Source: Bacillota bacterium (lineage in GTDB: Bacteria > Bacillota > UBA4882 > UBA10575). From it: a stretch of DNA of 49,020 bases. Position 1 is the first letter of the stretch. Every line of letters starts with the position of its first letter. Under the pieces are notes generated by a model. That model saw only the letters and a program-made list of their open reading frames with translations, made no database searches and was not told where the DNA came from. Shown piece by piece: positions 1 through 49,020 of this stretch. The stretch spans positions 1 to 49,020 of the forward strand of contig DUNX01000082.1 in NCBI GenBank assembly GCA_012839115.1. Reading direction: 5' to 3'. The translations under genes were made by a program, and so were the position numbers.

Positions 1-155
1 GCTTGATTCCACGTACTCACCGTACGCGGGCTCTTTTTTGCTTCTTTGGGCCGCTTGTGCCCTACACTTTCGTGCACGACACACGCTACCTTACTTGTCC
101 TTTGCTGTCCGGTTTTCAAGGTCCAGTACGGTGGCGCCCCTGAATTGAGGCGCCA
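1..155 (-). other. Putative 5' leader of an rRNA operon (16S outside window)
   Basis: Noncoding DNA downstream of lysS. Read on the minus strand, 124-100 contains a CCTTGAAAACCGGACAG-like stretch. It resembles the TTGAAAACTGAACA sequences common in rRNA leaders and spacers of Bacillota (established knowledge, from memory). The presumed transcript would begin near 155 with a hairpin whose arms, 132-138 and 149-155, are exact 7-bp inverses. An rRNA operon after lysS is also the arrangement in Bacillus subtilis. The 16S gene itself is not in the window, so this is inference. Confidence 0.5.
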
Positions 156-161
156 TTTGAT

Positions 162-191
162 ATAATACCACAAAAAATTTATTTTGTCCAA
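162..191 (-). promoter_or_regulatory. Predicted strong promoter facing the left edge (rRNA operon)
   Basis: On the minus strand a -35 TTGGAC (191-186) and a -10 TATTAT (167-162) are separated by 18 bases of A/T-rich DNA. The promoter sits about 90 bases after the lysS stop codon and points away from it, into the putative rRNA leader. Confidence 0.55.
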
Positions 192-278
192 TACTTTTTT
201 TAATATTTTTAATTTCTTTTATAACAAAACTTCAAATCCTTCTCCCATGCACGTTTACCCTTTATCTTCAATCCTGAC

Positions 279-1781
279 TCAATCATTTTTCGGCCGCATA
301 AGAGGGAAAAGAAGCACATCCCGGATGGAAGTTGCTCCGGTCAGGATCATTACCAGCCGGTCGATGCCAATCCCTATTCCGCCGGTGGGCGGCATCCCGT
401 GTTCCAAGGCAACCAGGAAATCTTCATCCCACTCCATGGCTTCTTCATTTCCTTGGGCTTTCTCCCGGGCCTGGGCCACAAACCGCTCCCTCTGGTCAAG
501 CGGGTCGTTTAATTCGGTAAAGGCATTCGCCATCTCCCAACCATTAATGAAAAGTTCAAACCTCTCGGTTAACAGGGGGTTATCCGCCTTTTTCTTGGCC
601 AGGGGGGAGATCTCCACCGGATGGTCAACAAGAAAGACAGGACTGGTTAATTTCGGTTCTATATATACGGAAAGCAGTTCGTCAAGAACCTGGCCCTTCG
701 TCTTTTTCCCGGTCAAATCCAGCCCGAGTTTTTTCCCGATGGCCACCGCCTCTTCATCATCCTTAATGGCCAGCCAGTCAAGGCCGGTCTCCTTATGGAT
801 TGCTTCCATCATCGAAAGCCGCGGCCACGGCGGTGTTAAATCAATCTCTGTCCCTTGGTACTCCAGGCGAAGAGTACCCAGAACCTCCCGGGCAACGGTG
901 GAAAAGAGCGCTTCCGCCAGGTCCATCATATCCGAAAGGTCGGCATAGGCCTGGTAAAGTTCGAGCATGGTGAATTCGGGGTTGTGTTTGGTGGAAATCC
1001 CTTCGTTCCGGAAACACCGCCCAATCTCATAGACTTTTTCCAGGCCACCTACGATCAAACGCTTGTGGTAAAGCTCCAGGGCAATCCGGAGGTGCAAGTC
1101 GAGATCCAAGGCATTATGATGGGTGGTGAAAGGCCGGGCATGGCCCCCGCCGGCAATTACGCTCAGGATAGGGGTTTCCACCTCCAGAAAGCCCTGTTCA
1201 TCCAGGAAACGCCGGATTGCGGAGATAATGGCGCTACGGCGGCGAAAAACTTCCTGCGTCTCCGGGTTGGCGATCAGGTCCAGGTAGCGTTTGCGGTAAC
1301 GGAGATCCACGTCCTTTAACCCGTGCCATTTCTCGGGCAAAGGCCGCAGGGCTTTACTGAGGATCTCCCATTCTTTAATCTCTATGGTGATCTCACCCCG
1401 GCGGGTCCGGAAGACCGTCCCGTAGACACCAATAATATCACCCAGATCCAGGCCGGTGAAACGCTGGTAAGACTCGTCGCCCAAGGCATCGATCTTGGCA
1501 TAAACCTGGATTTGCCCGCTTAAATCCAGTAAATGGGCGAAAGAAGCCTTCCCGTGGGCCCGCAAGGACATAATTCGCCCCGCGATCCTGACTTCCCGGT
1601 TTTCAACGGCGTCAAAATCCTCAACAGCCGCGAATTCATTGATAATCTCCTGGGCCAGATGGGTACGGGAAAAACGTTTTCCGTACGGATCGATCCCTGC
1701 GCGGCGCAGTTCTTCCATTTTTCGCCGCCGGTCTTCCATTTCCCCGGTCCAGGCCGGTGTCTCCCGTAGCTCGTCTTTCAT
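279..1781 (-). CDS. lysS: Lysyl-tRNA synthetase, class II
   Basis: This 500-residue protein charges tRNA(Lys) with lysine in the cytoplasm. It has the class II LysRS layout: an N-terminal OB-fold anticodon-binding domain (about residues 60-160, with REVRIAGRIMSLR and FAHLLDLSGQIQVY), then the catalytic domain with motif 2 (IGRCFRNEGIS...HNPEFTMLELY) and motif 3 near the end (GGIGIGIDRLVMILTG). The length is normal for the family. It follows greA with a 38-base gap, so the two are probably co-transcribed from the promoter at 2386-2414. No clear terminator follows; the rRNA promoter starts about 90 bases downstream. Identification is secure. Confidence 0.97.
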   Translation of the reverse strand: MKDELRETPAWTGEMEDRRRKMEELRRAGIDPYGKRFSRTHLAQEIINEFAAVEDFDAVENREVRIAGRIMSLRAHGKASFAHLLDLSGQIQVYAKIDALGDESYQRFTGLDLGDIIGVYGTVFRTRRGEITIEIKEWEILSKALRPLPEKWHGLKDVDLRYRKRYLDLIANPETQEVFRRRSAIISAIRRFLDEQGFLEVETPILSVIAGGGHARPFTTHHNALDLDLHLRIALELYHKRLIVGGLEKVYEIGRCFRNEGISTKHNPEFTMLELYQAYADLSDMMDLAEALFSTVAREVLGTLRLEYQGTEIDLTPPWPRLSMMEAIHKETGLDWLAIKDDEEAVAIGKKLGLDLTGKKTKGQVLDELLSVYIEPKLTSPVFLVDHPVEISPLAKKKADNPLLTERFELFINGWEMANAFTELNDPLDQRERFVAQAREKAQGNEEAMEWDEDFLVALEHGMPPTGGIGIGIDRLVMILTGATSIRDVLLFPLMRPKND

Positions 1782-1819
1782 TTCCCATACCCCCTGTTTC
1801 CGGCTGTTCTGCCGGCTGG

Positions 1820-2299
1820 TTATTTGTTTATTTTCTCGACCCGGTAACGCAAAATCCCGGCAGGAACCGTGATTTCCACTTCTTCACCGGCTTTTTTTCC
1901 CAGTAAAGCCTGGCCCACCGGGGATTCGTTGGATATTTTATCCTCCGCCGGGTCCGCCTCTGCCGAACTGACAATGGTATAATTGAGCTTTTCCCCGCTT
2001 TCCAAGTCTTTTAGTAGTACCCGGGAGCCAAGGCCTACTTGGTCGGTCTGGACATCATTGTCATTAAGAACCCGGGCATTACGCAACATCTTCTCAATGG
2101 TCAGGATCCGCCCTTCAATAAATCCCTGTTCATTCTTGGCGTCTTCGTACTCCGAATTGTCCGTAATATCACCAAATTCAATCGCTTGTTTGATCCGCTG
2201 GGCTACTTCACGACGACGGACGGTCTTTAAATATTCCAGCTCTTTTTCGAGCTTATTAAGACCGTCAATGGTCAAAACGATTTCTTTATCTCTTAACAT
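1820..2299 (-). CDS. greA: Transcript cleavage factor GreA
   Basis: GreA rescues backtracked RNA polymerase by stimulating cleavage of the nascent RNA through the secondary channel. The 159-residue product has the N-terminal antiparallel coiled coil (LTIDGLNKLEKELEYL, GDITDNSEYEDAKNEQ with the acidic tip) and the C-terminal FKBP-like domain (VGLGSRVLLKD, ISNESPVGQALLGKKAGEEVEI). A GTG lies six bases upstream at 2305, but it is only three bases from the AAGGAG at 2314-2309. The ATG at 2299 has a 9-base spacing and is chosen here. It is first in a likely greA-lysS operon. Confidence 0.95.
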   Translation of the reverse strand: MLRDKEIVLTIDGLNKLEKELEYLKTVRRREVAQRIKQAIEFGDITDNSEYEDAKNEQGFIEGRILTIEKMLRNARVLNDNDVQTDQVGLGSRVLLKDLESGEKLNYTIVSSAEADPAEDKISNESPVGQALLGKKAGEEVEITVPAGILRYRVEKINK

Positions 2300-2385
2300 G
2301 ACCACGCTCTCCTTTGCGCTTTAATGCCCAGAAAATAATAACGAACACACCGGTCCGGTAGCCGGGGTGCCCAACAATTTATCTA

Positions 2386-2414
2386 ATTATAACTGAGGGG
2401 TTTTCCTGTGTCAA
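2386..2414 (-). promoter_or_regulatory. Promoter of greA-lysS
   Basis: Perfect consensus on the minus strand: -35 TTGACA (2414-2409), 17-base spacer, -10 TATAAT (2391-2386). The start codon of greA is about 85 bases downstream. The -35 box directly abuts the nested inverted-repeat element that fills the gap to dusB. Confidence 0.85.
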
Positions 2415-2859
2415 GGAGTCTCGTGGACTCGTCGCTCGTCGCTGGTTGCTCGTCGCTCGTACTTAAAGCATACTGTTGGAAACCGGTATTGCTCGTGTTT
2501 AAGTATCCCGTTGGAGTTAAGCACCAAAACCAGGCCAGGGCCCGGCGCTCTACCCCAGCGCGCCGGGGGGCTACCCTTGCCGGATTGCCGGCAGGCTAGC
2601 CCGCAATCGCCACTAGCGGCGTTAGGAGCGAGCAGGGCAAGGCGCGAGGGAGGACGGAGCGCAGATAATACTTGGGTATATCGAGCACCGCCCGCACCGA
2701 GCAACGCAGCCATGCGACGCTAATAAGGCCGCGTCTGCCGGCAATCCGGCAAAACACCATCAGCCTTTCCCCTATGCCACTCGTTACCCATTGCCCGCAT
2801 TCAACACCTATTCGCCACGAGCGACGAGAGACGAACAGCCTTATGCTATTCGTCGCCCG
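2415..2859. repeat. Noncoding element with nested inverted repeats (MITE/REP-like)
   Basis: The whole 445-base gap between the greA promoter and the dusB stop has no credible gene. It is built of nested inverted repeats. The outer pair, CTCGTCGCTCGT at 2449-2460 and its exact complement at 2817-2828, sits in runs of CGTCGCTCGT-like direct repeats. The inner pair is perfect over 18 bases (2577-2594 and 2735-2752, core GCCGGATTGCCGGC). The inner 140 bases are GC-rich and contain a GGCGCGAGGGAGGACGG stretch. The left end touches the greA -35 box and the right end touches the dusB stop. The architecture suggests a miniature mobile or REP-type repeat, or a structured RNA. Copy number in the genome is unknown. 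Confidence 0.6.
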
Positions 2860-3846
2860 TCAATCCTCCTCACCGGCGCAGGCTTGCTCGTATTCATCCA
2901 GGATCGCCAGGATTTCCTTTTCCGTACCGGCCCGGTAAAGGTGCTCCCGAACCCGGGCGGCGCCGGGAAAACCCTTGATGTACCAGGCCAAATGTTTGCG
3001 CATCTCCCGCACTCCCCGGTCCTCGCCGTAGCAGGCGATCTGTTGCTGCAGGTGAAACCGGGCCAGTCCAAGGCGTTCCCGGCGTAAAGGTTCCGCCGGC
3101 AGGGGTTTGCCGGCCAGGGCCGCGACCACCGACCGGATCAGCCAGGGGTTGCCCAATATACCCCGGCCAAGCATAAACCCGGCGCAACCGGTTTTCTCCT
3201 TCATCTGCAGGACATCTTCGGCGGAGAAAAGATCCCCGTTGCCGATAACCGGGATGGTGACTGCTTCCTTTACCCGTTTGATCACGCCCCAGTCGGCCCT
3301 TCCCTGGTAGAAATCCTCCCGGTAGCGCCCGTGGACCGCCACGGCGGCCGCCCCTGCTTCCTGGCAGAGCCGCGCCAACTGGGGGGCCACTTCCGCCCCT
3401 CTTTCCCACCCGGCCCGCATCTTCACGGTCACCGGCCGCCCGGCCGCCTCGACCACGGCGGCGACAACCTCCGCCGCGCGGGGCAGGTCTTTCAGCAGGG
3501 CGGCGCCTTCCCCGTTCTTTACCACCTTGGGGACGGGGCAGCCCATGTTAATATCTAAAAAGGCAAAAGGGTAGGCCTGCAGCAACCCGGCGGCCCGGGC
3601 CATCAGCCCGGGGTCGGAGCCAAAGAGTTGCATGCTGACCGGCCCTTCTGCCTCTTCTGTCCGCAGGAGTTCCTTTGTCCGCTCGTTACCGTAGAGAAGC
3701 GCTTTGTCACTGACCATCTCGCCGCAGACCAGCCCGCAGCCGAACCTCTTGGCGATCTTCCGGAATGGTAAATCCGTCACCCCGGCCATAGGGGCCAGCA
3801 CCACCGGGTTCTCCAGTTCAACCGGGCCGATTCTCAACTTCACCAT
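2860..3846 (-). CDS. dusB: tRNA-dihydrouridine synthase (DusB family)
   Basis: FMN-dependent enzyme that reduces uridine to dihydrouridine in the D-loop of tRNA. The 328-residue protein begins LRIGPVELENPVVLAPMAGVTD, the typical TIM-barrel start. It carries the catalytic cysteine motif NMGCPVPKVVKNGEGAALL, the VTVKMRAGW strand and the FMN phosphate-binding GRGILGNPWL. The reading frame is open upstream to 3975, but the ATG at 3846 has AGGAG seven bases ahead and starts exactly at the family N-terminus. It has its own promoter (3898-3926). Its 3' end runs straight into the noncoding repeat element. Confidence 0.95.
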   Translation of the reverse strand: MVKLRIGPVELENPVVLAPMAGVTDLPFRKIAKRFGCGLVCGEMVSDKALLYGNERTKELLRTEEAEGPVSMQLFGSDPGLMARAAGLLQAYPFAFLDINMGCPVPKVVKNGEGAALLKDLPRAAEVVAAVVEAAGRPVTVKMRAGWERGAEVAPQLARLCQEAGAAAVAVHGRYREDFYQGRADWGVIKRVKEAVTIPVIGNGDLFSAEDVLQMKEKTGCAGFMLGRGILGNPWLIRSVVAALAGKPLPAEPLRRERLGLARFHLQQQIACYGEDRGVREMRKHLAWYIKGFPGAARVREHLYRAGTEKEILAILDEYEQACAGEED

Positions 3847-3897
3847 CTGTTGTCTCCTCTTCTCTAACACCTTCATCTTCCGGCACTGTCTTGTAAT

Positions 3898-3926
3898 ATT
3901 ATAATGACTTTTTCCTACCGGTGCAA
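3898..3926 (-). promoter_or_regulatory. Promoter of dusB
   Basis: Minus strand -35 TTGCAC (3926-3921), 17-base spacer, -10 TATAAT (3903-3898), about 50 bases before the chosen dusB ATG. Confidence 0.8.
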
Positions 3927-3937
3927 GCAAACCGGGG

Positions 3938-3960
3938 GATAGGTTACTGTCTAACCTATC
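3938..3960. promoter_or_regulatory. 9-bp perfect inverted repeat, possible operator
   Basis: GATAGGTTA, a 5-base loop CTGTC, then TAACCTATC. It lies just upstream of the dusB -35 box, in the divergent region shared with the SNF2 helicase gene. There is no T-run on either side, so a terminator is unlikely. An operator for dusB, or for the divergent pair, is an inference. The rest of the gap (3961-4141) is pyrimidine-rich on the plus strand, with repeated GGATCTCTCC-like words and no clear promoter. Confidence 0.4.
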
Positions 3961-4141
3961 TGGCGATAGATACACTCTTTACCCTGTTTGGGTCTGCTGA
4001 CACCCTTTTTTGATTATCTCCCTGTTTGGTTAGGCTTCTTTGGATCTCTCCCTCCTTATGATCTCTTTTTCTTTTGGGATCTCTCCTTTTTTGGATCTTC
4101 CTCTTTGTGTAGATTAGCAGGCGCCGGGGAATCTTATAAGC

Positions 4142-5923
4142 ATGGAAAAACGCTTGGCAATCCTCTGTACTGAAGAAGAGTTTTCTCCCAAAATTCACTT
4201 TTTTGATGATCTGGCGCTATTTGAGGAAGAGATCGCCAACAATGCCTGGGATACCTGGCAGGCCTTTGCTCTCCGTCTCCGCGCCGAGGAGTTGGCGCAA
4301 AGGCAAGGCGGGGAGGAACTCCTGGTCCTAACGGAGTTGAAGGAGCGCTGGGAACAGGTGGGGTTAATCCCTTACGAGCACCAAATTGCCACAGTCAAGC
4401 GGGTAATCAATGAGATGCACGGCCGGGCCATTCTCGCCGATGAGGTGGGACTGGGGAAGACCATTGAGGCGGGGATGATCATCAAAGAATATATTCTCCG
4501 CGGGGTGGTAAAGAAGGTCTTGATCCTCACCCCCGCTTCCCTCTGCCGGCAGTGGGCTGCGGAACTGTCACAGAAATTCGCCCTCTACCCGGTAATTGCC
4601 CGGGGGCCAATGGACTGGAAACGTTACGACCTGATCGTCTGTTCCCTGGATACCGCAAAAAAAGAGGAGAACCGGCGGGAGTTGCAAGCGATCCCCTTTG
4701 ATCTGGTGGTCGTGGACGAAGCCCATAAACTGAAGAACCCGGCCACTTTAAACCATGGCTTGGTCTCCGGGTTGAAAAAACGCTTCTTTCTCCTTTTGAC
4801 CGCCACCCCCTTCCAGAACGACCTGAAGGAACTCTTCAACCTCATCTCCTTGCTCCGCCCCGGCCAATTGGGGAATTACCGCGCTTTCCGCCGGCGCTTT
4901 ATGAAAGATAAACGGGAGACTCAAAACACCGCCGAGCTTCGTTCTCTCTTGCAGGAGGTGATGATCCGGAACCGGCGCGGTCCCCGGATCCAGTTGCCGC
5001 CCAGGCGGGTGGCCACCCTGCCGCTGCTTCCTTCACCGGTGGAGAAAGAATTCTACCAGGCAGTCACCGATTTTGTCCGGCGGGAATATCGCCGCCAACA
5101 ACAGGCCGCGGTCAACCCCTTAACCCTCTTGACGCTCCAGCGGGAGGTCTGTTCCAGTTCGTTCGCGGCCGCCGGGACCCTTTACAAATTATGCACCAAG
5201 AGCGGGGAAACGGATGGGACACGGATCGTGACCTTGCTGGAAAAAGCGGCAGCCTTAAAGGAAAACGCCAAGATGAACCTGGTTGAAGCCATCCTCTCGC
5301 AACTGGAAAAGGAGAAGGTCTTGATCTTCACCGAGTTCCGGGCGACGCAACAGTACATCGGTTCCCGCCTGCAGAGGAAGGGCATCCCCGTCCTCAGTTT
5401 TGACGGGACGATGTCCGCCAGTAAAAAAGATTTTACTATTCACCGCTTCCGGACCGACCCCCGGTATCCGGTGCTGGTCTGCACCGAGGCGGGGGGGGAA
5501 GGGATCAATCTGCAGTTTTGCCGGACGATGATCAATTACGACCTGCCCTGGAACCCGATGCGCCTGGAACAGCGGATTGGCCGCCTCCACCGCCTGGGCC
5601 AGACCCGGGAGGTCTATGTCTATAACCTAGTGACCACCGGCACTATTGAGGAGTATCTGTTGCAACTGCTGATTGAAAAGGTCCGTCTCTTTGACCGGGT
5701 AATCGGCAATTCCCAGCGGATTATTGATTACTTCACCAAAAGCTCTTTTGAGGCCCGGGTGATGGAGGCGCTGATCAACACAGAGAATGATGCGGAACTC
5801 AGCGAAAGGTTTACCGCCCTGGGCGCAGAGATCGAAGAGGAACTCCGGCGGGCGCAAACGGACCGGCCTGCGGGTTTTGCCCTTCTTGATGAATTGAGCA
5901 CCGGCGAAAATGAACTGCATTGA
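4142..5923 (+). CDS. yqhH: SNF2-family DEAH helicase/ATPase (YqhH-like)
   Basis: A 593-residue superfamily 2 ATPase of the SNF2/RapA class. Walker A is at residues 103-107 (DEVGLGKTIEAG), the DEAH box at 192-195 (VVVDEAHKLKNP), motif III is LLLTATPFQN, and motif VI is in the C-terminal RecA lobe (QRIGRLHRLGQ). These enzymes use ATP to translocate on double-stranded DNA and remodel bound proteins. There is no accessory DNA-binding or nuclease domain. The next gene encodes a YqhG-family protein, and the same pair (yqhH-yqhG) exists in Bacillus subtilis, so this is the YqhH counterpart rather than RapA. The ATG has only a weak GGGGA ten bases upstream. The last codons lie inside a tandem repeat that continues past the stop. 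Confidence 0.88.
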   Translation: MEKRLAILCTEEEFSPKIHFFDDLALFEEEIANNAWDTWQAFALRLRAEELAQRQGGEELLVLTELKERWEQVGLIPYEHQIATVKRVINEMHGRAILADEVGLGKTIEAGMIIKEYILRGVVKKVLILTPASLCRQWAAELSQKFALYPVIARGPMDWKRYDLIVCSLDTAKKEENRRELQAIPFDLVVVDEAHKLKNPATLNHGLVSGLKKRFFLLLTATPFQNDLKELFNLISLLRPGQLGNYRAFRRRFMKDKRETQNTAELRSLLQEVMIRNRRGPRIQLPPRRVATLPLLPSPVEKEFYQAVTDFVRREYRRQQQAAVNPLTLLTLQREVCSSSFAAAGTLYKLCTKSGETDGTRIVTLLEKAAALKENAKMNLVEAILSQLEKEKVLIFTEFRATQQYIGSRLQRKGIPVLSFDGTMSASKKDFTIHRFRTDPRYPVLVCTEAGGEGINLQFCRTMINYDLPWNPMRLEQRIGRLHRLGQTREVYVYNLVTTGTIEEYLLQLLIEKVRLFDRVIGNSQRIIDYFTKSSFEARVMEALINTENDAELSERFTALGAEIEEELRRAQTDRPAGFALLDELSTGENELH

Positions 5924-5998
5924 GCGCCGGAGAAATTAGATTGCATTGAGTACTGGAAAAGACGAATTGAGTTGAACTGCATTGAGCACCGGAAGAGA
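5893..5998 (+). repeat. Degenerate tandem repeat across the yqhH/yqhG junction
   Basis: Units beginning ATTGAGCACCGG recur at 5893, 5919, 5945, 5966 and 5981. The first two intervals are exactly 26 bases; later ones shrink to 21 and 15. The helicase stop codon (5921-5923) lies in the second unit. As a result the end of the helicase (ELSTGENELH) resembles the sequence at the upstream yqhG start candidate (LSTGRDESLTGEN). The array looks like slippage-type duplication of a gene junction. Confidence 0.7.
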
Positions 5999-6005
5999 TG
6001 AATCC

Positions 6006-7100
6006 TTGACAGGGGAAAACGCCACGGATATTCGCGGGTTTGTCCTTGAAGCACTAGAGGTCTCGGGGGCAGTCTTTCGCGAGGTCAGCGAGGACCTGAT
6101 CCTGGCTGAGGTAACTGTAGAGATCCCGCCGCTTTTCTTTGACCCGCCCCGTCTGGAAAAGCAAAGCCTGAATCTGGTCTTTGACCCGGAAACGGCCAGC
6201 CGGTACCCTGGGGCGGAATTGGCGACCAAAAACAGCCCGCGCCTGCAGTGGTTTATTGCCGGGTTAAAAAAAAGAGGCCGGCTCACACTACAAACCCTCG
6301 TCTCTGACCCGGCCGCCGCCGGGGAAAAGATCCGCGCCCAGTGCCCGGAACTCCCGGCTGGCCAGCCGCACAGTGAGATCTTCCGCCCTTGGCTGTTGGT
6401 CAACTACGTGGTCGCCCGCTATGCCGACCAGTTATGGGAGGAACCGGTCAGCCTTGGGATTGATATGAGCAGCGGTGAAATTTTTGAGGGTTTCTTTGCC
6501 CTGTTAGAGAAAGCCGGGATGAAACCGGGAGTTCCCGCCGGCCAAATCGCCCGGCAGGTTATTCCGCTGGAAAAAGCCTTCGCTTTGCTCAGGGGCTTTT
6601 TGGCGAAGAAGATCGCCGCCGCCGACAGGTCCTGGTATAAAAATGCCCGCCGTTGCTATGAGGAGGAATTATTCTGCCTCTACCGGTATTATCATGAAAA
6701 AACCGGGATTTCCAGGCTAAACCCGGAGTTCACCCGGAAGGCGAAGGAACTCTATGAACAGTTCCGTCCCCGCATCGAGGTGCGTCCGGTTAATTTTGGC
6801 CTAATCTACCTCCCGGAATTCCTGTACACCACTGAAAAGGGTCGTCTCCGTTTTTGCCCCCTCTTGGGGCGGATTCGCACGGGTACGCGTGAAGAGTTGG
6901 CGGGTGGAGAGGCTACTACAGAAATCCCCGAAGCATATGCAGAAAAAAATCCCGAAGAAAAGTCTGCCGGAGAGTCCTCGGTGGAGAGCTGTCCGGGGAA
7001 ATCCCCGGTAAAAAATCGACCGGGAGAAATCTCCAGTCAGGAGCCTGCTGGAGCAATTCCCGACGAAGAGGTCATATCTCTCCATAATGGTAAAGAATGA
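6006..7100 (+). CDS. yqhG: YqhG-family protein, partner of the SNF2 helicase
   Basis: About 364 residues with no known biochemical function. Recognisable YqhG features are the N-terminal segment TDIRGFVLEALEVSGA, the SPRLQWFIAGLKKRGRLT stretch and the central PWLLVNYVVARYADQLWEEPVSLGIDMSSGEIFEGFF. Bacillus YqhG is about 260 residues. This protein has an extra C-terminal tail of roughly 70 residues rich in E, P, S and K. The TTG at 6006 has a GGAAGAG eight bases upstream and is preferred; a TTG at 5982 is the alternative and lies inside the tandem repeat. The 3' end overlaps the convergent rsmE by 29 bases. Conserved pairing with yqhH suggests a joint complex. Confidence 0.75.
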   Translation: MTGENATDIRGFVLEALEVSGAVFREVSEDLILAEVTVEIPPLFFDPPRLEKQSLNLVFDPETASRYPGAELATKNSPRLQWFIAGLKKRGRLTLQTLVSDPAAAGEKIRAQCPELPAGQPHSEIFRPWLLVNYVVARYADQLWEEPVSLGIDMSSGEIFEGFFALLEKAGMKPGVPAGQIARQVIPLEKAFALLRGFLAKKIAAADRSWYKNARRCYEEELFCLYRYYHEKTGISRLNPEFTRKAKELYEQFRPRIEVRPVNFGLIYLPEFLYTTEKGRLRFCPLLGRIRTGTREELAGGEATTEIPEAYAEKNPEEKSAGESSVESCPGKSPVKNRPGEISSQEPAGAIPDEEVISLHNGKE

Positions 7101-7806
7101 GCGCTGCGGTTACCGGTCCGGCGGTTTCTGCCCGCAGAATCCGGGGGCCCAGTGAGACGGGGAGGACATCGCGGTCCATGAAGAACTCCACCTCGTCCCG
7201 GGCAAACCCGCCTTCCGGCCCGACGACCAGGATTAACTCTTCAGGCTTGGGAATAGCCGTCAAAACCTGCCGGAGGTTCTTTTCCTGCTCCCCCTCCCAG
7301 GCCACCAGGGCCGGAACCCCGGCCGGCCACGGCAGGGTTTCGCTTGTTGCTAGGGGACGGACTGCGGGGATGATCCCCCGCTGGCTTTGTTTCGCCGCTT
7401 CCAGGGCAATCCTGGACCAACGGTTTTGCTTCTTGCCGGCCTGGGCCGGTTCCGGCCGCGCCACCGACCGGGAGGAAAGGAAGGGTTGGAAGGCAAAGAT
7501 ACCGACTTCGGTCCCTTTTTGCAGGACCCAATCCATCTTCTCCCCTTTCAAAAGGCTTTGGTAGAGATGGATCTTCAGCGCCGGTTCGCTCTCCTCTTCC
7601 TCTTTGGCCAGAACTTCGCCGGTCACCAGTTGCGGGGTGACGGTACGGAGCAGGACCCGGTAGGTATAACCCCGGCCGTCTGCCGCCCGGACCTCCGTCC
7701 CCGGCGGCAGACGGAGCACACGAGCGATATGCCTGGCGTCTTCCGGGGTGAAACGGACCATTTCCCCGACAACGCCGGCAGTGGAGGGCAAAAAGAACTT
7801 AGGCAC
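7072..7806 (-). CDS. rsmE: 16S rRNA m3U1498 methyltransferase RsmE
   Basis: A 244-residue SPOUT-class methyltransferase that methylates N3 of U1498 in 16S rRNA using SAM. It has the PUA-like N-terminal domain (MPKFFLPS..., HIARVLRLPPGTEV) and the trefoil-knot C-terminal motifs (LVVGPEGGFARDEVEF and LGPRILRAETAGPVTAALIL). The GTG start overlaps the end of prmA by eight bases, which fixes it and implies translational coupling; prmA-rsmE pairs are common in Bacillota. Its 3' end overlaps yqhG in the opposite orientation. Confidence 0.95.
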   Translation of the reverse strand: MPKFFLPSTAGVVGEMVRFTPEDARHIARVLRLPPGTEVRAADGRGYTYRVLLRTVTPQLVTGEVLAKEEEESEPALKIHLYQSLLKGEKMDWVLQKGTEVGIFAFQPFLSSRSVARPEPAQAGKKQNRWSRIALEAAKQSQRGIIPAVRPLATSETLPWPAGVPALVAWEGEQEKNLRQVLTAIPKPEELILVVGPEGGFARDEVEFFMDRDVLPVSLGPRILRAETAGPVTAALILYHYGEI

Positions 7807-8719
7807 GGCCGCAAGCCCTCCCGGCCAAGCAGGCCACCCAGCCTTCTTCAGTTATTTCCTTCTGGTATTCCAAGCCGGCAGCCAGTACCGCTTCTTTCAC
7901 TTCATGCGCCCGGGAAAAAATAATCCCGGAACCAATAACTCGGCCGCCGGGGTTCAGGAAGCGGGGCAGCCTGGGTAGAACGTCAATAATCGTCTCGGCA
8001 ATAATATTAATCACCACCAGGTCCGCACCGGGCTCCAGGTTTTCCAGGAGGTTCCCCCGGACCACCCGTACCCGCCCGTTCATTCTGTTGCGCCTAACGT
8101 TTCTCCGGGCCTCCTCCACCGCCACCGGATCAAGATCCACCCCGATGACCTGCGCCGCCCCAAGCCCGGCGGCGGCCAAAGCCAAAATGCCGCTGCCGGT
8201 ACCGATATCGTAGACCGTTTCCCCGCCCCGGATCACCTCTTGTAACAACCGGAGGGAAAGAATTGTACTGGGATGTGTTCCGGTCCCAAAGGCCATCCCG
8301 GGATCGATCTTCACCACCACTTGCCCGGGGGCCACCGGCACTTCATGCCAGGGCGCGGTGATGATCAGGGAGTCAATAAACTGCGGCTGGAAATACTTCT
8401 TCCAATTCTCCCCCCAGTTTTCCTCTTTGACCCGGCGTAAAAAGACCCGGGTCCGGGGGTACGGTTCGTCCGGCCCCGGGGGAAAATACCGGTCCAAACC
8501 GGCCAGGCGCGCTCTTATTCTCCCAACTTTCCGGTCACAACCGTCTTGGAGGGGAAGATATCCGGTCACCCGGTACGAACGGGCGGACGGCCTGTCTTTC
8601 CCTGCTGGCGGGTCATGACAAACCACCCCGCCGCAACCGGCCTCAATAAGGATCTCCCCGCTCATCTCGGCCAGGACCGACACGGCCTCTATGGTAATCT
8701 CCAGCCAATAACGCTCCAT
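7799..8719 (-). CDS. prmA: Ribosomal protein L11 methyltransferase
   Basis: A 306-residue SAM-dependent methyltransferase that trimethylates ribosomal protein L11. The N-terminal substrate-recognition domain (about residues 1-120) is followed by a Rossmann methyltransferase domain with MAFGTGTHPST, motif I VYDIGTGSGILALAAAGLGA, VIGVDLDPVAVEEARRN and ADLVVINIIAETI. The N-terminus YWLEITIEA matches the family. The ATG is preceded closely by AGGAG. Gap to the upstream glycosyltransferase is 48 bases; overlap with rsmE is eight. Confidence 0.95.
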   Translation of the reverse strand: MERYWLEITIEAVSVLAEMSGEILIEAGCGGVVCHDPPAGKDRPSARSYRVTGYLPLQDGCDRKVGRIRARLAGLDRYFPPGPDEPYPRTRVFLRRVKEENWGENWKKYFQPQFIDSLIITAPWHEVPVAPGQVVVKIDPGMAFGTGTHPSTILSLRLLQEVIRGGETVYDIGTGSGILALAAAGLGAAQVIGVDLDPVAVEEARRNVRRNRMNGRVRVVRGNLLENLEPGADLVVINIIAETIIDVLPRLPRFLNPGGRVIGSGIIFSRAHEVKEAVLAAGLEYQKEITEEGWVACLAGRACGRA

Positions 8720-8767
8720 AACTCCTCTTCCTACTCCCCGCCGGCGTTCTGTCGCCCGGCAACGGAT

Positions 8768-10135
8768 TCAACGCCGCAACGGGTTTATTTCTCTCACCAT
8801 CTTTCCAGTACGGATAACCTCGGCAATTTTATAGACGCCCAGGGTACGGCCGTACAAAAACCCATCCCATGCCATCAAGGTGAAACGGCCTTCTTCCAGA
8901 AGTTCAAAGATCCAGTCGCCGCAGTGTTTCGGGTTTTGCTGCGGGAAGCCGGCGCCAATCTCCATCAGCCATTGCTGGTTATAGACCTCATGGGGACCGA
9001 TGGGAGGGGCAATAATGATCGGGATCCCTAAACCGCAATAGAAAGAGAGTTCTGAGGGTTTGGTCCATAAGAGATCGGTCCGGGCCATCAACCGGTTGAA
9101 CTTGGCAAAATATTCAGGGAAATTATCGGCATACAGGATCTCCACCACATCCATGCCCGGCTGCCCGTTGGAGAGCTTGTCCAACCCCTCCTCCCGCAGT
9201 ACCCGCCGGAAATAATCCCGGACCTCCGGACGTAACCCAGCCACCAGGTTGAGCTGGATCCTTCCCTCCTCCAGGTGGGATTTTAACCCGCGAATAATCG
9301 TCGCCCCGATCTCCACCTGCGCCCCGGCGCCGCCCACGGCAAAGGTTAGAGAGAGTCGCCCCTCGGGAAGGGCTTCCCACTCCTCTCCCAGATAATTGCG
9401 GGCTTGAGCCCCGTGAACCACCGCAAAACGGCCGGTCACATCCAGGCGGTGCAGCCTCTGGGCCAAATCCCGCCGGAGGATATTCATGGTTGGGTCCCCG
9501 ATATTCTCCAAGGGAAGCGGGAAACCGGTAACGAAAATCCGCTCGTCAGGGACGCCGTACTGGCGCAAACGCCGCCAGGCATGGCTGCAGGGGGCAAAAT
9601 ACTTGATCCTGCTGCTCTTCGGGTCCTCCGCCACCCAAACCCGGTTAAAGTCCGCATCACAGATGACACAATAAACCGGGAGGTCCGTATATTTCTCCAG
9701 GGCGAGAGCCAACGCATAAAAGGTGGTGACTACCGGGCGCCTTTCCTGTTCTACTCTGTGGGCCATCTGCCGGCCCATCCCTTTCTTTACCAAATACTTT
9801 AAAAACTTCACCTGCAAAGAGGGTTGGGAGAGATCCCGGAAAGGATAATACGGCGAGATGTTTTGGGCCTTTTCCAGCAGGCCGTAGAGGAAAAGACCGA
9901 TCCCCGGGATCCGGCGGACCCTGGAAAGGCTCTCGTAAACCTGGCGGAAAAGCCGCCATTGCCGGCGTTCACCGGCACTTGCCGTCTCTTTTTCCCCGGC
10001 AATCAGCAGTTCACCCCCGGCCAGGTCCAATAGGGGGTAAGCCGCCCGCAGGTGTCCCAAGCCCATTTCAGCACTGGTCACCCAAATCTTGGGTGTTTTC
10101 TTTTTCACAAACTCACTGGTTTCCGGGTGTACCAT
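8768..10135 (-). CDS. MurG/MGDG-synthase-like GT-B glycosyltransferase, substrate unknown
   Basis: 455 residues with a GT-B fold pattern. The N-terminal nucleotide-fold loop is VTSAEMGLGHLRAAYPLL. A middle segment is PVYCVICDADFNRVWVAEDPKSSRIKYFAPC. The C-terminal donor-site motif is LLWTKPSELSFYCGLGIPIIIAPPIGPHEVYNQQWL, with the conserved Lys-Pro-Ser-Glu and Gly-Pro-His-Glu. This resembles diacylglycerol glucosyltransferase and MurG-like proteins, but the family of this exact length is not characterised as far as I know. The ATG at 10135 follows AGGGAGG; an in-frame extension upstream lacks a site. The adjacent prmA-rsmE genes do not reveal the substrate. No signal peptide; a peripheral membrane enzyme is plausible. 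Confidence 0.6.
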   Translation of the reverse strand: MVHPETSEFVKKKTPKIWVTSAEMGLGHLRAAYPLLDLAGGELLIAGEKETASAGERRQWRLFRQVYESLSRVRRIPGIGLFLYGLLEKAQNISPYYPFRDLSQPSLQVKFLKYLVKKGMGRQMAHRVEQERRPVVTTFYALALALEKYTDLPVYCVICDADFNRVWVAEDPKSSRIKYFAPCSHAWRRLRQYGVPDERIFVTGFPLPLENIGDPTMNILRRDLAQRLHRLDVTGRFAVVHGAQARNYLGEEWEALPEGRLSLTFAVGGAGAQVEIGATIIRGLKSHLEEGRIQLNLVAGLRPEVRDYFRRVLREEGLDKLSNGQPGMDVVEILYADNFPEYFAKFNRLMARTDLLWTKPSELSFYCGLGIPIIIAPPIGPHEVYNQQWLMEIGAGFPQQNPKHCGDWIFELLEEGRFTLMAWDGFLYGRTLGVYKIAEVIRTGKMVREINPLRR

Positions 10136-10337
10136 TCTCTCTCCCTCCCTCTGAATACTCCTGTCGCGCACGCACGAATACTCCTGATTCACCTTTCCGC
10201 ACTCCCGACCGGCGGCGCACCGGGTCGTAACTCAGAAACATTGTCAGCCGTCATCTGCCCACCCTCCCGTACTCCTGACCGGTGGCGCTTAACCGCAACT
10301 TGACGGTCACGGTCAGTTGCCAAGCGCAACTTGGCAG
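10136..10337. other. Intergenic region with direct repeats and a hairpin
   Basis: No gene is visible. Two near-identical words, ACTCCCGACCGGCGGCGC (about 10200-10217) and ACTCCTGACCGGTGGCGC (about 10271-10288), occur 70 bases apart. Directly after the nitrilase stop a perfect 7-bp hairpin (TGCCAAG at 10318-10324, CTTGGCA at 10330-10336) may act as a weak terminator or RNA end; it has no T-run. Confidence 0.45.
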
Positions 10338-11138
10338 CTAATAGAGGTCGGTCCGCCGGTGAGTGAGTAAAGGCAGAACGCTCCGGATTTCTTGTAAACG
10401 CGAAAGATCCACCGTACCCACCAGGACACCCTCTTCTTCACCCAAGGCGCCCTTGATTTCTCCCCAGGGGTCGACGAGCATGGAATGGCCGTAGGCCAGA
10501 TAGGAAAGGGACGGATTGGGTACGGAGGAGACCCCGGCCGTATAGAACTGGTTGTCAACGGCTCTGGTCCGCAAAAGGATCTCCCAATGGGCCGGACCGG
10601 TTACCTGGCTGAAGGCTGCGGGAATCACCAACAGATCCGCTCCCCGCAAACTTAAAATCCGGGCATATTCCGGGAACCGCAGGTCGTAACAGATACCTAC
10701 CCCCACCCGGCAAGCCCCGGCATTAAAAAGGGTAAATTCCTCTCCCGGGGTCAAGGTGGCGGATTCCGCCACCGTTACCTTCCCCGGGAGATCAATATCG
10801 AAAAGGTGGAGTTTTCTGTGGCGGGCTACCCGGTTCCCGTCGGGATCATAAATAAAACAGGTGTTATAGATTTTCTCCCCGTCTCGTTCCGGGATGGAGC
10901 CACCCACCACCCAAAGCCCTTCTTCCCTGGCAATCCGCGAGAGAAGACTGGTAGTCTCCCCCCCTTCTTCTTCGGCAAAAACCGGAAAAAGGTCATGCTG
11001 ATAGGGGCAGTTAAACATTTCGGGCAAAACCGCCATTTCCGCCCCGCCCCCGGCGGCGGCTTTCAACAGTTGGGCGGTTTTCTCCAGGTTTTTTTCTCTC
11101 TCAGGTTCCACCCGAAGTTGACACAAGCCTATTTTCAC
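10338..11138 (-). CDS. Carbon-nitrogen hydrolase (Nit2/omega-amidase-like nitrilase superfamily)
   Basis: A 266-residue cytoplasmic amidase of the nitrilase superfamily. The catalytic triad is visible: Glu40 in AVLPEMFNCPY, Lys109 in RHRKLHLFDIDLPG and Cys150 in VGVGICYDLRFPE. The FDIDLPG and GICYDLRFPE context matches the Nit2/omega-amidase group, which hydrolyses alpha-ketoglutaramate or similar amides; the substrate here is unproven. The frame is open to a TTG at 11210, which would add a lysine/arginine-rich leader without a ribosome site. I prefer the GTG at 11138, which has GAGG upstream and puts the first strand KIGLCQLRV at the N-terminus. Confidence 0.8.
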   Translation of the reverse strand: MKIGLCQLRVEPEREKNLEKTAQLLKAAAGGGAEMAVLPEMFNCPYQHDLFPVFAEEEGGETTSLLSRIAREEGLWVVGGSIPERDGEKIYNTCFIYDPDGNRVARHRKLHLFDIDLPGKVTVAESATLTPGEEFTLFNAGACRVGVGICYDLRFPEYARILSLRGADLLVIPAAFSQVTGPAHWEILLRTRAVDNQFYTAGVSSVPNPSLSYLAYGHSMLVDPWGEIKGALGEEEGVLVGTVDLSRLQEIRSVLPLLTHRRTDLY

Positions 11139-11408
11139 AGCAGGTAATTCCTCGCTTCGCTTTTTTGGTTTTTCACTTTTCTCTCTATCTCTTCTTTTCT
11201 TTTTTCCCAAAGTTTTTGGGGTTGCCCAGTTTTCTTCGCCTTTCTGCTTTTCAGTTACTCGCTTTTCTCTTCTTTCTTTCCGACTTTCACCGGTTTGCTA
11301 CCGTTCAGGCCGTTTTTGTCACCGCGCCAAACCGGTTCCCGCTTCCACGGTTTTTCGCCACCCTTCTCCCATTTTACCGGTTTTCTTCCCCGCTTGGCCG
11401 TTTTTCCG
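11139..11408. other. Purine-rich (minus strand) spacer between ylbF and the nitrilase gene
   Basis: About 270 bases, strongly purine-biased on the minus strand, continuing the Lys/Glu-rich end of the upstream YlbF gene. A basic reading frame of 94 codons on the minus strand (11539-11255) crosses it. Its composition is repetitive and no family or convincing start supports it. No promoter or terminator was recognised. Confidence 0.4.
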
Positions 11409-11876
11409 CTACTCTGCGCCGCTTTCCTCCGCTTTCGATGTTTCTTCTTCTCCTTTACCCTCTTTTTCCCCGGCACGGGCCGGTTCTTCCGCGGTTTTAC
11501 CCTCTTTTTCCCCGGCTTTGGCCGGTTTTCCCCCGCCAAATCCGGGAAGGTCGAGCCCGGCGGAGTCGGCTATTGCCTTTTGCACCTCAATCATGAGTTG
11601 GGTAAACCTCATCTCTGCCAGCAAATACTCGCGGATATAAGGGTTGTAGCCCAAAATTTCCGAAAGTCTCTTTAATTCTTCAACCTCTGCAAAAGAGGGT
11701 TCCTCCCCGCTCAGGGCCTTCTTTTCCAGGGCCAATTGTTTTTTTCGGAAATCCTCCAGCATTATTTTGGCGGCTTCATGCTCCTCCACTTGCTGTTTGG
11801 CTTTTTGGTATGCTTTGTACTCCTCGCTCTCCGCCAAGGCCCTGCCTAACTCCCTGGCTAATGCTACCGGATCCAT
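11409..11876 (-). CDS. YlbF/YmcA family protein with repetitive C-terminal tail
   Basis: 155 residues. Residues 1-110 are an alpha-helical YlbF-type domain (ALARELGRALAESEEYKAYQKA, LEDFRKKQLALEKKAL, YIREYLLAEMRFTQLMIEVQKAIADS). In Bacillus, YlbF, YmcA and YaaT form a complex that affects RNase Y activity and development. The last 40 residues are unusual: two copies of AGEKEGK plus more Glu/Lys/Ala, encoded by a near-perfect 21-base direct repeat. The ATG has an excellent AAGGAGG. It lies 42 bases downstream of capA, probably in one transcript. Which YlbF paralogue it represents cannot be told. Confidence 0.8.
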   Translation of the reverse strand: MDPVALARELGRALAESEEYKAYQKAKQQVEEHEAAKIMLEDFRKKQLALEKKALSGEEPSFAEVEELKRLSEILGYNPYIREYLLAEMRFTQLMIEVQKAIADSAGLDLPGFGGGKPAKAGEKEGKTAEEPARAGEKEGKGEEETSKAEESGAE

Positions 11877-11918
11877 GGTTTCGCCTCCTTTTTCACCTCT
11901 GGGATCTCCCTCATCATT

Positions 11919-13631
11919 TTACTCCGGTTTTTGGCCGCCACCGGCAAGTTCCGCCGACAACCCGGCCAAAAGGTTAATGATCTCCCGGCCGGTATCCCCG
12001 GTCGCCACTTCTGGTTGGCACCGCCGAATCAGGGTTGGCTTGAAAGCCAGTTGCCGCAGGCCGCCCCGGTCAAAGGCGGCTTTCAGGACCAAACCTTGCC
12101 GCCGGTTATAGGTCTCCTGGTCAAAAATGAAATTGCCAAGGCTGTAGGCGATGACCCCACGACCACGGAACTCTATACCCTGAATAACATGGGGGTGGTG
12201 GCCAATGACCAGATCAGCGCCGGCATCCATGGCGATCCGGCCCAGAGCCTTTTGGAAATCCGTGGGCTTGTGGTCATATTCTTTTCCCCAGTGCATGGAG
12301 ACGATCACCAGATCCGCCTCCCTCCGCACGGTTTTGACATCCAGGCGGAGGAAGTCCGCTCGCGCCGGCGCCGCTCCCGGCAGTTCCGGGGTGGCCGCCC
12401 ACTGGTGGGGAACCCGGGTGTACGTAAATCCTTCCCCCACTTCCGTATAGGCTAAAAAAGCCACTTTTACCCCTTTGCTCTGCAAAATTCGCGGCCGGCG
12501 GGCTTCAAAAATATTCTCCCCCACCCCGGCATGGACAATACCGGCGGCGCTCAGGCGCTCCATGGTGTCCAGCATCGCGACGACCCCGTAATCCAGGATG
12601 TGGTTATTGGCCAGGGAGATCAGGTTAAAACCGCCGTAGGTTAAAGTCTCAACATATTCGGGTTTTCCCCGGAACATATTAATCTGGCTGCCTCTGTCAC
12701 TTAAAGGGCATTCCAGGTTGGCAAAGGCCAGGTCGGCACGGCGAAAAATCGACGCCGTCCGGAGCAAGGGATAACGGTTATCCCCTACTTCTTTCATGGT
12801 TCGCGCCACCGCCCGGTCCAGCAAAACATCGCCAACCGCCGCCAGGGTTACCGTCTCCATCAGCAACTCCCCGGGGGTAAAAGCCTTCCTGATCTCCAAG
12901 CCCAGTCTGTAGTCACGGAGAAATCCGCCACCAGCCCAGTAGGAAAAGGGGGATTCCGCCGGCGGAACCAACACCACCGCGGCGGTCAGGGGATAATTTT
13001 CCACCGGATCCCAGAAAGGGTTAATCCCTTCCAAGGCCAGGGCTTTCACAGCGGGGCCAACCGCTTGGGGTATAATCAGGCCGATCCCCGACGGATCCGC
13101 AGCCACCCGCGCTGTCAATTCCGGTTGGGAGGGGAGGAGAACGGCGTCAGGGGTTATTCCGGGAAAAAACTCCGGTAAATACGGGTATTTTTCTCCGGAG
13201 TAATAATAGACGGTAACCGCTCGGTTTTCTCCACCCACCTGCCGCCAGTTGGTGATCTCCCCGCGTATGATCGCCGCCAGTTGGTTGCGGGTCAGCCCAC
13301 TGACGGGATTCCAGAAATTAACCACGGCTACCAGTGGAACTTTTCCCAATGTGCAACATTGGTCTTCCCCCCATGGGCGGTAGGTTAAAAGAAAAGCCTC
13401 TTTTCCCGCTTCACCGGCCGCCCAGACCCAGTTTTTCCTGGCTGTCCGCTCCTGGAACTCCCGCCAAAAAACCTCATCTACCGGCTCGCCGGTTACCGCC
13501 GGGGTACTGCTGCCGCCAAGGAAAAAGCCGTAGAAAAAAAGTATAATCAGGAAAAAAAGACCAATGATATTATATGTACTTTTCCGGCGGGCGCCGGGTT
13601 GAGCGCGGCAACGCGCAAGCGGCATGGTCAT
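11919..13631 (-). CDS. Membrane-anchored PBP-like/CapA-family fusion protein
   Basis: 570 residues with three parts. Residues about 20-42 form one N-terminal membrane anchor (NIIGLFFLIILFFYGFFLGG). Residues about 50-260 resemble a PstS-type periplasmic binding domain (VPLVAVVNFWNPVSGLTRNQ, AIIRGEITNWRQVGGENRAV, PSGIGLIIPQAV). Residues about 262-535 are a CapA metallophosphatase-like domain (TLAAVGDVLLDRAVA, ANLECPLSDRG, ISLANNHILDYG, VIVSMHWGKEY, VIGHHPHVIQGIE, YSLGNFIFDQ). CapA proteins take part in poly-gamma-glutamate or surface polymer metabolism. The fused ligand-binding domain may sense a surface anion or polymer (inference). The start has AAGGAG six bases upstream. It is divergent from satD. 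Confidence 0.82.
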   Translation of the reverse strand: MTMPLARCRAQPGARRKSTYNIIGLFFLIILFFYGFFLGGSSTPAVTGEPVDEVFWREFQERTARKNWVWAAGEAGKEAFLLTYRPWGEDQCCTLGKVPLVAVVNFWNPVSGLTRNQLAAIIRGEITNWRQVGGENRAVTVYYYSGEKYPYLPEFFPGITPDAVLLPSQPELTARVAADPSGIGLIIPQAVGPAVKALALEGINPFWDPVENYPLTAAVVLVPPAESPFSYWAGGGFLRDYRLGLEIRKAFTPGELLMETVTLAAVGDVLLDRAVARTMKEVGDNRYPLLRTASIFRRADLAFANLECPLSDRGSQINMFRGKPEYVETLTYGGFNLISLANNHILDYGVVAMLDTMERLSAAGIVHAGVGENIFEARRPRILQSKGVKVAFLAYTEVGEGFTYTRVPHQWAATPELPGAAPARADFLRLDVKTVRREADLVIVSMHWGKEYDHKPTDFQKALGRIAMDAGADLVIGHHPHVIQGIEFRGRGVIAYSLGNFIFDQETYNRRQGLVLKAAFDRGGLRQLAFKPTLIRRCQPEVATGDTGREIINLLAGLSAELAGGGQKPE

Positions 13632-13849
13632 GGTTTTCTCCTTGTTGCTCTTTACTATTGAATATTTTCTCTACCCGCCTTAATATTCCTTTTCCCGCCG
13701 GGAAAAAAGGCCCTTGTGGCGTGCTTGGGGGGAAACCTACGGGCCCTGGCTTTTTCCGTTCCGGCAGGAACTTTCTCCCTGAATCGCGTATTATATTATC
13801 ACCCGGTATAATATGAAGGATTATTTCTCATCCTATCGGAGGTGAAAAT
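13632..13849. other. Divergent intergenic region capA/satD
   Basis: 218 bases carrying the start signals of both genes. A plus-strand TATAAT lies at 13807-13812, ahead of satD, but no good -35 is placed 17 bases upstream. No other element was recognised. Confidence 0.35.
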
Positions 13850-14503
13850 TTGTCTCCTGCTAATCACGCTTTCTACACCGTCATCACTGCTGATGTCATC
13901 GACTCCCGCCGCCAGGCGATTACAGTTGAAGAAAAGAAAAACGCCCTCGCCGCCATTGCCTACCCGGACCTTTTGACCCCTTTTTCCATCTCCCGTGGTG
14001 ACGAGATCCAGGCTGTTCTCGAAGGGGTTGTCCTCCCTCTGGATCTGATCCGGCAATTACGTTATCTTTGCCGGCCTCTGGCTTTAAGGATCGGTATTGG
14101 TATCGGCCGGATCACCTCCGGGTTGGGAAACAAGACCTCCTGGGAGATGAATGGCCCGGCCTTTTTCCGCTCCCGCCGGGCTTTGGAGGAGGTGAAAAAA
14201 GAACGCCGGGCTTTTACCAGCCTGCAAACGGGCGACCGGGAGTTTGACCGGCTGGCCGGTGCTCTTTTGCTCTTGATTGACACCATTGCCTCCCGCTGGA
14301 CAGATGCCCAGTGGGAAGCGGTTATGACCTACGAAGAAAAGGGTGTTTACCATAAGGCCGCCGAAGTCCTGGGCATCGCCTACCAAAACGTGGAAAAACG
14401 ATGCCGGGCTGCTCGTTGGTGGGCGGTACAAAAAGCTGAAGCCGCCTTGGCGGCGGCGGTACGGGAGTTGCCTCGTTATCATCTTATTGTGGGTGATAAT
14501 TAA
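13850..14503 (+). CDS. SatD family protein with C-terminal HTH
   Basis: 217 residues. The N-terminal part (FYTVITADVIDSR, SISRGDEIQAVLEGV, ALRIGIGIGRITSG, MNGPAFFRSRRALEEVKK) matches the SatD family, named after the Streptococcus mutans secretion-and-acid-tolerance locus; its fold resembles nucleotide-binding cyclase-like domains. The C-terminal segment GVYHKAAEVLGIAYQNVEKRCRAARW reads as a sigma-70 region 4-type helix-turn-helix, so a regulatory role is plausible. Translation starts at a TTG seven bases after GGAGG. A membrane protein gene follows after 34 bases, and this pairing with DUF3307 is seen in other Bacillota (from memory). Confidence 0.78.
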   Translation: MSPANHAFYTVITADVIDSRRQAITVEEKKNALAAIAYPDLLTPFSISRGDEIQAVLEGVVLPLDLIRQLRYLCRPLALRIGIGIGRITSGLGNKTSWEMNGPAFFRSRRALEEVKKERRAFTSLQTGDREFDRLAGALLLLIDTIASRWTDAQWEAVMTYEEKGVYHKAAEVLGIAYQNVEKRCRAARWWAVQKAEAALAAAVRELPRYHLIVGDN

Positions 14504-14537
14504 TTTTCACCCCGAAAAAAGTGAAAGGGTGGTTTTG

Positions 14538-15314
14538 ATGAAAGGCCTTTTTCTCCCAGCCTTACTTGCACACCTGGTTGGTGATTTCGTGCTTCAGCCG
14601 GCAGCGGTAAACAACAGCAAGGAACAGGGAAAAATCAGCGGTTTTCTCCTCCACGGCCTGGTCATTTTTCTCCTTACCTTCCTGGCCGTCCACTGGTACG
14701 GGTTGATAAACGCACTCTTTTACGGGTTGCTGGTCACCGCCGCCCACCTTCTGCTTGACCTCGGGAAATTCCTTGCCGACCGCCGGGCAAAACCCGGAGC
14801 GAAGCTCCTCCTTTTTCTCACCGACCAATTATTGCACCTGGCAGTCATTTTTTTCTGCATACACCTCTTCGCTCCGTTGGCGCTGGACCCGGATATCCTC
14901 GCTTTCTACTCGCGGATCTTCCCCGGGGAGACCCTCCCGGCTTTGGCAACCGGTCTGCCCGGGGTGGAGGATAGGATAACCAAAGGTTTACAGGTGGCGG
15001 TGATCTATACGGCTACCCTCTTCGGTGGCGCCATCTTGATCCAAAAAACCCTGCAATGGCTGACCGGAAAAATCTCGCCTGCCGATGGCCGGATGGGGAG
15101 GGCCGTGGGCATTTTCGAACGCCTGATCCTCCTTACCCTGGTGGCGGCAGAATCCTTGCCGGCCTTGGGTTTTATTCTGGCCGCCAAGTCCATCGCCCGT
15201 TATCAGGAATTGAATAACCGGGATTTTGCCGAGTATTATCTCGTCGGGACCCTGGCCAGCTTCAGCCTGGCCTTTTTTGCCGGCCTCTGGCTCAGAACCA
15301 TCCTGAAGATGTAG
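14538..15314 (+). CDS. DUF3307 integral membrane protein
   Basis: 258 residues with about six hydrophobic segments. It begins FLPALLAHLVGDFVLQPAAVNNSKEQGK, the typical DUF3307 opening (HLxGDFxLQ), followed by FLLHGLVIFLLTFLAV and HLLLDLGKFLADR. The His and Asp residues in these membrane segments (HLVGDF, LLHG, AHLLLDLGK) are the conserved polar features. The function is unknown. The frame is open upstream inside satD, but the ATG at 14538 has GGGTGG upstream and gives the family N-terminus. Co-transcribed with satD; ends eight bases from the convergent subtilase gene. Confidence 0.8.
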   Translation: MKGLFLPALLAHLVGDFVLQPAAVNNSKEQGKISGFLLHGLVIFLLTFLAVHWYGLINALFYGLLVTAAHLLLDLGKFLADRRAKPGAKLLLFLTDQLLHLAVIFFCIHLFAPLALDPDILAFYSRIFPGETLPALATGLPGVEDRITKGLQVAVIYTATLFGGAILIQKTLQWLTGKISPADGRMGRAVGIFERLILLTLVAAESLPALGFILAAKSIARYQELNNRDFAEYYLVGTLASFSLAFFAGLWLRTILKM

Positions 15315-15321
15315 GTTATTG

Positions 15322-16530
15322 CTATGCTTCTTCCGAAGGGAGTCCCAAAGCCTTTACCAGGTCTAAATAGCCGGCGCCCTGGACCGCAGGGTGGTAACCC
15401 CTGTCCTCCGCAGTCTGCAGCAAAAGCCTTTTTACTTGTTCCGGACGGAATGTAGGGTGTCTCTGGAGGATTAGGGCGGCGGCTCCTGCCACCATAGGGG
15501 TGGCCATTGAGGTTCCTGTCTGGGTGGTATAGTCCCCGCCGGGTTTAAGTGAGGTGATCCGGGCGCCCGGAGCGACCAGGTCGGGTTTGAGCAATTCGTC
15601 GACCGTCGGGCCTCTGCTGGAATGGTCGGTCATCACATCGTCCAGGCGGGGGATGGTCCGCTGGTCGTCGATACTGCCTACAGTGATCACTGAAGGGTTG
15701 ATCCCCGGTGTGGTGATCGTCCCCTCACCGGGACCCTGGTTGCCGGCGGCCACGCAAACCACAAGCCCCCGGCGCCAGGCCTCTTCCACCGCCCGGCTTA
15801 ATGGGTCCTTCCGGTATCCCTTTTCCGCCGGCGCCCCCAGGGAAAGGTTGATTACCTGGATCCCCAGGTTTTTTCTGTTCTCCACCACCCATTGGATCCC
15901 GGCAATTACCCGGGAGATCGGGCCGCCGCCGTCCTGGTCCAGGACCTTTACGCCGACCAGGAGAGCTTCGGGCGCCACCCCCACATATTTCCCGCCGGAG
16001 GCAGACCCGTTGCCGGCAATAATTCCGGCCACATGGGTCCCGTGACCATCATCATCATAAGGTTCCGGCTTGCCGGCCACCAAGTCATGCCAACCGCTAA
16101 GGCGCGACTCCGGCCGGACCAGGTCGGGATGGGGATCAATTCCGGTGTCAATCACTGCGGCAGTAATCCCCTTTCCGGTCAGCCCGTAACGGTGGGCACG
16201 GGCAGCCCCCGCCGCCGGGACCGCCACGTCCAGACAGCAACGGGCCGTTACATCCGGCCAAACCACAGCCGGTTCGGCTTCGGGGATCAATTCCAGCAAA
16301 CCGTCGACCGGGAGTTCCACTGCGATGCTGTTGATCAGCGATAATTCGTAGAGAATTTTCCCCCCCTGTTTACGCACGGCCCTTCTGGTTCTGGCCCGGC
16401 AATACTCGTGGTAGGAGGAGAATTCCATTATGACCTGAACCCGGGTCCGGCGGGCGCCGAATATTTCCTGACTTAAGCTGGCGGTAAGCCTTTTACTGTA
16501 GAGCTGCTGCCATTTTTCATCAATAAACAT
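15322..16530 (-). CDS. Subtilisin-like serine protease, AprX-like (S8), no signal peptide
   Basis: 402 residues. The catalytic triad is Asp128 (AVIDTGIDPHPD), His163 (DGHGTHVAGIIAG) and Ser341 (GTSMATPMVAGAA), with oxyanion Asn264 (AAGNQGPGEG). The first 110 residues resemble an intramolecular chaperone/prodomain (VIMEFSSYHEYCRARTRRAVRKQGG). No signal peptide or membrane segment is visible, so it fits the intracellular AprX group of Bacillus. The C-terminal QGAGYLDLVKAL ends the catalytic domain with no extra domain. It is convergent with the DUF3307 gene, eight bases away. The 151-base gap upstream (16531-16681) holds no recognised signals. Confidence 0.9.
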   Translation of the reverse strand: MFIDEKWQQLYSKRLTASLSQEIFGARRTRVQVIMEFSSYHEYCRARTRRAVRKQGGKILYELSLINSIAVELPVDGLLELIPEAEPAVVWPDVTARCCLDVAVPAAGAARAHRYGLTGKGITAAVIDTGIDPHPDLVRPESRLSGWHDLVAGKPEPYDDDGHGTHVAGIIAGNGSASGGKYVGVAPEALLVGVKVLDQDGGGPISRVIAGIQWVVENRKNLGIQVINLSLGAPAEKGYRKDPLSRAVEEAWRRGLVVCVAAGNQGPGEGTITTPGINPSVITVGSIDDQRTIPRLDDVMTDHSSRGPTVDELLKPDLVAPGARITSLKPGGDYTTQTGTSMATPMVAGAAALILQRHPTFRPEQVKRLLLQTAEDRGYHPAVQGAGYLDLVKALGLPSEEA

Positions 16531-16681
16531 GAAAACCCCCCTTCCGCAGGCTTTCCTATAATTTATGGAAGAGGGTTTCCTTTGGGAACGGGGTCGACGG
16601 CAGTTTTTTTACAGCGGGTTATGCGTCAGCTACGTCGGGTACACCAAATGGGGAGGGAGTACAGTGAAATTTTCAAAAAAT

Positions 16682-17437
16682 TTATGCCGGAAAACTACCG
16701 GTACGGTAAACCTCGAGCATCTCCGGGGAAAATTTCTCGTCTGTTTTTAGGGAGGCGGAGTGCAGGAAAAACGGTTTAAACACCTTCAGCCCGCTGCGGG
16801 CGCCCTTTCTCCCCTCAAGCAACACCCGGTGCGGCGGCATGCCGGGACTGGGATAAACCAAACATAAACGTTTGGGCTCAAGCCGGTATTTGCGGAAGAG
16901 CACGAAAAGGTCGGGCAAACGCTCCGGCAGGTGAACCAATGCCACCTGGCCGTTCTCCCGGACCAGACGGGCGGCGGCGGCGATTACCTCCTCCAAGGTA
17001 CAGGTGATTTCAAACCGGGCGCCGGCCAGGATAGGATTCTCCGATACCGGGCCGCCCGTTGCTTTGTGATACGGCGGGTTACTCACCACCCAATCAAAGC
17101 GCTCACCGGTGATCTCTGGAGGAGGATTCCGTAGATCGCCTTGGACGATCCTGACCTGGGCTTCCAGCTTGTTCAGGCTGATATTCTCCGCGGCCAGGTC
17201 CGCCACTTTTTCCTGCAATTCCAAGCCCGTCACCCGGCGGACCCCCCGGTAACCCGCCAGCCACAAGGGGATCACGCCCACCCCGGTCCCCAGGTCCAGC
17301 ACATGGTGGCGGGGATAAACCCGGATAAAAGCCGCCAAAAGCACGGGATCGATTGTATATTTAAAAAACTCCGGCCGCTGGTACAACCGGAGCTTGCCCA
17401 GACCAAGCCGGTCAAAACCTTCTTTTTCCTGCCTCAT
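16682..17437 (-). CDS. tRNA1(Val) (adenine(37)-N6)-methyltransferase-like (TrmN6/YabB)
   Basis: A 251-residue class I SAM methyltransferase. The motif order is FFKYTIDPVLLAAFI, motif I VLDLGTGVGVIPLWLAG, VTGLELQEKVADLAAEN, and the N6-adenine signature NPPY in DWVVSNPPYHKATGG. This matches the YfiC/TrmN6 (YabB in Bacillus) family that modifies A37 of a tRNA. The ATG at 17437 has AAGGAGG upstream and matches the family start; an in-frame extension to 17500 is proline- and arginine-rich filler. It follows the radical SAM gene by 136 bases. Confidence 0.85.
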   Translation of the reverse strand: MRQEKEGFDRLGLGKLRLYQRPEFFKYTIDPVLLAAFIRVYPRHHVLDLGTGVGVIPLWLAGYRGVRRVTGLELQEKVADLAAENISLNKLEAQVRIVQGDLRNPPPEITGERFDWVVSNPPYHKATGGPVSENPILAGARFEITCTLEEVIAAAARLVRENGQVALVHLPERLPDLFVLFRKYRLEPKRLCLVYPSPGMPPHRVLLEGRKGARSGLKVFKPFFLHSASLKTDEKFSPEMLEVYRTGSFPA

Positions 17438-17573
17438 GGCTGGCTGCCCTCCTTTTCCTGCCTTACCGGTTGTGCGGCGCCGCCATGCCGACGCGTCCAC
17501 GGCTTCAGCACGCCTTCTTCTCCTTCCCTATCTGCCTGAGGTGCGGTTGCATCCCATTCCCAGTTTCTTTCAG

Positions 17574-19454
17574 TTACGGGACCTCCGGCGGGGCACCCTG
17601 CGGAGCCTCCGGTGAGGCCGTCTGCGGTGTACCCGGCAGGGTTCCTTGGGTTCTCCCAGACGAAGTACCCGGCGAAATCCCCCGCAGGGCTCCTGGCAGG
17701 GACGCCCGCCGGGCCCCCGGCCACCGGCGCCAGAAGGGTTTGCCCTGCGCCGGCCGGTGGACCAGGAGAAAAACCTCTTGTTCCGCCATGGTCACCGGGT
17801 CGACCGCCAGTTGCACTATGCGGGTACGGCGGCGCAGTTCATTACGGGAAAACCCGGAGAAGGGCTCCGGTAAAATCCGCCGGTATTCTTCGCCGGGCGC
17901 GGCCAGGAGTTCCCGGAACTGCCCGGCCAAAGCGGCGGGCGGCGGCTGTAACCAGTGGGGTTCCGGTCCTTCCGCCCCGGCCAGGTAAAAGTCGAAAGTC
18001 AAAAATCCCTGCAAGACCCGGAGATACGGTCTGAACTCCGGTACCAACTTCAGGTATTCCCGGAAGAGCTTAAAAAAGAGGTTGGTTTTCATTTTTTTCC
18101 CGGAATACCCCCAGCGTTCCCAAAAAATAGCCAGCCCGTTGTAGAACTCCCATGGCGAGCAAAGCTCCTTCGCCAGCAAGAAATCGAGGGTATAGCGAAA
18201 ACGCCGGGAGTTGAAGAAGATCCCCAGGACTTCCTCGATTATTTTTAGACGGTGGAGATCCCTGTAGGTGAGCCATTTGTTACCCAGGATCTCGTAAGGA
18301 GGGGTCCGGGAAAAAAGATACCCGTATTCCCCGGCCTTCTCCCGTAAAGGTGAGCCCTGGAGGAGTTTCAAGAAACCCAGCTGGAGTTCGTCCGGGCGCA
18401 GCCGGTAGGTCCAGTTAAAGGATTCGGCAAAGGTCTCCAGGTTTTCCCCGGGCAACCCGGCCAGGAGATCCAGGTGGATCTGGACCTTCCCCCCGGCACG
18501 CAAACCTTGGAGGTTCTCTGCCAACCTGCGCGGGTGGTAAAACCGGTTCACCGCCCGTACCGCCTGCCTGCAGGTGGACTGGACCCCGATCTCCAGGTGG
18601 AAGCGGCCGGCGGGCGCCTGCTGGAAGAACTCCACCACCTCCCGGTCCATTAATTCCCCGACCAATTCCAGGTGGAAAAGGGTGTTCTTCCCCTGCTTGG
18701 CCATGAATTCCAAGAGCTCCATCGCCCGCTCCCGGTCCAGGTTGAAGGTGCGGTCCACCAGTTTGACGATGGTATTTCCGGCCTCAATAAACCGGGTCAG
18801 GTCGGCCTTGACCCGCTCGACCGGCAGGTAGCGGACGGGGTTCTTCTCCCACCCGGTAAGACAATAGGCGCAGTTGAAGGCACACCCCCGGGAGGACTCG
18901 TAATAGACCAGGCGGTTGCGGGCGGCAGCCAGTTCCTCCCGATTGTAGGGAAAGGGCCATTCCTTAAGGGGCGGGCGGGGAGGGTTGATCCGGATCTCCG
19001 TCCCCTCCCGGAAGGCCAGGCCCAAAATCCCATCCGGGCTTCCCCCGGCCTGCAGAAGAAAATGGAGGAGCTCGCAGAAGGTCTCCTCCCCTTCACCCCG
19101 GACGACATAATCCACGGCTGCTTCCTTCTGCAGCAATTCCCTGGTACCGGCACTAACCTCCGGCCCGCCCAGGACAATAATGGTCTCCGGGGCGACTTTC
19201 TTTAACCGGTCAACCAATTCCAGGGTAACCTGGAAGTTCCAGATGTTCACCGAGAACGCCGCCACTTTGGGTTGGCGCTTGTAGATCTGCCCGAAAACCC
19301 AGCCGGGCTCCTGGTTAATGTGGAACTCTTCCACCCGGATCTCCGCAGGCAGTTGCGGCAACTCCTGCCGGCAATAGGAACGGAGGGCATATAAGGCCAG
19401 TCCCGTATGGATATATTTCGCATTTACCGTGGTTAAAAAGACTAAAGGTTTCAA
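17574..19454 (-). CDS. Cobalamin-binding radical SAM protein (DUF4080-type)
   Basis: 626 residues. Residues 1-140 form a B12-binding Rossmann domain (FLTTVNAKYIHTGLALYALRSYC, TIIVLGGPEVSAG). The radical SAM domain carries the [4Fe-4S] motif in SSRGCAFNCAYCLTGWEK (CxxxCxxC), then VKLVDRTFNLDRERAMELLEF and HLDLLAGLPGENLETF. The C-terminal half matches the DUF4080 region. The reaction is unknown. The last 45 residues are Gly/Pro/Ser/Thr-rich and repetitive (LRGISPGTSSGRTQGTLPGT), which is unusual. Start TTG with GGGTGA seven bases upstream. The enzyme is expected to be oxygen-sensitive, consistent with an anaerobe. Confidence 0.85.
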   Translation of the reverse strand: MKPLVFLTTVNAKYIHTGLALYALRSYCRQELPQLPAEIRVEEFHINQEPGWVFGQIYKRQPKVAAFSVNIWNFQVTLELVDRLKKVAPETIIVLGGPEVSAGTRELLQKEAAVDYVVRGEGEETFCELLHFLLQAGGSPDGILGLAFREGTEIRINPPRPPLKEWPFPYNREELAAARNRLVYYESSRGCAFNCAYCLTGWEKNPVRYLPVERVKADLTRFIEAGNTIVKLVDRTFNLDRERAMELLEFMAKQGKNTLFHLELVGELMDREVVEFFQQAPAGRFHLEIGVQSTCRQAVRAVNRFYHPRRLAENLQGLRAGGKVQIHLDLLAGLPGENLETFAESFNWTYRLRPDELQLGFLKLLQGSPLREKAGEYGYLFSRTPPYEILGNKWLTYRDLHRLKIIEEVLGIFFNSRRFRYTLDFLLAKELCSPWEFYNGLAIFWERWGYSGKKMKTNLFFKLFREYLKLVPEFRPYLRVLQGFLTFDFYLAGAEGPEPHWLQPPPAALAGQFRELLAAPGEEYRRILPEPFSGFSRNELRRRTRIVQLAVDPVTMAEQEVFLLVHRPAQGKPFWRRWPGARRASLPGALRGISPGTSSGRTQGTLPGTPQTASPEAPQGAPPEVP

Positions 19455-19704
19455 CCTGGTTTCACCCTTTTCCCGGGCTGTTTCCCGTCCGGTCTCCTGA
19501 GGCTATTATTACCCTTTTGCCGCCTCCCCCGCGGCCATGGCGCGCCATCCTTTACCTATCTTCCATAGCCCGCCGGTATAATCCTTCCATCTTTTCTTTT
19601 ATCTTCTCTCGCCCTTACCATGGCAAACCAGCGCTTTCCGGCCCGTTCCTCTCCTTAACACCTGTCCGCCTGTCTGCCGGCAACTTCCGGCGTAATCCGT
19701 CTCT
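19455..19704. other. Intergenic region leuA to radical SAM gene
   Basis: 250 bases, pyrimidine-rich on the plus strand. It holds a perfect 12-bp palindrome ATGGCGCGCCAT at 19537-19548 and a short GCCGG...CCGGC hairpin just after leuA without a T-run. No convincing promoter or gene was seen. Confidence 0.4.
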
Positions 19705-21219
19705 CTATTTCCCCTGGTTATCCCGGGCGATCTTGTTGACGGCATTCATATACGAGCGGGCGCTGGCGGCAATGACGTCCGTGGAGACGCCGCGGCCGGT
19801 ATAGGATTTACCACCGTATTCCATACGGATGGTCACCTCGCCCAGGGCGTCCTTTCCACCGGTAACCGCTTTGATGTTGTACTCCTTTAAAGCCGCTGGC
19901 AGGCTGGTGATCCGCTCAATCGCCCGGAAGAGGGCATCAACAGGTCCATCGCCACAGGCGGCCTCCTGCAAAACCCGGCTGCCGTTTTTCACCCGCACCG
20001 TCGCAGTGGGCAGGGTGTTGTTCCCGGTGGTCACATGGAAATATTCCAGGGTAAAGACATCCTCCACCTGTAAGAGTTCTCCACGAACCAGAGCCTCCAG
20101 ATCCATCTCCGTAACCTCTTTTTTCTTATCGGCCACCTCTAAGAAGCGCTGGTAAGCCTTTTCCAAATCTTCATTATTGAGGTAATGACCCAGTTCTTCC
20201 AGGCGTTCCCTGAAGGCATGACGCCCGGAGTGTTTTCCCAAGACCAACCGGCTGGAGGGAAGCCCGATAGACTGCGGGGTCATAATCTCGTAGGTCAGGG
20301 GGTTCTTTAAGACCCCGTCCTGGTGAATGCCAGCTTCGTGGGAAAAGGCATTGGCGCCGACGATCGCCTTATTACTCTGTACATAGGAACCGGTCAGGGT
20401 GGAAACCAGGGTACTTGACCGGTAGATCTGTTCGGTAACAATTCCGGTTTCAGCCGCAAAAAACTTGTTCCGGGTATGGAGAGCCATCACTACTTCCTCC
20501 AGGGCGGCGTTCCCGGCCCGTTCACCCAGGCCATTGATGGTGCACTCAACCTGGTCCGCACCATTGGCCACTGCCGCCAGGGAATTGGCGACCGCCATCC
20601 CCAGGTCGTTGTGGCAATGGACGGAAACAAGAACCTTCTCAATACCCGGGGTGTTCTCCTTGATATACGCCACCATCCGCCCGAATTCCTCCGGTACCGC
20701 GTAGCCCACTGTGTCGGGGATATTAATCACCTTGGCCCCGGCTTTGATGACCTCGCCAAAGATCCGGCAGAGGAAATCCCATTCGCTCCGGGTGGCGTCC
20801 TCTGCGGAGAACTCCACTTCCGGGCAGAGTTTTGCGGCCAGTTTGACCGCGGCCACCGCCATCTCCACCACCTCGTCCGGGCTCTTCTTGAGTTTGTATT
20901 CCATGTGTATGGGTGAAGTGGCGATAAAGGTATGGATATAGGGGCGCCCGGCGGGCTTCACCGCCTCCCAGGCCAGTTCTATGTCGCGCGGAACCGCCCG
21001 GGCCAGTGAACAAATGGCCGGCCCTTTAACCTTTTTGGCGATCTCTTGTATGCTTTGGAAATCGCCGGGGGAGGCTACGGCAAACCCCGCTTCGATCACA
21101 TCCACGTTCAACTTAGCCAACTGCTTCGCGATCTCCAGTTTTTCTTCGACATTGAGGTTGATCCCTGCCGATTGTTCGCCATCCCGCAGAGTGGTATCGA
21201 AAATCCTGATCATTCTCAT
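19705..21219 (-). CDS. leuA: 2-isopropylmalate synthase
   Basis: 504 residues. It condenses 2-ketoisovalerate with acetyl-CoA, the first committed step of leucine synthesis. The TIM-barrel catalytic domain has [14 protein letters not shown] (active-site Arg-Asp), the metal-binding [14 protein letters not shown] and the [18 protein letters not shown] loop. The C-terminal LeuA dimer/regulatory domain includes [11 protein letters not shown] and [13 protein letters not shown], which binds leucine for feedback inhibition. The ATG at 21219 follows AAAGGAG; the frame is open upstream into the leader. Expression is probably governed by the T-box ahead of it. No leuB, leuC or leuD is adjacent. Confidence 0.96.
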
Positions 21220-21246
21220 GGTTTTGTCTCCTTTCTCTCGGGTAAT

Positions 21247-21776
21247 AAAAACCCCCCGTCCCTGGATAGGGACGAGGGGCATCGTGGTACCACCCTATTT
21301 CCCGGATACCTCACGGTACCAGGCTCACCGGGTAAGAACCACACCACGCAGGTTATGGCCTCACCCTTCGCTGTAACGGGCCGGATCCTCCGCGGCCTGC
21401 CATATGCCCATCCATACGCGATGCGTGCATTCGCCTGCCGTCCTCAGCAGGTCTTCATTTTCTGGGCATATTTCCGCGAATTCGCGCGTACACGCGCGCC
21501 TGATCCCCCGGCGCAGGCTACTGAAACCCGGCAAGTACATTCAGCACAAGTCATCGGGTACAAGTACCTTAGTACACGACAAGTACGCGAAGGGTACTTG
21601 TTGCCCGTCAATTTTCTACACACAGTGCAGAAAATTGACGACTTCACCTGCACGGCTGGTGAGGGGAGTTCGGAAAGCCGCCGGTACCGGTTCCCACCAC
21701 CCACCGGTTCTCTGCATCCGCGGTTCTCTCCTACTAGTCCTCGTCATCGCCTTTTTCGTATTGCACCTCAAGTTTG
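21247..21776 (-). promoter_or_regulatory. T-box riboswitch leader of leuA (Leu specifier), oversized
   Basis: The leader is about 530 bases. Stem I is canonical on the minus strand: AGTA (specifier-loop 5' strand), an AGAGA/GGTGG/GGGAA distal loop, then GAA followed by CTC (21668-21666), a leucine specifier. The antiterminator element GGGTGGTACCACG is at about 21295-21283. The terminator CCCCTCGTCCC-loop-GGGACGGGGGG plus a T-run ends at 21247. Between Stem I and the antiterminator lie about 250 extra bases with several strong hairpins, including a 12-bp one at about 21639-21605 and CAAGTAC/GTACTTG near 21600-21580. Uncharged tRNA(Leu) should stabilise the antiterminator and allow leuA transcription. 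Confidence 0.9.
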
Positions 21777-21781
21777 CTAAT

Positions 21782-21811
21782 ATTATACGGGAAGCGTCCC
21801 CCCCTTGTCAA
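21782..21811 (-). promoter_or_regulatory. Promoter of the leuA T-box transcript
   Basis: Minus strand TTGACA (21811-21806), 18-base spacer, TATAAT (21787-21782). The predicted RNA starts near 21775, just ahead of Stem I. Confidence 0.85.
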
Positions 21812-21912
21812 GCAAATTTTACCGTTGAAAAGAGGTAAGACCCTACCGGGGGAGGATTCCCTGTGCAGAAGGAGAAATAAAAAGGGCGGCCTTTTGAAAG
21901 GATAGGGATAAG

Positions 21913-22488
21913 ATGAAAAGACCGGGACCGCCGCCAGGCAAAATTTTCCTTGCTTTCCTCAAGATCGGCGCCTTTACCTTTGGCGGCGGTTACGCCATGC
22001 TCCCTTTAATCCGCGAAACAGTGGTCGAACGGGAAAAATGGGTCTCTGATGAAGGGTTTTTGGACATAATTAGCCTCACCCAATCGGTCCCCGGGGCTTT
22101 GGCGGTCAACACCGCGGTCTTCATCGGCCGGCAACTGGCAGGGGTTCCCGGCGCCTTGGCGGCTACCGCCGGAGCGGTGCTCCCTTCCTTCCTTATCATC
22201 CTGGCTGTTGCCGCCTTCTTTATCCGCTTCTCCCAGCACCCGCTGATTATCAAGGTTTTTATGGGCATAAGACCAGCGGTCGTTGGTCTGATCGCCTATG
22301 CCGTCATCCTCCTTGGCAAGAAGGTTATTCGCGCGCGTGCACGCGGTAACGGTTTTACGGTGGCTGTTGCCAGCGGCGCCTTTACCTTGGTCTACTGGTT
22401 CGGGCTCAACCCGTTCCTGGTGATTATTGCCGCGGCCGGCGCCGGCCTCCTCTATTCTTTTTTTTCCGGAGGCGGTGATGGCCAATGA
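21913..22488 (+). CDS. Chromate transporter (CHR family), first half-protein
   Basis: 191 residues, a single CHR domain of the short-chain type. It has FLKIGAFTFGGGYAMLPLI (the FGGG motif), a WVSDEGFLDIISLTQSVPGALAVNTAVFIG segment (the P-G-A signature) and about five hydrophobic helices. Short CHR proteins normally work as pairs of two adjacent half-size proteins with opposite membrane topology, and the second half follows with a 4-base overlap. Named for chromate efflux, but the physiological substrate of such pairs is often unproven. Preceded by GAAAGGATAGGG; no clear promoter in 21812-21912. Confidence 0.9.
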   Translation: MKRPGPPPGKIFLAFLKIGAFTFGGGYAMLPLIRETVVEREKWVSDEGFLDIISLTQSVPGALAVNTAVFIGRQLAGVPGALAATAGAVLPSFLIILAVAAFFIRFSQHPLIIKVFMGIRPAVVGLIAYAVILLGKKVIRARARGNGFTVAVASGAFTLVYWFGLNPFLVIIAAAGAGLLYSFFSGGGDGQ

Positions 22489-23015
22489 TCCTCCTCACCC
22501 ACCTTTACGACCTTTTCCTTTCTTTCTGCCGGATCGGCCTGGTGGCTTTTGGCGGCGGTTATGCCATGATCCCCTTGATGCGGGCGGAATTTATCATGGC
22601 CCGGCAGTGGTTAACCCTGGGGGAGTTTCTTGATATTATTGCCATTGCCGAGATGACGCCGGGGCCGGTGGCAATTAATGCCGCCACCTATATTGGGTAT
22701 AAAGTAGCGGGAATCCCGGGGGCCGCCGCGGCCACCCTGGGGGTAATCACTCCTTCGGTCGTTCTGATCCTGATTATTGCCGGCCTTTTTCAGCACTTTC
22801 GTTCTTCTCTCCTGGTAAGAGCGATAATATCCGGAATCCGCCCGGCGGTAATCGGCCTGATCCTCAGCGCCGTCCTGGTCTTGGGCCGGCCGGTACTGGT
22901 TGATTTTAAGGCCTTCTTCATCAGCCTCGCTGCCTTCCTCCTCTTGATAACCGGGAAGATCCGCCCGCTCCCGGTCATTGGTCTTGCCTCTCTCCTAGGG
23001 CTCCTTCTCTACTGA
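22485..23015 (+). CDS. Chromate transporter (CHR family), second half-protein
   Basis: 176 residues, the second CHR half. FCRIGLVAFGGGYAMIPLMR and IIAIAEMTPGPVAINAATYIGYKVAG carry the conserved FGGG and TPGP motifs (the first half has SVPG instead). Five to six hydrophobic helices. Its ATG overlaps the upstream stop (ATGA), indicating translational coupling and equal expression of the two halves. A bidirectional terminator follows at 23159-23179. Confidence 0.9.
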   Translation: MILLTHLYDLFLSFCRIGLVAFGGGYAMIPLMRAEFIMARQWLTLGEFLDIIAIAEMTPGPVAINAATYIGYKVAGIPGAAAATLGVITPSVVLILIIAGLFQHFRSSLLVRAIISGIRPAVIGLILSAVLVLGRPVLVDFKAFFISLAAFLLLITGKIRPLPVIGLASLLGLLLY

Positions 23016-23158
23016 ACCGGATGGAGCAAGGCTGAGATCCAGTTTTGCAGTGTTTTTCGCTCCTTTGTGTTTCCTCTACCGAATCCCCGGTAAAGGCCGC
23101 CACACAAGCATAAAACCGCCGTACAGCGTAAAGGCAGTGTAAAGCGGGGCAAAAAATA

Positions 23159-23179
23159 TCCCGGGGTTTCTCCCCGGGA
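23159..23179. terminator. Bidirectional terminator between chr pair and serA
   Basis: Perfect 8-bp stem TCCCGGGG, loop TTTCT, CCCCGGGA. On the minus strand it is followed by ATATTTTTTG, a good tail for ending serA transcription. On the plus strand CCTGTCCTTTT follows, weaker but usable for the chr genes. The rest of the 256-base gap (23016-23271) shows no gene. Confidence 0.75.
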
Positions 23180-23271
23180 CCTGTCCTTTTATATCCTTTC
23201 CCCACTTTTACTTCTGCTTTCTTACCCTGCTTCTTTTACCTTATACTTTTTGCTTTGTTTTTTATCCCGTT

Positions 23272-24849
23272 TTATAGTTCTACCAACCGGGCGTTTTTGA
23301 TCCCTTTGACTTCCGCAATCTTCTGCACGACCTCTTCCGGTACAGGACTATCAACGGTCAGGACCATAATCGCCGTACCGCCCACTTCTTTCCGGCCCAC
23401 TTGCATAAAGGCGATATTGATCCCGGCCGCGCCCAGGATGTTTCCGACCTGGCCAATAATCCCCGGCTGATCCATATGGGGGGCGATGATCAAGTTCCCG
23501 TGGGGGACCACCTCAAAGTGATAGCCGTCAATCTCTACCACCCGTTCATCCTTCTCCCGGAAAAGGGTCCCGGCAACCACCCGCTCGTCTCCGTTGGCGA
23601 AAGCCCGGACAACAATCCGGTTGCTGTAATCCTTGTCCACTGTTTCTTTGCGTTCGGCAATCTTGATCCCCCACTGTTTCGCCAGGAAGGTGGCATTAAC
23701 CAGGTTGACTTCCTCCTCCAAAACCCGCTGGAGGATCCCTTTAAGGACCAGATTGGTCAAGGACGCCGAATCATACCCGGCGATCTCCCCGAAGTATTCC
23801 ACTTCCACCCGCTCCAGTCTTCCATCCACCAGCTGGATGGCGAGCATCCCCAGTTTTTCGGCGAGGGAAAAATACGGGCGGAGGGCGTTTAAAACTTCCG
23901 GGCGGACGCTGGGGATATTGACAGCATTTTTAAACGGTTCTCCTTTTAAGGCCTTGCTCATCTCCACCGCCACATCAACCGCCACATTTACCTGGGCTTC
24001 CTTGGTTGAAGCCCCCAGGTGCGGGGTGACGACCACCTGCGGGAGTTCAATCAGCCGCCGGCAAGCCGGGGGTTCCTCGCAATAAACGTCCAAGGCGGCT
24101 CCGGCCACCACTCCTGCTTCAACCGCATCCGCCAGGGCCTCTTCATCAACGATCCCCCCGCGGGCACAGTTGATGATCCGTACCCCTTTTTTCGTCTTCT
24201 GCAGATTCTCCGTGTTTAAGAGCCCTTTTGTCTCCGCGGTCAGCGGTGTATGAATGGTGATGAAATCCGCCCCCGCCAGCAGTGTCTCCAGATCAACCAG
24301 GCGTACCCCCATACGCTCTGCTTTTTCCGTGGTCAAAAACGGGTCCATCGCCAGGATCGTCATGCCCATGCCCTGCATCCTGCGGGCCACTTCCGTGCCG
24401 ATCCGGCCCATCCCGATTACCCCCAGGGTCTTACCGTTAACCTCCACACCGGTATATTTCTTCCGGTCCCATTTCCCCTCTTTCAGGCTGGCATGGGCCT
24501 GGGGGACATTGCGCGCCAGGGCCATGATCATCGCCACTGTATGTTCGGCTGTGGAGATGGTGTTTCCGTCCGGGGCGTTCATCACAATGATCCCTTTCCG
24601 GGTGGCGGCGTTGACATCAATATTGTCCACCCCGACTCCGGCACGGCCGATTACTCTCAAGTTTTTCGCAGCGGCAATCACTTCGGCAGTAACCTTGGTC
24701 TGGCTGCGCACAATCATCCCTTCGTACGACGGGATTTTCGCGCATAACTCCTCTTGGGAGAGGGTTGGTGAGACATCCGCTTGGATCCCGCTTTCCTCCA
24801 GGACAGCCACAGCCTTCTCGGAGACATTATCCAATACCAATACCTTCAT
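23272..24849 (-). CDS. serA: D-3-phosphoglycerate dehydrogenase (long form)
   Basis: 525 residues. It oxidises 3-phosphoglycerate to 3-phosphohydroxypyruvate with NAD+, the first step of serine synthesis. The NAD-binding GVIGMGRIGTEVARR is at about 143-157, with RVIGRAGVGVDNIDV and the catalytic histidine region VVTPHLGASTKEAQ. The C-terminal half has the ASB (allosteric substrate-binding) domain and a final ACT domain (HMDQPGIIGQVGNILGAAGINIAFMQVG) for serine feedback. Two ATGs are close together; 24849 has AGGAGG ten bases upstream, while 24858 is too near. A T-box precedes it, and its promoter starts just after ilvC. Confidence 0.96.
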   Translation of the reverse strand: MKVLVLDNVSEKAVAVLEESGIQADVSPTLSQEELCAKIPSYEGMIVRSQTKVTAEVIAAAKNLRVIGRAGVGVDNIDVNAATRKGIIVMNAPDGNTISTAEHTVAMIMALARNVPQAHASLKEGKWDRKKYTGVEVNGKTLGVIGMGRIGTEVARRMQGMGMTILAMDPFLTTEKAERMGVRLVDLETLLAGADFITIHTPLTAETKGLLNTENLQKTKKGVRIINCARGGIVDEEALADAVEAGVVAGAALDVYCEEPPACRRLIELPQVVVTPHLGASTKEAQVNVAVDVAVEMSKALKGEPFKNAVNIPSVRPEVLNALRPYFSLAEKLGMLAIQLVDGRLERVEVEYFGEIAGYDSASLTNLVLKGILQRVLEEEVNLVNATFLAKQWGIKIAERKETVDKDYSNRIVVRAFANGDERVVAGTLFREKDERVVEIDGYHFEVVPHGNLIIAPHMDQPGIIGQVGNILGAAGINIAFMQVGRKEVGGTAIMVLTVDSPVPEEVVQKIAEVKGIKNARLVEL

Positions 24850-24881
24850 TTCCCACATACCTCCTACTTAGTTGGCTTAAA

Positions 24882-25269
24882 ACAAAAGGTCCCCAGTCCA
24901 TAAGGGACGAGAGGACCCGTGGCGCCACCCTTCTTCTCCCTGCCTTCACAGACAGAGACTCACCGGCACATACCTGCCCGGCGCCCGCAGGTGCGGACAG
25001 CCATATGTGTCTTGGTAATAACGCACCAGGCGGCCGGGCTTACTGCCACCCCGCTCTGCGCGTGCACCGGCTTGAGGGCAAAGACCGGTACTTCCTGTTT
25101 CGAAAATATACAATCATAATCGCACGCATCTGAGCCTGTGGGTTCCGCCCGGCAGCTCCAGGCTGGGAAGTCCCCCCGCTTCCGGACCGGCTTCCACCAA
25201 CCGCCGGTTCTCTTTGCCTTCCACGAAGGTTAACCGCCTGTCATTGCTGTTTAAGCTATGGAAAATTTA
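24882..25269 (-). promoter_or_regulatory. T-box leader of serA
   Basis: Minus strand elements in order: a Stem I distal region AGAGAACCGGCGGTTGGTGG (about 25212-25193), the antiterminator GGGTGGCGCCACGG (about 24931-24918), and a terminator with GGTCC...GGACC arms followed by TTTTGTTTT (24917-24882). Stem I lacks an obvious AGTA strand, so the specifier cannot be fixed. Serine codon AGC occurs in two suitable places (about 25157 and near 25180). Control by tRNA(Ser) is the expected logic but is inference. Confidence 0.82.
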
Positions 25270-25275
25270 TTTTGT

Positions 25276-25304
25276 ATTATATCCCGCATCGGGCAAAAAG
25301 TCAA
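25276..25304 (-). promoter_or_regulatory. Promoter of the serA T-box transcript
   Basis: Minus strand TTGACT (25304-25299), 17-base spacer, TATAAT (25281-25276), beginning 24 bases after the ilvC stop codon. Confidence 0.85.
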
Positions 25305-25328
25305 GATTAACCGGTGCATAAATGCAGC

Positions 25329-26318
<990 letters not shown>

Positions 26319-26365
26319 CTCTTTTCCTCCTTATGCGCGCACGCGCAAAATTTAGGCGGCCGCCC

Positions 26366-26857
26366 TTAGCGGCCGGCTGCTGAACGGACAAGGGCGACTT
26401 TACCGGTCCGGGCAATCTCCCTGAGCCCGAACGGTCGCAACAAGTCCAGTATGGCCTGGATCTTATCGGTATCCCCGGTCACTTCAATGATAACCCCTTC
26501 TTGTGAGACATCAACGATTTTAGCGCGGAAGATGTCAACAATCTGCAGGATCTCCGAACGGTTTGCGGGGTGGCAATGGACCTTTATTAAGGCTAATTCT
26601 CTCTCCACCGCCTTATCTTTGGTGATGTCACTTAATTTAATCACATCAATCAGCTTATAGAGCTGTTTAGCGATCTGCTCCAGCTCGGTTTCGTCCTCCG
26701 CCTCCACCACCAGGGTAATCCGGGAAATCCGTGGATCCTCTGTTTCACCCACGGCAATACTGCTAATATTATACCCTCTTCTGCTGTACAAACCGGCGAT
26801 CCGTGCCATCACACCCGGATTATTCATCACCAGAATGGCCAATGTATGCTTCATCAT
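26366..26857 (-). CDS. ilvN: Acetolactate synthase small (regulatory) subunit
   Basis: 163 residues with an N-terminal ACT domain ([30 protein letters not shown]) and the C-terminal ALS_ss domain ([22 protein letters not shown]). It binds valine or related amino acids, activates the catalytic subunit and confers feedback inhibition. Its start overlaps the ilvB stop (ATGATG over TGA), and ilvC follows after 47 bases, so the three genes form one operon. Confidence 0.96.
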
Positions 26858-28524
26858 TTCTCCACCCCTAACATATCATAAATCGCCGCATTCGGGGGAA
26901 CCATCGGCATGACGTTCTCCTCCGGATTAACCCGGCAGTCGATCAAAACCGGTCCGGTATAAGCCAACGCCTCTTCCAGCTTAGTCCGGACTTCCTCCGG
27001 TTTCTCCACAGCCAGGGCTTTTACGCCGTAGGCCTCTGCCAGCTTGCAAAAATCCGGGTTTTGCAATATGGTGGCGGCATACCTCTTTTCACAAAAGATC
27101 TCCTGCCACTGCCGGACCATCCCCAGATAGCCATTGTTCAGCAGGAGGATCTTGACCGGTAGTCTGTACGCAGCCACCGTGGCCAGTTCCTGAATGTTCA
27201 TTTGCAGGCTGCCGTCCCCGGCGATATCCACCACCGGCCGGTCCGGATTGGCGATCTGGACCCCGACCGCTGCCGGAAAACCAAAGCCCATGGTCCCGAG
27301 GCCCCCGGAGGTAATGAAAGAGCGCGGCTTTTTGAAACAATAGAACTGCGCCGCCCACATCTGGTTCTGCCCCACTTCCGTGCAGATGATTGCCTCCCCC
27401 CGGGTCAGTTCCGAAAGGGTCTCCACCACCATCTGCGGGGAGATGCCCTGCTCCTGCTCTTCATAGGTTAACGGATATCTTCTCTTCCATTCCGCGATCT
27501 GCTCCAACCAGGCCTCGTGCTCCTGGGGAGCAAGCAAAGGTACCAGTTCAGAGAGGACCCGCTTAAGATCCCCGACAATCGGCAGGTCCACCGCGACGTT
27601 TTTCCCGATCTCCGCCGGGTCAATATCAATCTGTACTATTTTTGCCTGGGGAGCAAAGGTTTCAACCCGCCCGGTGACCCGGTCGTCAAAACGGGCGCCG
27701 ACGGCAATAATCAGGTCGGCTTCGGTCACGGCAAAGTTGGCATAGGCCGTACCGTGCATCCCCAGCATACGCAGGGAAAGTGGGTGATCCCCGGGAAAAG
27801 CATCCAGAGCCATCAGGGTTGTGGTTACCGGGGCCTGGAGCTTCTCCGCCAGGAGCAGCAGTTCTTTCTCGGCACCGGAGATGATGACCCCGCCGCCGGC
27901 ATAGATCACCGGTTTTTTCGCCTCCTGGATCAGGGCGGCGGCGGCCTTGATCTGCCTGGCGTTTCCTTCATATACCGGTTTGTAGCCGGGCAAGATTACC
28001 TGGTCCGGGTAGTAATAGTCCAGCAGGCTTGTGGTGACGTCCTTCGGTATATCGATCAACACCGGCCCGGGCCGCCCGGTTCCGGCAATGTAAAAAGCCT
28101 CTTTTATAATGGCGGGGAGGTCTGTCACCCTTTTCACCAGGTAATTGTGTTTGGTAACCGGCATAGTAATCCCGGTTATATCGGCCTCCTGAAAAGAATC
28201 CCGCCCAAGTAAACCGGTGGCTACCTGGCCGGTAATAGCCACTACCGGTACAGAATCCATATAGGCTGTGGCCAAACCGGTAACCAGGTTGGTGGCGCCC
28301 GGCCCTGAAGTGGCGATACAGACCCCAGTTTTCCCCGTAGAGCGGGCATAACCATGGGCCGCATGGGCTGCCGCCTGTTCGTGACGGGTTAAAATATGCC
28401 GGAATTCCGCCTGATACATAGCGTCATAAATCGGGATTACCGCACCGCCGGGATAACCAAATATTATGTCCACGCCTTCCCGCCGTAAACTCTCAACTAC
28501 AGCCTGTGCGCCTGTGATCTTCAT
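26854..28524 (-). CDS. ilvB: Acetolactate synthase large (catalytic) subunit
   Basis: A 556-residue ThDP-, Mg- and FAD-dependent enzyme forming acetolactate or acetohydroxybutyrate. The N-terminal ThDP-activating glutamate is in [20 protein letters not shown]. The central domain includes [15 protein letters not shown]. The C-terminal ThDP motif is [15 protein letters not shown]...LLLNN. The ATG at 28524 has GGAGGAG six bases ahead. The frame is open upstream through the T-box, but that part is RNA leader, not protein. First gene of ilvB-ilvN-ilvC. Confidence 0.97.
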
Positions 28525-28550
28525 GGCTTTCTCCTCCAATAACATAGAAA

Positions 28551-28855
28551 TAAAAATCCGCCCTGCTAGGGGCGGAGATTCCGCGATACCACCCTGCTTC
28601 TGTGCGGCTTCACAGCCGGCACACTTGGCAAGTGTCAAACACTTCCCGGTAACGGCCAGGTCCGGCCAGGTGTACTCAAACTTCTGCGGTTTTTCGCGCG
28701 CGTACGCGCACCACCGTTTTTCCAGCCCGGCAGCTCCGGAGCGACCTTCAACCGGCAACCAGCGCCGGCTTGCACCCACCGCCGGCTCTCTTCAGCCTTT
28801 ACCGGTTTACTCCTCTCCTTCTTCGCTCTTTTTGGTTTTCTTTTGGGTGTTTGAT
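28551..28855 (-). promoter_or_regulatory. T-box leader of ilvBNC
   Basis: Canonical elements on the minus strand: AGTA then AACCGG, distal loop AGAGAGCCGGCGGTGGGTGCAA, CCGGTT-GAA closing the specifier loop, antiterminator GGGTGGTATCGCGG (about 28595-28582), and terminator TCCGCCCC-loop-AGGGCGGA with TTTTTA (28576-28551). The triplet directly after GAA is GGT. Shifted by one it is GTC, a valine codon that would fit the operon. The leader also carries a long CGCGCGCGTACGCGC tract at 28695-28709. Confidence 0.88.
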
Positions 28856-28860
28856 TATAA

Positions 28861-28890
28861 ATCATACCTTAATTTACCGGGGGTTGTCAA
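28861..28890 (-). promoter_or_regulatory. Promoter of the ilvBNC T-box transcript
   Basis: Minus strand TTGACA (28890-28885), 18-base spacer, TATGAT (28866-28861). Confidence 0.75.
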
Positions 28891-28964
28891 GAGGAAAAAT
28901 TTTTTCCTCAATGCGGCAAGAGCCACCAATTTCCGCGCGGTTCCCGGTCTTGCCTGTTCTTAGC

Positions 28965-28984
28965 AACAAAACCTTAGTTTTGTT
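28965..28984 (-). terminator. A/T-rich hairpins downstream of the GH2 gene
   Basis: A perfect 8-bp stem AACAAAAC-CTTA-GTTTTGTT (28965-28984) preceded by ACTAAA...TTTAGT (28985-29002). Several GGTTTTGT/GGTTTAGT-like words repeat between 28965 and 29035. There is no clean T-tail, so termination of the GH2 transcript here is likely but not certain. Similar words run into the GH2 stop codon. Confidence 0.45.
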
Positions 28985-29019
28985 ACTAAATTTTAGTTTA
29001 GTACTAAACCTTCATCTAG

Positions 29020-31122
29020 TTACAAAACCTTAATTTGATAAATATTCTCAATGGTTTCGCCTTTTCTTTCCTCGTCATCCCAGACCAGTTCCAAGGTATA
29101 TGAACCTTTTTCCATTAATAAAACGGAGATGTTCCCCAGGACCCGGGTTTTTTCGTCCGCCTGTAGTTCTACGTCCCATTGGTTTTTCCAGACCAGCCGC
29201 CCGCGGGGATCGCTGAGGCGCGCCTTGACACGAAGAGTTCGCGCGTGCGATTCTCCCCGTTGGTGACGGTCGTTGCCCAAACAAACCGGAACGGAAAGCA
29301 GGTCTCTCTCCCGGTAGGCCGCTTTGGCGAAGAGCGCAAAGACATAAACCTGGCGGTAACACAAGCTCAAAACAGGAAAGCTTTCTTTGGGCCTCCCGCC
29401 GTGGTCCACCACAGACCAGAACGGGCCGGGAAGCAGATCCCGGAGGCAGAAAAAGAGCATACCGCCGGTGGGGTTATATTTCTGAAAACGCAAACGGTCG
29501 ATGTAAAAACGGAGGATTTCCCCCTGGAGCTTCTGGCTCACCGGCGCCAATTCTTCCGGACTCACCCCGCCTTCAATCACCCCGTTCTTAACTGTTCTGG
29601 CTTTTCCCATTCCCAGGAGGTTCCTAAGCTCGCGGGGCACTTGCTCCCAGGCCACCGTCCCACCCTGCACCGGGATTATCCCGGCCTGTGAAAAACTGGG
29701 CGCACCGAACCAGGAGGCAAACCGGATATTCTTTATCATAATTCCTTTCCGGTAACGGTCGAACCGGTACAACTCGCCCTCTTCCGCCGTCACCCCATGG
29801 CCAAAGCCTGTGTCGGACGGGGAAAAAAGGGAACGCCGGCCGGATACGGCGACTACCGGCCGTGCCGGGTCCTCTTCTTCCAATTTACGGGCCAGCTTCT
29901 CCGCTAAAAGCTTGAGCTGGGAACCGGGTTTCACTCTTCCCTCTTCATAACCGCTGACATTAAGGAGGGAAGAAGCAATGACCGCCGGGTGGCGCCCGAG
30001 AAAACGGGCAAATTCACCGGCTTGCATCAAAGCCCGGGCTGACTGATCCGCAGGATAATCCGGGTTGAGCGGGAAATCTTGCCAAACCAGAACCCCGGTT
30101 TCCGCCGCAGCCCGGTAAAAATCAGGCGCCGCCACATGCCGGTAACACCTGACTGTATTCTGGTTGCTCTGCTTGAGCAGGGAAAAATCCTCCCGGTACC
30201 TCTCTTTTGTCACCCCGGCCGGGTAAACTGCGGGCGGGAGGTAATTACAGCCCTTAAGGAAAATCTTCTCCCCGTTCAAAGTGGCGAGGAATTTCTGCAT
30301 CCGGAAACAACGTACCCCAAAAAGCTCCGTATCCTCATCCCAAAGGGTACCGGCGCTCTGCAACCGGATCTCCAGACGGTAAAGGGCCGGATCCCCTAAA
30401 TCCCAAGTCCACCACGGCTTAACCCCGTCCAACGAAAACCGTTCGGCAAAACGGTTGTTTCCCCGGTGCAAAGTAAAGGAAAACCTGCGTTCCAACGGCA
30501 TTCCGGTAAAATTATGCGGGGTAAGGGTCAGTACCAATTCAGCCGCCGCTTCTCGCGAAGAGAAGAGCTCGGCGGCAAGGAAAAATCCGGCCTTCTCCTT
30601 TTTCACGGTCTCTGTGCGCAAACGCCAGTTGCGCAAATAGGCGGGACCGGAACGCAAAATCCGTACCGGTTGCCAGAGCCCGCCGGGGTTATAGGTACGG
30701 GGAATGCCGGGATACCCGGCAAAAAGGCCGGTCAAAAGGGTCTTGTCTTCGCTTCCGGGGGAATCGACCTCCAAGACGAGGGTGTTTTCTCCGCGGAGAT
30801 AAGGGGTGAGGTCAAAATCACCGCGCAAGAAGTAACCTTCGGCACTGCCAAGGGCAAACCGGTTTAGATAGGCCTGGAAACGGTAAAAGACTCCCCCGGT
30901 CTGCAGGCGGTAAATATGATCTGCCAACGGGTTCAGGGTGAAAATTTTCCGGTAGATCATCTTGCCGGAGTGTTCTTTCAACTCCGGATGTTCTTGCCAG
31001 TGGGCGGGTATTTTCTGGGTAAGCCAGCCTTCTGCCGGCGCTTCTTCGCTAAGCCATAGATTACTGAATTCGCTGACCGGATGCAACTCCCATTCGCCGT
31101 TTAACTCTATGATCTCCCTCAT
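29020..31122 (-). CDS. Glycoside hydrolase family 2-like protein, probably catalytically inactive
   Basis: A 700-residue cytoplasmic protein (no signal peptide) with GH2 architecture. The N-terminal sugar-binding jelly-roll has LNGEWELHPVSE, YLNRFALGSAEGYF and FDLTPYLRGENTLVLEVDSP. An immunoglobulin-like domain follows, then a TIM barrel (FLKGCNYLPPAVYP, LVWQDFPLN, FLGRHPAVIASSLLNVSGYEE). In active GH2 beta-mannosidase-type enzymes the acid/base sits in a W-x-G-N-N-E context after RHPS; here the same place reads SSLLNVSG. The nucleophile motif SEFG reads SWFG, with Trp471 for Glu. Both catalytic glutamates thus seem absent, suggesting a carbohydrate-binding or regulatory role. The gene stands alone; GGGAGAGG precedes the ATG. 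Confidence 0.75.
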   Translation of the reverse strand: MREIIELNGEWELHPVSEFSNLWLSEEAPAEGWLTQKIPAHWQEHPELKEHSGKMIYRKIFTLNPLADHIYRLQTGGVFYRFQAYLNRFALGSAEGYFLRGDFDLTPYLRGENTLVLEVDSPGSEDKTLLTGLFAGYPGIPRTYNPGGLWQPVRILRSGPAYLRNWRLRTETVKKEKAGFFLAAELFSSREAAAELVLTLTPHNFTGMPLERRFSFTLHRGNNRFAERFSLDGVKPWWTWDLGDPALYRLEIRLQSAGTLWDEDTELFGVRCFRMQKFLATLNGEKIFLKGCNYLPPAVYPAGVTKERYREDFSLLKQSNQNTVRCYRHVAAPDFYRAAAETGVLVWQDFPLNPDYPADQSARALMQAGEFARFLGRHPAVIASSLLNVSGYEEGRVKPGSQLKLLAEKLARKLEEEDPARPVVAVSGRRSLFSPSDTGFGHGVTAEEGELYRFDRYRKGIMIKNIRFASWFGAPSFSQAGIIPVQGGTVAWEQVPRELRNLLGMGKARTVKNGVIEGGVSPEELAPVSQKLQGEILRFYIDRLRFQKYNPTGGMLFFCLRDLLPGPFWSVVDHGGRPKESFPVLSLCYRQVYVFALFAKAAYRERDLLSVPVCLGNDRHQRGESHARTLRVKARLSDPRGRLVWKNQWDVELQADEKTRVLGNISVLLMEKGSYTLELVWDDEERKGETIENIYQIKVL

Positions 31123-31248
31123 TACCTCTCCCCCCTGCGGGTTTCATTCATATTAAGTCTATTACGCCTCTGCCCGGTAGTTTCCTCTTTTTTTAACCGC
31201 TTCTTTTCACGTCTCTCTTTTTTTCAAGGCCCCGGTCTCTCCTTCTTT

Positions 31249-32493
31249 TCAGGCCTCCCCGCGCCCATCCGCCCCGCGGGGCGCCTCCGCCAACAACACC
31301 GTGGCCTGGGCGGCAATACCTTCACCCCGTCCGGTTGGGCCCAGTCCTTCAGTGGTGGTGGCTTTAACACTGACCGCCGTTTCCGCCAAACCCAGGATGG
31401 CGGCAAGGTTTGTCTTCAGTTTTTCCCGGTAGGGGCCGATCTTCGGCTGCTGGGCGATGATGGTCAGATCCAGGTTCACAGGGTTGAACCCGGCAGCGGC
31501 CAGTCTCTCCATGACTTCCGCCAAAAGCAGGCAACTGTCAATATCCTTGTAAGCCGGATCGTCATCGGGAAAAAGCGCTCCGATATCCCCTAAAGCAGCA
31601 GCACCGAGCAAAGCGTCGATTACGGCATGCACCGCCACATCCGCATCGGAATGACCGGCCAGCCCAACGGGACCGGGGATCTCCACACCGCCCAGGACGA
31701 GCCGGCGGCCGGCTTCGAGCCGGTGCAGATCAAACCCGTATCCCACCCGGTACCGCGGGGTGGCCACCCCTTTTAACAGGGCTGATGCTGCCAGGAGGTC
31801 CTCAGGGGTGGTGATCTTTAGATTGGCGTAACTCCCCATTACCATCTGCACCGGATGCCCCGTATATTCCACCAGGGCACAGTCGTCGGTGGCGGAAAAA
31901 CCCTCCGCTGCCGCTTTAAGATGCGCGTGATAAATCACAGGCCAGGAAAAGACCTGCGGCGTTTGGACCGCCCAAAGCCGGCGGCGGTCGGGGGTCGCCA
32001 GGACAATTTCGTCCTCTCCCACCTCTTTTATGGTATCTTTAACCGGCACCCCGGCGGCGGCTGCCCCCGTCCGGGCGGCGGCCGCCAAGACCCGCCGGAT
32101 CAGTTCCTCCTCCACCAACGGCCGGGCCCCGTCATGAATCAAGACCAACCGGTCCGCCTCTGGAACACGCCAGCCGCCCCATTGGGCCGCCGCCCCCAGG
32201 CCGACCAGGACCGAATCCTGCCGTCTTCTCCCCCCGTCGACAATAACCAATTCGCGCTTACGCCCATATGTACGAAATTCGTTTTCAAGCAAGGAAAGGA
32301 TCTGCTCTTTCTCCCCCGGGTGAAGGAGAAGAAAGACCGCTTCCAGTTCCGGCAGGTCCAGGCCTTGCAAGGTACGGACCAGGACCGGTTCTCCCGCAAT
32401 TTCCCGCAGGAGTTTAGGCCGGCCGGAACCCATTCGTTCGCCGGTACCGGCGGCGGCAATAATCGCGACCGCCTGCTTTTCCCTTAATGCCAT
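31249..32493 (-). CDS. ispDF: Bifunctional IspD-IspF (MEP-pathway isoprenoid synthesis)
   Basis: A 414-residue fusion. Residues 1-240 are IspD, MEP cytidylyltransferase (IIAAAGTGERMGSGRPKLL, DRLVLIHDGARPLV, PVKDTIKEV, AVQTPQVF). Residues 247-414 are IspF, MECDP synthase (VGYGFDLHRL with zinc ligands Asp255 and His257, GLAGHSDADVAVHAVIDALLGAAALGDIGALFPD, VKATTTEGLGPTGRGEGIAAQA). Many Bacillota carry separate, often overlapping ispD and ispF. The enzymes catalyse the third and fifth steps of the pathway. ATG with AGGTGA upstream; a GTG nine bases earlier is less likely. It has its own promoter (32555-32583) behind a terminator. Confidence 0.95.
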   Translation of the reverse strand: MALREKQAVAIIAAAGTGERMGSGRPKLLREIAGEPVLVRTLQGLDLPELEAVFLLLHPGEKEQILSLLENEFRTYGRKRELVIVDGGRRRQDSVLVGLGAAAQWGGWRVPEADRLVLIHDGARPLVEEELIRRVLAAAARTGAAAAGVPVKDTIKEVGEDEIVLATPDRRRLWAVQTPQVFSWPVIYHAHLKAAAEGFSATDDCALVEYTGHPVQMVMGSYANLKITTPEDLLAASALLKGVATPRYRVGYGFDLHRLEAGRRLVLGGVEIPGPVGLAGHSDADVAVHAVIDALLGAAALGDIGALFPDDDPAYKDIDSCLLLAEVMERLAAAGFNPVNLDLTIIAQQPKIGPYREKLKTNLAAILGLAETAVSVKATTTEGLGPTGRGEGIAAQATVLLAEAPRGADGRGEA

Positions 32494-32554
32494 CGCTCTC
32501 ACCTGCCGTCCGCATTAAGAAGGCATGCGTCGCCCGCGCGACGCTTTTATTTTC

Positions 32555-32583
32555 ATTATATCCCAAGCCCGCCTGAAAACCAA
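32555..32583 (-). promoter_or_regulatory. Promoter of ispDF
   Basis: Minus strand TTGGTT (32583-32578), 17-base spacer, TATAAT (32560-32555). The 5' untranslated RNA would contain a GC-rich hairpin (GCGTCGC/GCGACGC, 32527-32544). Confidence 0.65.
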
Positions 32584-32595
32584 GGTTTTCCCCGG

Positions 32596-32623
32596 ATAAA
32601 AAAAAGTGGTGTTTGACACCACT
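32596..32623 (-). terminator. Rho-independent terminator after the PIN/TRAM gene
   Basis: On the minus strand AGTGGTGT-CAA-ACACCACT (32623-32605) is followed by an unbroken run of eight or nine T. It separates the PIN/TRAM transcript from ispDF. Confidence 0.9.
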
Positions 32624-32690
32624 GCGAAACTCGCCGGGATTATATGTTTCCCCGCTCTATTCTGCGGGTTTTTACGGAACCTCACCAAAC

Positions 32691-33770
32691 CTAAGAAAGA
32701 GCCGTCTTTGCGATAAATTCTTCTTTTGGTTTGGCAAAGATCATGCGTCCGGCCGCTGTCTGGAGCACACTGGTCACAGTAACATGAATCTCTTCCCCTA
32801 TATACCTCCTCCCGCCGTCCACAACAATCATGGTCCCATCTTCCAGGTAGGCAATGCCTTGACCGTGTTCCTTCCCGTCCTTGATCACATGGACCAAAAT
32901 TTCTTCACCCGGCAAGGCCACGGGTTTGATGGCATTGGCCAGTTCGTTGATGTTCAGAACCGGTACCCCGTAAAGTTCCGCCACTTTGTTAAGGTTGAAA
33001 TCGTTGGTGATAACCCGGGCCTCCATCAGTTTTGCCAGGCGGACTATTTTGATATCCACATCGGCGAGTTCCTCAAAATCCTTGTCATAGATGCGGATGG
33101 AGATATTCGGTTCCTTCTGCATTTTGTTTAAGATATCAAGCCCCCGCCGTCCCCGGTTACGTTTTAATGAATCGGAAGAATCGGCGATCTTCTGCAACTC
33201 GGCAAGGACAAAACCGGGGACAATGAGGTTGCCCTCCAAAAAACCGGTCCGGCAGATATCCGCGATTCTCCCGTCAATAACCGCACTGGTATCCAGGAGT
33301 TTATAGGCCGGGCGGTTCCCCCCGCGGTTCTCTTTTATACAAGCCGGCTCAAAACACTCCCCCCGTAACCCGAAGAAGGAGTAGATCTCCTCCCTTTTGG
33401 CCCAGAAGATCTTCACCACCATTCCGGTGGTCGTCAGTACAACCATCAGTGTCAGTAATGTCCCGGGCAATTCCGGCAGCTTCCCCATGGGCAGTGAAAA
33501 AAGGACTAACCCTGAAACCAGCAGGCCGAAGAGGATTCCGGCGGCGCCGGTCAGTAATTCCGGTATCGAAGCGTTGTGAAACTGTTGTTCCCAACGGGGC
33601 CAGCAGTTTCCCAAGATAAAACGGCCGGAAAAATAACCCCCGATGATACCGGCCAAAACGATGCCGAGTTTTACAATGATCCCCAGAAACGGCAGATAGG
33701 TAAAGACTAGCCAAGAACTGAGAATACCGCCGAAAAAAACGGCAAAAAAAGTCAATAGCTTGAAAAACAT
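32691..33770 (-). CDS. PIN/TRAM domain membrane protein (YacL-like)
   Basis: 359 residues. Four hydrophobic segments fill about residues 1-120 (FFAVFFGGILSSWLVFTYL, IIVKLGIVLAGIIGGYF, AAGILFGLLVSGLVLFSL, LLTLMVVLTTTGMVV). They are followed by a PIN nuclease-type domain (KLLDTSAVIDGRIADI, VPGFVLAELQKIADS, ARVITNDFNLNKVAELYGV with the acidic residues in place) and a C-terminal TRAM RNA-binding domain (PGEEILVHVIKDGKEHGQGIAYLEDGTMIVV). This is the YacL architecture. The cellular role is not established. It lies between carD and ispDF, each separated by a terminator; no strong promoter was recognised in 33771-33834. Confidence 0.92.
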   Translation of the reverse strand: MFFKLLTFFAVFFGGILSSWLVFTYLPFLGIIVKLGIVLAGIIGGYFSGRFILGNCWPRWEQQFHNASIPELLTGAAGILFGLLVSGLVLFSLPMGKLPELPGTLLTLMVVLTTTGMVVKIFWAKREEIYSFFGLRGECFEPACIKENRGGNRPAYKLLDTSAVIDGRIADICRTGFLEGNLIVPGFVLAELQKIADSSDSLKRNRGRRGLDILNKMQKEPNISIRIYDKDFEELADVDIKIVRLAKLMEARVITNDFNLNKVAELYGVPVLNINELANAIKPVALPGEEILVHVIKDGKEHGQGIAYLEDGTMIVVDGGRRYIGEEIHVTVTSVLQTAAGRMIFAKPKEEFIAKTALS

Positions 33771-33834
33771 CTCTCTTTTACCCCCTTTCTTGTTATACTT
33801 TAACCAAAATACAAGAATTTATCCCCTGCTTCCC

Positions 33835-33876
33835 AGAGAAAAAAAGACCGGGCAGCTCCGTACCAGAACTGCCCGG
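33835..33876 (-). terminator. Rho-independent terminator after carD
   Basis: Minus strand stem CCGGGCAG...CTGCCCGG (33876-33869 and 33855-33848) with a 13-base loop, followed by a TCTTTTTTTCTC tail. Confidence 0.85.
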
Positions 33877-33941
33877 ATTATTTTGTAGGCCCAATTTGAA
33901 CTATTCGGGTTTACTAACGTCCGCCGTAAACCCGCGCAAAG

Positions 33942-34418
33942 CTAATTCAAACAACCTTCCACCATCTCTTCCACCTGTTCTTCCGTGATATTCTGGGCCA
34001 GGACCAACTCGCTCAGGAGAATCTGCCTGGCGTTCTCCAGCATTTTGCGTTCCCCGGTGGAAAGTCCTTTCTCCCGGTCCCGGAGCGAAAGGTTTCTTAC
34101 TACCTCCGCCACCTCATATATATTACCGGATTTAATCTTCTCCATATTTGCACGGTACCGGCGGTTCCAGTTGGAAGACATGACCGCGGATTTGCTCTTC
34201 AGGATATCCAGGACCTTTACAACCTCGTCTTTTCCGATTACCTCTCTTACCCCTACCAGATTGACATTGGAAACCGGAACCATAATCTTCATCTCGCCCA
34301 TCGACAGCCGGATTACATAGTATTTTTCAACGGTGCCGCTGATATCTTTCTCTTCCACCGCTTCAATTATTCCCGCCCCGTGCATCGGGTAGACAACCCG
34401 GTCACCAACATTAAACAT
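33942..34418 (-). CDS. carD: CarD family transcription regulator
   Basis: 158 residues. The N-terminal RNA polymerase-interacting Tudor-like domain has FNVGDRVVYPMHGAGIIEAVEEK and YYVIRLSMGEMKIMVPVSNV. The alpha-helical C-terminal domain (SSNWNRRYRANMEKIKSGNIYEVAEVVRNL) contains the tryptophan typical of CarD proteins that stabilise open complexes, notably at rRNA promoters. GGAGG lies nine bases before the ATG; a GTG three bases earlier is also possible. It has its own consensus promoter and terminator and so forms a single-gene unit. Confidence 0.93.
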   Translation of the reverse strand: MFNVGDRVVYPMHGAGIIEAVEEKDISGTVEKYYVIRLSMGEMKIMVPVSNVNLVGVREVIGKDEVVKVLDILKSKSAVMSSNWNRRYRANMEKIKSGNIYEVAEVVRNLSLRDREKGLSTGERKMLENARQILLSELVLAQNITEEQVEEMVEGCLN

Positions 34419-34451
34419 CACCGGCTACCTCCATCATTCTTTACTTATTTT

Positions 34452-34480
34452 ATTATAGCACGGGCCGGTTGTTAAGTCAA
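34452..34480 (-). promoter_or_regulatory. Promoter of carD
   Basis: Minus strand TTGACT (34480-34475), 17-base spacer, TATAAT (34457-34452), followed by a short leader to carD. Confidence 0.85.
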
Positions 34481-34614
34481 GAATATAAAAGTTTAACAAA
34501 TTTTCGCCGAAAAGTCAATAGTTATTATAGTTTTTTTTAGAAAAACCGGCAGATTCTCTCCGTTATACCTGGGGAAACACCCATCTTTCCTTTTGGTTCT
34601 TACGCCGGCGCCGG

Positions 34615-36228
34615 TTAACGGCTAATCCGGTTCTTTGGTCCCTGCCTCCGAGCCCCTTTATTCTTCTGCAGCGGTGATCGTACTGTTACCGTTACCTCAC
34701 AGGTCTCCCCGGCAGTGACGGTGGCCGTGCCCTCTCCCCGCAAACCATCTTTTGCCGCCCAAATTCTATAGGTACCGGCCGGCTGCGCCATAAACAAGGC
34801 CTTCCCCTCTTCATTCGTCATGGTGTTCAGATCACGGCAGCGCCCGGCCGGTGTATTTTCTTCTCTGAGCAGAATCCGGCCGTACTTGACAACCTCACCA
34901 TTGTTGTCCTTAACAATGACAACCAGGGTCCCAAAGAGATCATTGGTTTGCGGCTGATCCCCGGCCAACGCTCTACCCAGGTCCAACAGTCCCCAACCGG
35001 TCTCCGGGTCCCAGCCGGGGACGGCCAGATCCTCCGCGGTCTTTTTAAGCTGTGCATGCACCATGTTAATATCCCAATCCAGATCCGGCCATTTGGATTT
35101 GAACAGCGCTACGGCTCCGCTGACAAAGGGCGTAGCCATGGAGGTTCCCCTCCAGGATTCATATCCCCCCGGGACGGTGGAATAGATGGCCTGGCCAGGG
35201 GCGGTAAGAAATAGATGACCGCCTTCCGTGGAAAAATCAGCCTTTGTTTTATCGCTCTTCACCGCGCCCACGGAAATCACCCCCGGATAGGCTGCCGGAT
35301 AAACGTTGTCATAATATTTATGCTCATTACCTACCGCAGCCACTACCGGCACACCCTTCCCCAGGGCGTATTCTACGGCCTCCTGCAAAAAACGGCTGTA
35401 AAGCCTGCCGCTCAAACTCATATTGATCACGTGGGCGCCCTGGTCTACCGCCCACATAATGCCCTTACCTATACCCTCATAGTCACCCCGCCCTGTAGCA
35501 CTCAATACTTTCACCGCCAATAGCTGGCAGGCCGGCGCCACGCCGGCGATCCCAATTTCATTACCGGTCCTTGCCGCAGCGATCCCGGCCACATGGGTAC
35601 CGTGCCCATGGTCGTCACCCGGCATGTCGGACTCGTCGCCAGGAATATCTGGGGTAAAATTCCACCCCCCAACTACTTTACCGTCCAGGTCGGGATGGGT
35701 ATGGTCAATCCCCGTATCCAACACAGCGATAATTATCTCCTCCGAACCAGTGGTCTCTTTCCAGCCCGCAAGGGCGTTGATCTTCTCCAGGCCCCACTGA
35801 AGGTGAAAATAGGGATCATTAGGGGGTTCGGTAAAAGGTTCTGTAGAAATTTCTGCCAGGTAGTTTGGTTCCACAATATAGACCTGCCCGGTTTGGAGCA
35901 GTTCCCGGCCGGCTGCGACAAGATCAAAACGGGGATCGTAGGCGATCCGGTACCAGTCCAGTTCTTCATAATGCTGGATCTCGCTCCCGCCTACAGCCTG
36001 GAAGACCCGGCCGGGGTCGGCGCCGGGCTTCAACCTGACCAGCAGTTGGCCGCTGACGGCGTCAACCCCTTCCCTTATGTTGAACGCCGTCTCCGGCGCG
36101 AATACATCTACCGGCCCTATTTTGTTTACCGGTTCTCTCCGCCAACGGCTGCTGGAAAGGCAACCGCTCAAGACAAGGAAAAAGAGTAAGAGTACGGCAA
36201 GAAGCGGCCTGAGAAAAATTGTCTTCAC
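34615..36228 (-). CDS. Secreted subtilisin-like lipoprotein protease (S8)
   Basis: 537 residues. A lipoprotein signal peptide ends at the lipobox VLSGC with Cys23. Residues about 55-130 are a fervidolysin-like propeptide (GQLLVRLKPGADPGRVFQAVGG). The catalytic domain has Asp171 (AVLDTGIDHTHPD), His209 (DDHGHGTHVAGIAAA), Asn301 (AAVGNEHKY) and Ser363 (RGTSMATPFVSGA). A C-terminal domain from about residue 430 resembles a carboxypeptidase-regulatory/SpaA-like beta sandwich (FGTLVVIVKDNNGEVVKYGRI, PAGTYRIWAAKDG). GTG start, AGGAGGG seven bases upstream. It follows the surface lipoprotein gene by 74 bases, so the pair is probably co-expressed at the cell surface. Confidence 0.9.
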   Translation of the reverse strand: MKTIFLRPLLAVLLLFFLVLSGCLSSSRWRREPVNKIGPVDVFAPETAFNIREGVDAVSGQLLVRLKPGADPGRVFQAVGGSEIQHYEELDWYRIAYDPRFDLVAAGRELLQTGQVYIVEPNYLAEISTEPFTEPPNDPYFHLQWGLEKINALAGWKETTGSEEIIIAVLDTGIDHTHPDLDGKVVGGWNFTPDIPGDESDMPGDDHGHGTHVAGIAAARTGNEIGIAGVAPACQLLAVKVLSATGRGDYEGIGKGIMWAVDQGAHVINMSLSGRLYSRFLQEAVEYALGKGVPVVAAVGNEHKYYDNVYPAAYPGVISVGAVKSDKTKADFSTEGGHLFLTAPGQAIYSTVPGGYESWRGTSMATPFVSGAVALFKSKWPDLDWDINMVHAQLKKTAEDLAVPGWDPETGWGLLDLGRALAGDQPQTNDLFGTLVVIVKDNNGEVVKYGRILLREENTPAGRCRDLNTMTNEEGKALFMAQPAGTYRIWAAKDGLRGEGTATVTAGETCEVTVTVRSPLQKNKGARRQGPKNRISR

Positions 36229-36302
36229 CGTCTTTCCCTCCTGTCTACAATTTAACGGTACAAGAACCGCGCACCGCAGATCTGCGCGGAATTCATCGGG
36301 GT

Positions 36303-38309
36303 TTACTTCGCGTCGCCGGTTGTAAAGACAAAGGCGCCGTTATAGGATCCGTATGCCTGACTTTTCCGGCCCAGGCTAAAGGCTGCGGAATAAACGGCGA
36401 TAACTTGTTTCCCGTCTGTTGCGTAATCATATAACTTAAAGGCCCTCGCATATATTACATCCCACTGGTAGACCCAGTTGTTTTGGAGGGCGAAATAATC
36501 CTCCCAGCTACTGTCATATACTACAGAAGTCTTGTCTTTTCTATTGGTCGACAGCTCACTATAAGCCCACCGGGGCGGATCACTTTCTTCCGAAAGACTG
36601 ACAAGTTCAAGTGCATAATCGTAGAGATCCGCCTCCAAGCCGTTATGCTCCCACTTCAACGTGGGGTTGAGCGGAACACCCGTCGCTTCATGGGCCGGCG
36701 TCTTTAATCTTACTTCAAAACGGCCCAAGGGAATCACTGACCCTGTTTTTCCGCTCCCCTCCACCCCCCCGGGGCCGTAAGGAACCACCTTGTAATAGGA
36801 GCGGACACCCGGGGTTACATCGGAAGACATATCAAAAAAGTAATACCTTCCCGCTTCCCTATCTTCATCTGCGTTGCCCAGCCGCAGCCAGGGCCCGTTG
36901 GCAGAGGACGAGCGGTAGACATTATATCCGCCAAAGCCGGAATCGGAATCAAACTCCTTCTCCCAGCTAAGCTGAACAAAACATGCGGACCTTTCCTCCG
37001 CCGCCATACTGGAGAAATCCCTCTGTACCTGCGGGAAATCTCTTTGGTGTAAATATAAACCCGGGAAAGAACAGGGCCTTGCCAAGGATTCAATCTGCAT
37101 ATCGTCGCCTTGGGTATAAGCCACCACTTGCAGGGGTTTTCTCATTACCAGGTGAACCCCGGCCGGTGAGCCATTTTTAATTATTACCGGAATCCGGGTG
37201 GTAACAAGGTTCTGGTTCTGATCGTACGCTGCGATATAGATAAAAGACGGCCCATCCGGATACCCGCGTGTATTCAACGGTATGCTGAAGGGGTTGCTGG
37301 CAAATCCATAAGGATGCCGGTTAGATTCCGACCCGATATCTATGTATAAAACCCGGGGTTCATGCTCTCCTTTCAGTTGAACGGAGATCCGCTTAGTCCC
37401 GGAAATTGTCTGGCCTGAATTTACGCCGGTCACTGTTAAAGACGGCGGGGTTACACTCCCGCCGGGGATCTCCGGTTTTTGCATAATCATATCCGCCCTG
37501 AAGCTCTCGCCGGCAGGAACAACAACCCCCTGGAACCTGCTGCCGGCAAACCCCTCTTTAGCGGCGATCAGCTCCACCTCTTCACCGGCCTTCACCGGGA
37601 GGGAATACCATCCTTCCGGGTCGGCTACGGTATTATACAATCCTGTTCCGTCTTTGACCAAGGTTACCGTTGCAAGTTTAGCCGGGGAGCCCGACCGGCT
37701 GTAGGTGACTCTCCCTGTTATCATCCTGCCGCCGGGAACTTCGGTAAAATATGCGGTTATTGTTTTATCCCCGTCCAGTATTAAACGGGCCGGGTTATCA
37801 CTGCCGGTCAAATCGCCCGTCCATTTCAAAAATGCCCATCCGGGATCCGGGTGCGCGGTCAACTGAATCTGCACCGGGCCGGCGTCTCCTTCACCGGTAA
37901 CTATTTTCCGGATAACCCTCCCTTTTCCTTCCATCTCTATGGTCAAATTATAATCCAACTCTTTAAAATGCGCCGTTACATTCTTGTTGGCATTCATGAC
38001 GACCTTGGCCGGGTTATCATCATCAGCAGCCAGATCGCCCGTCCACTGGTAAAATGCGTAATTGTCGGCTTTTCCCAAGGCAAACAGGAATACTGTTGTC
38101 CCCTTTTTATACGACGGACCGGATGGTTCTATAAAAACAATACCCGCTTCCGCCGGTTCTACATTGACCAACAGGGTATATAGGGTCTCCGGTCTTTTTC
38201 TGCTGCAGCCTGTGCAGAGAATTGTAGGGAAAATAACAATAATAACAAAAAAAACAGTACTAATTAAGACGAGGTACGCATGACGTCGTGTAGCCAGCTT
38301 TTTCAACAT
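36303..38309 (-). CDS. Surface lipoprotein with Flg_new/InlB-like repeats and fibronectin-type domain
   Basis: 668 residues. One N-terminal hydrophobic segment ends at FPTILCTGC (probable lipid-modified Cys35). Residues about 42-195 contain two InlB-B/Flg_new-type repeats (YAFYQWTGDLAADDDNPAKVV...NVTAHF and WAFLKWTGDLTGSDNPARLI...TITAYF). Next is a carboxypeptidase-regulatory-like domain (GRVTYSRSGSPAKLATVTLVKDG). Later parts include a fibronectin type III-like segment (VQLSWEKEFDSDSGFGGYNVYRSS...SYYKVVPYGPGG) and an Ig-like end (TPAHEATGVPLNPTLKWEHNG). No enzyme motif is visible. Probable adhesion, polymer-binding or scaffold function; the adjacent subtilase may be a partner. Confidence 0.75.
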   Translation of the reverse strand: MLKKLATRRHAYLVLISTVFFVIIVIFPTILCTGCSRKRPETLYTLLVNVEPAEAGIVFIEPSGPSYKKGTTVFLFALGKADNYAFYQWTGDLAADDDNPAKVVMNANKNVTAHFKELDYNLTIEMEGKGRVIRKIVTGEGDAGPVQIQLTAHPDPGWAFLKWTGDLTGSDNPARLILDGDKTITAYFTEVPGGRMITGRVTYSRSGSPAKLATVTLVKDGTGLYNTVADPEGWYSLPVKAGEEVELIAAKEGFAGSRFQGVVVPAGESFRADMIMQKPEIPGGSVTPPSLTVTGVNSGQTISGTKRISVQLKGEHEPRVLYIDIGSESNRHPYGFASNPFSIPLNTRGYPDGPSFIYIAAYDQNQNLVTTRIPVIIKNGSPAGVHLVMRKPLQVVAYTQGDDMQIESLARPCSFPGLYLHQRDFPQVQRDFSSMAAEERSACFVQLSWEKEFDSDSGFGGYNVYRSSSANGPWLRLGNADEDREAGRYYFFDMSSDVTPGVRSYYKVVPYGPGGVEGSGKTGSVIPLGRFEVRLKTPAHEATGVPLNPTLKWEHNGLEADLYDYALELVSLSEESDPPRWAYSELSTNRKDKTSVVYDSSWEDYFALQNNWVYQWDVIYARAFKLYDYATDGKQVIAVYSAAFSLGRKSQAYGSYNGAFVFTTGDAK

Positions 38310-38421
38310 CCGACTTTGCTACCCCCTTTACGCAGCCCCTAAAAGGAATAAAGTCATCATATATTTTTTATCTGTAATAACATAAAAAACAGATATTTCA
38401 ATATTTGCCTGCTGGAGCCGG

Positions 38422-38460
38422 AAATAAAAAACGCCTTTACGGGCAAAGCGCCAGTAAGGC
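38422..38460 (-). terminator. Rho-independent terminator after disA
   Basis: Minus strand GCCTTAC-GGC...GCC-GTAAAGGC stem (38460-38433) followed by GTTTTTTATTT. A second short stem (AACCC...GGGTT) lies just before it. It divides radA-disA from the two surface lipoprotein genes. The remaining gap to 38310 is A/T-rich with an ATCTGT...ACAGAT inverted repeat. Confidence 0.85.
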
Positions 38461-38514
38461 AAAGACACTGTGGCGTTGGCAAAACCCGGACAACCGGGGT
38501 TGAAAAATCTCCAT

Positions 38515-39585
38515 CTAGATATGTCTATCCAAAAGTACCTGCTCTCTGAAGCGGCGCAGCCCGTCCTTGATGGATTTGGCCCGGACTTCGCCGATTCCTT
38601 CCACCGCATCCAGGTCCTCGATGGTGGCCCCGACAATATTTTGCAACTCTTTAAACTTACGGACCAGGTTCTCAATGACCGGTATCGGGAGGCGGGGGAT
38701 TTTGCGCAAGATCCGGTAGCCCCTGGGAACAACGGAAATATCCAGACTGGTCATGCCGGTGAAGCCCATCGCCCGGGCAATCGCATCCAAATCCAACAGT
38801 TCTTCATATGTCCAGGTGGCCAGTTCCGCCCGGACCTTCTCCACCTGTTCCTGGTCGGGATCGGGTAAATAATCCTTAAGTACTAAGACCTCCTCATCTT
38901 CCACATCATACATCAATTCTTCCAATTGCATGTTGACCAGGCGGCCCTCACTCCCCAATTCATAGACGTAAACCTCAATCTCTTGGGCAATCCGCAAGAC
39001 CATGGCCCCTCTTTGCACAACGGTACAGACATCCACCAGGGCTACCAAATCTTCAAACTCCAAGGCGCTTAAGTTGATTAGGGCTTGTTCGAGAACGCTT
39101 TTGTATTTTCCCAAGGTCTGCAAAGCCTGGTTTGCCTTGGCAAGTACAGTCCCGACTTCGCGCAGGACGTGCCTTTGGTTTCCTTTGTACAGGGTAATGA
39201 CGTTCCGCCGCTGGGAGATGGCAATGACCAGTTCTCCTGTTTCCACCGCAACCCGCTCCGCAGTCCGGTGCCGGGCGCCGGTTTCGGTTGTGGGGATCAT
39301 CGGATCGGGGGTCAAATGGGCGTTGGCGAGCAGAATCTTTTTGGCATCCGCACTCAAAATGATCGCCCCGTCCATCTTCGCCAATTCATAAAGACTGGCG
39401 GGGTTCAGATCCGCGTTGATTGAAAACCCGCCGCCTGCTCTCTTCATAACCTGCTCCGAATCGCCGACCACGATTAACGCGCCGGTTCTGGCCCGCAAAA
39501 TATTCTCCAGCCCTTCGTAAAGCACGGTCCCGGGCGCTACAATCCGCAACGTTTCCAGCAGGTTGTTTTCTCCTTCTCCCGCCAT
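38515..39585 (-). CDS. disA: DNA integrity scanning diadenylate cyclase DisA
   Basis: 356 residues. It makes c-di-AMP from two ATP and scans DNA for damage or branched structures. The N-terminal DAC domain shows DGA at 72-74 (AKMDGAIILSADAKKI) and RHR at 105-107 (TTETGARHRTAERVA). A helical linker follows, and the C-terminal HhH domain ends ATIEDLDAVEGIGEVRAKSIKDGL. It begins five bases after radA, so the two are coupled, as in Bacillus subtilis, where RadA is known to interact functionally with DisA. Confidence 0.97.
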   Translation of the reverse strand: MAGEGENNLLETLRIVAPGTVLYEGLENILRARTGALIVVGDSEQVMKRAGGGFSINADLNPASLYELAKMDGAIILSADAKKILLANAHLTPDPMIPTTETGARHRTAERVAVETGELVIAISQRRNVITLYKGNQRHVLREVGTVLAKANQALQTLGKYKSVLEQALINLSALEFEDLVALVDVCTVVQRGAMVLRIAQEIEVYVYELGSEGRLVNMQLEELMYDVEDEEVLVLKDYLPDPDQEQVEKVRAELATWTYEELLDLDAIARAMGFTGMTSLDISVVPRGYRILRKIPRLPIPVIENLVRKFKELQNIVGATIEDLDAVEGIGEVRAKSIKDGLRRFREQVLLDRHI

Positions 39586-39590
39586 CTCTT

Positions 39591-40946
39591 TTATCCCCCC
39601 TTCATCTTCATCATTGCCGTCAGCATTTCTCCGACCGTATTCACTGTCGTCACTTCCACTCCTTTAACCGCCTTCTCCGGCATCCCGCGGGGAACGACCG
39701 CCCGGGTAAAACCGTGCCGCTTGATGGCTTCCCATCTTTTTGTACCGCCACCAACCCGCCGGATCTCACCGGTCAGGCCAAGCTCGCCAAAGGCTGCCAG
39801 GTCATGGGGGAGTGGACGGTCATAAAAACTGGAGGCAACAGCCAAGGCCACCGCCAGGTCGCAGGCGGGTTCTTCCGCCCGCACCCCCCCGATGGCCGAA
39901 ACATATACATCCCGCCCGGCCAAAGGCAATCCGCCCCTTTTCTCCAGTACCGCCAGGACCATTGCCACCCGTTGGTAGTCAAGGCCGGTCACCAGTCGCC
40001 GGGGGTTCCCGGGGTTCCCCCCGCTGACCAAGGCCTGTACCTCCACTAAAAGCGGGAGGCTGCCTTCTAAAACCGGGGTAACCACGGTTCCGCTCTGTCC
40101 CGGACGGCGGCCTTCCAACAGCGCAGCGGAGGGGTTTTCTACCGGTTCAATTCCCCGTTCGTTAAGATCATATAAAGCGATCTCCCGGGAAGAGCCAAAC
40201 CGGTTCTTCGTCACCTTAAGGATACGACAGGGATACCTGCTGTCTCCTTCAAAATAGAGGACCACATCGACCATGTGTTCAATCAACTTGGGGCCGGCCA
40301 ACAAACCGCTTTTCGTGATATGTCCCACTAGTAAACAGACCATTCCCCAGGTTTTGGCCGGTACCAACAGCGCTTGCACAACATCCCGGACCTGAGCCGG
40401 GCTTCCAGGCAACCCGGGTGTGCCGGTGCAGCGCATGGTCTGAATAGAATCGATCACCAGGGCCGACGGGCGGATCTTCTCCGCCTCTTCCAGAATATGC
40501 TCAATCTCGTTTTCTTGATAAAATAAAACCCCGGCTTCCATCAGGCCCAACCGTTTCGCCCGTGTTTTGACTTGCAAAAGGGATTCTTCACCGCTGACAT
40601 ACAAGACTTTGCCGGCTTGTTTTTGCAGCCCGGCAGCGACCTGCAAAAGGAGGGTTGATTTGCCTACTCCCGGTTCACCGCCTAAAAGGAGCAGGGTCCC
40701 GGGGATTAAACCCCCGCCGAGAATCCGGTCAAACTCGTCCTCTCCTGTTTGCAGGCGGCTGGCCGCATCATCGAGGCCGCTCTCCGCCAACAGGACCGGA
40801 CCGCCATGGCGTTCTGCCGGGCGGGAGGGAACGAAAGCCGCGACTTCTTGAAAGGTGTTCCAACCTTCGCATACCGGGCATTTGCCAAGCCATTTAGGGG
40901 TTTCATGGCCGCAGGCGCCACAGGCGAAGATCGACCCTTTTTTCAA
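39591..40946 (-). CDS. radA: DNA repair protein RadA (Sms)
   Basis: 451 residues. An N-terminal C4 zinc finger (CGACGHETPKWLGKCPVCEGW) is followed by a RecA-like ATPase with Walker A GGEPGVGKSTLL, Walker B SALVIDSIQTM and the RadA-specific KNRFGSSREI motif. The C-terminal Lon-like domain includes VYVSAIGGVRAEEPACDLAVALA. RadA drives branch migration during recombination. Translation starts at a TTG six bases after GGAGGG. The gene is separated from clpC by a strong terminator and a region with direct repeats, so radA-disA has its own promoter. Confidence 0.96.
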   Translation of the reverse strand: MKKGSIFACGACGHETPKWLGKCPVCEGWNTFQEVAAFVPSRPAERHGGPVLLAESGLDDAASRLQTGEDEFDRILGGGLIPGTLLLLGGEPGVGKSTLLLQVAAGLQKQAGKVLYVSGEESLLQVKTRAKRLGLMEAGVLFYQENEIEHILEEAEKIRPSALVIDSIQTMRCTGTPGLPGSPAQVRDVVQALLVPAKTWGMVCLLVGHITKSGLLAGPKLIEHMVDVVLYFEGDSRYPCRILKVTKNRFGSSREIALYDLNERGIEPVENPSAALLEGRRPGQSGTVVTPVLEGSLPLLVEVQALVSGGNPGNPRRLVTGLDYQRVAMVLAVLEKRGGLPLAGRDVYVSAIGGVRAEEPACDLAVALAVASSFYDRPLPHDLAAFGELGLTGEIRRVGGGTKRWEAIKRHGFTRAVVPRGMPEKAVKGVEVTTVNTVGEMLTAMMKMKGG

Positions 40947-40983
40947 AGTCTTCCCTCCTCGCCCCGGTATAATCTAATACATG

Positions 40984-41034
40984 CCCTACTGGGCATGACC
41001 CTGCGGAGCAGGACCCCTACAGGACATGACCCTG
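40984..41034. repeat. Two 20-bp direct repeats upstream of radA
   Basis: Copies at 40984-41003 and 41015-41034, identical at 18 of 20 positions (CCCTAC-GG-CATGACCCTG), 31 bases apart. The first also forms a perfect CATGCCC-TACT-GGGCATG hairpin (40982-40998 region). They lie in the radA 5' region, 40-90 bases before the start. Possible operator or leader structure. Confidence 0.55.
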
Positions 41035-41122
41035 TTTTGCCGAGTGGTTCCTTCCCGGCAGAGCCCCTGCCCACCAGGGTAATTAGGATCTTCTGTATCT
41101 TAGATATTCTGGTCATTTAATG

Positions 41123-41151
41123 AAAAATCCTTCCGTTATGGAAGGATTTTT
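41123..41151. terminator. Strong bidirectional terminator after clpC
   Basis: Perfect 12-bp inverted repeat AAAAATCCTTCC-GTTAT-GGAAGGATTTTT, seven bases after the clpC stop. A/T ends on both arms make it functional on either strand. It closes the ctsR operon. Confidence 0.92.
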
Positions 41152-41158
41152 CTTCAAT

Positions 41159-43594
41159 TTATTGCTTTTTCTTCTCGAACTGAATCTCACCGTTCTTAAC
41201 GGTCGCCAGGACGGCATCGCCCTCTTTAAACCGGCCTTTCAGCATCTCATCGGAGAGGGGGTTCTCCAGGAGACGCTGGATTGCCCGGCGCAATGGCCTG
41301 GCCCCGTACGTTTGGTCATAGCCCTCTTGGAGCAGTACCTCCCGGGCTTCGTCACTGATTTCCAGAGTAAGGCCCCGCTCCTTAACCTGCTGATCCACGT
41401 CTTTCAGCATCAGGTCCACAATCTTCCGGAGGTGCTCCCTATTTAAGGAGTGGAAGACAATGACTTCATCAACGCGGTTGAGGAATTCCGGGCGGAAAGT
41501 CTTCTTCAACTCCTCCAATAACCGGTCTTTCATCCGCTGGTAATTATCTTTCTCCTCGTCCTGGGTCACCTGGAAGCCGATACTTCCGGCCCGGTCAATC
41601 TGGTCGGCGCCCACATTGGACGTCATAATGATTACGGTGTTCTTGAAATCCACAGTCCGCCCTTGGGCGTCGGTGAGACGGCCGTCATCCAAGACCTGCA
41701 AAAGGACGTTGAAGACATCCTGATGGGCCTTTTCGATCTCATCCAGCAGGATCACGCTATAGGGCTTTCTCCGCACCCTCTCGGTCAATTGCCCGCCTTC
41801 ATCATAGCCGATGTAGCCCGGAGGGGCGCCAACCAACCGTGAGACCGTATGCCGTTCCATATATTCGGACATATCAATCCGGATCATGGCATTCTCATCG
41901 CCAAAAAGCGCCTCTGCCAGCGCCCTGGCCAACTCGGTCTTGCCAACTCCGGTCGGTCCGAGGAAGATGAAGGAACCGACGGGACGTTTTGGATCCTTTA
42001 AACCGGCCCGCGCCCGCCGTACAGCCCGGGCTACAGCGTCGATCGCCTCGTCCTGCCCGATCACCCGCTGGTGCAGAATCTCCTCGAGACGAAGCAACCG
42101 CTCGCTCTCAGCCTCCTGCAATTTGGTCAGGGGGATCCCGGTCCAGTTGGAGATGACCTCTGCGATATCCTCCTCTGTGACCATGGGCTCAACCCGCCCC
42201 TGCTGATTTTTCCAGGCGTTCTTCTCCGTCTCCAGTTTGGTCCGGAGTTGCTGCTCTTTATCACGCAACTGGGCAGCCTTTTCAAACTCTTCGTTCCCAA
42301 TGGCCGCCTCTTTCTCCTTCTGGATCTGCAAGACCTCGTCCTCCAAGTCTTTGAGGTTCGGCGGTGTAATCGTTGTCTTCAGCCGTACTTTGGAGGCGGC
42401 TTCATCAATCAGGTCGATGGCCTTGTCCGGTAAGAAGCGGTCGGCGATATAGCGGTCGGAGAGGTTGGCCGCCGCCTGGATTGCCTCGTCGGTAATCTTT
42501 ACCCGGTGGTGGGCTTCATACCGGTCCCGCAGTCCCTGCAGGATCAGAATGGTCTCTTCCCGCCCGGGTTCTCCCACCATGATCGGTTGGAACCTCCTCT
42601 CCAGTGCGGCATCTCTCTCCACGTACTTCCGGTATTCGTCCAGAGTCGTTGCGCCGATGCATTGCAACTCGCCCCGGGTCAGCACCGGCTTCAAAATATT
42701 CGCGGCATCGATCGCCCCTTCGGCGGCGCCGGCGCCCACCAGGGTGTGCATCTCGTCAATAAAAAGAATTATATCACCGCTCTGCCGGATCTCCTCCAGC
42801 ACTTTTTTCATCCGCTCTTCAAATTCCCCCCGGTACTTGGAACCCGCCACCATGGAGCCGAGATCCAGCGTGACCACCCTCTTATTGCGCAGGATCTCAG
42901 GGACGTCCCCGTTGACAATTTTCTGGGCCAGTCCTTCCACAATCGCGGTCTTCCCTACGCCCGGTTCACCGATTAAGACCGGGTTGTTTTTTGTCCGGCG
43001 CGAGAGGACCTGGATTACCCGTTCGATCTCTTTTTCACGGCCGATTACCGGGTCCAGTTTGCCGATCTTAGCCAGTTCGGTCAGGTCCCGCCCAAACTGG
43101 TTCAATGTCTGGGTCTTATTTTGGCCGCCGGAAAACTTCCCGGGAAATCCCGCCGGTATACCGCCGCCCAGCAGGCGCATCACCTGTTTTCTGGCGTTTT
43201 CCATATCCGCCCCCATATTCTTCAGGACCTGTGCGGCCACGCCTTCGCCTTCCCGGATCAGCCCTAAGAGGATGTGCTCGGTCCCGACATAATTATGCCC
43301 CAGTTGTCTGGCTTCATCGACCGCCAACTCCAGTACCCGCTTGGCCCGGGGAGTAAAAGGCACCTCCCCCAGGAACGGCTGGTCCCCAAGGCCGATTATT
43401 TTGATGACTTCTTCCCGGACTTTCTCCAGGTTAATCCCTAATTCTTCCAAAGCCCGGCCGGCCACGCCTTCACCCTCCTGAATCAAACCCAGCAGGAGAT
43501 GTTCCGTGCCGACAATATTATGCTTTAGTTGCTTGGCTTCTTTCTGGGCATGAAAGACGACTTTCCGTGCCCGTTCTGTAAACCGTTCAAACAT
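41159..43594 (-). CDS. clpC: ATP-dependent Clp protease ATP-binding subunit ClpC
   Basis: 811 residues. An AAA+ unfoldase that feeds ClpP and, with McsB, degrades arginine-phosphorylated proteins. Two N-domain repeats ([18 protein letters not shown] and [18 protein letters not shown]), AAA-1 with [15 protein letters not shown], an M-domain with the UVR-like segment [19 protein letters not shown], and AAA-2 with [20 protein letters not shown]. The C-terminal D2 small domain [22 protein letters not shown] completes it. ATG at 43594 after GAGGT; a GTG nine bases earlier is less likely. Fourth gene of ctsR-mcsA-mcsB-clpC. Confidence 0.97.
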
Positions 43595-43708
43595 TGATCT
43601 CACCTCGCTTCTATTTTCCCTTGCGTCTTACTTTTCTTTTTATTCCGGCTTTGTCTTACCTTTCTCCTTAATCTGGCTTTATCTTACCTTCTTCTTCTTT
43701 AAGCTTCT

Positions 43709-44761
43709 TTATTTTAAGTGTTCCCTGATGATCATCGCCCGGTAATAGTCCCGTTCTTCCGGTTGGAGTTCTCTCCCGATCAATTGCTGGAGAATGGCGA
43801 CACGGATTAGCAAAAACAGCTCTTTGACCGCTTGCGGCCGGACGGCGGGCACCAGCCCGGCTTCTACGCCGAGCAGCAGATCGGAGAGTAGATGCATGGC
43901 TTCATGGGAAGTCAACAACCGGGACTGGGTCAGCAAGCCATAAGCCCGATAAACCTTATTCTCCAACTGCACACGGGATTCTTTCAGCAAAGCCTGACGG
44001 GCGGTTTTCTCTTGTTCCACCACCTGCCTGGTCAGGGAGACCACCTTCCCGACCAGGTCTTCTTCACTGTGCCCCAGAGTAACCTGGTTCGATATTTGGA
44101 AAAGGTTACCGATGGATTCCGTACCTTCACCGTAAATACCGCGGACATTCAGTCCCACATGGCCCAGGGCGGCCAATACTTTCTTGACTTGATCAACCAT
44201 CCCCAAAGCCGGCAGGTGTACCATGACAGAGACCCGTAAACCGGTCCCGGCATTGGTGGGACAGGCCGTCAAGTATCCCCGCTGTTCGTCAAAGGCATAG
44301 TCCAAGGTGGCCTCCAGATAGTCATCGATTCTGTCCGCCAGTTCCCATGCTTGATCCAATTGCAGACCGGAGAGCATCGTTTGAATCCGCAGATGATCTT
44401 CTTCATTAATCATTATTGCCAAACACTCATCATCCCGGATAACCACTCCCCGGTGGGCGGGGTTGTTAACCAGATTGGGGCTGATTAGATGCTTCTCGAC
44501 TAAAACCATGCGCTCCAATTGGTCTATAGCATCTAAGCGCACCAGTTTCAAGCGGCTTATATCCGGCGCCGGCTGTTCCAGGGCTTTCCCGGTTAAAGCA
44601 ATTACCTCTTCCAGCTTTTTTTCCCCGGCATAATGGGGAAAGGGATAATCCCGCAAATTTCTTGCCAAGCGTATCCGGCTGCTGAGTACTATTTCCCCCT
44701 CCGGCCCGCTCACCCTAATCCAACCGGGCAAAAGGCGATTAACCTTCTCTGGCAGGTCCAT
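43709..44761 (-). CDS. mcsB: Protein-arginine kinase McsB
   Basis: 350 residues, phosphagen-kinase fold. It phosphorylates arginines on proteins, marking them for ClpCP, and inactivates CtsR. SSRIRLARNLRDYPFP (about 27-42), NEEDHLRIQ (120-128) and the cysteine loop TACPTNAGTGLRVSVMVHLPAL (Cys167) are the family signatures. Stop and start gaps to clpC (114 bases) and mcsA (50 bases) fit a single operon. Confidence 0.96.
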   Translation of the reverse strand: MDLPEKVNRLLPGWIRVSGPEGEIVLSSRIRLARNLRDYPFPHYAGEKKLEEVIALTGKALEQPAPDISRLKLVRLDAIDQLERMVLVEKHLISPNLVNNPAHRGVVIRDDECLAIMINEEDHLRIQTMLSGLQLDQAWELADRIDDYLEATLDYAFDEQRGYLTACPTNAGTGLRVSVMVHLPALGMVDQVKKVLAALGHVGLNVRGIYGEGTESIGNLFQISNQVTLGHSEEDLVGKVVSLTRQVVEQEKTARQALLKESRVQLENKVYRAYGLLTQSRLLTSHEAMHLLSDLLLGVEAGLVPAVRPQAVKELFLLIRVAILQQLIGRELQPEERDYYRAMIIREHLK

Positions 44762-44811
44762 CCTGATTATTCACCCCTTTATTCGCGACTACGCACGGTT
44801 ATGCGCGTCCT

Positions 44812-45342
44812 CTATTCAATACTATCAATATCCTTTTCTTTAGCCCGGATCTCATCCCGGAGCTTGGCTGCTTCTTCGTAAGCCTCCCGCTTGATTGCTT
44901 CGTTAAGTTTCTTTCTAAGTTGTTCGATTTCCTTTTTTACCCTGATTGTCCCGCCAGTCCGTTTGGGGGCCTTTCCTGTATGGACCGTACTCCCGTGAAT
45001 CCGCCGGAGCAACGGATCAAGGCTCGGGCCGAAATCCGTGTAACAAGCCCCGCAACCCAACCGGCCAATCCGGCGAAAGTCAGTAAAAGTCAAGCCACAA
45101 ACCGGGCATGCCCTCTTTCTTTCCATTGTCGAAGGCGCCAGGGCATCCTCCATGCCCAATTCGCCTTCGAGAAGCCCGGCCAGAAGTTTTTGAAAGGAAA
45201 AATTGGGTTCAAAAAGGAAGCCCAAATCAGAGCCGCTGGCTTGGGCACAAACTTCACAAAGGTGCTTTTCGGTCTTCTGGTTATTGATCACCTTGGTTAT
45301 ATGGACTGTCGCTGGCCGATCTTTACACTGCTCGCACCACAT
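44812..45342 (-). CDS. mcsA: McsA, activator of the arginine kinase McsB
   Basis: 176 residues. Four Cys-x-x-Cys pairs (CEQCKDRPA, CEVCAQ, CPVCGLTF, CGACYTDF) build two zinc sites. The C-terminal UVR domain is KLNEAIKREAYEEAAKLRDEIRAKEKD. McsA activates McsB and links it to ClpC and CtsR. An in-frame extension to 45498 overlaps ctsR and lacks family similarity; the ATG at 45342 has AAGGGG upstream. The 131 bases between ctsR and mcsA contain two CGCGCGCG-like tracts (45396-45407 and 45456-45466). Confidence 0.95.
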   Translation of the reverse strand: MWCEQCKDRPATVHITKVINNQKTEKHLCEVCAQASGSDLGFLFEPNFSFQKLLAGLLEGELGMEDALAPSTMERKRACPVCGLTFTDFRRIGRLGCGACYTDFGPSLDPLLRRIHGSTVHTGKAPKRTGGTIRVKKEIEQLRKKLNEAIKREAYEEAAKLRDEIRAKEKDIDSIE

Positions 45343-45473
45343 GATTTCTACCCCTTTCTCATTATTCTCCCCTGACGTCGGGGTCTTCCCGTCATCGACG
45401 CGCGCGCAAACAACTACCAGCCGCTTACCTTCTTGGGCCTTAGTCGTTTTCTGCCGGCGCGCGCACACACCCA

Positions 45474-45941
45474 TCAGCCGGGATAATTTTGATGACAAAG
45501 AGTCAGCAGGGCTACCCGCAATAGACGGGCCCGAAGAGTATCCGCGTCTTCTCCCGACAAACCGGTTAATTCTTGTTGAATGACACTTTGCACCAGAGCG
45601 GCCTCATTTTCGCCCAAAAGCTCCTCTTCCACCAGGCGGTAGAGAAAACCGTCCATCTCCTCCTGGCTGAGCTGCCGGCCAATAATCTCATCAAGTTCCT
45701 GCGGAAAATTCGAACGCGGCTCCCAGTTGATACGGGTAATTCTGATGAATCCCCCGCCCCCGCGGCGGCTGTGTACCAAATACCCGTGATGGATGGTAAA
45801 ACGCGTCTCCAGAACATAATTGATCTGCGAGGGCACGCACCGGAACATCCTCGCCAATTGCCTCCGCTGGATCTCAATGCTTTCCGCTCTGGCCAACAGC
45901 TCCCGGAGATACTGTTCAATCAGGTCAGAGAGAGAGCTCAT
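45474..45941 (-). CDS. ctsR: Class III heat-shock repressor CtsR
   Basis: 155 residues. The N-terminal winged HTH (EIQRRQLARMFRCVPSQINYVLETRFTIHHGYLVHSRRGGGGFIRI) includes the glycine-rich wing typical of CtsR. The C-terminal domain (SQEEMDGFLYRLVEEELL) matches the dimerisation part. It represses its own operon and other clp genes until heat or McsB relieves it. A CtsR box directly upstream supports autoregulation. Confidence 0.95.
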   Translation of the reverse strand: MSSLSDLIEQYLRELLARAESIEIQRRQLARMFRCVPSQINYVLETRFTIHHGYLVHSRRGGGGFIRITRINWEPRSNFPQELDEIIGRQLSQEEMDGFLYRLVEEELLGENEAALVQSVIQQELTGLSGEDADTLRARLLRVALLTLCHQNYPG

Positions 45942-45955
45942 TTCTTCACCCCATT

Positions 45956-45972
45956 TTTGACCTTTTCTGACC
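45956..45972 (-). promoter_or_regulatory. CtsR operator
   Basis: On the minus strand GGTCAGA-AAA-GGTCAAA, 13 of 14 heptad positions matching the known direct repeat RGTCAAA-NAN-RGTCAAA. It lies 15-31 bases before the ctsR ATG and just downstream of the -10 box. Confidence 0.92.
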
Positions 45973-45980
45973 TTAGTTTA

Positions 45981-46009
45981 ATTGTATATTACTGTCTCCC
46001 CCCGCGCAA
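45981..46009 (-). promoter_or_regulatory. Promoter of ctsR-mcsA-mcsB-clpC
   Basis: Minus strand TTGCGC (46009-46004), 17-base spacer, TACAAT (45986-45981), followed immediately by the CtsR operator. Confidence 0.75.
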
Positions 46010-46062
46010 GACGGAAATGGCCTTATACTGGTTATGATCTGCAGAAAAAGAAAGAATATTTT

Positions 46063-46824
46063 CTATTTTTCCCCGTTTCCGCTTTCTTTCTCGTTTTTTA
46101 TATTTCTTAAGCCGTTTTCAGCCTCCGGGCTGTTCCTTCCCGCCGGCGTCATCTCCGGTGTACGCGTCAGATAAGGGAGGGGGTTTACCTTTTTGCCCTG
46201 AATCTCCAGTTCGAAGTGGAGATGACTGCCGGTCGCCCGGCCGGTCCGCCCCACAGCGGCAATGATTTCGCCGGCAGCCACTTGCTGGTTTTTCTCCACC
46301 AGCAAGACGGAGTTATGCGCATAATATGTACGAAAACCTGAATGCGCCAAAATAATCAGCAAGCCGTACGCCCCGTTCCAGTCGGCAAAGACCACCTTTC
46401 CGGCGGCTGCCGCCCGGACCGGTCTTCCCTCCGGAGCGGCAAGATCAATGCCCCAATGCATGCCTTGGCCCCGCGGCCCGAAGGGTGAAGTTAACTTGGC
46501 CCCGTCCACGGGGATCACCAAAAACCGGTAGGGCTGATCCTCTGCCGCCGGAGCTCTTCCCTGAGAAGAAGGGATTGGTCCGGAGTCTGGCTGGTCTTCC
46601 CTGTCTGGCCCGGAAGCCGGCGGGTCTTCCCCATCTAGCCCGGAACCCGGTGGGCTTTCCCCGTCTGTCGCCTCTTCAAGAAGGAGGCCGGACCGGTACA
46701 TTACCGGCACAGCCGAACGCAAACCACCCTGGCTTTTACTGTCTTCCGGTCCGGCCGGCCTTAAGAGGGACAAGACTGTTCCAACAAAAAAAAGAACCGC
46801 CAGAAAACCCGTACGTTTAGTCAT
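46063..46824 (-). CDS. M23 family peptidoglycan endopeptidase
   Basis: 253 residues. An N-terminal signal/anchor segment (GFLAVLFFVGTVLSLL) is followed by a low-complexity acidic linker with three copies of a DGExPPxSGxD-like 12-residue unit (about residues 55-90). The LytM-type domain has HWGIDLAAPEGRPVRAAAAGKV (His and Asp zinc ligands) and GSHLHFELEIQGKKVNPLPYL (HxH). It cleaves peptide cross-links in the cell wall. ATG at 46824 has GGAGGT six bases ahead. It stands alone upstream of ctsR with no clear terminator between them. Confidence 0.88.
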   Translation of the reverse strand: MTKRTGFLAVLFFVGTVLSLLRPAGPEDSKSQGGLRSAVPVMYRSGLLLEEATDGESPPGSGLDGEDPPASGPDREDQPDSGPIPSSQGRAPAAEDQPYRFLVIPVDGAKLTSPFGPRGQGMHWGIDLAAPEGRPVRAAAAGKVVFADWNGAYGLLIILAHSGFRTYYAHNSVLLVEKNQQVAAGEIIAAVGRTGRATGSHLHFELEIQGKKVNPLPYLTRTPEMTPAGRNSPEAENGLRNIKNEKESGNGEK

Positions 46825-46842
46825 TTTTTCACCTCCATTCAA

Positions 46843-47141
46843 CCGGGGGAATATAGAGGGAAAACATTTTCGTTCCGTCAGGCCTAGGCAGTGGTGCGTT
46901 TCGGAATCCCTTTCTTTTCATGCTCATGTTCATACTATGCTCATGTTACAAGCTCATACTATAGCACATGCTAATGGCTCATGTTATAGCTCATACTGAG
47001 GCGTGACTTAAGCAGGATATGTACAAGAAGACACCAGATATACATTTCAGCAGCAAAAAATATCCAGGGGTTATCTATCCTGCGTATACGCAGTGGTATT
47101 GGGAATTCTCTGCTCCGGTGGATGAAGAGGATAAGGCCTTG
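46843..47141. repeat. Intergenic region with GCTCATGTTATAGCTCATACT-type short repeats
   Basis: About 300 bases with no credible gene. From about 46920 to 47000, words CTCATGTT and CTCATACTAT recur five to six times in changing order, some as near-inverted copies, separated by 10-20 bases. They lie upstream of the M23 peptidase gene (minus strand) and downstream of the DUF4445 gene. Possible regulatory protein cluster or decayed repeat array. Confidence 0.5.
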
Positions 47142-48749
47142 CTAAAAATCTCCACTGGTATTATCGGGGAAGAGCAAAGAAGCAACAAATGTATCCTGGT
47201 AGTTTTCTCTGTTTCCCAAAGAAATATGGCGAACCTTCCCGGCCAGGCGCTCCAATTCCCTCCTGGCTTCCAGCCGCAAGGCTTGCACGGCTCCTTCCAA
47301 TGCAGCGTTACCAAGAAATTTTATCTGTACTGCCGGTACCCGGGGTAAGAGACCTATCCGTAAAAGGGCTGCAGGGTCAAGGCCTGTGCCGAAAGCACCC
47401 GCAAGTAAAATAACCTCCAGTTCTTCCGGGTCTACTCCAGCCTCTTCCAGCAAGGAGTCGACCGCAGCTCTCACCGCTCCTTTGGCCAGTTGCAAAAGGC
47501 GAATATCCTTTTGGTTTATGGTTACGCCGCTCTCCCTGTCGATCAGTACTTCTTGACCGTTCTCCCCGGTCCGCAGGCGTTCGCGAATAGCTTTAGGTAA
47601 ATCCGGTATTTCCTCCGGGCCTTTCAGCCGCCCTTCCGGGGTAATCAACCCCGCCGAAAGCAAAGCGGCAACCAGGGCAATCAAGCCGGAACCAGTGATC
47701 CCAAGGGGCGTAACCCCGCCCAGTGTTTCCAAGTGCCATTCGTTGCGGAGTATCTTTATCCCGGTAATTGCTCCGGACGCCGCCCGCATCCCCCAAGTGA
47801 TCCCTTGGCCCTCAAAGGCCGGGCCGGCAGCAGTTGAAGCCGCCCAGATCTCCCCGCCACCGGTTAGAATAATCTCTCCGTTGGTACCGAGATCTATAAG
47901 CAACCCTTTTCCCGGCCGGGCCGTCAAACCGGAGGCATATAAGGCGGCGGCGGCATCTCCGCCAACAAACCCGCCCAACAAGGGGGCAAGGTAAACTTCT
48001 GCCCGGGGGTGTACAGCCAGACCTGTTTTTGCCCCTTCGGTCAGGTACGGTTCTTTATTAACAGGTGTAAACGGCGTCCGGCCCAGGCTGGCCACGGGCA
48101 ACCCCAGGAACAAATGGTGCATGACGGGATTACCCACCGCTGAAACCTTCCGGATTTGTTCCGGAGCGACTCCCCCCTTGGCGGCAGCCTCTTCAATTAA
48201 TATGTTTATGCCGGAGATCAACATTTCTTGTAGCCTACCCCGGTCTTCTTTGGATAAAGCATGCTGAATCCGGGTGATCAAATCGGCGCCCACCGCCGTC
48301 TGGGGGTTCAAACCGGCAACCGTCACCAGCCGCCGGCCGCTTTCCAGATCCACCAAGGTTAGAACCAAAGTGGTAGTTCCCAGATCCACCGCCGCTCCAA
48401 CCGGGCTTTCTTCTTCCCTTTTATCCACCGGGCCGGGCTGAGTATCGGATAGGCTTTCCCTGCCCGGCAGGTAGACTTTGGTATCCCCTTGAAGCGAGGC
48501 TTGACAGGCCAGACGCCAACCCTGCGCCAGCATTTGGCTGGAGAAGAACCGTTCCTCTTCCGGAGTAGGCGGGGGAACTTCCCCTTTCAGCAGCACCCGG
48601 CAACCGCCGCATATCCCCTGGCCGCCGCAGGGTAAATCAATTTTAACGCTGGCGCCGGCCAGAGCCTGCAGAAGCGGTACCCCCCGGCGTACCCGGCGGA
48701 CTTTCTTCTCCTTGCCGGTGATAACTACAAGCTCTACAAACTCTCCCAA
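47142..48749 (-). CDS. ASKHA/DUF4445 ferredoxin-type activator of corrinoid proteins (RACE-like)
   Basis: 535 residues. The N-terminal [2Fe-2S] plant-type ferredoxin domain has Cys41, Cys47 and Cys50 (PCGGQGICGGCRV) and Cys82 (LACQASL). The large C-terminal part is the ASKHA-fold DUF4445 domain (AVDLGTTTLVLTLVDL, LLIDLGTNGEIILTGGG, LLAGAFGTGLDPAALLRIGLLP). Such proteins reductively reactivate Co(II) corrinoid proteins with ATP in methyl-transfer pathways. No methyltransferase or corrinoid gene is next to it in the window, so its client is unknown. The frame begins at TTG 48755, but the TTG at 48749 has GGGAGGG six bases upstream. Confidence 0.88.
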   Translation of the reverse strand: MGEFVELVVITGKEKKVRRVRRGVPLLQALAGASVKIDLPCGGQGICGGCRVLLKGEVPPPTPEEERFFSSQMLAQGWRLACQASLQGDTKVYLPGRESLSDTQPGPVDKREEESPVGAAVDLGTTTLVLTLVDLESGRRLVTVAGLNPQTAVGADLITRIQHALSKEDRGRLQEMLISGINILIEEAAAKGGVAPEQIRKVSAVGNPVMHHLFLGLPVASLGRTPFTPVNKEPYLTEGAKTGLAVHPRAEVYLAPLLGGFVGGDAAAALYASGLTARPGKGLLIDLGTNGEIILTGGGEIWAASTAAGPAFEGQGITWGMRAASGAITGIKILRNEWHLETLGGVTPLGITGSGLIALVAALLSAGLITPEGRLKGPEEIPDLPKAIRERLRTGENGQEVLIDRESGVTINQKDIRLLQLAKGAVRAAVDSLLEEAGVDPEELEVILLAGAFGTGLDPAALLRIGLLPRVPAVQIKFLGNAALEGAVQALRLEARRELERLAGKVRHISLGNRENYQDTFVASLLFPDNTSGDF

Positions 48750-48917
48750 AATCAACCCTCCCGTAACCTGTCCAAATAAAAAAAGGGCCCATAGCTCCTA
48801 TGTACGACATCAAGCCAAATCCCCAAAGCAAGCCCGCAACACCCCCAGTGGTGGTAAAGGGCAAACCCAGTGGTGGCAGGTCATCCGGAGTTTTGAGACT
48901 TGCGTACAGCCTTACGG
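48750..48917. other. Intergenic region upstream of the DUF4445 gene
   Basis: Contains a possible weak terminator on the minus strand (ATAG-GAG-CTAT, GGGCCC, then seven T at about 48778-48784) and two copies of CACCACTGGG 23 bases apart near 48848-48880. No promoter was recognised. Confidence 0.35.
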
Positions 48918-49020
48918 TTACTTGGCGAATGCAAAGGACGGGGACGGGGCGGGACGCACGACGCGGCCCGTTGGCTTCCGGGACAAGGAGGTCCCGTAAG
49001 CCATGTACTCGTCCCCGGCC
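48918..49020 (-). CDS. C-terminal end of an unidentified gene running off the right edge
   Basis: On the minus strand the frame ending at a TAA (48920-48918) is open to the window edge, 33 codons (ending SPSFAFAK). Nearly all third positions are G or C, unlike the other two minus frames, which suggests real coding sequence. The fragment (GDEYMAYGTSLSRKPTGR and a Pro/Ala-rich end) is too short to assign to a family. Confidence 0.4.
   Translation of the reverse strand, partial: AGDEYMAYGTSLSRKPTGRVVRPAPSPSFAFAK

Follow-up and report, generated by a model that had tools for sequence, protein, structure and literature searches.

Our analysis indicates that the spacer between dusB and greA contains, with a probability of about 0.78, one copy of a non-autonomous, orientation-biased, MITE-like element with a constrained hairpin core. 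The spacer lies near one end of the stretch of DNA that was analysed as a whole (the window, 49,020 nucleotides of contig DUNX01000082.1 from a member of the Bacillota). Mobility was established by comparison, namely from filled and empty orthologous sites and from related copies in a second genome (G141) that carry terminal inverted repeats (TIRs) and target duplications. The initial annotation had proposed a miniature mobile element as one of its readings, and the multiple copies, the empty site and the G141 relatives all bear this out. The spacer is neither a single-copy sequence nor one lacking structural conservation, since there are 26 matches in its own genome (BLASTN; 148 contigs, 97% complete) and its core covaries.

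The dusB-greA spacer and its anatomy

Three genes on the minus strand define the locus: lysS (279-1781), greA (1820-2305) and dusB, encoding a dihydrouridine synthase (2860-3846), whose 3′ end is followed by the element. The greA promoter (TTGACA-N17-TATAAT, 2414-2386, minus strand) matches the consensus at 12 of 12 positions, adjoins the spacer and is retained in the congener G002, where the site is empty. From this promoter to the dusB stop at 2860 there are 445 bases without a credible gene, the open reading frames being short and mutually overlapping. The spacer is thus, as first described, flush against the -35 side of greA and the dusB stop, and has no coding explanation. The proposal that 2415-2859 forms a single unit holds for the gap but not for the element, whose conserved core spans 2541-2753 and whose inserted part, as judged from the segment missing at the empty site, spans about 2459-2849.

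The shared core of approximately 213 bp (2541-2753) could be defined because many distant matches begin at 2540-2542 and stop at 2753, and it consists of a GC-rich hairpin followed by a long imperfect hairpin. The closest relatives have more flank in common with the window copy than the core alone. Read on the plus strand, the spacer contains left heptamer-type direct repeats in the insertion-site region (2428-2460, with CTCGTCGCTCGT at 2428 and 2449; such heptamers are also present at the empty site L190), and a left extension (2461-2540) that is subfamily-specific, weakly conserved and common to copies L123 and L138. Then follow GC-rich hairpin 1 (2541-2567, CCCGGCGCTCTACCCCAGCGCGCCGGG), which is found in class-wide copies, the 5′ arm of the basal stem (2577-2594), and the long imperfect hairpin (2618-2731) with conserved internal mismatches and a near-invariant apical stem (GATAATAC/GTATATC). 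The core ends directly after the 3′ arm of the basal stem (2735-2752; CCGGCAAA), and a right extension toward dusB (2754-2848) contains an inverted heptamer copy at 2817-2828.

Both inverted repeats of the initial annotation are exact, the inner one over 18 of 18 bp (2577-2594/2735-2752) and the outer one over 12 of 12 bp (2449-2460/2817-2828). Dinucleotide shuffling of 2415-2860 (200 replicates) never gave a perfect inverted repeat above 12 bp, a length that was reached in three replicates; the 18-bp repeat is accordingly well beyond chance and the 12-bp repeat is marginal. The outer pair is built from heptamer direct repeats (CTCGTCGCTCGT at 2428, 2449 and 2849), and its earlier interpretation as the boundary of the element was mistaken, as it derives from arrays of the heptamer CTCGTCR and not from a terminus. 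CTCGTCR heptamers occur on both strands and form arrays elsewhere too; at dusB-greA they are the insertion site. Arrays of (CTCGTCR)n are scattered intergenically in the window's family and in one more family of the class, including at places that have no core (window 2428-2460 and 2849-2860; loci L116, L119 and L139).

Copies, empty sites and relatives with terminal repeats

Of 61 relatives searched by BLAST, 21 had matches. With a covariance model built on the inner 179 positions, 21 of the 29 class genomes proved to carry the element (1-15 copies each) and eight did not; this model also gave weaker yet significant matches in a small number of further families of the phylum. None of 80 greA loci from named genomes, which represent single loci and not whole genomes, carried the element. 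A phage or plasmid origin was rejected, since the plasmid, phage and viral collections searched gave no match. No family of Rfam 15 came near its gathering score, the best chance matches being far below. The element appears to be novel with respect to Rfam 15 and the open-access literature, and a relative may be deposited in ISfinder. Like known MITEs, the copies are dispersed, multicopy, non-coding and short, and they show presence and absence at orthologous sites.

At the locus itself, the empty site is the dusB-greA spacer of G002 (L190), a member of the window's genus with approximately 87% identical flanks, which is without window positions 2459-2849 (about 391 bp); the junction has a 9-bp overlap located inside the heptamers. 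Five more members of the family likewise gave no core match at greA. As these and G002 are without the core, the situation is most simply explained by an insertion in the lineage of the window. Further filled/empty pairs were found between G009 and G004 (L146, L147, L148) and between G002 and G000 (L135, L136). Clean duplications are not seen at their junctions, which overlap imperfectly or contain 7-116 bases of unrelated filler. At one of the 'empty' sites (L229) the 3′ end of the element is still present, which marks this site as a deletion remnant. Within the window's own family neither a clean target duplication nor a terminal inverted repeat bounds the inserted segment, whose edges either fall within heptamers or vary through filler, and the 18-bp basal stem is internal to this segment.

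Clean ends were found in G141, a complete Bacillota genome from another family of the phylum. Here the model detected ten near-identical copies of 156 bp whose ends are GTGCGTGTTCAAAAAGTCC and (inverted) GAGGATGTTCAAAAAGTCC, forming terminal inverted repeats of approximately 20 bp. Perfect 5-bp A/T-rich target duplications flank eight of the ten copies, while one has a 6-bp repeat and one matches at four of five positions. With terminal inverted repeats and 5-bp target duplications the G141 copies are MITEs; besides these ten, the genome has two more copies and a damaged one. Their interior is related to the window core (local score 26 versus a maximum of 16 in 1000 shuffles; 31 with the family consensus) and folds into a similar long hairpin. 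No such pair of ends in G141 encloses a transposase gene, either exactly or with up to three mismatches, and more diverged ends may exist; a MITE can outlive its autonomous partner, so this is still compatible with a MITE. The G141 copies are much shorter than those of the window's family and are without hairpin 1, so that it is an extrapolation to assume the same class of enzyme for the mobility of the latter. Some G141 genes have their stop codon inside the duplicated target, immediately ahead of it, or within the first 30 bases of the element. At L264, L266 and L267 the insertion supplies or nearly supplies the stop of the upstream reading frame, which is located either at the junction or 29-30 bases into the element.

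A conserved fold in a fixed orientation

RNAalifold predicted one long imperfect hairpin of 46 pairs from 22 copies, with two-sided changes in at least one copy at 19 of these pairs. Paired cells amounted to 96.4% as compared to 89.5% in shuffles, the covariation score was reached by none of 500 shuffles, and the signal was destroyed when the partners were slid by 1-3 columns. In 48 dereplicated class copies there were 1823 Watson-Crick cells versus 1424 expected from column make-up, in an alignment that was fitted to the model and so leans towards it. The folding energy is 4.65 SD below shuffles. Within the window's family the apical stem is near-invariant and internal mismatches recur at fixed positions. 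The structure of the core is therefore probably under selection, with compensatory change beyond column make-up and register. Correction of quasipalindromes by template switching is another possible source of compensatory changes, one that needs no selection; that internal mismatches are conserved speaks against its being the only cause. Neither of two approaches robustly distinguished the folded strand. The plus strand showed 74 G-U versus 43 A-C combinations in the 48 class copies, but three pairs give most of the excess (47:42 without the three most G-U-rich pairs), and DNA folding parameters did not separate the strands (z -4.64 for plus, -5.08 for minus). Of the long structured RNA that had been suggested for this spacer, the structure is supported by the covariation, and the selected form may be RNA or folded DNA.

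Using a simple ORF caller, we classified 85 copies by their flanking open reading frames. Where the genes on both sides are co-directional, the plus-strand core was antisense to them at 58 sites and sense at six, counts that are not fully independent as some loci are orthologous. This bias recurred in the window's family (27:1), a second family of the class (13:2), G141 (9:1) and elsewhere (9:2). The remaining sites were convergent (12), incomplete (8) or divergent (one weak match), and the median distance to the upstream stop codon was 43.5 bp. Genes in these genomes are strongly strand-biased, which makes replication direction a genuine confounder: at almost every site the direction of the neighboring genes is also the likely direction of replication.

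Under the favored reading, a transposase acting in trans, probably of the DDE type in view of the TIRs and short A/T-rich target duplications, would recognize the ends of the element and perhaps its folded core too. Insertion would be directed to, or tolerated only at, the 3′ ends of transcription units and in one orientation. At dusB-greA the element would have joined the 3′ region of dusB and left the greA promoter untouched; any effect on the stability of the dusB mRNA 3′ end is putative and would be secondary at most. A more far-reaching version, which we regard as speculative, is that of mobile hairpins spread across a number of Bacillota families and guided by transcription to the 3′ ends of transcription units in one orientation, because either the transposition machinery or RNA polymerase at termination would read the folded core (as RNA or template-strand DNA).

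The orientation could also be explained in other ways. The fold might act on the upstream transcript as a functional 3′-UTR module that stabilizes or processes the 3′ end, with selection fixing the orientation and mobility only spreading the module. The 58:6 ratio behind stop codons, the single weak match between divergent genes and the deep conservation of the fold, including its mismatches, agree with such a module, and ERIC insertions are known to alter mRNA stability in an orientation-dependent manner (PMC2229807). We nevertheless consider it rather unlikely, because presence is patchy, the same gene having the element in one species and not in its sister, because eight class genomes are without it, and because the pairing shows no clear strand preference. 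About equally doubtful is an orientation set by replication, in which insertion would occur via a folded lagging-strand template while genes lie mostly on the leading strand. The near-complete coincidence of gene and likely replication direction agrees with this explanation, but at the single informative discordant site (L299) the orientation follows the gene. Moreover, three of seven convergent or unclear sites (L286, L296, L308) oppose the majority strand, where approximately 90% agreement would be expected; these are small numbers, and the majority strand is a proxy for replication direction. Transcription explains the orientation better than replication and is favored but not proven, the two being not fully separated.

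Two further identities are very improbable. Group IIC introns occur in fixed orientation behind genes, and the present copies recall them in this respect, so that a group II intron, retron or other reverse-transcribed RNA element inserting behind terminators was considered. However, the many-copy carriers G000, G002, G009 and G025 encode no reverse transcriptase, and no Rfam family was near threshold. The REP/BIME-like unit of the initial annotation, which would be mobilized by a RAYT (Y1 transposase), likewise had to be abandoned. It shares with the present element its nature as a multicopy, extragenic palindromic repeat, but size and architecture differ (a 213-bp core as compared to 20-40 bp for REPs, PMC3733652), the G141 copies have 5-bp target duplications, and Y1_Tnp (PF01797) was absent from the 97% complete genome while control genomes were positive in the same search.

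Comparison with known repeats and nested forms

Among described repeats, the Correia/NEMIS and RUP MITEs are similarly short (100-200 bp), non-coding and dispersed with highly paired transcripts (PMC2229807), and their TIRs and target duplications are matched by the G141 relatives. They differ from the present element, which has an asymmetric covarying hairpin core with conserved mismatches and a strong fixed orientation behind genes, and which in the window's family is larger, with an additional GC hairpin and a left extension of approximately 100 nt. The enterobacterial ERIC/IRU elements are also intergenic imperfect palindromes whose orientation matters for upstream mRNA stability (PMC2229807, PMC3049150), whereas in the present case a bias in orientation is seen in the genomic distribution as such, and in more than one family. 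SPRITE, BOX and RUP of Streptococcus pneumoniae form stem-loops 3′ of genes and are enriched between convergent genes (PMC3049150), in another host group and with another anatomy. The likeness to these pneumococcal repeats and to ERIC/IRU is by description, as is that to integron attC sites, which share a fixed place behind a gene and a folded bottom strand. Bacterial miniature elements are usually taken as symmetric inverted-repeat leftovers; here, an asymmetric core shows compensatory change across several Bacillota families, and the fixed orientation behind genes extends to near-identical recent copies in one genome. With this element one could test for a steering of insertion by transcription or replication, and for a genome-wide influence of such repeats on mRNA 3′ ends.

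In G002, contigs L131, L132, L133 and L134 terminate at or inside core copies, two of them adjoining a ACGCGCGCGTAGCGCGCG palindrome, which indicates that assemblies break at the element. The repeat model might therefore be useful for annotating poorly studied genomes with such breaks. Some nested or inverted forms could be assembly errors at inverted repeats. At L124 (1102-1480) and L128 (1330-1730) the interior between the basal-stem arms is inverted with respect to other copies, by either a recombination flip or an assembly artefact. Many copies in the window's genus are longer and contain a 210-bp hairpin (B) in their apical part. Hairpin B is confined to this genus, and the mapped examples are enclosed by the basal stem of a core copy. 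An independent mobile element was rejected, as full-length copies in three genomes (g1) were inside core copies wherever both were mapped, and an apical insertion within a sub-family is the better explanation of B. A fragment at 48944-49011 of the window is 84% similar to part of hairpin B. In G025, two copies (L240 and L241) carry short perfect palindromes (CGCCTCTCCAGAGAGGCG and GCGTCCTTTGGGACGC) in their hairpin loops and thus form hairpins within hairpins.
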